NCBI RefSeq assembly: GCF_003473485.1
Contig: NC_053042.1
Span: forward strand, 52,539,762-52,603,761
Length of the DNA stretch: 64,000 nt
From: Medicago truncatula
Taxonomy: Eukaryota; Streptophyta; Magnoliopsida; Fabales; Fabaceae
Direction: 5' to 3'
Shown: positions 1-64,000 of the stretch, piece after piece
Numbering within the stretch: the first letter of the stretch is position 1
How the letters are laid out: each line of letters opens with the position of its first letter
Translations under genes and position numbers: made by a program
The notes under the pieces: model-generated
What the model was told of the DNA's origin: nothing
Seen by the model: only the letters and a program-made list of their open reading frames with translations
The model's database searches: none

Positions 1-590
1 TGAAAAACATATGCGTAAATCTAGGCAAACCAGGCATATTAATAAATTGGGTGAAATGTTGATGAAGATCACCGGGGGAAACCGGAGATATACCCAACCA
101 GAGCCAAACCAGAGACCAGAGGGATGCGAAAACATCATATCCCAAAAATAAGTGCTTTGCCGTTTCTTGACTCCCACAACCAAACACACAAGCCGCGTCT
201 TCAAGAGAAAGAATCCTCCGCCGCACTAAATTATCCTTAGTTGGAAGTCTGTTGCGGAGCCAAACGAACACAGACACCTTAGAGGGGCTGTTCTTATACC
301 ACACGTCAACAACTTGGGACCTATCCACCAATTCGGCCGATGCAGTAAGAAAGCTATAGGCCCCCCCGCACTACCGTGAGTAGGGTCTAACAGCCACCTC
401 CAAGTACTTCGACATGTTCCGTAAAACAATGTTATGAAGTAACAATAAGCACTCCCTCACACTCTCCTCCTCCCACGCCAACAAACGACGGCGCCACAAC
501 TTATCCCTCCCATCAACCGCCCCCAAAACCCTCCTCATCTCCTCCACCAAACTCTCCTTGTTACAAATCAAAAAGGCGGGGAAATTTAAT
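1..590 (-). pseudogene. Non-LTR retrotransposon (LINE) ORF2 3' relic with zf-RVT domain
   Basis: On the minus strand from about 300 down to 1 the translation reads WYKNSPSKVSVFVWLRNRLP and later CVFGCGSQETAKHLF. This is the zinc-binding domain (zf-RVT) that follows the reverse transcriptase in plant LINEs. Further upstream, 571-371 reads as a helix-rich segment in another frame (LWRRRLLAWEEESVRECLLL), and the WRWLLDP segment lies in a third frame. At least two frameshifts therefore separate the pieces, and the copy is dead. It runs off the left edge of the window. Family assignment rests on the domain pattern only. Confidence 0.75.
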
Positions 591-1493
591 TTTCAAAGGA
601 ATTTCCCCAACCCAAATGTCATGCCAAAAATAGGTACCCCTTCCATAGCAGTAGATATTCATTCATTTTTTTAACATATTCACGATTTTTATTTTTATTT
701 TGACAAAGTTTCTTTAAAAAAGTTGACTATTAAAATAGATGCTTCAGATGATTTTACTATCATTAAGATTAAATTACAGTTACTCAACAACATTCAAGTA
801 TTAATTTGTTTCTTTATTCGAATTTCACTATTTTTTCAGCTTCATGGGTTGGGCTATCAGCAATTACTGGAAGCAACACCTGCCCAATCGACCAATTTGT
901 TCTAAGAAAAATGTTGTTTGCACTAAATGATTTGCTATCACATACATGAAAATGACCAAAATACCTAAACGGTACTTAACTATCGTTCGTTCCAAAAGAG
1001 AAAATTATGCATCGAATTATAGTTAACTACACTTGGGGTATTGGATGTCATTTTCATATGTTTTTAGCAAAATTTTATGTAGGAAAAACAATTTTCTTGT
1101 TCTCAGGGCATCAAATTTGTTAATTTGTTATAGTTAAAATAGTTTGGTTATATTTTTTTGCCAAAAATAAAACATAGTAACTTTTTTTGTAAATGTCATC
1201 ACCTAAAAGAAAACGCTTCTATAGTTTTTTTGACTCACACTTCTATGGTTAAAGAAGAAGTACGTCCATTACTGAATGGTTGGTTAACCTTTTAATGATT
1301 TAGCAGCATCTGTTCCTAAAAAGGAGTTCATTATTCTTTTGTGTACAAAAATGATGATATATATTTATATTTAAGAGAATGTGCACATGGAAATTGGCAC
1401 GTCTGATATTTTCTATTTTTGAATAAGCACGTCTCAGTCTGATATTGATATTTATGATTCCTGGCCATTGTCTGCAGATCGAATATTGATAAT
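591..1493. other. AT-rich intergenic stretch, no gene seen
   Basis: No coding pattern or structured repeat was recognised. The longest open frame (723-905) is short and AT-biased with no recognisable motif. Confidence 0.5.
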
Positions 1494-1503
1494 TTAAAAC
1501 TAT

Positions 1504-2535
1504 GCTAAAATATGTTTTTAATCCTTGCAAATATGGTGAGTTTAGGTTTTGATCTTTGGTAAAAAAAAATTTAAATTCATCCATGCAAATTTTTTTGTTT
1601 TTTAAAATAGTCCTTGGCCCCACTTTATTGATGATTTGGCACATTTATGACTACATGCCATTCACTGACTGTGTAAGTTTGTACATTTGGCAGCCACGTG
1701 GTAATTATTTAATAAACTTTTTTTAAAATAAAAAATATATTTTTGAAATTAAAATAAAACATTTAAAAATACGGAAATTAATTTTTCCAAAATTTTAAAA
1801 ATAACTACTTTAAATTTTTCAAAAAAAAATTAATTTTGATTTTCAAAAATTAATTTCCCTTTTTTTAAAAATATTTTTTATTTCGAAAAAAATGAAAAAA
1901 CCTTTTTTGTCTTTCTAATTTTCGGGAATTTTTTTTTTCGATTTTTTTAATTTTGAAAGCAAAATGTTATCTAACTTTTTATTTTTTTATTTTACAATAA
2001 TTAATTTCCAGGAAAATATAAAGAAACCTGTTTAAGTTTGAAAAAAAACTGAAAAATTTTTTTTTTTTTTTTTTGAATTTGTTTTTCTAATTTTTGAAAA
2101 TTATTTTCTATTTTTTTTGTTTTAATTTTGAAAATTAAGTTCCATATTTTTTATTTAAAAAAATAAACTTTTTTTTTTATTAATTTCATTTTTTTTTCAA
2201 TTTTTTTATATCGAAAATTAATTTCCAGTTTTTTTTATTAATTTCATTTTTTTTTCAATTTTTTATTTTTATTTCAAAAATATGTTTTTTGTTTTTTAAA
2301 AATTTATTTTAAATAATTAAAATGAAATCAGTTACACGTGAGTGCCACATGTGCACAATTAAACAGTCAGCAAGTGACACCTATGCAAAAATAAGATACA
2401 TAAGCAAGAAAGTGGGCCTAAGGACCTTTTTAAAAAACAAAATTTTTTGCAGGGATTGATTTAAAAAAAAAAAAATTACCAGAAACTAAAATCTAAATTC
2501 GTTATATTTGCAAGGACCAAAAACATATTTTAACC
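1504..2535. mobile_element. Non-autonomous MULE-like element with long terminal inverted repeats
   Basis: The left end (from GCTAAAATATGTTTTTAATC) and the reverse complement of the right end (GTTAAAATATGTTTTTGGTC) match imperfectly for well over 100 bp, including a shared block reading roughly GTCCTTGGCCCCA. The same 10 bases, TTAAAACTAT, flank the element at 1494-1503 and 2536-2545, as expected for a Mutator-type target-site duplication (9-10 bp). One extra C lies before the right copy. The centre (1700-2320) is almost pure A/T runs with no coding capacity. Class assignment to Mutator is inferred from the duplication length and long inverted ends. Confidence 0.8.
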
Positions 2536-2545
2536 TTAAAACTAT

Positions 2546-4111
2546 AATCATTAGTCTCTAACAAGCAAGCAGAGAATACAGAAACAGGAGCGTATATCAA
2601 AAGTGTATTATACTATAACTAACGAGCACATAAACTTGCCTTCTTAATGTTAGTGAATTTGTGAGTGTCTTTATATAAAAATAATAATTAATGATTAACA
2701 CAATCATTTAGTTTTAAAATGCAGTTTGATTTGATTAATTCATATTCATCTCATTTGAAATTTCAGCTAAAGGTGCTTATAGAGGGTGCATTTTCAGATA
2801 AAGGTGTACACACTTTAACTAACGCACTTATTGCGTAAATATAAAAAAGCTAACGTACTTATTTTGCACATGTTTTATAGAGAGTGAAATTTTCAGATCA
2901 TTTAAGCATACTTTAGCTGATCTGCTGATGTATTAGTATTTATTCATGTCAGTTCTATAAGTTTGATATTATTAGCAATTAGTATATGACATAACTTTTC
3001 TTTCTTAATAAAATATTTTGCACAATTCTGTAAAATAACACAGTTAAAAATAAGTGCTTGACTGAACAATTATTTGTAAAATTATGACTACAAGGTTAAA
3101 ATTTTAAAATATTCAGAACAAAAGAACAAATGAAATTTTGATTTTTTCTTCAGATTTGGACTTCAGTACTCCGCTGATGTAAAGGAAAGGGAGGCACCAA
3201 ACACTGAAAAGGTGTGCAAGCAAAGACTGAAGATGCACCAGTTCCACTAGCTACCACTATTTAACCCAACCAACATAGACAATATCGCCTTTGTTAAGGG
3301 TACATTTCCCTTTGAGTCAATGGCGTGCACATAGTAACTTTTTAGGCTTTACTTTTTACTTTTATTAGGTTATGATTATTATTTTTACAGCAAATGAGGT
3401 GCCAATGGTGAACCAAATGCATGACCCTTAAAATATATAAATAAAAGGAAACAAACACAAAAAAAAGATAGAGTATCAAACCAAAACTTTCTCAAGCGAT
3501 AAAAACTAAAAAAAAAAATCGGGGGACAAATGACATACCCACAAAAAGAAGTTAACAAGAAATTAAAAGCAACAAACAAACGGGAAAAGAAATAGCAAGA
3601 AAAGAAATGTAACTCAAAGAAAGTTCTTGAAACAATATGATAACCTACCTCTAAAGCGTGTATTATAAGCTTGAAAACCCTTATGTATATTCTTTCGTGA
3701 CCTTGGACACCACCTCAATGAAGGGATCTTCCCTAACTTTAGAGTGGTTCTTCAAATAACTGATTAACTAATAGTTGACGCTCTCTCTTCCTCATCATTA
3801 TAAACCCAAGACTCAATGTCTCTATGCTAATTTTCCTTCCAAACACACTGCTACAAAATCTCCAACTCATGAGCGATGTTTTTGAATTAAAACCTGATCA
3901 GAAACAATCACCCTTGAAGAAGATAAACCACACAAAGATGTGGAATCTTTAAGTGTAGTCCAAATTTGTGGCGGCATCACTCTAGGGACCAACGATGTAT
4001 AAATGCGACGTGGTTTAAAAATGTGTATATAAGTGGTAGACACGTTTAATGTCACAAGTCGGATTTATAAAGTTGAGTTAGCCACCGCAGGTTTTAGTAT
4101 AAAAACACAAA
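2546..4111. other. AT-rich intergenic stretch, no gene seen
   Basis: A possible exon-like patch after a pyrimidine tract lies at about 3155-3250, but it has no recognisable protein and no continuation. Nothing else stands out. Confidence 0.4.
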
Positions 4112-4297
4112 AGAGAAATGATATTTGAACAACCACTTTTTGACAACTTTTGTGACAACTTTCTCTCTCATACTCACATTATCATTTTACTTCCTCTCTC
4201 TATTGCTTTGATTTTTGTGTCACTATCTAAATTTCTTTGTATAATTTAGTTGTCCAAAAGGTTGTCACAAGAAATGGTTGTTCATATAACATTGCTC
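4112..4297. mobile_element. ~185-bp MULE-type MITE (family A)
   Basis: The ends read AGAGAAATGATATTTGAACA and, reverse-complemented on the right, GAGCAATGTTATATGAACAA. AAACACAAA flanks the element on both sides (4103-4111 and 4298-4306). It belongs to the same family as the copies at 17057, 17132, 17669, 18128 and 41875, which share inner motifs such as GACAACTTT and CTCTCATACTCAC. Confidence 0.75.
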
Positions 4298-5029
4298 AAA
4301 CACAAATGTATGGTTCAAAAAGAGCACTCCAGAAGACATTTTTCAGTTCTATTTCCCCACAGATTATGCTGCCATTTTGGAACTGCTCCATAACTCGAAG
4401 TGTGCTTGTAGAAACAATATAACTTGAATTCATATTTTGTATGGGTTCAAACAATAAAAAAGCATTAATAACGAAATAGATTTATTTTTAAATTTGTTTG
4501 AATCATACTATCACCTTTCTATCTCATTCTCTGTCCCAGTGCAAACATGTTTAATATTTTAATTTCAATGTAATTATTTTTAAATTTTGACAGAATAATA
4601 AAATAGGTCCATCTTTGTACAGTGTTACCATGATATTATGGGTCTATGAGTCAGTGAATAACCATCCCATCCGATACAAAAAGGGAAATTGAGGGTGCCC
4701 TGAAAAAATGAGCAAGAAATGGTATGATGAATGATCTACCTAATTTTCAGATGAGTGAATAATCATCCATTCAATTTGTGATCATTTGCCGCAGTACTGC
4801 CACAAATCAACTATATACAGTTTCCTGCTTTCATTTGTTTGAAGTATTAGTTTGATGGTTAGTTAAAACAATGGAACATTACATGGCTAATCAATACCGA
4901 AAAGTCAGCACATTCTTATTATCAATTAGTGCATTGTAAGTGACGGTCACCAGATTTATCATCACAACAAACAAACAAACAATTGGATGAACATGATATT
5001 GTTGAATACAAAGTTGCAAGCAATATTAT
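4298..5029. other. Spacer downstream of PTEN2, no gene seen
   Basis: AT-rich sequence. The part next to 5078 is probably the 3' untranslated region of the phosphatase gene. Confidence 0.4.
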
Positions 5030-5077
5030 GTACAAATCTGTAAGTGTAAAGATAGCATTATGTAACCCTGTTGAACC

Positions 5078-8000
5078 TCAATCACTTTCGTAATCTTCAT
5101 CATCTCCGAATGTAAACACAGAAGCATCTGCAGCCATGGCCTTAAACTCACTTTCTGAGCTGGGCACATCAAGACTGGACGCTGTTCTTCCACCCGTATC
5201 ACTTTTTGGCTCGCCAGTACTATGACTTGGCATAGAGATCTTGCTACCCAAAGAAACTTGTTCTGTTGCATGCGTTATATTTGTTATTTGATTTGATATT
5301 TTGTTTGCCTCAGACTCTTTGGTGTTACTTGCAACTGTGTCAACTGCTTCAGAAGGTGCTTTTGTTTGCTTGCTTCTTGAAGAAGCAGGATGCTCGGCCT
5401 CACCATCAGAAAATACATCATCTTTGTCATGATCTCCATCCCCCGACTCTTTGTCTGCATTTGGTGCGGGGGTGCTCGCCTCAACTGGGGCAGGACTGGC
5501 ACTCGAACTCTCATCTGATTTCTTTGTGACTTCATGTTTGGAAGTTACAACATCGCCATTATGATCCACCAGCACAACCTCAACCTGGAACCCTGGAGAA
5601 GGCAATTTTCTCTGCTAGAAACCATTCCAATGAAAAATACTTTAATTAGAAGAAGACCCAGGTTATTTTGGATGACAAAAATAGAAAGACAGCATACAAC
5701 AAAAGCCAGATCATTCTCTCAATCTTAAATATTGCCGATAAGATCACCAAATTTCTACTTTAACCGGGGTGGCAGACAAATTTTTATTAATAGGGCGAAG
5801 GAGAGGCACTTAGGCCATGCAAACGATTCCCAAGAGGATTTGAACACAGTCCCTAAGGATTCAAGGCTAGATAGTCACCACAGCACCAGCACCCAGGGAT
5901 ATAACTGAGGTATTAAAGAGAGTATCATTGAAGAACCACAACAGCTTACCTTGTCAAAGCCATCAAGATCACTGGTATTTAAAATTTTCCTGTTTTCTGT
6001 CATAGTTGTGTTCAACCAACTAAAAGAGAAAATAGAGATATTTCAGTTCAACGCAAGATAGACAGCAGAAGCAATTGAAGATTGATGAAGAGAATTAATC
6101 ACCAGTAAAAATCTCCTTGACGATCATGAAAATGGATTTTGAAGTCCCCTGCCAACTCTGTGAGACCAGGTTCTCCCGGCAAAGCAAAGACCATCACTCC
6201 CTTCTTTGGGGCAGCAAACCAAAAATCTTCTGACTGCAAATAATGAGACAGACCATATCAAAGACAAATCCCCACACATTAAAAAAGGAAAAACAGAAAG
6301 AAAAAAAAAAGGCACAGCTTTGGCACAACAATTTAATCAATATTTGATAAACTGACGGCATATTATTAACGCACCAAAAGATCCTTGGTCCTTGGATGCT
6401 TTTTGGTTGAGAACAGCACACCTACACATTAGAAAACATAGTCAATAGCAAATTGAGCAGAGTCAATAACGGAATAATATCTCACACTCCACCCTTTCAA
6501 AAGGGGTCAGCTGTGAGTCAATTCTTGACATCAACATGATATAATCATGTACAAAATTTGCATCAGTTTATCACCGCTAAATTACTAATAACCAGTAACA
6601 TAACAGTCCAGCACAAATGTTATATATGTAATTCTCCCTGTTTCCTATCACTCGGGACTCTACAACAAAAAAAACGAAGTCTTATCCCACTAAGTGGGGT
6701 CGGCGACATGAATCAAACGACGTCATAATGCTCTATCAAATATACCATATTTCTATCCAACTCATTAATCTCTAGATCACTCAGAACTTTTATCTCCTAT
6801 TAATAACCAGTGAACATAACAGAGCAAGACAAATACACCAAGTTTTATATCATATCTAGTGGGTTAAAAATATTATGTACAAACCATATAACTTAACACC
6901 ATATAAAACAGACCACAATAGAAATGAGGACAAATGAATTGTCTAGAGAAAGAGAAAAAAACATTTTAAGTAAATTTTAGCAGACACAAGGAATAAAACA
7001 AATTAGACGGTAGAACTGAAAATAACAATGACATGACATTATAAACATACTAACAGACTGGTCATGGACAAAAACAAAAGGGAAATATTTAGTACAAGAA
7101 TTTTAAGGCATACCACTATGATCTGAGACGGTTATAGAGGGCCTGATCCAGTAAGGACATCTGTGAAGCCGGAATCCCCTAAGCATGCACCTGCACAAAA
7201 TATGATGTCAGGCACATGAAAACATATAAATATCAAAGCAATGTTTTCACTGGTACATACCTGCGGGGAGGTGGGCATTCACCATTAAAGTAAGTCAAGA
7301 TCCGCTCAAAATACTTGACATACCTCTATAGAAAGAAGGGGAAAAAAAAGTAAAACATATGACAATAAGATAGTGTGCAAGTAAAAACTCCATAATCCAA
7401 TTTTGTACTAATAACACGTTGCAAAGCTGAACTTACAATCTGACTAGGCAGAACAAGTCCTTTTCCATCAACACATCTTTTCTGATTATAGTAATCCATC
7501 GACTCCTCAGCAGTTGGGAAGAACTGCAGTACATTTAATCAAAATCTAAAACAACTAAGCAACACAACAAGACAGAGAGGAAAACTATCAAGCACACTCC
7601 TCAAATTTTCAAGAAACTGCTTAGAAATTATTAACCTTTAAGAATAGTAGAAGACTGGAAATCATCAACCCCGTCCTGGCCATTCCAGCCTTACAGTGGA
7701 CAACCACCACATTCTCAATGTCTTCTTTCAACCATGAGTAAGCACTTTGACAAAATGATATGATCAGTTGAATTGGTGGACAATTATGGTCATCAAATGG
7801 GAAGCTAGCCACCTAAAGAAGGAATTTAATATTTCAGATGAAATATAACACGGGATAAGAACATAAAATTCAAGTTAAACAGAAACATGACAGGAGTAAT
7901 AAAGGCTGTCTAGCATCTTGAACAAGACTACGGACAGATGGTATGAATGATAGTTAATTTAAAAATACATAATCTGAATAAGATTTATAAAATTGAAGGT

Positions 8001-10312
8001 TAAAAACTAAAGTAATATATCCATTTTAATTAAAAAAGAATTTTACATCAATGATTCTTAAAGTGGTTACAAAGAAATTTACAACAGGGTTAAATGGTTC
8101 TAGCACAATTGTTCTCTCCAAGACTTAGGGAAATTAGACATCACCTTCCCCTCAAACAATGATGCATCATACAGCCGCTCCAAACAAAGATTATATACTT
8201 TGTATTTATTCTGCATATAAATAAAACAAGTCAAATGCAAAATTTGACGAGAAAATGGCAATGGCAAAGACCCGTCAAGCTTCAAGGTTTAAGGCATGCC
8301 TCCCATACAATTCAACCCCCTTCACCAAACTACAAAACATGCAAGCACAGTGGTAGGATAACAAAAATATGAAGCAGGTTCTCATATAACACAATGAAAA
8401 TAGCTCAAGAAAACATGTTCAGCAATTCAACATTTCCTTTTGTTTTTCATAACTAAGTATATACCTAACATAAAGGGAGGGATGAAGAAATTGAAACATG
8501 AATAGTAGTAGAAAAATTTGCTGTATACATCAGAAATTCAGAATCTGTGGCAGAATATGCCAAGCAAAGGGGGAGATTTTATGCCCATAAACAGCATTCA
8601 CTTGTAACATGACATCTCAGAGCATGCTTTCTACCTTATGGTGAGTCTCAAAAAATTGAATCACTTCTTCCATATGATTTCTATAAAATCCCTGCATTGC
8701 ATAAAAAGAAACTAGAAAGTCAGAACACGAATGTTTTTTATGAAAACAACCAGCAAAACAAAGTGCTTCGAAAATCTACTAACTCACTTCAACATAACCA
8801 AAAAAACCAGAGCTCATATCACCAGCAGGGAACCCCATTGCAATAATGTTTTCTGTGATATATGTCATATCTAAATCAAAACCACCTTCCTGAAAAAAGA
8901 GGTTATAAAAGTGGAAACAGTACATATTAGCTAAAAAATTCCTAAGGGGAGAAAATGTGACTGTGAAACGAAGAAATATGAAGGAAAAAAACTATATCTA
9001 TAGCAATTCATTAGTCACGGAATTATGCTAGCAACAGTCGTTTTAACACACTCTTTCTAACACTCACCCTCTTATTGGGTGAAATACACATGGGTCCCAC
9101 CAATTTATGCGGGATCCATTCTCAAAGTGGTGTGACCCTGTATTTCACCCAATAAGCGAGTGAGTGTTAGGAGTGTGTTAAAATGAGTGTCGTTAGCAAT
9201 ACTCTCTAAGTCATGACAATAACTATGTCCTAAATCTCTAAGAGCTACAATAATTATGTCCTAAATCTCTAAGAGCTATACTCAACTGCTGCAGATAGAA
9301 TGTTCATCAATCAGAACATCAAATCTAGCATGGCATTTTTAATACAAAAACGAAGCAGGCAAATGTTTATAAAATTCAGGGATTTATAAATTCATTGCCA
9401 ACTATGAGATTGGATGATCTAAAGAGCCGGGTGAAAAAAGTACAGCTTAGTTAGATAAAAAGGATTCTAATGATGGCAAAAGTTCCGCATAAATTTCAAC
9501 AGCAGCTAATACTTACTTCTACTTTATTTTATTCTTCTTCGTTATAACACTACTTTTTTCTACAAGAGCTTGTAATTAATAAAATATGTTTGGCAAAACT
9601 TTTAACGAGACGAGAATGAGATATAAAGTTGGGCAAACCATAGCCTGAAGTATTACACTACAAAAGTTATCCATAAATAGGCTCTAAAGACAAGCTTTAA
9701 TTTAAATTAGTATACAAAAAGGGAAAGGCAACAGGGAACCAAGGATTAGAGCAAAAATCCATAGAAGAAACAATAAATTGTTCAGATGTGTAAGAGTAAG
9801 ACACTATCAACTTTCCAAATAAAATACACAAAGTAAATCCATTTGAACAATAACAACACCTGGTATCTGCGTTTATTTTGAGAAACAACATGTCGAGCTT
9901 TAACCTGCACAGCTTTCACCGCATTCTTTGAAGAGTCAACGAGGCCTTTTGTGATAGTTCCAAACAGATTAGATTGTGCTGCTAGTTCATTGGAATTGTC
10001 ATCTGCCACAGGAGATTTTGGAGACAATCGCATTCCCAAATTACTTGTAATGCGGGCAAAAGCTGATTTCCCAGCATTTCCACTTGATGAGTCATCTTGG
10101 GAGCCAGAAAATGGCTGAGAAATTTTTAAATTTTTGGCCCAAGAAGATATGCCTGTGGGAGATAGCTTAGATGGTGCTTCACGGGCAGAATTATCTTGTC
10201 CAGAGGCTATAGAAGCAGAAGTTTGACCATCATCCTCTTTAGAAGGAGGTGTCATAGATGGGACTTTCACAGGAGGTGGTTTAGACACATCAGCCTCAGG
10301 CACTTGATCCAT
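5078..10312 (-). CDS. PTEN2: PTEN2-type phosphatidylinositol 3-phosphatase / dual-specificity phosphatase
   Basis: Twelve coding exons: 10312-9860, 8889-8788, 8691-8635, 8210-8145, 7812-7636, 7523-7437, 7325-7261, 7190-7114, 6421-6375, 6233-6103, 6019-5950 and 5611-5078. All introns are GT-AG and the joined frame gives 621 aa. The first ~150 residues are Ser/Pro-rich and disordered, as in plant PTEN2 proteins. The phosphatase domain follows, with the P-loop HCKAGMARTG near residues 265-274 (catalytic Cys about 266, Arg present). It is followed by the C2-like region (YFERILTYFNGE onward, including FYCWLNTTM and LDGFDK). The tail is acidic and ends GDDEDYESD. The family removes 3-phosphate from phosphoinositides and acts at membranes; Arabidopsis PTEN2A is about 611 aa. 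The N-terminal ATG at 10312 is the first in frame. No defect is visible. Confidence 0.95.
5765..5905 (-). repeat. SINE-like repeat in a PTEN2 intron
   Basis: Reverse-complemented, the segment contains GTGTTCAAATCCTCTTGGGA, which resembles a Pol III B box within a short genic-type repeat. It sits wholly in the last intron of PTEN2 (5612-5949). No clear A box or target-site duplication was found, so this is tentative. Confidence 0.35.
6669..6800 (-). mobile_element. RTE-type LINE 3' fragment in a PTEN2 intron
   Basis: On the minus strand it reads LEINELDRNMVY followed, with frameshifts, by a block equivalent to LIHVADPT and then a short 3' tail with CCCACTTAGTGGG. This is the C-terminal end of the reverse transcriptase ORF of plant RTE LINEs. 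The same ending occurs at 11010-11200 and 48670-48720. It is a 5'-truncated insertion in an intron. Confidence 0.65.
9027..9200. mobile_element. MITE with ~60-bp terminal inverted repeats in a PTEN2 intron
   Basis: TTTTAACACACTC and TAACACTCAC near 9039-9070 reappear reverse-complemented at 9147-9190, and TTATTGGGTGAAATACA is shared by both arms. The arms almost close into a hairpin with a ~50-bp loop. TAGCA occurs at both borders and may be part of the target duplication. It lies in the first coding intron of PTEN2 (8890-9859). Superfamily is not assigned. Confidence 0.8.
9224..9285. repeat. Short tandem duplication in a PTEN2 intron
   Basis: TATGTCCTAAATCTCTAAGA occurs twice about 31 bp apart. 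A small local duplication with no predicted function. Confidence 0.6.
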
Positions 10313-11650
10313 TCTATTAAAAAAAGCTTATGCAGAAGTTGCAAATCCTATCATTAAGTGTCCCTGGTCCCAGTGTGTTTCTTGTCGATGCTGCAAATAT
10401 GGACAAAAAGTTAGTTAGAATTTAGAAAGTATTTATTTTTTGCATTTCCCAAACACATTTGATCACTCTTACAAATTCAACTAAATGACAAGTCATAACA
10501 ATATGCTTGGTGGAAGGTGGAAAATATGTCTCTACTCTCTATACTACTCCTAACTCGTACTTACATTTGTGTTTGTGATTACATTGTCTCTTATTATGTA
10601 CCAATTAGTTACATCACTTCTTTACTCATTCAAAGCAGACGTTGTACAATCGTGTGTGTTTTCATCTACCTATGGGTCTGTTTTTTCAGCTATTTTTCTT
10701 CATAATACAAAATCTCCCCAAAATGAAGGATTTAAAAAACTGTATTGGGGGAGGATTTTGGAGGGCTTACATAAGTTCTTCAAATCCAATCTATGTTGTT
10801 ATACTACTCTACTCTCAAAATGAAAAATATAGTAATCATAAGCATTCATTTATTATTCTCTACAAAAACACTCTCAAATAAAGTATAAGAAGATTTCTCT
10901 CTATTTTCCCCTCCTCCCTCCAAATCCCTTCCCTTCCCTTCCAAACTCCCAAACACAGTTGTAAATCATGGATAGCAGAAAATAGCCAACCAACTAACAA
11001 ACAAGCCTCTTATCACACTCACTGAGTGGGGTTGGCTACATGGATCAAATTACACCATAATATTCTATCATAAACCATATCTGGATCTAATTCATTAACC
11101 TCTAAATCTTTCTTGATAGTTTTCATTCTAGTTTTTCTAGGTCTTCCAAGCTACCTAAGTCTATTATTTTCCACCATTTTTTCTACTACAGGTGCTACAG
11201 CGCACCTATAGTTGAAAATAGCATGTAGTTAAAACTCCACTATGCAATAGTGCTACAGCGCACTAATAGCAATTATTTGACAACATTTTGTACTAAATAA
11301 CAATAGCAATTTGTCCAAACCCTTGAAATTATAAACCAAAACAACTCAATCCTAGTTAACATACAGCAATTATTACTCAAATCTTCGGCTTTCAAAAAGG
11401 GTAAACAAAATCGAACTAATGATCACAAATTTTGCATAAAAATTGAAACTCATAAATTAGAGTCGCGCGAAGCATGTAAATGAAAATTGAAATCAAAATG
11501 AAGAATTAGAAAGAAAAAGTGAAAAGAAGTAATTACGGATCTGAAGATGCAGAAGCAGCGAGTGAGAAGGAGCTGGTTAGGGTTTCGAGTTTCGAGTTTC
11601 GATGAAGATGGATGAGAACGGTGTCAGTTGAATTTTGTAACGTGATTACT
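10313..11650 (-). promoter_or_regulatory. PTEN2 5' untranslated region with a probable leader intron
   Basis: An acceptor-like TTTGCAG occurs on the minus strand at about 10393, upstream of the start codon. A donor-like GATCCGTAATT occurs at about 11541, just after a Ser/Leu-coding-like, pyrimidine-containing leader. A leader exon of roughly 11545-11640 and an intron of about 1.15 kb are inferred. The intron contains an RTE-LINE fragment (11010-11200). Confidence 0.45.
11010..11200 (-). mobile_element. RTE-type LINE 3' fragment
   Basis: The minus strand reads LGRPRKTRMKTIKKDLEVNE, then LDPDMVYDRILW and LIHVANPT. This is the diagnostic C-terminus of the plant RTE-clade reverse transcriptase ORF. 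Only the last ~60 codons are present. It lies in the inferred PTEN2 leader intron. Confidence 0.8.
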
Positions 11651-12109
11651 GTTTGTTTAACATCAATGAATGAACGAGAGATGAGTTTGATGATCGCACG
11701 GTTGTTGTTGGTCCTGGGGTTATTGTCTGTTCTATGGTGTACCGTGCACCCTATTCCTATCCTGTATTGGTGTGTCCGAATTCGGATTTCCTGCTGTAAG
11801 AAAACATACAGTTTTGCATCTTGATAGTTGCTCAATAATCAGACAGCTCGAACATATTTGCTAAATAAATTATATCAGAGCTCATGTAATTTATTTAATT
11901 GTAACAAATTGACATTTTAAGTTTTTTTTTTTACTGCTTAGATCCTTTAAATTAATTAATAGTAATAAGTCGGTTTTTAAGTTTTTTTTTACCAATTATG
12001 TTTTATTTAACTATAATAAATTTGAGAGATTTCAAATCTTAAAAATGTAAGTTATTTGGGACCTAATGGTTGGACTGTGTACTCTTACACGTCCAACACA
12101 AAAAATGAA

Positions 12110-13250
12110 TTGGTTTTGGGGTCTCATTCATGCTTATGTCTTTTTCCATCACTAAGGACGAGGTTCCATAGTGAGTCATGTTATGGTTATTGCGTTGTCT
12201 AAGAGGTGGCATGAGGAGACTATAGCTTCCATTTACTAGTAGGAGAGATGACCGTCACATTGGATGATTTGTGTCTACTACACATCCCCATTGAAGGGAG
12301 GATGCTGAGTCATGATAAAAGATCTCCTAGAAGAAGGGAGTTCAACTTATAACTGTGTTACTGGGAGTTACAGAGGTTGTTGCTGTCAAAGAGTGTTCAA
12401 AAGAGTATGGTGCTAATATCACTTATGTTTGGTCTGGGCAAGTTTATGCGGATCACCTATCTAGAACTGCTAAATTGGCAAATCCAACTACGAGGGAGGA
12501 ATTGGTGGAGGGAGATAACTGTCGGTTGTGGTGCGTGAGGAGTTTCTTATTGGATCTGCTAGGATGTACGTTGTTCACTAATAAGAGCAACATGAAAATC
12601 GAGGTGATATACCTTGAGACGATGCTGGACTTGAGCATAATGGGTCAGTGATCATGGGGTGGGCAAGGTGTTGGCTTTCCTTTATCGCAATCTTAACGAT
12701 ATTACTAACGTCGCGAAAAGATCATTGGGGGGATACATGACCTTACTGCAGGTAATAATATGTATTATGTTTGTGTATCTAAATTTATATTTCTTCTAAT
12801 AAAATGTTAGTATATAACTATGTTTGTTTTTCAGGCATGAGCTCACACATGTGACAAAACTCAATGGATATATTTATAATCCACAATATACCCCAGACTT
12901 GCCATTCGCTACTGTACGTTCCTAGGAAGGGTTACGCTACAACGCTGCCGTACCGACTGATCCTTGATCGTCTGGAAGCGGATGATATGATATTCGACAT
13001 GTATGACATGCATAGGATGGTCCAACGATTCGAAGAGATATGTTAGTACTCCGGATGGATTATGTGCAGTTGAGGGAAGGTGTGTCGTCACTTACCTGAG
13101 CGGGTGAAGAGAAAATACGGGCATGTGTAGGACATCCCTAAAATATTGATATCGAATTCATTTGAGGAACAAAGGTTAATATTGAGTTGTTCAATCCTAA
13201 TGTGAATTAAGGTATGTTCTTTGACAAATATGTTACTCAATTTGATTAAT
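12110..13250 (+). pseudogene. Plant mobile domain (PMD, MAIL-like) relic
   Basis: Frames in succession read RWHEETIAS, TLDDLCLLHIPIEGRML, VYADHLSRTAKLANPTTREE, LWCVRSFLLDLLGCTLFTNK, LAFLYRNLNDITNVAKRSLG and YLSGRVKRKYGHVQDIP. These match, in order, the aminotransferase-like plant mobile domain shared by MAIN/MAIL proteins and by many transposon-carried genes. Stops and frame changes near 12190-12350, 12650 and 13040 show it is a relic. A second, independent PMD relic lies at 42770-43300. A short 3' flank motif (GAGTTGTTC plus TATGTTCTTTGACAAA) recurs near 19860-19930. Confidence 0.75.
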
Positions 13251-13940
13251 ACAATTTCTATTTGTTTTTTTTTTTTTTTTTGAGTACACAAGGTTAAATA
13301 AAGATCAGTAAAGTTTTAAACTTGACTGTTGTCTCATTACCAATATATTAAGGGAACTTCTATGATACACTCACAATTTTGAGTGTACCGGTACTCTTGT
13401 TTTACAAAATATATAAATTAACAATCACTTTAATGAAATAAAAAGGTATTTGTCAATATTTATATTTTAGAAAACATCATTTCATAAAAAAAACCATCAT
13501 TTCATTCTTTATAAGGATCATATTAAAAAATTTACATTTTGTCATAAAAAATAATCAATATTCATTGTTATGAGTAATAAAAATTCTTAAAAATTTAATT
13601 TTTATTTCGTCGAAGCTTTTGGTAAATAAAATTTAATTATCTTAGTTGTTAATGATAGAAAATAATTATTTTTCTTCAAAAAAACAACTCATTTATTATT
13701 AATTTTACGACTTGGAATACCGATACACCCAAATTTATTGGATGTACCATAGACTTTGCCATATATTAAACTAGTTAAATAGGAATTTGTTAGCAAATGC
13801 ATGAAGTTCATGTAAAGAATTTCCATAATAAGAAGTTTTATTTTAAAAAACTTGTTTAAATTTTTTCACAAACTTAATGCATTTGTCAACATCTTCCTTT
13901 TGTACAGAAAGGCCAATGAATACTTGATGAAGTAGAAGTC
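13250..13940. other. AT-rich stretch, no gene seen
   Basis: Contains a poly-T run at about 13266. At 13775-13860 a block is shared with 20590-20670, part of the degenerate repeated segments described in the findings. Confidence 0.4.
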
Positions 13941-13944
13941 TTTT

Positions 13945-14520
13945 TAATTTATAGCTTGAGCGGTACACTTTCATCTAAGAGCTAGCCGATGTGGGCTCTA
14001 GTCAGAACATACACACATTTCACAATCACGGTTAATGCATCAAAGAGGTTAACTTATTGTGCCTAAACGAGTAGTTAGCATTCTACGATTTTCTCTCTCA
14101 CACATAGTTTCCTTTCATTGAGTCCAATTCCAAGTACTTGTAGCATGTGTCCGTCACTCCTCCGTCTCAAAGCTTTTACTCCAAATGGACTGTCTTTACT
14201 CTGTTGCACACACAAAGAAAATGAAACCAACTTCAAACTATGAAAACACGGTTATTTCACTTCCATTGTTCATTAACATTTAAGCTACAGATAGTAGTGT
14301 CACTCTCATCATGAGTTTGAAAAGAGTTTCAACGTGATTCTAAATACTAGATTCACATAAGAAGAGAAAGATCCTTCAAGTGCCTCAACAATCAAGAATG
14401 TATTCACAATGCCTCCCTGAACCACCCATCTCATTGAAATGCATAATGTTATATATCTTAAAGCAAGCAGAAACATATATATTTTGGACATTGCTAATTA
14501 TTGCTTCCTAGTTCCTATGA
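13945..14520. repeat. Degenerate duplicated block (copy 1)
   Basis: TATAGCTTGAGCGGT and CCGATGTGGGCTCT at 13951-14000 recur at 20776-20835 and, more weakly, at 23300-23345. A second sub-block (TTGAAATGC, then GCTAATTATTGC and TTCCTAGTTC) at 14430-14515 recurs at 20930-21030, 18385-18420 and 23360-23480. Between them lies a cysteine protease exon relic (14070-14200). Confidence 0.65.
14070..14200 (-). pseudogene. Relic of the last exon of the RD21-type cysteine protease
   Basis: Read on the minus strand after GTGTGTGCAACAG, the segment gives SKDSPFGVKALRRR, then shifts frame. The intact gene's fifth exon (24491-24381) begins SKDNPFGVKALKRT after the same GTGTGTGCAACAG acceptor. Downstream bases (the TACTTGGAATTGGACT block) also match but in another frame. 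No other exon of the protease was found beside it. Confidence 0.8.
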
Positions 14521-15049
14521 ATTTGGAAGAGGTGTATTGGTTCTTTGTGACAGTATTACTATTTTAATACCTCGTTTTAAACAATGGATGTGTGTGTACT
14601 CTTCACTCCTCTACTACCTTTTATTTTCACTGCTATTATGATTCTGAACAAAATGTTGAATCTAAGCAGATAGCTTAAAATTAACATGAATTAAGTCTGT
14701 TTTGTCAGCAATATTTTTTTCTTTTCTAATTGATATGTTCCTTGTTCCTGTATTGAAATGTCATTGTTATTAAACATTGCCTAATGGTTGTGGAATGCAA
14801 TTGAAAAGAACAAAGGCCTTGATGCCACAATCTAAAGAATATTAATAAATTAAGGCACTTGGTGATGCAATAATGTACACAATTATACTAGCTTAACGTT
14901 AATTACAGTTCAGATGCTTTGACAAATATGGCTTGTGTGATGGATTTTTTTATATATAAGTAATGTCTTCTTTTTATTTAACCAATAAAAAAATCAATTA
15001 TATTGATATTTCAACTCCGCTTCTTTTTTGGCTTCAACCGTCATGTTAT
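14521..15049. other. AT-rich intergenic stretch, no gene seen
   Basis: No repeat boundary, coding frame or RNA gene was recognised. Confidence 0.4.
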
Positions 15050-15058
15050 CAAAAGAGA

Positions 15059-16091
15059 GGTGACATTTAACTTGGGAAAGGAGACTTCTTTTCCACCATG
15101 GGAAAATCTTTTCTAATCATTGGATCATACAAAGAACACACTATTACAATAGTCTCTCAACACTAGATTTTTATCATACTATCTTCCCCAACCACTTTCT
15201 CTCACATGCCTCTTTCACCCACTATTCATCTTTCTTCTTCCTTACTCCTTCTCTTCTTTCCCTCGTTAGAACCTCTTATTCTTTCTTCAAAACAACAATA
15301 AACATGTCATCTTATTTATTACTCCATTTTTTAATTCAGAAAAACCATACACAAATATTCCACGCATTCCTTTTTCAATTTCAGAAAAGAACAAAAAAGA
15401 AAAAAGATCCAATCTCTTCAGATTCATCAAGATCCTCAAATTTTTCAATAAAATTCATAAACCGGCGTTGAACAAGGCTCGTTTGGATCTGATGCAAAAT
15501 TGGTTAGATGATGACGTAGACTGCTATTCTTTCTCTCGCCGGTGCCGTAAAAGGAGGTTTGGTTTCTTGCTCTGGCAGAGGAGGATGAAACAACGTCGGA
15601 GGAGGAGGAGCGAATTTATGAACGAGAAGCTCTGTTGTTGTGAACGAACAAGAAGAATCCATATTTTAGATGGAAATTGAATGAGAAGATTTGTTGATGT
15701 TGTTGTGACTTTCTAGAAATCAATCTCAGAGAAGGGAGAATTTAATTTTCCAGAAATCTGATGAAGGTTTTGATGTGGAGGTGGAAAGAGGAATAGAAAG
15801 AAGAAGATGGATTAGATGGTGGTGAATCAATTTTCTTTTGTTTCAATTTCCCCAGAGGTTGTGTAGTTAGTGATAGTTGGGGTTTGAAGAATGAGAAGAA
15901 GACGAGGAGGACGTGAAAGAGAGAAGAGAGGGGTATAATAGTCTTTTCACATTGCTAATCATCCTCCATCTCACCAGAAAATATAGTGTGGATAGACTAT
16001 AATAACAATGGTGGTACTACTCAATCTAATGGTAAAAAAAAGACTTTCCCATGGTGGGAAAAAAGTCTCATTTCCCAAGTTAAATTCCACC
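15059..16091. mobile_element. Non-autonomous MULE-type element, ~1.03 kb
   Basis: The ends are GGTGACATTTAACTTGGGAA on the left and, reverse-complemented, GGTGGAATTTAACTTGGGAA on the right. Similarity continues for ~60 bp (shared CCACCATGGGAAA). The 9-bp sequence CAAAAGAGA flanks it exactly at 15050-15058 and 16092-16100. The interior is unlike the surrounding AT-rich spacer. It includes a 70-codon basic frame (15468-15680, with RRCRKRRFGFLLWQRR) and purine/pyrimidine-rich gene-leader-like sequence. No transposase is seen. This could be a Pack-MULE carrying a captured gene piece, but the source is not recognised. Confidence 0.85.
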
Positions 16092-16403
16092 CAAAAGAGA
16101 AAATATATTCAAGAGAGAGAGCCTTTATCCTTCGTCTCTTCATTTTTTTTTCCAGTTAAAGCAACAACAAATTCAATTTTAAAATTATACAATCAATATA
16201 AAAATGCATCAATGGAGTTTATAAATTAGATCTCAAAATAAAAATAAAAATAATAAAAAGATAGGATTTGAGAGAAAAAAGAGAAGCTGAGCGAACTCCC
16301 CATTAATCCAGCTAGAACTGTGCGGCTTTCTTATATATACTCCTTTGCTCGTTCCTTTTAATTTTTGTCTTAACTTTTGTATTGGGATTTGATCGGTTGA
16401 TAC

Positions 16404-16407
<4 letters not shown>

Positions 16408-16447
<40 letters not shown>
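16408..16447. repeat. (GA)n microsatellite
   Basis: About 40 bp of uninterrupted GA repeats. Confidence 0.95.
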
Positions 16448-16451
<4 letters not shown>

Positions 16452-16536
16452 GGGACAAAATTGCTTAAAAAAAAAGGATAAAATTGCATAATTGAGAAAA
16501 TTGGAGGCCAAAAGTGGAACAGACTATAATACGAAG

Positions 16537-16791
16537 GAGAAATTCTTGTGTAGGAACGAACCTAACTATCATTCTTACAAATAACAAATTAAAACATGAC
16601 ACATCATTTTTTTTTTCTTTTAACCATGATTGGTGGTGGTGAATATTAACTGCAAATAATAGTTGAGAGAGAGGAGGAGCAGTTATTTTTCATTTCTTAA
16701 ATTATTTTAAAATAAAACAATGACGTGCAATGTTTTAATTTGTTGTTTGTAAGAATGATATGTTAGGTTCGTTCCTACACAAGAATTTCTC
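16537..16791. mobile_element. 255-bp MULE-type MITE (family B)
   Basis: The termini GAGAAATTCTTGTGTAGGAA are perfectly inverted, and near-perfect inversion runs for ~65 bp (through ATCATTCTTACAAA and AATTAAAACAT). AATACGAAG flanks both sides exactly (16528-16536 and 16792-16800), a 9-bp target duplication typical of Mutator-like elements. The sharp ends suggest a fairly young insertion. Confidence 0.93.
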
Positions 16792-17056
16792 AATACGAAG
16801 AACCAATCTAATCTCATTGTGTGTGGGGTGCACTTATTTAAACACTCGGTATCGAATAAACCACATAAATGGACACCGGAAAAATCAAACATACGAACTT
16901 GAGAGGAACACACATTAATGGTGCGCTTTATATGCTAAAATTGGATTGTACCGAAAAACTTTCTTGTGTCTTATTGATTTATAAACTGAAAAAAAAAAAA
17001 AAATCTCATACTAAACCAAGGAACAACTTTTTGTTCGACTATCAAAAATAACAAAA

Positions 17057-17378
17057 GAGCAGTGAGTGTTATTTGAACAATAATTTGATTGACAACTATA
17101 ATTTTACAAAAAAAAAAAAGTAAAAACATAAGGAGTAGTGATATATGTACATCTATTTCAAGACAACTTTCATGACAACCTTGTTTTTCTCCTTCCTTAT
17201 TAGTCAAAAACAATGGAGAGAGAAAAATGAAGAGAGAGGAAAAGAACATCATGTGAGTATGAGGAGAAAGTTGTCCAAAAAGTTGTCACGAATAGTTGTA
17301 CAAATATCATTTCTCAAAACATAATGTGGGTGTGAGAGAGAAAGTTGTCAAAAAATGGTTGTACAAATATCATTTCTC
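17057..17378. mobile_element. MITE family A, outer copy split by a nested copy
   Basis: The outer element starts GAGCAGTGAGTGTTATTTGA and ends with the inverse of GAGAAATGATATTTGTACAA. Its 9-bp target duplication is ATAACAAAA (17048-17056 and 17379-17387). A second complete element (17132-17315) interrupts it. Without the insert the outer copy would be about the normal length for a somewhat shortened family member. Confidence 0.85.
17132..17315. mobile_element. MITE family A, inner nested copy
   Basis: Ends GGAGTAGTGATATATGTACA and, inverted, GAGAAATGATATTTGTACAA. The 9-bp duplication AAAACATAA lies on both sides (17123-17131 and 17316-17324). It inserted inside the older copy at 17057-17378. 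Confidence 0.9.
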
Positions 17379-17419
17379 ATAACAAAAATACACTTAATTT
17401 TCAAACATAATTTCTTTTT

Positions 17420-17620
17420 GGGTCTTATTAACGAGTGCACCGGAGCACTATTTAAACATTTCTAATAAATAAATTATTTTTCACAAAAAATTAAAGACTT
17501 CAATTTCCAATGTAATAAATGCATAAACTTTCATAAAATCTTACCACTTTTGATGCTTAAAGAGTACCCAAGGAACACTCGTCAACATTTCTCTTTCTTT
17601 TTATCTAAAAATCAAAGTTA
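17420..17620. mobile_element. Probable MITE (family C, gctaac...gttagc type), degenerate
   Basis: GTCTTATTAACGAGTGCACC at 17421 and, inverted at about 17575-17605, GTTGACGAGTGTTCCTTGGG form loose terminal inverted repeats. Similar ends occur at 33055, 47968 and 61036. No target duplication was confirmed. Confidence 0.5.
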
Positions 17621-17668
17621 CCCTAAAGTCATACCAACACCTCAAAACCAACCCTCTTATTATAAAAA

Positions 17669-17851
17669 GAGAAATGATATTTGTACAACCACTTTATGAC
17701 AACTTTTAGACAACCTTCTCTCTCATACTCACATCATATTTTTACTCTCTTTCTTCCTTTTTCTCTCTCCATTGTTTTTGACCAATGAAAAGAGAGAAAA
17801 GGAAGGTTGTCAAATAGGTTGTATCAAATGGTTGTTCAAATATCATTGCTC
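17669..17851. mobile_element. MITE family A copy
   Basis: Ends GAGAAATGATATTTGTACAA and, inverted, GAGCAATGATATTTGAACAA. TTATAAAAA flanks exactly at 17660-17668 and 17852-17860. The length is 183 bp. Confidence 0.93.
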
Positions 17852-17876
17852 TTATAAAAAAGCAAATATACATAAT

Positions 17877-17959
17877 GAAGAATGATATTTTGACATCCAA
17901 TTTTCAACAACTTATAGAGACAACTCTCTTTCATACTCTCATTATATTTTTATTTTCTC

Positions 17960-18010
<51 letters not shown>

Positions 18011-18089
18011 TGTCATTGTCCAATAAGAATAGAGGAAAAAGGTTGTCCCAACAAGTTATTGAAAATTGGATGTCAATATATCATTCTTC
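17877..18089. mobile_element. Related MITE (family A variant) with internal (CT)n
   Basis: Ends GAAGAATGATATTTTGACAT and, inverted, GAAGAATGATATATTGACAT. The 9-bp duplication ATACATAAT is at 17868-17876 and 18090-18098. The ends differ from typical family A copies, but the inner motifs (GACAAC, CTTTCATACTC) are shared. A (CT)n tract occupies about 17958-18008. Confidence 0.9.
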
Positions 18090-18127
18090 ATACATAATCA
18101 ACTCAAGATTTATCATGTTAAATAAAA

Positions 18128-18309
18128 GAGTAGTGATATTTGAACAACCATTTCATACAACTTTTGGTGACAACTTTTTTCTCTCTCTTTTCATTGGATA
18201 AAAACATTGGAGAGAGAAAAATGAAGAGAGAGAATAAGAGGATAATGTGAGTATGAGAGAGAAAGTTCTCAAAAGTTGTCACAAAGTGGTTGTATAAATA
18301 TCATTTCTC
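18128..18309. mobile_element. MITE family A copy
   Basis: Ends GAGTAGTGATATTTGAACAA and, inverted, GAGAAATGATATTTATACAA. Flanks TAAATAAAA and TGAATAAAA agree at 8 of 9 positions. The length is 182 bp. Confidence 0.88.
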
Positions 18310-18359
18310 TGAATAAAAACTTCTGTATTTTTTAGTAGAAAGTTGCTAACAAAGGACAA

Positions 18360-18900
18360 ATGGAGAAATAAAAGAACTTATTTCTTCACTTGCTAATTGT
18401 TGCTTTCATGTTCTTATTTTACATCATACTTAAAATTCTTCTTCTTTCTCATGTTTGCATAACAAAGCCTCCCTCTTTCTCAGCATGCATGATATCTACC
18501 TCTTTATTCTTCTAAATTATTCTATCAAATCACTTTTTTTTTCCATTGTCAGCAGTTGTACAAACAATCATATCTTTGTAAGAATTATTAGTAAGTACTA
18601 CTTGGTTTCTTATCACGATCCTTTCATTTTCATTTAAATTCCTTACCAAATTGTATTGACATGGATTTGTATCATATCATGTCTTTTGATCATGTGGCCT
18701 ACATTGGTGGTGAATAAGATACTTGATATTATTTAATTACTCGTTAAATTTTCGACACCCATTTTCTTTATTTGTTCGAGATTTTTTTGCTAGAATTGGA
18801 ATTTAGGTGGGATTATATACCAATGAAGGATTTAATATTGAGATTTCAGGTCTTAACTCTCAATGTGTAGGGTGTGCCAATATCATCTTAATTAATTAGT
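18360..18900. repeat. Degenerate duplicated block (copy 2)
   Basis: Shares with 20990-21260 and 23450-23700 the ordered motifs TTGCTAATTG, TTCTTATTTTACATCATA, TCTCATGTTTGCA, TTCTTCTAAA and CATGTGGCCTACATT. No protein was recognised in any copy. Confidence 0.65.
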
Positions 18901-19840
18901 GTCAAATAAAGGACGGTATGCCTCATACAAGAAAAATAACGATATATCTTGTTAGTGCCAATTGAACACTTAATATTTGTCAATCTATTTTCTGTTAAGT
19001 CGCGTTAGTATCATAATGTGCATAGAATACATATTGAAGACATTCAGACGTATTATCATCGTTTCTAAGACAGTTGAAAAATGATAATTTATCGTGTTAG
19101 TGCCAATTCAATACTTATGTTTTTCAATCAATTTTCTACTAAATTGTTTTTTAACATGCAAACAGCAAAAGATGAGATAGCAACCAACCAAAAGAGAAGA
19201 GTGGGTAAACCAAAGAAGGAATTACTAGGTGCACTTTTGAAAATAAAATTTTGATGAGTGACATTGTTTCCTACATAATAGATGCATGTATCAAATTCAA
19301 ACTAGGCATGGTGAAAGATAAATCTTCAAGATAATGTGACATGCTCAGTCTATCTCCCATCCAAGAAGACTTCTAGCAACCGTGATAAATTGAACCGCAA
19401 AATGAAGGGATAAACATAATTTCTTTGTAAATTTTGGCATTATGCATATAGCATTAGTGTTGGTCTTCTGACTCCTTTGGAGAGTATTGTAATGTGCGTT
19501 AAGCCAATTAGAAGTTTTATATTTGGTTTGGTAATATGTTGAGCATGTAGTTGATGTAACTTTACTATTTTCATCATCAATCCCCTCTTGCTTGAGGTTA
19601 GCATGAATATAATAAGAACACAAAATTGATACTTGGATGCTACTTGATGGTTTTTGAACAAAAATATAAGAACTGTAAAACACTTGCCCATGAGCGTATG
19701 ACAAGAATTCCTTTACTCATTATGAAATGATTAAGAAGAATCAAATGATTTTTACAAACTATAAATAAAGAGTAAAGATAATTGTCAATTCATTTAAATG
19801 TTGTTCACGAAAGGTAAAATTGTTGTCACGTGAATCTTGA
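18901..19840. other. Spacer of unknown origin
   Basis: A minus-strand open frame (19704-19345, ending FAVQFITVARSLLGWEID) is the only longer reading frame, and it was not recognised. Its upstream part (19605-19735) recurs in altered form at 22005-22130, just before the RPN3 pseudogene, so it is probably repeat-derived. Confidence 0.35.
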
Positions 19841-20164
19841 AAACAGTTAAGATGTATGAAGAACTAAGATTAGCATTGAGTTGTTCGATTCTATTGTAAA
19901 TGAATGTGTATGTTCTTTGACAAAAATGTTACTCATTCTGGTTCTTGTCATATCATCAAACTATTTTTCTAATACAAGAGTCAAAGATATTGCTTACTAT
20001 TTATTAACATGGCCTATTTAAATCTTTTTTCTTTGGTCTAGCTATTTAAATCATTTCTAATACAGTGAATACATGACACTCGCATTTCCAAAAAAAAAAA
20101 GTATGTCTTAGCATATCAAAAGATTTAGTTCAACCAAACTGAACGCCGCACAATCCATGTGAAT

Positions 20165-20345
20165 ATGATAGGGATGACAATTGGACCCATGTTCGATGGG
20201 CACTTGCAAAAAATACCCATAATGGGTATGTAGAATCCCGCTTTAATAGGTATGGGTTTGGGTTCGGGTAGTTACCTGTAAATTTAAATGAGTATGGGTG
20301 CATGTAAAGACACTATACTACATAGTTCCACAACCCACATATAAT
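20165..20345. repeat. GGGTATGGGT-type repeat, probable hAT-MITE relic
   Basis: GGGATGACAATTGGACCCAT and several GGGTATG/GGTTCGGGTAG motifs resemble ends of small plant hAT-like elements. Only one end is recognisable. Confidence 0.35.
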
Positions 20346-20754
20346 ATTTATATAATATAATAAAGAGTTTTGCTAGAAGCAACCCATAAAGGTTTCTTTT
20401 AGCAACCCACACCTCAAGTTGTGATTTCTACTTTTTAGTTATAACTTTTTTATTGTCTTTTCATAATTAAAGCACAGGTATGTATATGTGCACTTAGGTG
20501 TCTATAAAGCATGAGTAGACCCACGAAAATACGAGCTCGAATATATATTTTTTAGATACCCATTGCTATATCTAAAACTGTATATTAAATTAGTTTAATA
20601 GGAACTTGTTAATATATGCAGATAGATAAAGAGAAATGTCTATAAAAGGAAGTTTTATTTTAAAATAAAACTAATATATTACCTTTATGCTTGCGGCATA
20701 AATTAACATTTTCCTTTCCTTAATTCGTAAATTATATTACAAGTAAAGCACAAT

Positions 20755-20778
20755 GAATATATATATATATATATATAG
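20755..20778. repeat. (AT)n microsatellite
   Basis: About 22 bp of AT repeats inside duplicated block copy 3. Confidence 0.9.
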
Positions 20779-22094
20779 CTTGAGCGGTCTACTTTCATTT
20801 AAGAATTAAGAGCCAACCGATGTGGGCTCTGGTCAGAACATACACACACATTAAACTCAACCATTCTTCTTCATGTGCCTTAATAATCAACTGCCTATTT
20901 CACAATGCACCCTGATCCACGCACACTCGTTGAAATGCTTGGTATCTTCTTCCACTTTCATATGCTTCGAAACATTTCAGATTCTATTTCTCAAACACAT
21001 ATTTAAGAAATTGCTAATTGCTGCTCTCTAGTTACTATTTTGCACCACATTAAAATTCTTCTTCCTTCTCTCAAGTTTGCAGATTGAATGATATCTTCCC
21101 CTTTATTCTTCTAAAATATTCTATCAAATCCTTTTTCTTTGTCCTCAACACTACAATAGTACACACAATTATTTCGTTGTAGAAAGTATTAGTAAGTACG
21201 TCTTGCCTTCTTATCATTTATCTGACATAGATTTGTATTATATCTTTTTATTTTGGTCATGTGGCCTACATTAGTGGCAAAAATTATACTCAACAAGCAA
21301 CTTGGAATCAATAGTTTTATAGCAAACTATCCAAGTTATACATATCCTTTGTTGGCAGTGATGATCATTTAGTTATCTTTGGACACCAAAAATGTTGATG
21401 TACGAAATAAAACACTTAATTTCCAATTTCATACTCTTATTTATTTGTTTCTCTTATGCAGCATATTCAAAAAATCAAAGTTGCAGATGAACTATAGTTA
21501 CATGTTAATTAATTTGATCGACAGTGCTCATTTCTTTGCTGCATTTAATTACTCTTTATGTTTTTGACAACCACGACTTTTTTTTTTTTATCTGTTTAAG
21601 GTTTTTTTGCTAGGTAACAATGGGATGTTATAGGCTGCTTAGGGAACAATAGGACGTTACCGAACCCCAATTAACTCATCTTAGTTTAGCACTTGAACAT
21701 GCATGTATTTACTCAACAGTTTTCTCATTACTTCAATACAAACTTCATTGATTAGATTCCAATATTCTTAATTGAAGCTGACATACATATGAATTTCCTA
21801 TCTATGGTGTCATCTGGAATGTAGATAAAACGAGGGGAATGAGAAGCATAGGTACTATGATGTTGTTGAAATGTGCAGTCATTTTGATTTCTGTTACAAC
21901 ATAATATATGCTTAAATACTAAGGATAATTGCATTCACTGAGTTTACTTCAACCCCTTTTTCTATAGGGCTAGTCACTAGTGATCTTAGCTCGAATAATA
22001 AGAACATAAAGTTGGTACTTCGAAAATACTTTGATAATTATTGAACAAAAATGTAAGAACTATAAACTACTTGGCAATGAGTGTATCACAAGCA

Positions 22095-22770
22095 TTCATT
22101 TTTCTCATTGCAAAATTATTAAGAAATGCCAGTAGATATGATTTACCAAATGGGGCCAAAGCTTGTCCCTCGGCTAGTTTTGCTTGGCTGAAGAACGTGA
22201 ACAGAAGAACTGTTGATGTTACTGCATCTGGACAAAAAAAAATCTATTCGTATAGCCATGAACTTACTGGCGATCTCGCTGAAGTTCAGAGCAACCTCTT
22301 TGCAATGCACCGGATTGCCACAGTGCCTGCTCCATGACGAGTTCTGTCAGTAAACCCTTCTTAATTTGTTACTTTGCAACTATCTTCACTACAACCTGTA
22401 TGACCAAGCAGAGAAGTTTGGCTCCACTATTTGAAGCTTATTCAAACCAGTTCAGTCCTTATTTCTTCTACCTCAGAAAAATTCGGACAATTCAAGTGGA
22501 GTATACTGATGCATTAGAGTTTATCCTGCAGGCTGCTCGTAAAACTCTAGTGCAACTCAGGGTTTTCGAATTCAATGTAACAAGTAGACTATCATAGTGT
22601 GTTTGCGGTTGGCAGAAATACCGGAACTGGAATTGTCTTTATGCAATACGAAATGGAGACAGTGTTGAGGCCTTACTTTGAACTTACAAATGCTGTCCGG
22701 ATTAGAGACTTGGAGCTGTTTAGGAATATTGCAGATAAGTTTTTGGTAGTAATTAAGTTTCATAGTTAGA
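22095..22770 (+). pseudogene. Pseudogene of 26S proteasome regulatory subunit RPN3 (PSMD3)
   Basis: Successive frames read SRYDLPNGAKACPSASFAWL, NVNRRTVDVTAS, HELTGDLAEVQSNLFAMHRI, KIRTIQVEYTDALEFILQAA and VLRPYFELTNAVRIRDLELF, in the order found in RPN3. The copy lacks both protein ends. It has a stop near 22336 and frame changes near 22380-22400 and 22575-22620. No introns are seen across the ~220 codons, which suggests a retrocopy; that is an inference, as the source gene's introns are not visible here. Confidence 0.85.
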
Positions 22771-22859
22771 GAATAGACACTTGAGGATTAGCCATATATG
22801 TAGCCTCCCTAGTTAGCTTATGGGACACTACATTAGCTTATCTCCTAGAAAACTCTGCT

Positions 22860-23215
22860 GACGAGTTTGGACATACAATCTATTACAATGAAACCAAACT
22901 AAGGTTTATTAAAAGAATCGACCACTAATTTTGCATCTAATTCAAAAATAACATTATTCAAACCCAACTTTGAAGTCCATTTGATAGCTTGCAATAAACC
23001 ATTTGCTTCACCTTCCTTGACTAATAACACAGGAGCATACCTTGTAGTTTTAGCTTTAATAAAATTCTCATGATGGTCGCTAAGACAGATACTGATACCC
23101 ACTTTGTTATTCATAAAAGCTACATTGATGTTACATTTTAATTTTTCAAGAGGAGGTCCTGCCCATTTTGTCAAATCTGGTTGCGGTTGTGGGGCTACAA
23201 CATTTCACATATTTT
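22860..23215 (-). pseudogene. RNase H-like domain relic of a non-LTR retrotransposon
   Basis: The minus-strand frame at 23174-22899 reads WAGPPLEKLKCNINVAFMNN, then VGISICLSDHHENFIKAKT and GEANGLLQAIKWTSKLGLNN, VIFELDAKLVVDSF. This is the plant RVT_3/RNase H-like domain found at the C-terminus of LINEs and in stray copies. It stops at a TAA and continues with poor match to about 22800. Confidence 0.75.
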
Positions 23216-23249
23216 GGACATTGCGATTGTTGAAGAAATGTGGATGCTC

Positions 23250-24060
23250 TATGATAGATGAGCGTGACCGTCTCCATTCTCCCAAAGCTTCAAATTCCGA
23301 TATGGGCTCTGAAGTAAACGCTAGCCGATATGGGCTCTGATAAGAAACATACACATCCCATTGAGATGCTGAATATTTTCTTCCACTTTCATAAGCTTTG
23401 AATCAGCTTATATTCAATATCTCAAAGCAAGAAGAAACACAAGCATAAGAAATTGCTTATTAGTACTTCCTAGTTCTTATTTTACATCATATTAAAATTG
23501 GTCTTCTTTCTCATGTTTGCAGGATGAAGCCTCCCTCTTCCTTAGCATGATATATTTCTATGAAGTATTAGTAATAGTAGGTATCACTTGCTTTCATATC
23601 ATTCCTTACCATTTTCTTTTAAATTCCTCACCAAATTTTATTTCCAATGATTTCTATTATATAATTTCTTCTGGTCATGCGGCCTACATTTGTGATGCTC
23701 AACAAAGCGTCTTTGAAATAATAGTTTTATTTATCCAAATATTGCAGGTGATTACTAGTTACTTATCTTTGAGCATGAAAACCATCTTAAATGATCACAT
23801 TAATACAGTTGAGGTAAAAAATAAAACAGCATGTTGCCAATTTTATACTCCTATTTATTTGTTAATTTGATTGTGATCAATTCTATGCTGAAGTTAATAG
23901 CCTTTAAGTGTATAACATCCACTTTCTTTATTAAAGGTTTTTTAGCTAGACTTGGAATGAAGGTGGATTGAACCAGATGAAGGATTGAATATGGAGGTCT
24001 CAACTCTCAATGTGTAGGGTGTGTCAATACCATCTTAATTTAGCTTATATATTTTTTATC
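23250..24060. repeat. Degenerate duplicated block (copy 4)
   Basis: Carries CCGATATGGGCTCT (23326), CCCATTGAGATGCT, TTCTTCCACTTTCATA, TCTCATGTTTGCA (23508) and CATGCGGCCTACATT (23676), paralleling copies 1-3. It lies immediately downstream of the intact cysteine protease gene. Confidence 0.65.
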
Positions 24061-24380
24061 CTATAAATCATTATTCCATTTTCAAATTCTACACAACTAT
24101 AATGAAAAGAAAGAAGAAAAAAAAAATGAATAAAAAATATTGTTTCCAAAGAGTTCTTTGTTAACAAATACAACACAAGTGGTATGCAAATTTCATCAGA
24201 ATATATAAAAAACAAAGGCACGCAACACATATTCTTAAATTGTAAATTGATATTAAAAAACAGAGAGAATCAAGAATTTAAAAATGAATGAAAAATAAAT
24301 ATGTTATATTTACATAATAGACTGTTTTTGACTTGTTGTGCTTAAGCCAGCCATGAGTATTCCACTCTCTTCTGTCACAT

Positions 24381-26561
<2,181 letters not shown>

Positions 26562-26623
26562 GATGACGATGATTATAGAATTGGGAAGTGAATTGATGAA
26601 AAAGAATGTGAATGAGGTTGTTC

Positions 26624-26635
26624 TTATATAAGAGA
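26624..26635 (-). promoter_or_regulatory. Candidate TATA box of the cysteine protease gene
   Basis: The minus strand reads CTTATATAAGAAC about 65-70 bp upstream of the ATG at 26561. Position and sequence fit a plant TATA box with a short leader. Confidence 0.5.
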
Positions 26636-26699
26636 GAAAAGAAACGGAAATAGCGTTGAAATAGAAATTTGTCAACAACATGCGCTAGAAATAGGGGGA

Positions 26700-27230
26700 A
26701 GGTGCGTTTTTGGCTCGATTTAGGAGGAGAAACAACACACGTACGTATCAAATTCTGTTTTTCCCAACCAAATATATAGCATAGATATTTTTATTTTTAT
26801 TTTCTAAAAATAATGAACGATCACATTCTGTTTTTCCCAAGCAAAAATATAGCATAATTTTGTTTCCACTATATTACAAGAACCCAAATTCGACCAAAAG
26901 CAAATGCAATTATTTTACTATTTTATTGAATTAAGGAAGTCCACGATTTTAGACAAATTATGATACATTTTCCTGTGTATGCATGTATTTAATTATTTTT
27001 TTATGTGAATGGTGTATGAACTGTGTAGCTTTGCTTCCGAGTGTTTACAAGAAAGTACATCATGTATGCCATTTTCCTACAATACAAGTTCAATCTGTCA
27101 GCTGAAATTCATTAAATTATAGATAAAGCATAAGAAACAAATGTAGCTATATATACATACGTATAAATGCATGTTTTGGCTAGTATATATAAACATATAA
27201 TGAAATATGCACCTATATTATCATTGGAGA
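26700..27230. other. Intergenic spacer between the protease and multicopper oxidase genes
   Basis: The left part is the protease promoter region; the right part is downstream of the oxidase gene. TTCTGTTTTTCCCAA occurs twice (26754 and 26826). Otherwise nothing is recognised. Confidence 0.4.
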
Positions 27231-27234
27231 AGCT

Positions 27235-30200
27235 TCACTTGATCATCTTCAAGGGTCTCATCATAGCATTGTCTTCATGGTCCAATATCTACATCAAAAT
27301 GAGTATCAATACATGTATATTTTTAATAATTGTTACAAAAAAAATATATTATAAGCACTTACATGACAATGATACACGTAACCAGACTCCTTAGTTGCAT
27401 CAAACCCATACGTTGCATTGGTATGTATGTAAGCAAACCTAACAACAATCTTTGTAACAAACCCAGGTCTCATCTTAAACACATTCTTCCACCCTTTCTC
27501 ATAATCAGGCACCTTAACTTTCTTCCCACGTGCATGCTCATCCACGTGGCACTTCACAGCATCATTATTTTTCGTCATACAATCCTTAAATTCATCAGAT
27601 TTCACTAGCTCGGTCTGATCCAAAACCTTAAACAAACCCAAATGAATATGAAGTGGGTGATTATCATCAGTCAAATTAATCACATACCACACCTCACTGG
27701 ACCCCACTTTCGCAATTTCTGTAACCTGTGCTTCGTAAGGTTTCGCGTTGAAATACAAGTGAATCGGTTCATCAATATCACTCGTGTACTCATACATAGC
27801 AATATACCGTGTTTCCGTCACACTTGATAAATCAACAACCGGATATTCCACAAGCTTTTCCGGTATCCTTGACGTGTCAACTTCTTTATCCGGTAAAATT
27901 ACAAATTTCATAACCTTACCACTAGTTTCATCAACTGGATCACCGGTTGGGTAAGGATAAGCTGCATCATTACGTAGAATAGCAACGTTACTCTTAGATT
28001 CAGAAAAATCAACAATAACATCTGTGATCTCAGATGGCCCCACAAGAGTTTCATTACTCGTAACTGGCTTCCCGATATAAGCAGAATCAGATGCCACGTG
28101 TACAAATCTTAAACCATTACTGAAAAAGAGCCTGAAAAATCTAGCGTTACTTGCATTGATGATACGAAATCTATACTTACGACGTCGTACAGTTAAACGT
28201 GGCCAAGCTTTACCGTTTACAATGATTGCGTCACCAAAATATTCCGGTTGCCACTGTGGATGAATCGTAGGGTTGTTACCAGTTGAGTTCATGAAAATCG
28301 AACCGTCCGTTTTAAAGCTACGATCGAATAACATCAACGGTAAATCGAATTCGTTACCGTGTGGTAATTTTAGTGTTGATTCGATCGAAGGGTCACGAAT
28401 GATGTAGGTCCCAATTAAGCCAGCTAGAAGGTTGACTCTGGTCAAACCCATAGCATGGTCATGGTACCATAAATTTCCAGGGTGTTGATTATTTGGATAG
28501 TGATATGACTTTTTTGTCCAAGTGGGTCCCTTGATTTTGAATCCAGCGGTGAAAAATGAGTTTGGGTTACCATCGCTTTCGGGTTCATGAATTCCACCGT
28601 GGAGATGAACTACAGTGGGAATACCATTGGTTGTTTTGGTCAATGAAGTGGGGATAGTTGGGTCCCATGGGAGTATGTGATTTGGAGGGAGGTGATTTTG
28701 CCACGTCACGTCTGTGGAGATTCCGTTGAGGGCTTCGATTGTTGGACCAGGAATTGTTGCTTTGTGTTTGTTTAATCCGTAAGCGTAAACGGTTGTTGGT
28801 GGAAGATCTCTGTGGAATTTCTGCATTATAGAAAACAAGTTGGGGTACAAATTTCTTAATTGAATGACTGACTATTATTAAATAATGTTGAAATTAATAT
28901 AGTACAATTGACAACAATGTGAGTAGAATTAAAATTAAACAATGCTCCAAAGTGGAGAATGAGTGAGTGATCACTATCAGTAAGTGTCAAGACCTGAGTG
29001 GATGACACTAAAAAGGTTGGGGGAACTAATTCTTTGCTTCATAATTATCAATAAGCTAAGATCTTTTTAGAGCTTGTGGTCCACTAGTTGGTGAATGAAT
29101 TATATAGAACAATATTGTGATCAATACCATAGGTATTTTATAAAAATATTAGTATGATCATTATTTGCAACATCACTTCTTTTGAAGAAAGTACGGAACT
29201 TGGGACATGAGTTTGAGGAAATTACAGTTTGGAACAACCGTTATAGTTGTCCAAAAATGTGTAGCCTAGAGGTTTGGTACCTATGGCTAACATTTTCACC
29301 ATGTCCTCTAAAAATTTAGTGACAACTAGTAATCGTTTGTCTATAAAAAAACGTTATAGTTGATTATGCATCTGGCGTGCACCCTTTACAAACTGGCATT
29401 TGGGTAGCTAAGACCAGGGTCACATGCATATGCAAGTGTTAAAGGAATTCTGCTTAAAAGAAGGTACTGTAAATTTGTAGCATTTGATGGAAAAGGAATT
29501 GTAGAGCATTGAGAAAAAGTAAAAAAAAAAAATGGATATATCTAAATTTACCCCAAAGAATTGGATATATCTCTTTTGTTGGGTGGTAAAATTTTATGGA
29601 ATGTGTGTTTTACGAGAATAAAAGAGTTTAACGGTGGAGTTCGTTGCTCATTTGTCTTCTATTCGTTTGTAATTAATCCTAAGTACGTATAATTAAGTTT
29701 TCATAATGATGAATTGAATTCAATGTAAAAAATTAATATGGTATTTAAGTCCATTAACTATTTTTTTGAGGGAACTTATTTTAAACAATTTTAATAAATA
29801 CAAACTTTGTATTACCAATAAGAAAGAAAGTTATCTAGATCAAAAAAACCCAGGTATCAGAAACTTTGTATTAATCATGTGAACCATGTAAACCCACAGA
29901 AAAATAATCTAGAGATACTTTATCACACACAACTTTAAGATAAGAAAGAGAGTTATCTAGATCCTGAAATTCATGAACTGTGGTATAGTCCTATCGAAAC
30001 AAGTAAAGAATGAATTTGGCATGGTATAATAAAGACAACACAAAAAGCGGAGATTCGCATGCAATGAGGAATTTAAACAAAAAAAAAAAACAGCAACATA
30101 CCCATTTCTTCTTGAACATGCCAATCTTGAGAGACTTTGATTTGGGAACGCCATCTACAACCTTGTAGCCATAGACTTTGGGCATATTGGGAAGGTCATC

Positions 30201-30329
30201 AACAAACATCTTCAGCTTGGATGCATTTATGAGTTTGACTGTAGCTGCTGCTGATGATGATGATAAGGAAACAAAACATAGTAAATGAGCTAAAATTGTG
30301 AGTAGCTTCAAGAGCACTGTTTTCTCCAT
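27235..30329 (-). CDS. LPR1/LPR2-type multicopper oxidase (ferroxidase family)
   Basis: Three exons: 30329-30102, 28820-27363 and 27288-27235. The product is 579 aa, close to the ~581 aa of Arabidopsis LPR1. A hydrophobic N-terminus (about residues 7-29) looks like a signal peptide. All four copper-ligand motifs are present: HLHGG (~148-152), WYHDHAMG (~193-200), HPLHIHLG in the C-terminal cupredoxin domain, and YHCHILDHEDNAMM, which is split by the last intron. The family acts in the secretory pathway and cell wall; LPR1 oxidises iron and controls root growth arrest at low phosphate. Substrate here is inferred from family. The first intron (28821-30101) is ~1.3 kb with no recognised insertion. 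Confidence 0.93.
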
Positions 30330-30363
30330 CGCTACCTTGTTGTAAGGTGGATTTGAGATAGAG

Positions 30364-30375
30364 TATTATAAAGGG
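30364..30375 (-). promoter_or_regulatory. Candidate TATA box of the multicopper oxidase gene
   Basis: The minus strand reads CTTTATAATACTC about 40 bp upstream of the ATG at 30329, which would leave only a very short leader. Confidence 0.4.
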
Positions 30376-30439
30376 AGAAAAAGGAGAATGTTGCAGTGAG
30401 AACTCAAAACAATAGGATAATTGAATTATAGTTTAAGCA

Positions 30440-31290
30440 TAAACTTAATATGTGAGCCGTTCGATATGTATTCAACGATTCTGATTCGGAGATTGCATTG
30501 GTAGCAAAATGTGGGTTGGAAATGTTGAGTGGGAAATAGGAAGGGTATTTGTAGGACGAATATTGGTCAATATTTGGAGTAATGTAATATGTCATGGTAA
30601 AGATTCCAGTACCTTGTGCAATGCTCGTGGCCACAATTGGATCACTCGCAATATAGAAACCAAATTAATTAATACTTTAAATATTCAATTTAAATCAATT
30701 AAATTGGTCAAACTAAACAAACAAATTCAAACCTCAATTAATTTGAAAATTAATTTTATATTGCTTCAAATTGATTATCAAGATTTGAGTCAAATATAAT
30801 AAATATCACTTAATGCACTTTAATTTATTTTATTTCAATTTTGTCTGTAACAAATACTCCATTTTAATATGACTATTTTGAGTATCTATAGAAGAGGACG
30901 AAGATACTACATAGTATTAAAAAAGTTTATAATGCAAAAACAAAAAATTAACGGCAAAGTAGAATATATTATATATTGGGTGCTAAATACAATAAGTTTT
31001 AAACCAACAAATATATTATATACTATCGAGTTTTTAACTCAATATATATTATATATTGGGTTTTTTCCTTCTAAAAACAAAAATACAATGAGTTTTAAAC
31101 CAACAAATCACGATAAAGCATAATGGTATTCAATCCTCTAAAAATTGCAAACAATGAGTTTTAAACCGCCAACTTGTTCAAAACGTTTTCCTTCATTCCC
31201 GCAATTACTCTCTCTACAACCACAAAACAATATGAAGAAAGAAACCATAGCAATAGCATAACAACTTCACACTACACGCACAATACCCTC
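30440..31290. promoter_or_regulatory. Divergent intergenic region between LPR-type oxidase and AIP1
   Basis: About 970 bp separate the two start codons, so the genes are transcribed away from each other. Within 30985-31170 the motif AATRAGTTTTAAACC occurs three times (near 30990, 31087 and 31153), and ATATATTATATATTGGG occurs at 30963 and 31043. All sit within ~320 bp of the AIP1 start. A regulatory role is speculative. Confidence 0.4.
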
Positions 31291-31300
31291 AATTCCAACA

Positions 31301-34300
31301 ATGGCAACTCTCTCTGAAACCTACGCTTGCGCACCTTCCACCGAACGCGGCCGCGGCATTCTCATCTCCGGCGATCCCAAAACCAACAACATTCTCTATT
31401 GCACTGCACGATCCGTCATCATTCGCAATCTTGATAATCCCTTACAGGTCTCTGTTTACGGCGAACATTCTTATCCTGTCACCGTCGCACGTTACTCCCC
31501 CAACGGCGAATGGATCGCGTCCGCTGATGTTTCCGGTACCATTCGCATTTGGGGAACTCATAATGATTATGTTCTCAAGAACGAATTTCGTGTTCTATCT
31601 GGTCGGATCGATGATCTTCAGTGGTCTGCAGATTGCCAGAGGATTGTTGCTTGTGGAGATGGAAAGGGAAAATCGTTTGTCCGCGCTTTTATGTAATCAT
31701 ATTTATCCTTTTCATACCTCATTATTTATGTTATGACTTTTGAGTTACAACTGATCGAATGTGTTTGTCTAACATCCACCACACGACACTCACTTATGTG
31801 ATTATATTGAAACTAATTCTTTTCTCAAATTATTATCAACGTTCATGTGTTAATATCCACGTTGTCCGTGTCGATTTTGTTTGTTTTTAATTTCATGCAA
31901 TATCAAATTTATATCTATGTATCTCACGTGTAGTTTGAATGTTTGATGATCCAGTCACAATCACTGGTGGAGTGGATCAGATTTTTGATAGTCTTGGCCA
32001 CAAGCTTCCGAATCTCCTTTTACTAATATAATAATAAGGGAAATGTTAATGTACAAATATAAAAACTTGAATTGATTAGTTGATATCACATTATTTCTCT
32101 TGAGTAGTGAGGAAGATGTGACTTCATTATATTTAAAAATAAGAATTCAATCTTAATATATAGGGATGAATTAAGTAAGCTTGACTATGTGTTGTTTGAG
32201 AAATAAATAAGAACTTGTTACATGTGGTAAGGTTCTGTGCAGAGTTGAGCTATCCTAAATAATATTGTATTGCTCATGTGACCAAGGAAATTGTATGGAA
32301 ATTCTTTTGATAAAAAAACTTGTAATTCTATGGATGCTGGTTAATTACATTTTTAAATTTCAACTACTCTATGGCATCTAAGGTTTCCACCACTTAGCAG
32401 AGCTAAACACATCAGCTATCATGTCTCCGTCTACCCTGTATGATTTAGATGGATGTAATGTAACCATTTGATTTCCTAACTTGTTTGAGTATTTTAAATA
32501 TATTTTTTGCAGTAAGGCTTGAATTTAAATTACCATATTGTCAGATTAATTCCTCTTTACTTGGAAGAATTGACTAATTGCATGCATGGGTGAATGTGCT
32601 TCCATCCTCTCTCTTTTTTTACCACCTGATCCCTTTTTTAATGTTTAAAACATTTTGCATTTGAAGGTGGGATTCAGGTTCCACTGTTGGTGATTTTGAT
32701 GGCCATTCACGGCGGGTTCTAAGTTGTGCATTCAAACCAACAAGGCCATTCCGCATTGTCTCGTGTGGAGAAGATTTTTTAGCAAACTTTTATGAAGGTC
32801 CGCCGTTCAAGTTCAATATGTCCATCAGGTAAGTGTTATTATCTGTTGTAGCATATCTGCCTCTCTAATTAAGCAATAGATAAAATTTTCAAATTATAAA
32901 TGAGCTTATCCCTTTTTTCATTTTTTTTATTTACCTTGTCTTCTTTTTAAGGGGGTAGTCTATTATCAATAACATTTTCTATGAATGTAACCAACCACAC
33001 ATTGAATAGACAAAAAATGAATGTATGTCTATTCCTAGGGTATTAAAATATGGAGAATGCTAACCAGTGTCCTGGAGGCATTGGTTAAGCAACTAAAACA
33101 AGTAAGTTTTTAATGAAAAGTAATGCAATCATTATTTGGTCAAATAGATTGAAATGGGTTTTAACATGGTAACTTCATCATAAGTTTATAAGTCGTAGTA
33201 TTATCAATTCTTTACATCTTGGAATAGTATCTAGTTCTAGCTTGAAATAAGTATTTTGGGTTGAGTAGGTTTCTATTTCCTTATTCAGGTTGTCATAGAA
33301 GACATTCTATATCTGCAGGGACCATACGAATTTTGTCAACTGTGTTAGATATTCTCCAGATGGGAGCAAATTCGTTACAGTTAGCTCAGATAGGAAGGGT
33401 ATTATATATGATGGAAAGACTGGGAGTAAACTTGGAGAGTTTTCTGAAGAGGACGGTCACAAGGGCAGCATATATGCAGTTAGTTGGAGTCGTGACAGTA
33501 AACAGGTGAACTCCAGGTTGTGTTTGAATGTTACTGTTTTATTATGTTGACATTGATAAAAATTTCGTCTTTTTTCTTTTGGCCAGAATTGTATATAAGA
33601 TTGCAATGTGAAATCGATTCTGTACTGGTTTAACATTGTTGAGAGCTTAATCACCACATACATATACATACACATACAAAATGAATGTGCATGCATACAA
33701 ATATCATATATGTAAGGAGGAACATGTTATGAATTTATTTGTGCTATTTTAGATGTTCAGTACTGCTATTTACATTCTAGTTTAAATTAAGTAAAAAAAA
33801 TTACAGGTTCTTACTGTCTCTGCTGACAAGTCTGCAAAAGTGTGGGATATTGATGAGAATGGTAGTGGAACAGTACATAAGACATTGGCACATCCTGAAT
33901 CTGGTGGGGTGGAGGACATGCTCGTTGGTTGTCTTTGGCAGAATGATCATCTGCTTACTGTCTCCCTTGGTGGCACGATTAGTTTATACTCTGCTAAGGA
34001 TCTAGATCAAAGCCCAAAGTCCTTATCTGGTCACATGAAGAATATCACTGTTTTGAATCTGCTCAACAAAAGTGAAAAGATGCTTTTGTCTAGCAGCTAT
34101 GATGGAGTGATCATTAGATGGATTCCAGGCATTGGCTATAGTGGTAAGTTTGACAGTAAACAATTTGGATTAATCAAATTGTTAGCAGCTGCTGAAGAAG
34201 AAGTTGTTACTTCTGGATTTGACAACAAGGTAACTGATATATATGTGTCATAACTAATCATTATCATCATATGGGCTCTTCAATTGTCAAGCTTAAAAAA

Positions 34301-35722
34301 TAACCAATAGATACATTTTATATTCAGCTGTTCTGTCATCGATGCCCATATCAAACATAAAAGTGAAACTACACCTCTAATGTCACTCTGATTGCTGAAT
34401 TATTTTTACAAAAATTCAAATATTTCTGATTGCGTTTAAACTACATCTGGTAGAAGCCAGGGAGTTTGTTTTGTTCATGTATTATCCTGAAAGAACATGC
34501 AAAATCAAGTATGTTGATTCCATTATTAGAGGTTGAACTTGCATCAAAGTGTAAAATCTAAATCTAGGCCTCTGATTTTTGCAACTGTTGAAACAATCTT
34601 TAACGAAGACTTTGTTCTTGATTATCTGTGAAACAAAATGTTGCTAAATAATGCATTTACTGTAGGTGCAACATGATTTGGATGAAGTCTTCAATCATTA
34701 TTACCAATTCATAAACTAAGGACATGTTAATAGATATTCAAAAGCTAGCTCTAGAATAGAATTATTGCAGGCAACTTGTTGATTTCTTGATTCTATAATT
34801 GATAGTATTTAAATTTAAATGTATTAAATGCAGGTATACAGAGTTCCCCTGCAAGGGGATAATTTTGGTCCTGCTGAGCATGTTGATGTTGGAAGCCAGC
34901 CAAAGGATTTGGGCCTTGCACTTAATTCCCCCAAGCTTGCTCTTATTGGAATTGAATCCGGGGTTGTCTTACTTAACGGTTCAAATATTGTCACCACTGT
35001 AAACCTTGGCTTTGTTGTGACAGCGTCTACTATTTCACCTGATGGCAGTGAAGCAATTGTAGGTGGGCAAGATGGTAAGCTGCATATTTATTCTATCTCA
35101 GGAGATACACTTACAGAACAAATTGTTCTTGAGAAGCACCGAGGAGCAATCAGTGTAATCAAATATTCTCCAGATGTTTCCATGTTTGCATCAGCTGATC
35201 TAAATCGTGAAGCTGTTGTGTGGGACTGTGCTTCCAGAGAGGTAACTTGAGCCTGATATGACTGTTCCATGAAGTTGATATGTCTTGTGCCTGAATGCTT
35301 TGTTTGTCCTATATATACCAAATTTTCCTATGTGAAATGAGAAATACATGACTTATACTCTCATGATTGTAACATTATTGCTTCAATTATCATGATGTAC
35401 ACTTGTTTTTGTCATAACTTACTGAAAAATGTCGTTGCTAAATAAATCTTCCTTTCTCTTTCAGGTGGTGCTTAATAACATGTTGTTTCACACTGCACGT
35501 GTAAACTGTCTTGCTTGGTCACCTAATAGCAAACTGGTAGCTACTGGTTCACTTGATACATGTGTTATTGTATACGAAATTGGAAAGCCAGCATCAAGCC
35601 GCAGAACCATAAAAGGGGCTCATTTAGGTGGAGTGTATGGCTTGACTTTTATTGAGCCAGAAAGAGTGGTCAGTTCGGGAGAAGATAGTTGCGTTCGTGT
35701 TTGGGATTTAATTTCAGAATAA
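31301..35722 (+). CDS. AIP1: Actin-interacting protein 1 (AIP1), WD40-repeat protein
   Basis: Six exons: 31301-31692, 32667-32828, 33319-33505, 33807-34229, 34834-35241 and 35465-35722. The product is 609 aa, the usual AIP1 size. WD40 repeats run through the whole protein (for example [68 protein letters not shown] and [14 protein letters not shown]), forming the two-propeller fold of the family. AIP1 works with ADF/cofilin to disassemble actin filaments in the cytoplasm. The N-terminus ([20 protein letters not shown]) is typical for plant AIP1. All splice sites are GT-AG and no defect is seen. Confidence 0.95.
33050..33130. mobile_element. MITE family C end fragment in an AIP1 intron
   Basis: AATGCTAACCAGTGTCCTGG followed by GCATTGGTTAAGCAAC matches the end sequences seen at 61490-61545 (inverted) and 47968. 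Only one end is recognised. It lies in intron 2 of AIP1. Confidence 0.45.
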
Positions 35723-37200
35723 ATTAGCCTCCCAATGTATGTTGCGGTTTTGTCGTAAGAAATTGATTGATGCGTTGTATTATATGATGATTATCTTCAC
35801 TGCTCGCTCTGCAATGGTTATGCAGTAGGAAGAAAAGTTAAGATTACAATAGTGTCTAGGTATCTATTTTCGACGGATTTCTCCTTGAACTATCAATCTT
35901 ATTCTTTATTATCCTAGCCGATTTTGATCTGCAGAGATGGGGTATTCTTAATAATTTCCAAAGAAATTGGCAACAATTGGTCTTTGTCTAAGCAAATTAG
36001 CTTCCTTTATTTTGCCTATCAAAGCAATTTAATTCACTTTTGTTTCAATAAGCGAATTTGTCCATCTAACAAACAAGGGATTCAGTAAAAAGAAAAGAGA
36101 GCAAGAAACAAGGATTATTGTGGTCTTATTTTATGTGTATACCTATAAATTAACTTAACATGTCTGTTATCTGCAACTTGTGGGTTGCAAACCTTGCACA
36201 TTCAGTTCAGATCGGATAGTTTCACTTCTTTACACTTTAGCATGAGGTTTTAAGGGTTTGATTTCCTTATAGGGTTTTAGAGCTCGTTTGGATGTACTAA
36301 CGAAGCACATTGAAGAGCCTAGCATCATGACATAGTTGTATTTAGAGAGTCTAGAGAAGAAATAAAGAGGAGGTTAAATACTTGGAGATAAGAAAAGGAT
36401 AAATTTCAATTAACTACTTAGTGATAAGGGAAAGTCGAAAGAATGACGTTATAAAATCAAAAAAAAGGAATTAGGTTTTGAGACATTTTAGCCACCGTCA
36501 AGAAAAATGTTTGACGAGATCTAGTAAGTGTTCATGAGACATTTCTCTGTTGCAAAAAAACACAGAAATGCGCTCATTTTAAATAATCGAAATACATGTC
36601 AACCATATCACTTGGATGTAATGACGGATGTCCTTTTCGAAATAAATGTGAACCACCAAATCGCAAAACATGCATACGAATATCATGCATATGAATATCA
36701 TAAGGTAACACAATACAAATTCCAAACCACCACAAAACATGGAGCCAACTGATACCAACGAAATCACATTAAAATAAAAGATCATTAATATATTCCTCCT
36801 CTCAACACCCTCTTAAACACGACATTGAGTTTAAGGGAACAACTCTACGACTAGTGTAGTTATCTTTGGTTGAATTCCTCTTACCTTTTTTAAATAAAAA
36901 AAAATATCTTAAATATCAATAATAATTAATAAGAGTCTAGAATACTTATTTTTTTCAATAACTTCTATACAAGGAAAATTAAATAATTAAATCAATCCAA
37001 TTGACTATCTTGTATACAAAATTGTAAACTATTTAGATATTTATTGGCCTGTTGGGTTAATAAAAGATATTTACATATTTTTTTAATGTAAAAATGAAAG
37101 TGCAAATGCATCATTATGATTTTTTTTGGTATATCAACAACGTTGACACTCCAATGAAACTTGTAATCATGTGCAACACCTCCTAAAATATTATTGGTAA
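35723..37200. other. Spacer downstream of AIP1, no gene seen
   Basis: The first ~150 bp are probably the AIP1 3' untranslated region. The rest is AT-rich with no recognised coding frame or repeat boundary. Confidence 0.4.
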
Positions 37201-37212
37201 TGAAAAAAGAAA

Positions 37213-37722
37213 TGACTATTATTTTTCCGATCCTATGTTATTCTCGGACGTCCTGTAAAATTTACAAAAATATCCTTGGTTCAGATTATATAATTTGAAC
37301 CAGATTGTTAGCATTTTTCGGATTATAAAATCTGAAATACTAGGAACTCCATTACGACATTTATTTTGTCGTAAAAAATGTTTAAGAAAAGATGGGAAGT
37401 GAAGAATGAATGAAATTGTCGAAGATACTAGCCTATTTATAACCTTAAACAAGTCATAGATCATAACTACAGTCAAATGATACGTTTTCCATGCCCCAAC
37501 CGTCCAAAAATGCATTAAACACACAACCGTCTAAATCTTTGGTGAAACGCCACCATCCATATAAACCAAAGTCTAATTAAAATTATGGTAAAAGAAAATT
37601 TCGAATTATATAATTCAAAAATTCCTAACAATTTAATTCGGATTATATAATCGGAAGGAGAGGTATTTTTAGAGAAAAAGTTAAGGCGCGTAAGAAATAC
37701 GTAGGATTGGAAAAATAATTGC
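37213..37722. mobile_element. Probable non-autonomous element with imperfect inverted ends
   Basis: ATTATTTTTCCGATCCTATG at 37219 and, inverted at about 37700-37722, ATTATTTTTCCAATCCTACG form terminal repeats. The interior has several GGATTATATAATC-like palindromes. No convincing target duplication was found. Confidence 0.5.
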
Positions 37723-39092
37723 TCATGACTCGAGTCATGGACCATGGAATCTCCTTGACTTAGCGGCAGCATTATGCTTTCTAGTCAATATGGTCCTCCC
37801 GGTGCATCTCCTTCCTTAATAACAAACCAACCTTCAACCAAACTGCTTCCTTTTCTAGGAAAAACATTAATGGATCTACTCTTTTTCTTTTAATGGATCC
37901 ACTTATCTCATCATAATGAAATTATTATATAAAAAATACAATTATCATAAAAATTGAATCGTCCTTTTTCTCTACACACAGTTGGTCGTACACATTTTAA
38001 AAGGGACTTTCACAAAATAATTCCACGTTTATTAAAGTTATAGTTTCTGAAAGTTGGTACCAATAAAGATAAAAGTGTATTTATGGCTTACCATCTTCTT
38101 TAATAAAAGTTTAGACTTAAATATCACTTGACCCACCAACTTCATTACTAGAATATAGTAGTACGAACTAGCAGTCTGCTTTAACTTTGTTTAGTTCCTT
38201 CATTTCCCTTTCATTAAACATATAAAATGCTAGTACAATGTTCAGTTGTAAATTCTCTATGGATAAGCACTATTACCTTGCTATCAGCATCATTTGTGTA
38301 TAATTAGCATTCTAATAAATATAATACTCCATCAACATTCAAGTTTCAATGTGGTCCCTTCTGGTTATAATCACACGTGACGTACGCGTGCTAATCTACC
38401 TAACGTGCACAATACAATATTCACAACGATGCACTTTGTTGTCAACCAAACTGTTCCTACACGCACAGTTTCATCATGTTTGTGCGCACAGAAAACAGTA
38501 ACTTGTTTCACCTTGTCTACTTTGAGTAAGAATGTCCCATATCCTATCCAATAGTATAATAAAACAAAACCCATTCATCAATGTCCCTTAATCCTCCTCC
38601 GGTACTCACTTTGGTTAGCAATAAACATGTACTTAATTAATTTAGTAGTATTATTTTAAAAAACCAATACAAGACGGTTCATACATACATACATACATAC
38701 CTTAATACAAATCAAGGTTTTTAAAACCTTGATTCATACATTCCAATTCGAGCTTGAATCATGGCTCAAAAGTCTCACCGGTTTGATAACCAATTCGATT
38801 TTAAAAACATGACTAATTAGAATCACATTAAGATTAACAACATAAGAAACACAAGTCATGAGACACAACCACAGACATTTTTAAAAAGGCCCACATCATC
38901 ATCTCAACTACTACACAGTACACTACTGATAAAGATTCACAAACAAACAAACACATCCAACATCCTAACACAAACCTGTCCCACCAAATTACAGTCAAAC
39001 TACTATACTAACTTAGAAAATGGGACTTAGGTCAAACACAATCCATTTTGCATCTTTTTTTCCTTCACTTTTTAACTCTACAATCACTATCA
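37723..39092. other. Spacer and probable HIPP 3' region, no gene seen
   Basis: Contains a (CATA)n run at 38682-38700. A near-perfect palindrome, with arms AATCAAGGTTTT and AAAACCTTGATT around one T, lies at 38709-38733. No coding frame was recognised. Confidence 0.45.
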
Positions 39093-40956
39093 TTACATTA
39101 TTGAACAGCTGCTGGTAGTATTGTCATCACTGAACATGTGTGCTGCAGAGTTATCCTCCGTTGGATAACAAGCATTTGCATAGGAGTAATTTGCAGGAAT
39201 GTAGTTATTATAATTGTAATGATAGCCAGTATTAGGAGGAACAAAAGGTGACCTGTGATACATCATCTGAGGCTGTTGCTGCATAGCATGCCTTGCCTGC
39301 ATGTTCATCAATGAAGATGGATGGTTATTGAAACCATTCATGTTCATTAACATAGATGGTGGATACTGGCCAGTAACAAAACCACCATTTGGAATAGATG
39401 CAGTGGATCCTGCAGGAAAACCTCCTAAACCATTGGAATTTCCACCTACAACAGTAGCACTACCAGCACCATTGTTATTGTTCCCATTAAAACCAGCTAA
39501 ATTCATCATAGCACCAATGTCGCTAGCCCTTTTGGATTCTCCAAGGTTGAGACTTTCATTACCAACCAAATGAGCATTGTTCAACTTCATAGCTGCCAAT
39601 GTTTTCTGATCAATCCCATTAGCACCTTCCTTCATTACCATGTTCTGATTTGGATTTCCTTTCTTGCCACTATTTCCATTGCCAGCATTGTTCATCTTAG
39701 CTATAATACCTTTCTTCACATTGTTTGCATCATTCGCTTGCTTTAGCATCTGAAGATGATTAGTTCTCTCCCTGATGAACCGCATCTCTTCATCCTCCTC
39801 CTCTTCGTCCTCGTCATATTCGTAGTATTCATCATCCTCTTCAGAACTAAAAGCAGGAAATTTCTGCTGATTTTTGAAGACTTCAAGCCCTTTGACCAGT
39901 CCTTGTTTTTGTCCTCTGTTCTTGTCATCTTTGACATTGTTGTTGTTCTTCTGCTTTTGATTCTGATTATTGTTGGTTTTCTGAGACCAGAGCTCAGCAT
40001 ATTTTCCAGATCTTACTAGTTTCTTGATCAAAGTTGCAGCATCCACACTACCTGAAACTGTTACCTTCTGCTGTTCTGCATCTATTTGAACTTGGTAAAC
40101 ACCTATACAACAAAAAGGTCGAAATATAAAAAATCCAAGCACGCCAAAAAAGGTTAAAATAGTGTGTTATCCTCCAACTATTAAAGAACATTTCAAACCA
40201 ATGTAATGTTTACATTAACCATATTCATATAGGGTACACTAAGGTAAAAAAAAAAAAAAAAAAGATATTTTTAAGAAAAAAAGGTAAAAAGTTCTAAATA
40301 CCAAACCAAACCTTTTATAGCCTAAGCTTTCCATTGAAGATTTAAAAAGTAGCATTCATGTTGTCCACTTATTAGAACAAATCAGCTTTGTATAGACAAA
40401 AAAGTACCATTTTTTATGTCTACCTTAAACTCCCATAACTTATAAAAGGAACCCCATTATTATTGTGACTAAACTAAACAATGTTACTTACTAGACTGAG
40501 TTTGAATATGATTCTGAAATTCTTATAAAATGTACTATATTGTTTTCTGTTCCGTACATTTTAACTTGAAGAAAACAAGGCAAGTTAAACATCATCATAA
40601 TCATAATAGAGACAAAAATGAGTGAATAGTGAGGACAAGTGAGTGGAGAGAGGAAAGAAAGTGACCTTCAATTCTCTGAAGGAGTTTCTTCACTTTCTGC
40701 TTACAACCATCACAGTGAATGTTCACTTTGAGAACACAAGTCTGTAGATGAAATAAAACAAAGCAAACAACAAAAAAAACAAAAACATTATTAAAGAAAT
40801 AGACCAAATACTAGAAAACTAAACTAAAATAATAAAAGGGAGAAGGGGGGGTGTTAAAAGAAAAAAAAGAAAGCATGTTGTTTTATGGATAATGTTAATA
40901 AAGGGAGAAAGAAGTACCTGGATTTTAAGGAGCTTAAAGTCTTCTTCTTTAGTCAT
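39093..40956 (-). CDS. Heavy-metal-associated isoprenylated plant protein (HIPP)
   Basis: Three exons: 40956-40918, 40741-40666 and 40102-39093. The product is 374 aa. An N-terminal HMA domain carries the metal-binding CxxC motif in [20 protein letters not shown] and ends near [20 protein letters not shown]. It is followed by an Asn/Gln/Lys-rich linker, an acidic block ([19 protein letters not shown]), Gly/Asn-rich and Met/Gln/Tyr-rich segments, and a C-terminal CSIM, a CaaX prenylation signal. HIPPs bind metals such as copper or cadmium, attach to membranes by the prenyl group and serve in stress and signalling. The long low-complexity middle fits the HIPP32-34 subgroup; that placement is an inference. 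Confidence 0.93.
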
Positions 40957-41640
40957 TGAAAGTGGTGTTTGGAACAAAACAAGTCTAGCTCTTTTTTCTG
41001 TTTGCAATGAAAAGAATAAGGTAGGTTAAGCAAATGGTAAAACTAAAAAAGGTAGCATGTGAGTTTCTACAAGTTATATACTAGAAGTAGATAATAGATA
41101 GATTCTAGTTTCTCACACTCTCTATGCTGCTGCTATTACTAGCTAGTAGTAGCTAAGCTTCTTGTTCACAGTTCACAAGTCTCAAGCAAGCAAAGCAGTT
41201 CACGAAAGCAAACAAAACAAGTGCACATGGGTGTTTCAGCATAAAAATATATTTTAAAAGGAGAAAGAGTGCAAGGGAAGTGAAAAGGTAGAAGAAAAGA
41301 ACCAATAAAAAATGCAGTGAGAGAAGGGAAGAGTAATGGAAAAGTCAGAAGAAGAATTTTGAATGAGAGAGAGAGAGAGAGAGAGGGTTGGTCTGAAATC
41401 TGAAATGATGTGATTTAACGTTAAAATAAATATACTGAGTGAGTGAGTGAGATGAGAGGGAAAAAACAATAAAAGAACAACAGCGACTTGACATGCCGAA
41501 TTCATACTCTGTGTACACTTTGTCACATCTCAACGTACTAGTACTCTCTTTTTTCTTGTGATGTTTCAAACAAAGTTGCGAGTATTTTTTGGGATAGATT
41601 TCAAAGCAAAGCTCTATCACCTTTATTACTATAAAGTTTA
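40957..41640 (-). promoter_or_regulatory. Upstream region of the HIPP gene
   Basis: Holds a GA microsatellite (41364-41386) and pyrimidine-rich runs on the minus strand, as is common in plant leaders. No single promoter element is distinctive enough to name. Confidence 0.35.
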
Positions 41641-41874
41641 AAAGTTGTTTTTTTTACAAAAATATGTAGTTTTTTAAAAGTTTTGGCTCGGATATAATGA
41701 ATAGAAAAAGAAAAAAAAAATCATATGAATAAAATTTATTTAATTCAATTCTTATTTTTTTTATTTGTATCTAAGTATTTTATCTCAACGTACTAGTACC
41801 ATATTATCTCTCGTTTTTGTTGAAGTTGATTGTTTGATTGTGGCTAAGTTTGTCAACAATGAATTTTAAAGTTA

Positions 41875-42033
41875 AGTAATGATATTTGTACATCTAATTG
41901 ATGATTACTTTGTTTTTCTCTCGATAAAAAATAATAAAGAGAGAAAAAAGGAGAGAGAATAAGAATCTCACGTGAGTATGAGAGAGAAAGTTCCAAAAAT
42001 TATCACATAATGATTGCACAAATATCATTTATC
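41875..42033. mobile_element. MITE family A, shortened copy
   Basis: Ends AGTAATGATATTTGTACATC and, inverted, GATAAATGATATTTGTGCAA. Flanks TTTAAAGTTA (41865-41874) and TTTGAAGTTA (42034-42043) agree at 9 of 10 positions. The length is 159 bp. Confidence 0.8.
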
Positions 42034-42207
42034 TTTGAAGTTAAGTAGGTACTTCATGCTTCTATAAGACATGTCTCTCCTTCACACATTACATAAAGAA
42101 CCAAACACATGTGATTTCCTTGTCATTTTCAAACATATAGCATGTGGGTATCGATCCTCCCTACAACCATCTCGAAAATCCATGTCGCCAAATTCCTCAA
42201 AGTTTTG

Positions 42208-42615
42208 TATTTCCTCCGTCTATAATAGATGACATATTTGACAATATGTATTATTGACCTAAAATATTTTGACCATATTTTTCTACTAATATATAAACAT
42301 AAATAATATCATATAAGATATTGTTAAATTCGTCTCGATGATTTTTTTTTTGTCAAGTAGCCTAGTGGTTAGAGCTCACACAATTAAATTATGGAGAAGT
42401 GGAGTGTCCGGTGTTCGAACCCTGGCCCCTGCATATAATATGCAATATTCCTACCAAATGAGTTAAGCTCACGGGGATTCTCGATGAATATTTTTAAAAT
42501 ATTAAATATTGATAATTTTTTCTAATTGAGAATTAAAGGTATTAAAGATAAAAATTATGTATCAGTATGTGTGACATAGTCAACTGTGACAGTTAATATG
42601 GCCGGAGCGAATAAT
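42208..42615. mobile_element. Stowaway-like MITE interrupted by a SINE
   Basis: The left end has TTTCCTCCGTCTATAATAGA and the right end has GGCCGGAGCGAATAAT, resembling degenerate CTCCGTCT-type Mariner/Stowaway ends. The SINE at 42342-42478 lies inside it. Ends are approximate. Confidence 0.45.
42342..42478 (-). mobile_element. tRNA-derived SINE with A-tail and 9-bp target duplication
   Basis: On the minus strand it begins ATCCCCGTGAGCTTAACTCA, followed by an A-box-like region (TTTGGTAGG) and the B box GGTTCGAACACC, and ends CTACTTGAC followed by an A run. TCTCGATGA flanks it exactly (42333-42341 and 42479-42487). It is a 137-bp Pol III-type retroposon, not a tRNA gene. Confidence 0.9.
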
Positions 42616-42769
42616 ATTTAAGCATGCATCAACATATATTAATCATTGTGAAACGCATAACAAAACATGTTTATCATTTATTTAAATAAGAATTTCATTG
42701 TTATACCTAAAGATATGCCGCGTATCTTGCTAGTTGTTATGTCTCATGATGACATGCAACATTAGCATC

Positions 42770-43300
42770 CATGTACAAGTTAACAAGGGCAACCGTTCCT
42801 CATGCGAAATCGTTGATCAACTCAGACTCACAAAGATACTTCAGATACGTCACGTCAACATCAATGGCACATTTGTCAATAAAGATTGTGATGCCCACCA
42901 AGCACAACAAATATATTCAGACAGTTTGGTCCCAATTCAGGTGCATTTGCTCATCCTCATCTTCCACCTTAGTTGCAATTGCTTTCTGAAGATGACGCCT
43001 AAACCATGTTCTCAAGAAGTTGAAACGTGCATGAGCACCGTTTGTGGTTGTCACCAGATCAGTTCCTAATAACTCTATCGTCAAACTACATGACCTTCTT
43101 AGCATCTGGGTGGACATCATCATGAGCAACATCATTCTCGTCATGCTCCTAATACCCGTGCTTAGGCTCGTGCACATGAGATGGTCTGTGGCTGCCACTC
43201 ATGTTGCCCTTGCCCCTACTCTTCCTCACCATGCCCTCTACTTTACGTAACCATTCTCGCATGGTGGATGTTGTCACGATAGGTCTGCTGTGTCTAATAC
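42770..43300 (-). pseudogene. Second plant mobile domain (PMD) relic
   Basis: The minus strand reads ELLGTDLVTTTNGAHARFNF followed by LRTWFRRHLQKAIATK, then, in shifted frames, VTYLKYLCESELINDFAWGT and VALVNLYMDA. The order and wording match the PMD of MAIL-type proteins. Frame changes near 42900 and 42850 show it is broken. The surrounding sequence (43640-43745) has ATTATATAATCGAAACC motifs like those at 37270-37670. Confidence 0.7.
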
Positions 43301-43760
43301 AGTCTTGGTGTTGATCCATAATTGAATCCATCATATCACATACAAATAAACTAAAATGCATTTTTTTTTTTATAATTTGAACTTACAAGCAATATGTTTC
43401 AAATTATGTAATTTGAATGCATTCATCCCAACAAAAAAAAAAAACAAATTAAAGAACAATAGACCGAAGAAATACAATCTTGCTTATGTTTGATGTTTGA
43501 AAAGGCTTAAAATATGATGACTACGATTCTAACAAAAAAACTTCAAGAATCATACAATATACGGTGATTCAGATTTTGGATGGTGTGAAATTAGTTAGGG
43601 CAAAAATTAAAATTGTTGAGAATAGATGAAGATTTTTGGTTTTATTTATATATAAAACGAGTTTAGATTATATAATCGAAACCTTTTTTTTACAATTTTT
43701 TTTTTACAGAGAAACTTTTTTTTACTTTAAATTTTATAATCGAAACACAATAAAAATAGA

Positions 43761-43840
43761 TTTTTTTTTGTGGCGGACGAAGTTTGAACCCCGAACCTTG
43801 CATATATTATGCACTGTCTTTACCAACATAGTTAAACTGA
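43761..43840 (-). mobile_element. SINE fragment with 15-bp target duplication
   Basis: The minus strand reads TTGGTAAAGACAGTGCATAA, then GGTTCGGGGTTCAAAC (B-box region) and an A-tail. CACAATAAAAATAGA is present exactly at both borders (43746-43760 and 43841-43855). It is related to the SINE at 42342 but shorter. Confidence 0.85.
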
Positions 43841-44159
43841 CACAATAAAAATAGAATTGCGGAGGGCGCATGAGTAGCTCCTAGAGTGGGAAAAGAAATT
43901 CTACAAAAATAGAAATATATGACATGATTTAGGTTCGTTTTAAAAAAATAAAATTGAGAATCTGAATTTTTATTTTGTAGTTCACTATTCCCCAGATTCA
44001 CCACAAAACTTCCCTGTTCTTCTCCTACCGGCAGGGGCGGACCTGAGCAGGGCAGGGTGTGGCAATAGCCACACCAGCTCAAACCCAATATTTTTTTTTT
44101 GCATGTAGCCAAGCCCAATAGTTTTTTTGTTTTACAGTATCAACAGATGTAGAACACGT

Positions 44160-45095
44160 TTTCCTCTTCAAAAATTGCTTTTCTGACATCAAATATTTCA
44201 TATTGACAAAAGTAAATGACCAAATTACCCTCATCGGTAGTTAACTGGGCATATCCGGCATCAGTTAACTACCACTGGCCCCACTGCCTCTGGCTTTGCT
44301 GCTAAGTGCACTTCAAGTTGTGATTTTACACCTTTCGATCGAAAAATCAAAATAAATCAAAACTCATTCAGAATTCTACGAAAATTTACAGACCCTCTAT
44401 ATATATATTTTTTTTTAGAGTTGTCTGTAAAAGACCAGCTCAAAATTCAATTTATAGGTTGTTGTTTTGATGTTTTAGTTTCTTGAGTTATTGGCGCATT
44501 AAAAATTCATATTTAATCCATCCGTTGTCGAAAAATTCTAATTTTTTGCGGGAAATGTTTTTTTTATGTTCTTAATATTTGTGCAAAAAATAATGAAAAA
44601 ATTCAAACTCTATATAACTTTTCCGGATGCACAGTTGAAAAAAAATTCCAATTTTACGTGTTTCAGTAAAAAATTCAAAATAAATTGAGGATTAGTCGAA
44701 ATACTACGAAAATTTGCATATCCTCTATATGTATTTTTATAGAGATGTCTGCAAAAAAACTACTCAAAATTCAATTTTTAGGTCGATTTTTTTCAATAGC
44801 GATTTTGCACGTTTCGATCGAAAAAATAAAAAAATCAAGACTTATTTGGAATGTTACGAAACTTTTCACATCATCTATATGTATTTTTATAGAGGTGTAG
44901 GTAAAATTTCGTAGAATTCTAAATAAGTTTTGATTTATTTTGATTTTTCGAATCGAAACGCATAAAATCACAATTGAAATTGCACTTAAGTGTAGCAGAG
45001 TCAATGACAATTAACTTGTGCTGGAGGTAATTTGGTAATTTACTTGTATCAATGAACTATTTGGAGTCAAAAAAAACAATTTTCTTCCTCTCCTC
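44160..45095. repeat. Foldback structure with long imperfect arms and internal sub-repeats
   Basis: The left arm (44160-44400) and right arm (44880-45095) are inverted copies, sharing AAATCAAAATAAATCAAAAC, AGAATTCTACGAAA, CAAATTACC and AAGTGCA blocks. Inside, a sub-unit with CTCTATATGTATTTTTATAG, CAAAATTCAATTT and TTTCGATCGAAAA occurs at 44340-44470, 44690-44830 and 44815-44905. The right arm abuts the probable CWF19L2 leader. Confidence 0.75.
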
Positions 45096-46964
45096 TAAGC
45101 AGAAACACGCGTTTTCCATCTCCTCAGAAGCGAATCACGACGATTCACGAACAAACAAGTGCCCAACAAAAAAAAAAATTGCGATTCATCCCATCTCCTC
45201 TCCTCTCCTCTATCAGCCGGTCATGATCATTCCATCTCCTCTCCATTCTTAGCCTGTCAGCCCATGCCCATCTCCTCTCTTCTTCTCTCTCAGTCTCAGG
45301 TCAGTTTTGAAATTGATTATAAAAGTGAGAGTAATTGAACCATGATATAGAAATTGAAATTGAATTTGATTTTAACTTTTAGGGTTTGGTTTGGTTACTA
45401 AAATTGATTTAGGTTGTTTGGAATTGGAGTTGAACTTGAATTAGGTTGTATTATTGAGAGAATGAGAGTGTAGCAACTGTAATCCATAAAAGTGGTGATT
45501 TATTGGTAGGAATTTGAATGGGGTGTGTGAGTGAATCTAAAATAGGACAGAGAACCTCCTAAGTATATATAGCCTTAGTGATGACTCTCTTGGGCCTTGT
45601 ATTCTCACTGATATGAGCCTGCTCTTCTGCATAACCTTCTTCTGTTATGCTCATATATTTATTGATGTCGATTTACTCTATGAATTCCTCTCTTGGGCCT
45701 TGTATTTTCACTTTAGGACTCTCTAGTTTGATGACTTTGTATAATTCCATTGTTGGGGTACTTGAAGAAGTGCAGACAGTGGCGGAGCCAGGAATTTCTT
45801 AGAGCCCGGGCAAAAATTTAATCGCAAATTCAAATGTGACATAGTGCTAATTATTGTTTGTAGTATGTTGACTTAATTCTTTACAACCATGTATAAAAGA
45901 ATGTTATACTAAAACTAGTTATATATTTTTAACACTTGCATAAATACTGTACTGTATAGTTTCATGCTTATATAAGTAGTTTCATATTCGGCACAAAGAA
46001 ATAGTGACAACATTTAATCCCAAATCATGCTATAGTATGCTTATATAAGTAGTTTCTATATGAGAAATATAAGTAGTTTCATGAAATAGTATTAACATAT
46101 AATACTGTATAAATATTTGCAACAGCTTATATAAGTAGTTTTTTTGATATAGTTTCATGCTAGCAAGCTACTAGTACAGATACATCAACAATGAGAGAAA
46201 CACAAATCATGAAGGAATGCTTTATAATTTTTGATATAGTTTTCATATCAGTTACTATAATTTCCTATCAGATATATTGAGACCGATAGAGAGAGCCAGA
46301 GAGGTGAGTTTGCCCAATATTTTTTTTTTTGAAGAATCTAAATGGGCTTTTGGGTTGGGCCTAATGTGCATAAATTATCGATCGACCCCGGCCACCGCCC
46401 GGAGTTGCCGGGCGGTGGAACCGCCCCTGAGTGCAGAAGGATACATCATTTGATAAACATGGTGAAACTGTATATTTGTTAGATGTGCTTCAATCGTTTG
46501 ATTTTATCTTCATGTTACATCTAATGGTTGAGATTTTTTGATGCTACAATCTCTGTTAATATAGCTTCTTATTAATTTTTTTATTATTTAATCATTTGAC
46601 GAAAAAATATTGCCCCACTGATACTGGAAGTCCAGGTCCGCTCGTATATTTGTGCTGTGAAATTGATCAGGGTTCTAATAAATTGACCTCTCTTTATATG
46701 TGGTTTATGCATTTAATTTTTTAACTCTTGCTGATTGAGGTTTATGCAATATCCATGTTCAATTTTATAGATAAATTCCTAATTGTATTATCACTTCATT
46801 TGAGCGCTATTAATTTATTCGTGTTATCTGCGTGCATAATTATGTACTTATTTTTATTGTTATGTCATTGTTTCATTCATCCACATTATGTTTCAAATAA
46901 CCATCAGCTTATAATATCTATTTTTTTTAATCATTTTGCAGGCTAACGTGTATAAATCTATAAA
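45096..46964 (+). promoter_or_regulatory. Probable CWF19L2 5' leader exon and leader intron
   Basis: A CT-rich segment at about 45180-45300 ends CAGTCTCAG followed by GTCAGT, a good donor site. TTTTGCAG at 46935-46941, shortly before the ATG at 46965, is a good acceptor. A leader intron of ~1.64 kb is inferred, and a hAT element (45777-46429) lies in it. Confidence 0.45.
45777..46429. mobile_element. Non-autonomous hAT element, 653 bp
   Basis: Ends CAGTGGCGGAGCC and, inverted, CAGGGGCGGTTCC. AGTGCAGA flanks exactly (45769-45776 and 46430-46437), the 8-bp duplication of hAT elements. A GC-rich hairpin (CCACCGCCCGG and CCGGGCGGTGG around AGTTG) lies next to the right end. No coding capacity is seen. 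Confidence 0.9.
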
Positions 46965-49900
46965 ATGCTTTCTGGCGTGAAATTCATTCCCCGTGACCAG
47001 GTTTGTAGAGTTACCATACTTCTAACAGTATCACTGTTGTTGTTCATTCCTATTTTTCGTTCTGATTTTCTTTCCTACAAATGTTATGCGTTGTATGTAC
47101 TAGGTACAAGATGAGGACTTGGATAGGGATTCTGTCTCCAAAGAAAGAAAGAAATCAGATAGTAGGAGGAAAAAAGATAAGAGGAAAGGGAAGAGCTCGA
47201 GGAATATATCTTCTGATGAGGATGATCACCTTGATAAGATAAAAAAAGGCTCTAGAAAGAAGAAGTGGTATTCGTCTGATGAAAATTCTTCATTTTATAC
47301 CACCGAAAGTGAAAGCGACCGGGATGATAAGAAACGAAGGCGGAAGGGAAAAAAGAAAAGGGATGGACTGTCAAGGAGTGGTAAAAAGGAATATACATCG
47401 GAGGAAGACTCTTCTTCTTCAGATGGCAGTGATGGTTCTTTGGGTCGCCAAGGGAAGCGCGAAAAGTCACGTACTAAAGATGGGAGTAGAGATAACAAGA
47501 TCAAAGGTGAAGTTAACGACGTTGCGAGAAAAGAAATGGGATTGGATTGGATGCTTAGGTCTGAAAGTAAGAGGTCAGCTGTTTCAGAAACAAAGGAGAT
47601 ATTGCCAGAGGACGTTCCGGTTGAGGAGGTATGTCTTAGTATTAAATTCCATTTCCCCTCAGCTGTTCAAATGTCTAGCTCTCATGTCAACCCTATATTT
47701 ATGTTCTTTTTGAAGTTTTTCTATGAATTCTCTCTTTATGCCCATCATAATCTGTTGGTGTCATTTTCAAGTTATTTCTCACAAGATATTTAAAAGATAG
47801 ATAAAAAGGGAAAGAGTGCAAAGAGAAACTTTTTTGTGTGTATTTGGATGGTCACCACTCATCAATGAAAGATAGTATTGAATGCAAGGCAGAAGATATA
47901 AGCTTGAATTGTACAATATACCATAGCGTTAGTCTTAGAATTTAACTATTTAAGTTCGATTTAGGGTCTTGCTAACAAGTGTCCTTTGTGGAATCAAAAA
48001 AGGAAATAATTTAAAGTTTTATGTAGCAAAAGTTATTTTTTAAAGTTCCAATGTTTTGAATACACCATTCCTAAGATAAAATTTCTTCTTTTGACTTCTT
48101 AGCAAGTGCCCTTAGGGCACCTGTTAGCATTTCCCTTTAAGTTATAGGGATACATCATTCAAAACAATTGTAAGATAAAAGGAGATATAAACCATAGGAT
48201 CCAAAATCTAAACAGTGTGGATGAACTAAAGAAATGCGTTAGGTGTGATTTGTGATAGAAGGTGCCACTCAATATTAAAGGAAAATTGTATCACAGTTTA
48301 GGACCTGCAGCACTATATAGAGTTTAATGTCACGAGGTAAAGAGTCGACAAGAAAGTAAGGTCTTTGTTGCAAATGTTGGAATGGTCCTACAAATGAGTA
48401 ACTATACTTATACAAGACAATGTAGGATTTGGAATAGAATCATTACAGATGAAGTTTGGGAAGCCCTTATCGTAGCAAAGATGGTAATGTTCTGTTTTAT
48501 ATGGTTTGAAAACATGTGTGCCGAAAGATGTGGAGAAGCTCTATTTAGGAGGGTAGTCCAGATGATAGAATAATCCAATAGTCAGTGGAAGGCGAGGTTT
48601 TGGAAAACCATTCTCCAAATAATTAAGAGAGATTTAGATATAATTTTGGATTTGATTCGAGATCAGAAATTATGCTGTTGTTTGATTCATGTAGCCAATC
48701 CCACCTATTGAGAAAAGGCGTCGGGTGTTGTTGTATTGTCCTCCTGGTGCTGTAAAACTTTTGTCATGGCATAGTGTAGGAGTCAGACAGACCCAATGCA
48801 AATGTATTGTAGATAGTCTTACGTTCTATCTTCTAGAACTTAATTCCACAGGTCAAACTTGTAATTTCCTAGTCACACGACAACAACTTCAAATATTATG
48901 CCAAGGCTCTCCTTCTGTTGTTGTATTGTCATTGACATACCGTTTTTTTTTTTTTTCTTTTGAAAATAATGAAAACTTAATATAGAAAAAACAATAACCA
49001 ATGAGTAAATGGAAAAGAATGATGAAATATGTTATCCAAAAACTGAAAAAGGTATCGGATTGAGATAGTTAGCTTTGGTGAGCATTAGACTTCTGAAGTA
49101 TGATTTAAGCCTTTGGCCTTCTTCTGCATGAGATAAAGTTTATATTCATTTGTCTTATATTATTTATGTTTGGAGTTTGTTTAATATTTATCATGTATCT
49201 TTGTATTTTTTTTTTGTAAGTTACTTATGAGTAAACAATATTCCATGTTGATGCTCCAACAGGTGAAGTGTATATTCAGTTATGGTCTTATCTTAAACCC
49301 CTTCATTTGTTTGCAGCTTATTTTGATCTTTTAATCACATGGCCAATATAACATGTTAAAAGAACTAAATGTATTTTTTCTTTCTTCACATGCCCAATAT
49401 AACATGTCAAAAGAAATAAATGTATTTTTTCTTTCTTTTAGTCAAAGAAGGCAAATCCTAAGGAATTGAATCCTTATCTAAAGGATGATGGAAGTGGTTA
49501 CCCAGAAGAAAGGGATGGAGTTAACAATGGTGCAAGCAAACTTCTATCGTCCTCCCTTGTTGGGGATGGAGGAGCCAGTTGGAGACTTAAAGCTTTAAAG
49601 CGTGCACAAGAGCAAGCAGCTCGAGAAGGACGAAGCTGCCAAGAGGTTTTATTCCCTTGCTTTTCAGACATTCTTTATTTCCTGTCTATCCTATAAAAGT
49701 GTTATTATTCTGTTAGGACAGAAGGATCTTTGATTGGAAGAATAGAGGGAAGATAATTAGTTTGGGAAATGTGTAAATGTAGAGAGAGGACCATTAGCAT
49801 TTGGGAACTGAACCTTTGTTATGTTGTTGTAGAATGATGAAACCCTTGTAAGGAGAATTGTCTCCTCCTGTTGATATTATTTCATTCTATGATAATAGAT

Positions 49901-52900
49901 TCATTCTCATTCTTTCTATTTACCATTCCGTTCTTTAATTAAGGTTAATGGTTCTTAACATATTCACTATATGGATACGTACAGGTTGTGGGAGAAAGGT
50001 GGGGTTCTCTTGGTGAGTTGACTGCATCCGTTGCATCTAAAGCAGCTGCCCCAGCTCGGGCTCATCTACATGCTATAAGAAGCAGACAAAGAGGGGTAAC
50101 TGAAGAAAATTCACCAGATTCTGATAAGCCTATCCAACGGGATTCTAAAAGGGTAACTTTGAGAATAGATAGAAAACTATTGCATATGTCTTGTTTTTTA
50201 GATGAATTATATTTTCAATATATTATTGTTTGTGTTAATCTCATTTATGAAGCATATTCCATTGCACTTCACTGAATTTCGCTAATGAAATACTGGCAGG
50301 ACTACATAAAAAATACTCCTCGGCACCGTGAAATGAAAGCGCCTAAAGTGCAAGATTCATTATCTTGGAGAAAGCGCAAAAGCCAGTTTGCTGTAGCTGA
50401 GGGTGCCGAGATCATCGCTGCTGCAGCATCTAGCTTAAATAAATTTGCTAATGATGGAAGCTTTATGCGTGAGTTAGTTAGCAAGGAGAGTGGTAACTCC
50501 GATGGCTCTGTTTTGGAAAGTTTTGAAGCGGAAAAGGTTTCTCCAGATGTAGACATACGTGGTGAAAGAAAAGCAGCAATACAGAATAACATGAGTGCAA
50601 ACCAGTTGGCAGCTAAGGCTATGCAACTTCGTTTGAAAGGAAAAAATGAAGAAGCTGATAGACTAATGGTAAGCCCATAAGACGGGAGAGTATGCATCCT
50701 TTTCTAGATTTTGTTTATCTCTTAATATACTGTCTACAAAAGCATATCCTTCTAGCCTCGTGATTATTTTTATTAAGTTGTGTGCTTTTCCATTATTGTT
50801 TTGGTGGGCAGGAAGAAGCAAGGGTTTTGAACACAAAGCAGGGAAATGAAGATCATGAAATTAGATCAAGAACTGAGGGAAGTTCTAGTTCTAGAAGGTA
50901 TTTTTCTATCTTGAAATTCTGTATACTATGTTTTTTGTTCCTCTGTAATCCCCTACATATTTGTTTCATGTATTTCGGATGTGAAAACGTTGTGGCTAAG
51001 ATGGATTTCTTGTAATGCAGCAAAACATAGTGTGACTGATTGTCTTTGATTTTTTTTTGTCTAATAGTTTATATTTCTTTGCAAGTTCACAAACATGTCT
51101 GACGTGTTGCATCAATAGTATTGGTTTCTACAAATTTACGCATAAAATTTTACTTTTCTTATGATTTTAATGGTGACATTTTTTACTTTATTCAAGGTAT
51201 GCTATGCAGAGGATATCTTCTGAACAGAAGAAAGGAGAGGATGATGCTGATATGCATCTTGCTCGCAATATAATGCAGAACAAGCAGTTTAAGGTTTATA
51301 CTCAGGCGGATGATGAATATGACTTTGAGGTTGGTCCAAGCAAAAAGAGTAGAAAGAAGCAAGGAGGTGAAGACCCCAAGAATATCCAAAAAAAGATGAA
51401 TGCAAATCGGTTCTTGACCCAGAAAGAACGTTGCCTCTTTTGTCTAGAGAATCCAAATCGGCCTATGCATCTTGTTGTGTCCATTGCAAATTTCACATAT
51501 CTTATGTTGCCACAGTGGCAGCCTGTCGTGCCTGGTCATTGCTGTATTTTACCCATTCACGTGAGTTTAATTTCTACTGCTATTAGTGTTTCTTTAAGAG
51601 TTGAAGCCAGTTGAAAAAACCATAAGCTTGTTGTTCATTTAACACAATATCTGCAATATAATTGATTAAGTTCTTTGGTCGGCGAGTAGATGATAGTAAC
51701 AAAGACTTAAATGAATTTGATACCTTATTGAAATTGGTTAAATTTGTTGTTGTTGTTTGGAAGTAACCTTAAGATATATAATGGTGAATTAAATTTTAAG
51801 TGGATGAACTAATATTTAGTCAGTTGATCTGTATCATAACGGACTTAATATATTTATTTCAGTCTCTAATTTGCAACTTCTTATCCTTAACATGACAGCA
51901 TGAATCAGCTACAAGAACGGTGGATGATAATGTGTGGGGAGAAATCCGAAATTTCAAAAAATGTCTTATTATGATGTTTGCAAAGCAAGATAAAGAAGTA
52001 GTGTTTCTTGAAACTGTGATGGGATTGGCGCAGCAACGGAGGCATTGCATGGTTGAGTGCATTCCTGTACCCAAAGATATTGCTAAAGAGGCTCCTTTAT
52101 ACTTTAAGAAGGTCAGTTGTCGAACATTTTTATATTCTGTAGTTCTGCATTGCTTGTCTTTGTCTCTCCAGAATCAGTGCTTTTCATATATGCATCCTTG
52201 AAATGAACTATTCATCTAGTAAGCTGCACATAGTTGTATTACTTGTTCTAAAAGTCAGCATGAAAACATCATCAGTGTTCCATGGGGAGTAAGGGATTTG
52301 AGGGATGTTGGATCGTGGTGGAGGGTTTGGGGAAATGGTTCTTTCACAATTCATATATTATTATGAGAAATGCGGGAATATGTATTCAGAGCATTTGAGG
52401 ATCATAGAATGATAGAACTAGTTTCTTTACTAGTGTTCTGATAGAAATCAATTGATATAGAAGAATAAAATAGGGAAAATCCCTTTGATTACAGAATAAT
52501 ATTGCAGAACTTCGAGGGTCTGCACCTCCCTATTACCAAAATGGCCCCTTCCCAGTCAAATCCTTAGATGCCCCTCAATCTTCCCATCCCTCCCCTATTT
52601 ATTCTTAAAACTTAACCTCCCACTACTGACTTAATTAATTATTAATCATAATATAATAATAAACCATAACTGCATAATTAACTACTATAATTATAATAAA
52701 ACTGACACAATTCTAATAAGATATCCAACATGTTCCTATAGCGTTTCTATAATAAGGTCCATTTATTTATTTATTTTATGTAAACTCTGTATTAGAAGTT
52801 ACAATTGACACTATAATTACTAACTTTTGGGGAGTAACTTGTTAAATGGTTCTAGCATGGTTAAAATTATCTAGAGTTTCTTTGGATGCCCTTCTTTGAT

Positions 52901-54285
52901 AAAATGTCAAATAGATAGTTCAAACTCCAAATTGGAACTTGGACCATGAAGTTGAATGAGAAAACCATGTAAATTATCAAGCATTTACATTTATTTCCTT
53001 ATGTGTTTGTCAACTTTTTGGGGTGTCTTGGGTTTTAAAGTACCTAGTCATGTATCGTATTTAGAGAAAGATGACATTAGGTTCCCTTATATGAGGACAT
53101 TTGGATGACCTAACTAGGAGACGATGGGCCACAAATTTGATACTAAAAGGTGAAGCATACCTTCGTTACTCTATATTAAACCTTAAAAAGTTTTAACCAT
53201 ACAGTCTACACTGATTGCTGCTTCATTTTTGTTTCGATATACTCGGACTCAATGCATGAGGTGGTTTAGTGTGAGATTTGCCGGATCTTAAAACTGCAGA
53301 TGTCATGTTTAGATATGGTCATTTGGACAATTGAACCTAAAATCTGAGACATCCATCCCACCCCCAAAAAAAAACTAGATGTCAAATAAAGGACAGGGAT
53401 GATATATTAGGAATTCTTCATGATTCACGACTTCACGTAGCAAATTGCAAGTTTGACATGCTACCCAAGTTGAGTTTGATTTGAATTCTCAAGCTTTTAA
53501 ACTGGTTCGGTATGATTAATTACAGTTAAATTAGTTGCATATAGTGAACAATTAACCACATCATGCATAAAACTGGATCAGTTTCTACCAGTTTAAATGG
53601 TTTCATCTTATTTTGTTTTTTGGGGTAGAAGTTCATCTGCACAACCTTAACTATGTCATTATATGATGTTCTTCTGATGTGTGCGCCACATGTGGTTATT
53701 AAAACTTAAAAGCGAACCTGCAAAATCTGAACAGGGTTGTTAAAATGATGTACTATTATGTTCCATCTACCCACCTAGTTTTCCTTGAGATCATTGATAT
53801 TCCAGTATAGCATTTGGGGAAAAATTTCGTTTTGTTGTTTGTTGACTGCACTTTTCATTCTATCCATTATTCCATTTTTGTTTTTATTTCAATTGTGTTT
53901 CAAGCCATAAACTCACCGTCCATTTTTAAATTTACTTCAATCGCAGGCAATTGATGAAGCAGAAGATGAGTGGAGCCAGCACAATGCCAAAAGACTCATT
54001 GATACGAGTCAAAAGGGTTTACGCAACTCAATTCCCAAGGACTTTCCTTATTTTCATGTAGAATTTGGTCTAAACAAAGGTTTTGTCCATGTTATTGATG
54101 ATGAAAAGGAGTTTAAGAGTAGTCTCGGGTTGAATGTCATTAGAGGCATGCTGCATTTGGCTGAGGAAGACATGTATAGACGTCAAAGGTACGAGAAAGT
54201 GGAGGTGCAAAAGCAAGCTGTTGCTAGCTTTTCCAAAGACTGGGATCATTTTGACTGGACAAAGCAGCTAAATGAAACATCTTAG
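46965..54285 (+). CDS. CWF19L2: CWF19-like protein 2 (CwfJ family), spliceosome-associated
   Basis: Nine exons: 46965-47000, 47104-47628, 49442-49645, 49985-50152, 50300-50668, 50812-50897, 51197-51560, 51899-52111 and 53947-54285. All splice sites are GT-AG and the product is 767 aa. Residues ~15-150 are Lys/Arg/Ser/Asp-rich and probably disordered. A coiled, Ala-rich middle contains WRLKALKRAQEQAAREG. The CwfJ_C1 domain holds RCLFCLENPNRP and a HIT-like GHCCILPIHHESA, and the CwfJ_C2 region ends the protein. Yeast Cwf19/Drn1 and animal homologues bind the spliceosome and help debranch or turn over intron lariats; the plant role is inferred. Introns 2 and 8 exceed 1.8 kb. Confidence 0.94.
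47965..48142. mobile_element. MITE family C in CWF19L2 intron 2
   Basis: TCTTGCTAACAAGTGTCCTT at 47968 and, inverted at 48105-48138, AATGCTAACAGGTGCCCTAA form the terminal repeats. The target duplication is not clear. Confidence 0.65.
48240..48730 (+). pseudogene. RTE-type LINE reverse transcriptase C-terminal relic in CWF19L2 intron 2
   Basis: The plus strand reads NRIITDEVWEALIVAKMVMF, CAERCGEALFRRVVQMIE and WKTILQIIKRDLDIILDLIR, the degenerate counterpart of the conserved end of plant RTE reverse transcriptases. It finishes with a LIHVANPT-equivalent stretch at about 48690. It overlaps no exon. Confidence 0.7.
52262..52750. other. Repeat-like segment in CWF19L2 intron 8
   Basis: TGTTGGATCG near 52308 and GATATCCAACA near 52722 look like LTR-type ends, and the middle has CCTATTTATTC. 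No 5-bp target duplication was found, so a solo LTR is not claimed. The rest of this 1.8-kb intron shows nothing recognisable. Confidence 0.3.
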
Positions 54286-55780
54286 CAACGCATACAGATT
54301 TGACTACATTGACTTTTTTCAAATTAATCTTTATAGTCTCATAGAAACAAATTATGTATTGAAACACCAATTGCCAAGAGATGCTAGTTTCTCCACATGT
54401 AATGCAACAATATAACTTGTTGATGCTCGGGCTTTATGAGAATCATAGGAACATCCAAAATCAGCATATTCTACCAATGAAATAGTTGCTATGTAATAGG
54501 ATACATAACACTTTACGTTTAGATTATGTCTATAGAAGATTTGAAATTGAAACTATTGTTCGATAGTGCAGTATTTATACGACTGGGAATCTAAAAAGTT
54601 CCATTCAATGAGTCACTTGATCATCTGTTTTATTATAAATTACAAGTGTCGTGTTTGTAAAAGAAAAAAGTGTTAAAACGTCCTCCTCTTGGTGAGTTTA
54701 CTCCATCCTTTACATTCTTACATATTATTCTATAGTCTCATTGTTAGAACGTTCCACCAAAATCACTACCAAGTGTTGTGGTAGAGTCCTCATGTATCCG
54801 CCTCTAAACTCTGGCCACTCTACCTCATTCAGATTTGGTCTGTCCACCAAAGCTGCCAAATGTTACACGTAATTTCATTGCTGCACTGATCAGAAGGTTT
54901 CAATCAGTATTGAGATTGTTTTTTGCGATGAAAGATGATAACGTTTCAAAAGTAATTTTGATTCCTTGGACTTCCTAGTTTGCAGGAAAAATTTGCTAGT
55001 CTCTTATATGATATTCTTAGGACAATCGAACTTAACCACAATAATCTTTGAGGTTTGAGGATATTTAGAATGACCAAACTGAATATGAGACTAATATTTA
55101 TTTCACTTTTATTAATGATGGGAATTTTTTGTCAAAAATAATTACTAACAGTCAAAATGAGTTTCTCCTAAAAAAAACAGTCAAAATGAGTTTTTTCAAT
55201 TGAATTTGCCCCTCTTGATATGCTATCATAGCCTCGTTTCCCCTTCAAATTATTCCTATGGTTCACGACTGACCTCGTGTTTTTCATTTTTTAACAATTG
55301 AGTTGTCTAATCTTATCAAAATTTCAAGGAACTCACCCTATATAAATTCCACCAGTAAGCATGTACCAAAGTAAAACTAATGAAATTCCATACTCTTGGA
55401 GAAATTAGACAAGAGAACTGAGAAAGATCACAAAGGTAGAAGCGGGTTATACTTATAAAAAGTAGGATAACATGATCTATTTTTATTTTCATTTTTTATT
55501 AGAAAATTATATTTTTCTTGTTTGAATGAAGATGATGTTAAATGTTTAATACAGCAGCTAATGATAATAATTTTTTCCTTTGGGAGGAGCAAATAGCAGT
55601 TTGATAACTTTCCATAGTTTCTACAAACATCATTCCAATTCACAAGTTACAATACATGAAAGAATATTGCTATTACCCACAACCAATACTTCATGGAGAA
55701 AAGGAAAATCCTCCTATAACAGGTCCTGATTCATGTCAAGATGAGATAAACTTCTTCGACCTCGCAAAAAACACAACTAA
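54286..55780. other. Convergent spacer between CWF19L2 and the MED21 copy
   Basis: Both genes end here. CWF19L2 3' untranslated sequence is expected just after 54285. No coding frame or bounded repeat was recognised. Confidence 0.4.
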
Positions 55781-57528
55781 CTAACTAACATATGGTTTCT
55801 TCAAGTTCAAACAATTATCTGATGCATGCATAAACAACTCCTGACCCTGATTTGATTCCTTCTCTGACATTAAGAACCACGATGATAATATGTTAAAGCA
55901 GTAACATTTACATGTGTCATTTCCTCAAATCAAGAACCAGTATGTATATCTTAAAATCCCAACAAGGCAATGTTGGTTTAAAATTATGTATTTAATTTAC
56001 ATACATAAACAGTGAAATTAAGTTTCACACACACATACAATTGTATTTTGTTATCTTATTGTAGTGTAAATAAGTTTTAAGCAATATTACATATGATACA
56101 GTACGAAATACAGTTGGGCATCTCTATAAAATATGATTTTTTATGTTAGTGTATGTTTGTGTATAGTTACATGAACAAGATAGCTTCGTCTTTCGATTCA
56201 TTTTTCAAACTAAACACAATGATGCTATCTGCCGTATATGAAAGTTATGCAGCAGGACAGGGCACGTTTTTACAGAGAATCTAGCCCATCGAAGACCCTG
56301 ACAAATCTTACTATTGGTATGGGTACTTAAAGTAAATTTACACTAACCAGTTATAAAGATAAATCAAGATAAAAACAGAGAAAACTCTAGACCTGCAGTT
56401 TCCAATTGCTTCTGAAGTTCTTGGCATATTGCATCATTTTCAGCCTGTAAAGTGATATCCAGAAACGATGAAAACATTAATATCATCAGTTACAATTAGA
56501 CTATCACGTCAAAAGCTACGCGATCAGTCACATATCAAGTCGGTTAGCTGTGTGTTACATACTTGTAGTTCTTTAATCCTCTTAACTCTTAAGTTGTGCT
56601 TCTTCTCCTGCATCAGATATTGCAAGCGATGCAACCAATGCATCAAACTGCAGAAGAAACAACATATAAATAGCTCAAAGGACAGCTCATGAATGGTCTA
56701 TTAATATTGTTGAAATATAGAAGACAGAAAGCATGATGACTATGTCCAATATTACTATAAAATTTCAAAACTAACAGTGTGCTATAGTTATCCTCCAAGA
56801 GAATCACATAACTAAGACTCTTTTTGGTAAAAAAAAAAAATAAAGATGACGGATAAAGTAGCTAATAATAGGCGAACTTGCGAGTAACATATAAGATAGC
56901 CAATAGCTAATAGCATATAAGCGGGATGATTGAATTTGAAGTATTTGGTAAAATTAATGGATGAACTAACTAGTAAATATAAAATGACATAAAGTAATTT
57001 TTAAGTAGTATTTAAATTTTTTCATTTAAGATAATGAAGATTAAAAATATTATACTACAAGCTCAAACTCTACTTAGCATCTCAAAATATATAGTAAGAT
57101 CAATGTTCTTCATCAATCTAATGGTGACAAATGTCATTTTTGTTATACAAAAAAAAAATCACCATTTTTTAATGTCTCCTACAGTAGGAGACCTATTCTC
57201 GTCTCCTACCGGAAACGGCGCCTATGATACAACATTTCCATGTTTGAAACTTCTTATAAAATTTCTAAACTTTTTTTAAGCATGTATCTATTCTACTTCT
57301 GAATAAAATGCTATATACCTGCTTAGCAGCCTTCATCAAAGTAGAAGCCATCAACTTTGGTTGTTCTGAAAAATTTGCACTATCCATTGATGTAGTATGT
57401 GCAGGTGGTTCAGGGTAATTTGGTGAAAGCTGACTAGAAGGAGCATCCCTTTGCAATGTCCCAACAGTATTAGAAGCTAAATGTGCTATCAAATTAACTT
57501 GTTCTTGTAACTGGGAGACTATATCCAT
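55781..57528 (-). pseudogene. MED21: Mediator subunit MED21 gene copy disrupted by a 7-bp tandem duplication
   Basis: Four exons keep MED21 structure: 57528-57319 (MDIVSQLQEQVNLIAHLASN start, with GTLQRDAP and LSPNYPEPPA), 56647-56563 (FDALVASLAISDAGEEAQLK), 56444-56393 (AENDAICQELQKQLETA) and 55863-55781 (ELFMHASDNCLNLKKPYVS). All junctions are GT-AG and in phase except that exon 2 is 85 nt instead of 78. TTAAGAG is repeated in tandem at about 56580-56594, producing a stop two codons later. Without the extra 7 nt the copy would be ~140 aa, the family's normal size. MED21 is a small, essential subunit of the Mediator middle module. The residues retained suggest a recently inactivated duplicate, unless this is an assembly or sequencing error. 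Confidence 0.85.
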
Positions 57529-57529
57529 C

Positions 57530-58690
57530 GTCGAAGAAACTTTATGGCGATAATTTCAAATTAACAAAGTTCAACTGCAGAATAAGAAACATAAAGGTTA
57601 TCGATACGTTTATACATATGCAATTACGGACATATGTAGTCAAAATCCAGTTACATGCTTATGACAAATCTAAATTCTAATGAAAACAAAGATTCTGACA
57701 AATGAAGGTAGAAGGTAGAAGCCGTTTCGTTTAGCTTTGCTATAAATGAAAGAAAATGACATAGGTAGCCATCACAGTACTTGGTTTAGACATTTTATCA
57801 AACACCTAACATACTATTTTAAGCACATATTCAGTAAAAAATGAAGTATATATGAATTTAAAAATTGAGCAATTAGCTATTTATTTATGCTATTGAACAA
57901 GGGATTTGTATAACAATGTTGTTCTAAAAGTAATGAACCCAGCAATACATACACGAATTTATGTGCTGAAATGTGAAGTGATAGCTTCTAATTACCAACC
58001 ACAAGTAACATTCTATTTCTAATTTGTGCTCCCTCTTCTATTCACAATACCTGAATACCAGTTAAAAACAACTTCAGATAAAAAGATACGTCAAAACAAA
58101 AAAAGTTTACTATATAGTATTTTTTTTGAAAGATGTTTACTATAATTAAATCTAACAATTATATATTAGATCTAATTTGTATCGTTGTCATTTTTTTTTT
58201 AGTTCAAACGGTGGACATTCGTAGAAATATTTTTTAAATTAACTGGTAATGACATTTGTAAATTGTAGAGATATTTTAAGAATTAAAATAATTTGATTGG
58301 TTGTATTTGTAAATTTTCTTTTATAGGATAACATTATAACCATTAGATTGGAGGATTTTTTGACTCAAAATCGATTTAAGATAAACGAAAACACGCCGAA
58401 TAAATTTTGGATGGACACAAAAATTTGGATCCTCTATTGATTATACACAAAAAAGTAAAACATTACATGTTATAATCATCTAAAAACTAATGATTATTTT
58501 TTTTTTTTTTTTTTTACTTTTCCTTTTTTATGTGTGTATGGCTAAACAGAGGATATAAATTTTTGGAGTCTAGGTATGCTCCATTTAGTCATTTAAGTCA
58601 TGATGTATGACATGTGGCAAAAGAATATTCAAGGGTTAAGATTTAAAATAAAAATAATTTGTTTACTAAAACAAAACCCAAAACTTGTAT
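57530..58690. other. Upstream region of the MED21 copy and AT-rich spacer
   Basis: No gene was recognised. Long T/A runs occur at about 58192 and 58498-58516. Confidence 0.4.
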
Positions 58691-58696
58691 CATGTC

Positions 58697-59388
58697 TAGA
58701 GCTGTCAAAACGGGCCGGTCCGTTTAATCCGAATAAATATAGGGCTTGGGTCTAAAATATTGAGCCTGAATTTTAATAGGGCTTTTTAGCCCGGCCCTTA
58801 AAAGTCCGGTACCCGTTAGGGCTAGCCCGAATGGGCCGCGGGTAGCCCGTTGGCCCGCATAACAAAAAAAATTCTATAAATTATATATATTTTTCAAATA
58901 ATTATTTACTTAGTTGATTATCAAAGTAAAAAACAAAAGTGAAAATTCAATGAATTAACACAAATATAAATGTAATATAAAATTATATTTATTCATTTCG
59001 TTATTTATAGTTTTAAAGATCGAATATATAAATATCTATAACCATAACATATCTAATTTATTTAAAATCATTTTCCTCGTCGTTTTAGTTTACGACGTTT
59101 GTACGAAAATGTTTACAATTTACTTTTGTGCTAGACATTATTTAAACATATTAAAAATATTATTTATAAAAAAATTATAGCAGTGTTTTATAGTACTTTT
59201 TTAAAATAAAAAATATATAATTTTTAATACGGGCCGGCCCGTTTAGCCCGCGGCCCGTGTAGGGCCGGGCTCGGGTAGTATATTTCAAGCCTGTTTTGTC
59301 AACCGGACTTTTTGGCCCGGCCTGCTAAAGCCCAAAGCCCGCTAGGGCCGGCCCGTTTAGGACCGGGCCGCCCGTTTTGACAGCTCTA
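58697..59388. mobile_element. Non-autonomous hAT element, 692 bp, GC-rich ends around an AT-rich core
   Basis: The termini TAGAGCTGTCAAAACGGGC are perfectly inverted. Flanks ATCATGTC (58689-58696) and ATCATCTC (59389-59396) agree at 7 of 8 positions. Subterminal regions contain many GGGCCGG/GCCCGTTTAGCCCG repeats in both orientations, as expected for transposase-binding arrays of hAT elements. The core has no coding capacity. Confidence 0.9.
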
Positions 59389-59402
59389 ATCATCTCCCTC
59401 AC

Positions 59403-59575
59403 GGGTAGCACTTGGGTGCCATTGATACTTTTGTGTCTATCTCTCTTAACAACTCATTTTCTCGCATTAAAATAATTTATTTTAATCATTCATTCATCAT
59501 TCTCTCTCATCTAAAATGAACCTATGTCACCAATGTTATAAAAAAACTATGGCACCGAAGTATTTCCCCTTCCTT
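59403..59575 (-). mobile_element. Inverted single copy of the ~192-bp array element
   Basis: Read on the minus strand it has GGTGCCATAGTTTTTTTA, GACATAGGTTCATTTTAGAT, GATTAAAATAAATTATTTTA and ends with CACCCAAGTGCTACCCG. This is the unit that is tandemly repeated at 59829-60549, but inverted and ~250 bp away. Confidence 0.85.
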
Positions 59576-59828
59576 TTCCATGTTATGACAATTAATTGAT
59601 GTCAATCAAGAGGATGTTCATGACATAATTATATATTGATTTATAAATTCCCCAAATTAATTTTATTGAATTGATTGTTTAATAATATGAATATTGAATT
59701 GAATTGCAACAGTCATGGATATTGAATATCGAAGGTTAAAGGGTTTTTTTTGTAAAAAAAATAAATAAACAAATCACATGCGAGGAAGAGTAATGATTGT
59801 TGTTTGCAGAGGAAGATGAGATGGAGAA

Positions 59829-60549
59829 ATACTTGGGTGCTATAGTTTTTTTGTGACATTGGTGACATAAGTTCATTTTAGATGAGAGAGAATGATGAAT
59901 GAATGATTAAAATAAATTATTTTGATGAGAGAGAATGAGTTGTTAAGAGAGAGATAGACACAATGGCACCAATGACACCAAAAGCCAATGACACCCAAGT
60001 GCTATCCGAAAAAAGGGGAAATACTTGGGTGCCATAGTTTTTTTGTGACATTGGTGACATAGGTTCATTTTAGATGAGAGAGAATGATGAATGAATGATT
60101 AAAATAAATTATTTTGATGAGAGAGAATGAGTTGTTAAGAGAGAGATAGACACAAAAGTATCAATGGCACAAAAAGTCAATGGCATCCAAGTGCTACCCG
60201 AAAAGAGGGGAAATACTTGGGTGCCATAGTTTTTTTGTGACATTGGTGACATAGGTTCATTTTAGATGAGAGAATGATGAATGAATGATTAAAATAAATT
60301 ATTTTGATGAGAGAGAATGAGTTGTTAAGAGAGAGATAGACACAAAAGTATCAATGGCACCAATGGCACCAAAAGCCAATGACACCCAAGTGCTACCCGA
60401 AAAAAGGGGAAATACTTGGGTGCCATAGTTTTTTTGTGACATTGGTGACATAAGTTCATTTTAGATGAGAGAGAATGATGAATGAATGATTAAAATAAAT
60501 TATTTTGATGAGAGAGAATGAGTTGTTAAGAGAGAGATAGACACAAAAT
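59829..60549. repeat. Tandem array of a ~192-bp MITE-like unit (three full, one partial)
   Basis: ACTTGGGTGCCATAG-type starts fall at 59831, 60023, 60215 and 60414, giving periods of 192, 192 and 199 bp. The difference is due to an extra CAATGGCACC-type repeat and small indels. Each unit carries TTCATTTTAGATGAGAGA, GATTAAAATAAATTATTTTG and GAGTTGTTAAGAGAGAGATA and ends with CACCCAAGTGCTA. Unit ends are inverted versions of one another (ACTTGGGTGNCAT). The fourth copy stops at about 60549. Confidence 0.9.
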
Positions 60550-61033
60550 GGAGTATACCTGGGGAAGAGGGGAGAAACGTGAATCTCGGATGAAAGGAAG
60601 AGGGGTGTAAATTGGAAGAGGGCATGACTCTGATTTTAATTTTAAATCTTGACCATTGGATGTTATTTTGCCATATATCATGCATCCAATATCGTAAATC
60701 AACTAAATGGAGTATACCTGAACTCAAATTCTTGTGTCCACTCAAGATTTGCTCAAACACATGCTTATTGTATGAAAGACATGCATAAATAAGAACTTTT
60801 CAAAGCTTTGATTCTTTTGATGGAACAACTCTTCTATGGACACAAACCTAAATGAAAAATATTTGGGCACACACTCACAATTAGAAAAATTTAATAGAGA
60901 AATAAATTAGTCACATCATCTTTTACTTTTATCTTTTAATAATTTTTCTCATCCATGTGTGTGTGCCTAAGTACTAGTATTTATTTATGTTTATGACCAA
61001 CTAAGACTTTCTCCTTTTGATGTTTATTTTTTA
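60550..61033. other. Spacer, no gene seen
   Basis: AATGGAGTATACCTG occurs twice (60547 and 60705), framing a ~160-bp segment. Nothing else is recognised. Confidence 0.4.
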
Positions 61034-61545
61034 GTCTTGTTAATCGGTGTTCCGGGACACCGATTAAAGAATCCAAAAATAGAATTTGTCTTAAAAATAT
61101 AAGGGTGTGTTTATTTCAAGTTATATTTGTTGATTCCAGAGAATAAAATGATAGAAATGTATATGCCTATGTTTGTTACAAGTTTACTAAATTTTATTTT
61201 CGGGTATAAAATGTTCATGGGAATAGAAAAAATTTCCCAAAGATAAGGATGGGAATAAAGTTCCCATGGAGATGGGAATAAATTCATATGTAGTTGCCTA
61301 TTATAATCCCTATTTTTATGGTTTCTAGGAATATTATAAAGTTAACCAAACATATTTTTTTCTAAATACCTTGGAATAAAATTCTCATCTTTATATTCTA
61401 AGGAATGTTATTCCTAAGAATAAATTTGATAAACTTGAAACAAACACACTCTAAAAGTTTTTCCTTTTAATTAAATAATGATTAAGCGACTTTCTAATAA
61501 AAACTATTCTTTTGGTTGCTTAACCAATGACGTTGGGCACTAGTT
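61034..61545. mobile_element. MITE family C, interrupted by a Tourist-like element
   Basis: The left end GTCTTGTTAATCGGTGTTCC includes the palindrome AATCGGTGTTCC/GGGACACCGATT. The right end, inverted, reads ACTAGTGCCCAACGTCATTG. The Tourist-like element at 61103-61451 sits inside. Confidence 0.5.
61103..61451. mobile_element. Tourist-like (PIF/Harbinger) MITE, 349 bp
   Basis: Ends GGGTGTGTTTATTTCAAG and, inverted, GAGTGTGTTTGTTTCAAG. TAA is duplicated on both sides (61100-61102 and 61452-61454), the PIF/Harbinger signature. No coding capacity. Confidence 0.85.
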
Positions 61546-62170
61546 ACTCAATCCATTTCAAAATAAGCGTCGTTTTAGCCAATTACACACAGATTAATGA
61601 ATGAAATAAAATAGTCAAATGCCATAGCAATTTTACCAAATTATCCTAATCAACTATTGATTTATTTTTCATTAAAGAAAAAAATAATATTTTGGAAGTA
61701 GTGTAACATAATATTAATTGAAGGGTACGATTGAAAAGAAAAAATTATTATTGCATTGGAAACTGAAAGTGACATTCATCTTTATATTCTAAGGAATGTT
61801 ATTCCTAAGAATAAATTTGATAAACTTAAAACAAACACACTCTAAAAGTTTTTCCTTTTAATTAAATAATGATTAAGCGACTTTCTAATAAAAACTATTC
61901 TTTTGGTTGCTTAACCAATGACGTTGGGCACTAGTTACTCAATCCGTTTTAAAATGAGCGTCGTTTTAGCCAATTACACACAGATTAAGGAATGAAATAA
62001 AATAGTCAAATGTCATAGCAATTTTACCAAATTATCCTAATCAACTATTGATTTGTTTTTCATTAAAGAAAAAAATAATATTTTGGAAGTAGTGTAACAT
62101 AATATTAATTGAAGGGTACAATTGAAAAGAAAAAATTATTATTGCATTGGAAACTGAAAGTGACATTCAT
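61386..62170. repeat. 391-bp tandem duplication
   Basis: The segment from CATCTTTATATTCTAAGGAA at 61386 recurs at 61777 with only a handful of substitutions over ~390 bp. Each copy contains the right end of the Tourist-like element, a ~95-bp spacer and most of a Stowaway-like element. Confidence 0.93.
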
Positions 62171-62225
62171 TTTGAAATAATTTTTTTTTTTTATTAAAAC
62201 GACACTCATTTTGAAACGGATTGAG
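61938..62225. mobile_element. Stowaway-like (Tc1/Mariner) MITE, 288 bp
   Basis: Ends CTCAATCCGTTTTAAAATGA and, inverted, CTCAATCCGTTTCAAAATGA, with TA on both sides (61936-61937 and 62226-62227). A truncated duplicate of its left 230 bp lies at 61547-61776, produced by the 391-bp tandem duplication. Confidence 0.85.
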
Positions 62226-62404
62226 TAATTTTTTTTTTTTTGTTTACTTTGGTTTAATCCCTTTAATGCTGCAAGGCAAAGTCACCTTATTCGATATTCA
62301 CATCCTAGCCAAAATGCTACACATCTTCGTTTAAATGATCAACCAATTGCATTTTTTCTTCTTCTTTCTGATTTGCTAAATCATTATCATTTGGTGTTTC
62401 TTAA

Positions 62405-63790
62405 TCATTTCGCCACGAGAAAATGAATGTTTGTCCTCTTATCATTAGACAATCTAATTCGGTTTTCAAATACATCCACAGGAATAAATTTCTTATCTAG
62501 AACTTTTGCCCTTTTAAAAAATTCATTGCTTAGTTTCTTTCTTTTTTCTTTATTATTGGAGCTCCAATAATTAGACAATTCATTATCATTATAGGAGATT
62601 TTATCTTTTGTGAAGAGATCCATTTTTTTTTCCATGATTTTCAGAAAACTAGATAAATCAGGTGGATACGTGAAAGAGATTCGTTCTTTTCCATCACTTT
62701 GACATATATGAAAAAAAAACTGTGAATTTTCATCTCGTACGACTCTTTCAAAGTGATCGTTTTTTATATATCGCAATGGCCTATTCCATTTTCGATAATC
62801 GAAAAGAGTAGTTACAAGAGGTTTTTCCAATGCCAAGAGATTATTATCTTGCTCAATGTTCTCCAAAGTCTTATCTTTTTTCGGAAAAAGATAAGAAAGA
62901 ATATCTTCTTCGTCTTCGATGGAGCCGTTTTGTTCTTGTTCCGAATCTATTTCAACATCGATTTCTGTTTCACCATTGATTTCATCCTTTTGTTTCTCGT
63001 CGTATTCTAAGATTTCATCAGTATAAGTATATAAATATGGAACCGGTGTTCTGCCTAAATAGTGGACAACGATAACAAATGAAAAAACAACAAATATTTG
63101 ACCCACATAATTTCGCAATTGTAATAGAATGTACTTATCAAATCGCATAGTTAACTTAGATTTGATCGAATTTTTTTGCTTTGACCAAACTAATAATATC
63201 AATCCAATACATTTCATCAAAAAGATATGACCAATTAACCAACCAAGAAAACTACTTGTTAAGAATAACAATTTATTGTTGGATCGAAAGAGATAAATGT
63301 TCATTAATCTTAGTAAGATTGAACTTGGGAAAAGCAAGGGGTTTGATAACTGAAAAAAAAGATTGTTAAAGAATACTTTGTAAATACGAAATTTACGTAT
63401 TGAATTTGGATTCTTGTATCCGTAATCCAAATCCAAATAAAAGTGAGAATCCGCCGAATAATAGTGTTTGTTGTTTTTGTATACGAAATTAAAGAAAAGA
63501 TACGGTAGAGTTAGGACAGTGATTGTATGAGGTCTAATCAAAGCCAAATGCAAAGGCGCATAATAGATCGATATGAACATCATAAGCTGTCCCGTAATAA
63601 ACCCGGTTGTTGCTGCTATTTCCGTCTCGGTCCCTTTGTCCATAACCCGGGCTCGAATAAGGAAGAGATAAGATGGCCCTATGGAGAATGTAGTCAGAAA
63701 TCCATAATACAGTCCCATCACAATGGCTGAATTTAGTATTTTAAGCCATAAACCTACTAAACGATCTAGTATAAACAATTGATAAATCAT
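62405..63790 (-). pseudogene. ycf1: Plastid-derived ycf1 (TIC214) 5' fragment in nuclear DNA
   Basis: An uninterrupted 461-codon frame begins with the ycf1 N-terminus (GLYYGFLTTFSIGPSYLFLI, then IAATTGFITGQLMMF). It continues with five or six membrane segments, the ILLQLRNYVGQIFVVFSFVI block, GRTPVPYLYTYTDE and the acidic ycf1 segment. Ycf1 is normally ~1,700-1,800 aa, so only the first quarter is present. The match seems to end around RIRLSND (62450), and the last residues (HFLVAK) probably come from flanking DNA. In plastids the product is a TIC translocon component. Here it adjoins nuclear MITEs, so it is read as a nuclear plastid insertion (NUPT) that may continue past 64000. Confidence 0.85.
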
Positions 63791-64000
63791 GAAAAACCTC
63801 TTTTAGTATTTTGATATTTATTGCAATTTTTATTCTTGCAATTTCATTACTATTCATATATGATATTAGTAATTCATATATGTTATTAGTATATGATATG
63901 AATTATTCATTTTCGTATTTTTTATTTATTATATATAATAATATATTATATGATATTTAGTAGATAGTAAATGTTATTTAGTATATTTAGTATATGTTAT
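63791..64000. other. AT-rich sequence upstream of the ycf1 start
   Basis: Simple TATATGATATTAGTA-type repeats. It may be the plastid ycf1 upstream spacer carried with the insertion; this cannot be decided from the window. Confidence 0.3.

What the first reader, a model, noticed from the sequence alone, without database searches (positions are those of the whole stretch)
56563..56647. MED21 copy killed by a 7-bp tandem duplication inside an otherwise intact exon set
All four exons and six splice sites of MED21 are preserved and in phase, but exon 2 has TTAAGAG twice in a row. It is 85 nt rather than 78, giving a stop two codons after the duplication. MED21 is an essential Mediator subunit, so either a second intact copy exists or this is an error. 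A weak GTTAAG donor created by the duplication could yield a shortened product.
Basis: partly seen in the sequence, partly recalled or inferred. Interest (0 to 1): 0.7.

Follow-up and report, generated by a model that had tools for sequence, protein, structure and literature searches.

The report
Plant MED21 gene copy, frameshifted
A plant copy of the Mediator gene MED21 keeps its four exons, but a 7-base repeat puts a stop in exon 2; it is most likely an ordinary, recently broken duplicate, though whether an intact copy exists in this genome could not be checked.

Summary
The minus strand holds a four-exon plant MED21 gene (Pfam Med21) with six GT/AG splice sites in phase. Exon 2 (56647-56563) is 85 nt and carries two perfect copies of a 7-base unit. 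The frame shifts, and the TAA stop lies inside the second copy, not two codons after it. The predicted protein has 91 residues and stops 71 nt before the last exon junction.

Exon 2 skipping or an internal AG could restore the C-terminal frame with an internal deletion; nothing shows that either is used.

Short exact tandem repeats are common here: 24 with a 7-base unit against 5.5 expected. The event looks like an ordinary mutation. I read it as a recently inactivated duplicate; a null allele or an assembly error stays open. The decisive test, a second MED21 in the same genome, could not be run: the genome search gave no answer in 15 attempts. No reads, transcripts or plant relatives were available, and the species is unknown. 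Low interest.

The parts
57319..57528 (-). MED21 exon 1, coding part (ATG to CAG|GT), 210 nt, ends in phase 0
   Evidence: together with the start of exon 2 it matches Pfam PF11221 at E 2.8e-13
56563..56647 (-). MED21 exon 2, 85 nt, frameshifted
56579..56592 (-). two perfect head-to-tail copies of a 7-base unit; premature TAA at 56584-56582 inside the second copy
   Evidence: stop coordinates derived from the offset
56585..56586 (-). GT of the donor-like site at the junction of the two copies (AGA|GTTAAG)
   Evidence: its use gives the same 91-residue protein
56393..56444 (-). MED21 exon 3, 52 nt
55781..55863 (-). MED21 exon 4, coding part to TAG, 83 nt
   Evidence: the C-terminal piece (end of exon 2, exons 3 and 4) matches Med21 profile 106-142 at E 0.024, 15.4 bits, below the family cut-off on its own

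Best explanation
A duplicated (or homeologous) plant MED21 gene that recently lost function through one small tandem duplication in exon 2, which arose by break repair or replication slippage. The frame shifts, translation stops after residue 91, and about the last third of the protein (end of exon 2, exons 3 and 4) is lost; the mRNA is a likely target of nonsense-mediated decay. An intact copy elsewhere is presumed, as MED21 is essential in Arabidopsis. Shown: gene structure, repeat, stop, and that the cryptic donor gives the same protein. Inferred: loss of function, recent date, mRNA decay, intact copy elsewhere, cause of the duplication.
For: Exons, splice sites and Med21 match. Stop 71 nt upstream of the last exon junction; the 50-55 nt rule for decay is recalled. 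Three introns are kept, so this is no retrocopy. The frame after the repeat is open to the normal end (products of 126-129 residues), which fits a recent event. Arabidopsis MED21 null mutants are embryo lethal (passage in PMC8203292), so a working copy or allele is expected. Segmental duplications were found for 65 of 95 soybean Mediator subunit genes (passage in PMC6770253; the passages I saw do not say whether MED21 is among them). Short tandem repeats are in excess in the window, and tandem duplications are a common kind of insertion in rice (passages in PMC7971508), ascribed to break repair. Weak signs of relaxed constraint: the P of a 'SLP' found in solved MED21 chains and in a recalled Arabidopsis sequence is A here, and both pieces score lower against Med21 than the recalled Arabidopsis pieces (50.8 and 15.4 bits against 59.2 and 22.9).
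Against: No second copy was seen: the own-genome search did not complete, and a DNA comparison found none in the rest of the window. The Arabidopsis sequence was recalled, not fetched, and a single comparison cannot show relaxed selection. No further disabling change was seen in the coding exons or splice sites, which would equally fit an error or an allele.
Confidence: 0.62

Rival explanations
1. A null allele on one haplotype of a heterozygous or phased genome, with the working allele on the other haplotype.
For: Arabidopsis plants heterozygous for med21 mutations appear wild type (passage in PMC8203292). The gene is otherwise intact.
Against: No haplotype or read data were available. The lower family scores would not be expected of a fresh allele, but that signal is weak.
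Confidence: 0.15
2. An assembly or sequencing error: the real locus has a single unit and is the working gene.
For: The rest of the gene is intact and MED21 is essential in Arabidopsis.
Against: A perfect 7-base duplication outside a homopolymer is not a typical read error (recalled). Weak control: 7 of 10 neighbouring stop-to-stop ORFs scanned match Pfam, one of them 512 codons long; but such ORFs are unbroken by construction, one of the 7 (HMA) is below its family cut-off, one is the plastid-type Ycf1, and 3 had no match. Whole neighbouring gene models were not tested.
Confidence: 0.13
3. The gene still works through altered splicing: exon 2 skipping (114 residues) or an AG inside exon 2 after base 67 (120 residues) restores the frame with an internal deletion.
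For: Both in-silico products keep the normal C-terminus.
Against: No transcript data. The stretch before the internal AG is purine-rich, without a polypyrimidine tract (sequence). Both products lose Med21-matching sequence.
Confidence: 0.07
4. The new GTTAAG donor yields a different, shortened MED21.
For: A GT stands at the junction of the copies.
Against: Its use makes exon 2 61 nt long and meets a stop at once in exon 3; the protein is the same 91 residues.
Confidence: 0.01

Closest known systems
Mediator subunit MED21 (Pfam PF11221; Arabidopsis MED21)
   Same: The first 90 residues match the family above the curated cut-off; the rest matches the following profile positions
   Different: Reading frame interrupted in exon 2; the predicted product lacks about the last third
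Unprocessed (duplicated) plant pseudogenes with one small frameshifting insertion
   Same: Introns and splice sites kept, one disabling change
   Different: An intact parent copy is not shown here

Membership tests
MED21 (PF11221) | Match to the Med21 profile above the gathering score | tested here: met
   N-terminal piece 50.8 bits, cut-off 37.3
MED21 (PF11221) | Rest of the protein encoded in the same frame | tested here: not met
   The C-terminal piece lies in a shifted frame behind a stop. Its score alone (15.4 bits) is under the cut-off, but so is that of the recalled Arabidopsis piece (22.9 bits), so the score does not decide. By descent a MED21 gene copy; as a working MED21 not met
Unprocessed pseudogene | Disabling change in an otherwise gene-like exon set with introns | tested here: met
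Unprocessed pseudogene | Intact parent copy elsewhere in the genome | not tested
   The genome search 'own' unanswered in 15 tries
Unprocessed pseudogene | No full-length product; neutral substitution pattern | not testable with these tools
   No transcripts at hand; scans of viral contigs and genome contigs confirmed no relative

The most novel reading that the evidence does not exclude
This is the plant's only MED21, and it survives by making an internally deleted MED21 through exon 2 skipping or an internal acceptor.
Probability: 0.03. Interest if true: 0.5.

Novelty: new member of a known kind. Interest (0 to 1): 0.12.

Why it matters
As a broken duplicate it is ordinary and matters mainly for annotation: gene finders may model around the repeat and report a wrong MED21. 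It would matter more only if no intact copy or allele existed, as MED21 is essential in Arabidopsis.

Tried and rejected
Cryptic GT donor as rescue: rejected, same protein. Second MED21 inside the window: none seen by DNA comparison of 55500-58500 with the window. Transposon footprint: considered, not favoured; a 7-base unit fits no common plant transposon family that I recall, and no test was run. Relatives in public collections: 6, 21 and 180 stretches matched a pattern, none confirmed by tblastn. Papers with the terms MED21, pseudogene and plant: 3 listed, none on a plant MED21 by title; I saw the listing only. The bacterial-type promoter scan has no bearing on a plant gene and is not used. 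The first count of 7-base repeats (19 observed, 6.5 expected from 20 simulated sequences) applied one filter to the observed repeats only, so, with the same filter on both sides, replaces it. Species identification: not achieved.

Full report
What is there. The window has 30-36% G+C in 4-kb steps. I read it as plant nuclear DNA from the MED21 sequence and from neighbouring ORFs that match a papain-type protease with a granulin domain, a multicopper oxidase, a CwfJ C-terminal domain and plastid-type Ycf1; the species was not identified. On the minus strand four exons encode a MED21-like protein: exon 1 57528-57319, exon 2 56647-56563, exon 3 56444-56393, exon 4 55863-55781 (coding parts). All six splice sites are GT/AG. 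The first 90 residues match Pfam Med21 at 50.8 bits (cut-off 37.3), the last 50 residues at 15.4 bits, at consecutive profile positions 1-105 and 106-142. The N-terminal piece also weakly matches three distinct solved MED21 chains (E 0.004 to 0.0057; the listing does not name the organisms).

The defect. A 7-base unit stands twice, perfectly, at 56579-56592. The protein as it stands has 91 residues. The stop ends 71 nt upstream of the last exon junction, so decay of the mRNA is likely by the usual rule, which I recall and did not test.

Rescue by splicing. The GT at the junction of the copies would make exon 2 61 nt long. The joined frame then meets a stop at once in exon 3, and the protein is the same 91 residues. 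Exon 2 skipping gives 114 residues. Of the 9 AGs tried inside exon 2 as acceptors, 5 keep the normal C-terminus (120 and 126 to 129 residues) and 4 do not; 4 of the 5 read the middle of exon 2 in a foreign frame, and only the one after base 67 (120 residues) is a clean internal deletion. None has transcript support.

How unusual the repeat is. The window holds 24 exact 7-base tandem repeats; 30 simulated first-order Markov sequences of the same length hold 5.5 on average and at most 9. Units of 5, 6 and 8 are in excess too (127 against 73.6, 60 against 20.9, 7 against 2.2); for 9 the numbers are 2 against 0.6, within the simulated range, and for 10 to 12 none were found. Some of the 24 are AT-rich or low in complexity. 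Short tandem repeats are thus common here. [quoted passage not shown] a break-repair model for plants and humans is also described in passages of PMC8355091. Those rice data concern insertions of more than 10 and mostly more than 50 bases, so slippage stays possible for this 7-base one.

Meaning. In Arabidopsis MED21 is essential: null mutants are embryo lethal and heterozygotes appear wild type (passage in PMC8203292). A plant with this sequence should therefore have a working copy or allele. Segmental duplications were found for 65 of 95 soybean Mediator subunit genes (passage in PMC6770253). I favour a recently inactivated duplicate. A null allele and an assembly error remain open. Weak signs of relaxed constraint come from a recalled Arabidopsis sequence (69% identity over the N-terminal piece; lower profile scores for both pieces) and carry little weight; one such comparison cannot tell relaxed selection from ordinary divergence between plants.

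What could not be done. So no second copy, reads or transcripts were examined, and the confidence is set accordingly.

Noticed in passing
62405-63802: A 465-codon uninterrupted ORF matching plastid Ycf1 (E 1.2e-162) beside nuclear genes, most likely a recent plastid DNA insertion; its borders were not determined.
   Followed up: partly
59826-60548 and 61385-62170: Two tandem arrays with units of about 192 and 391 bases (91-97% matches), between MED21 and the Ycf1 ORF; inverted copies of part of the first array lie at 59415-59578.
   Followed up: no
1-64000: Exact tandem repeats with units of 5 to 8 bases are in excess over a first-order Markov model, e.g. 24 against 5.5 for unit 7.
   Followed up: partly
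57704-57721: Another exact 7-base tandem repeat (2.6 copies) about 180 bases upstream of the MED21 start codon.
   Followed up: no
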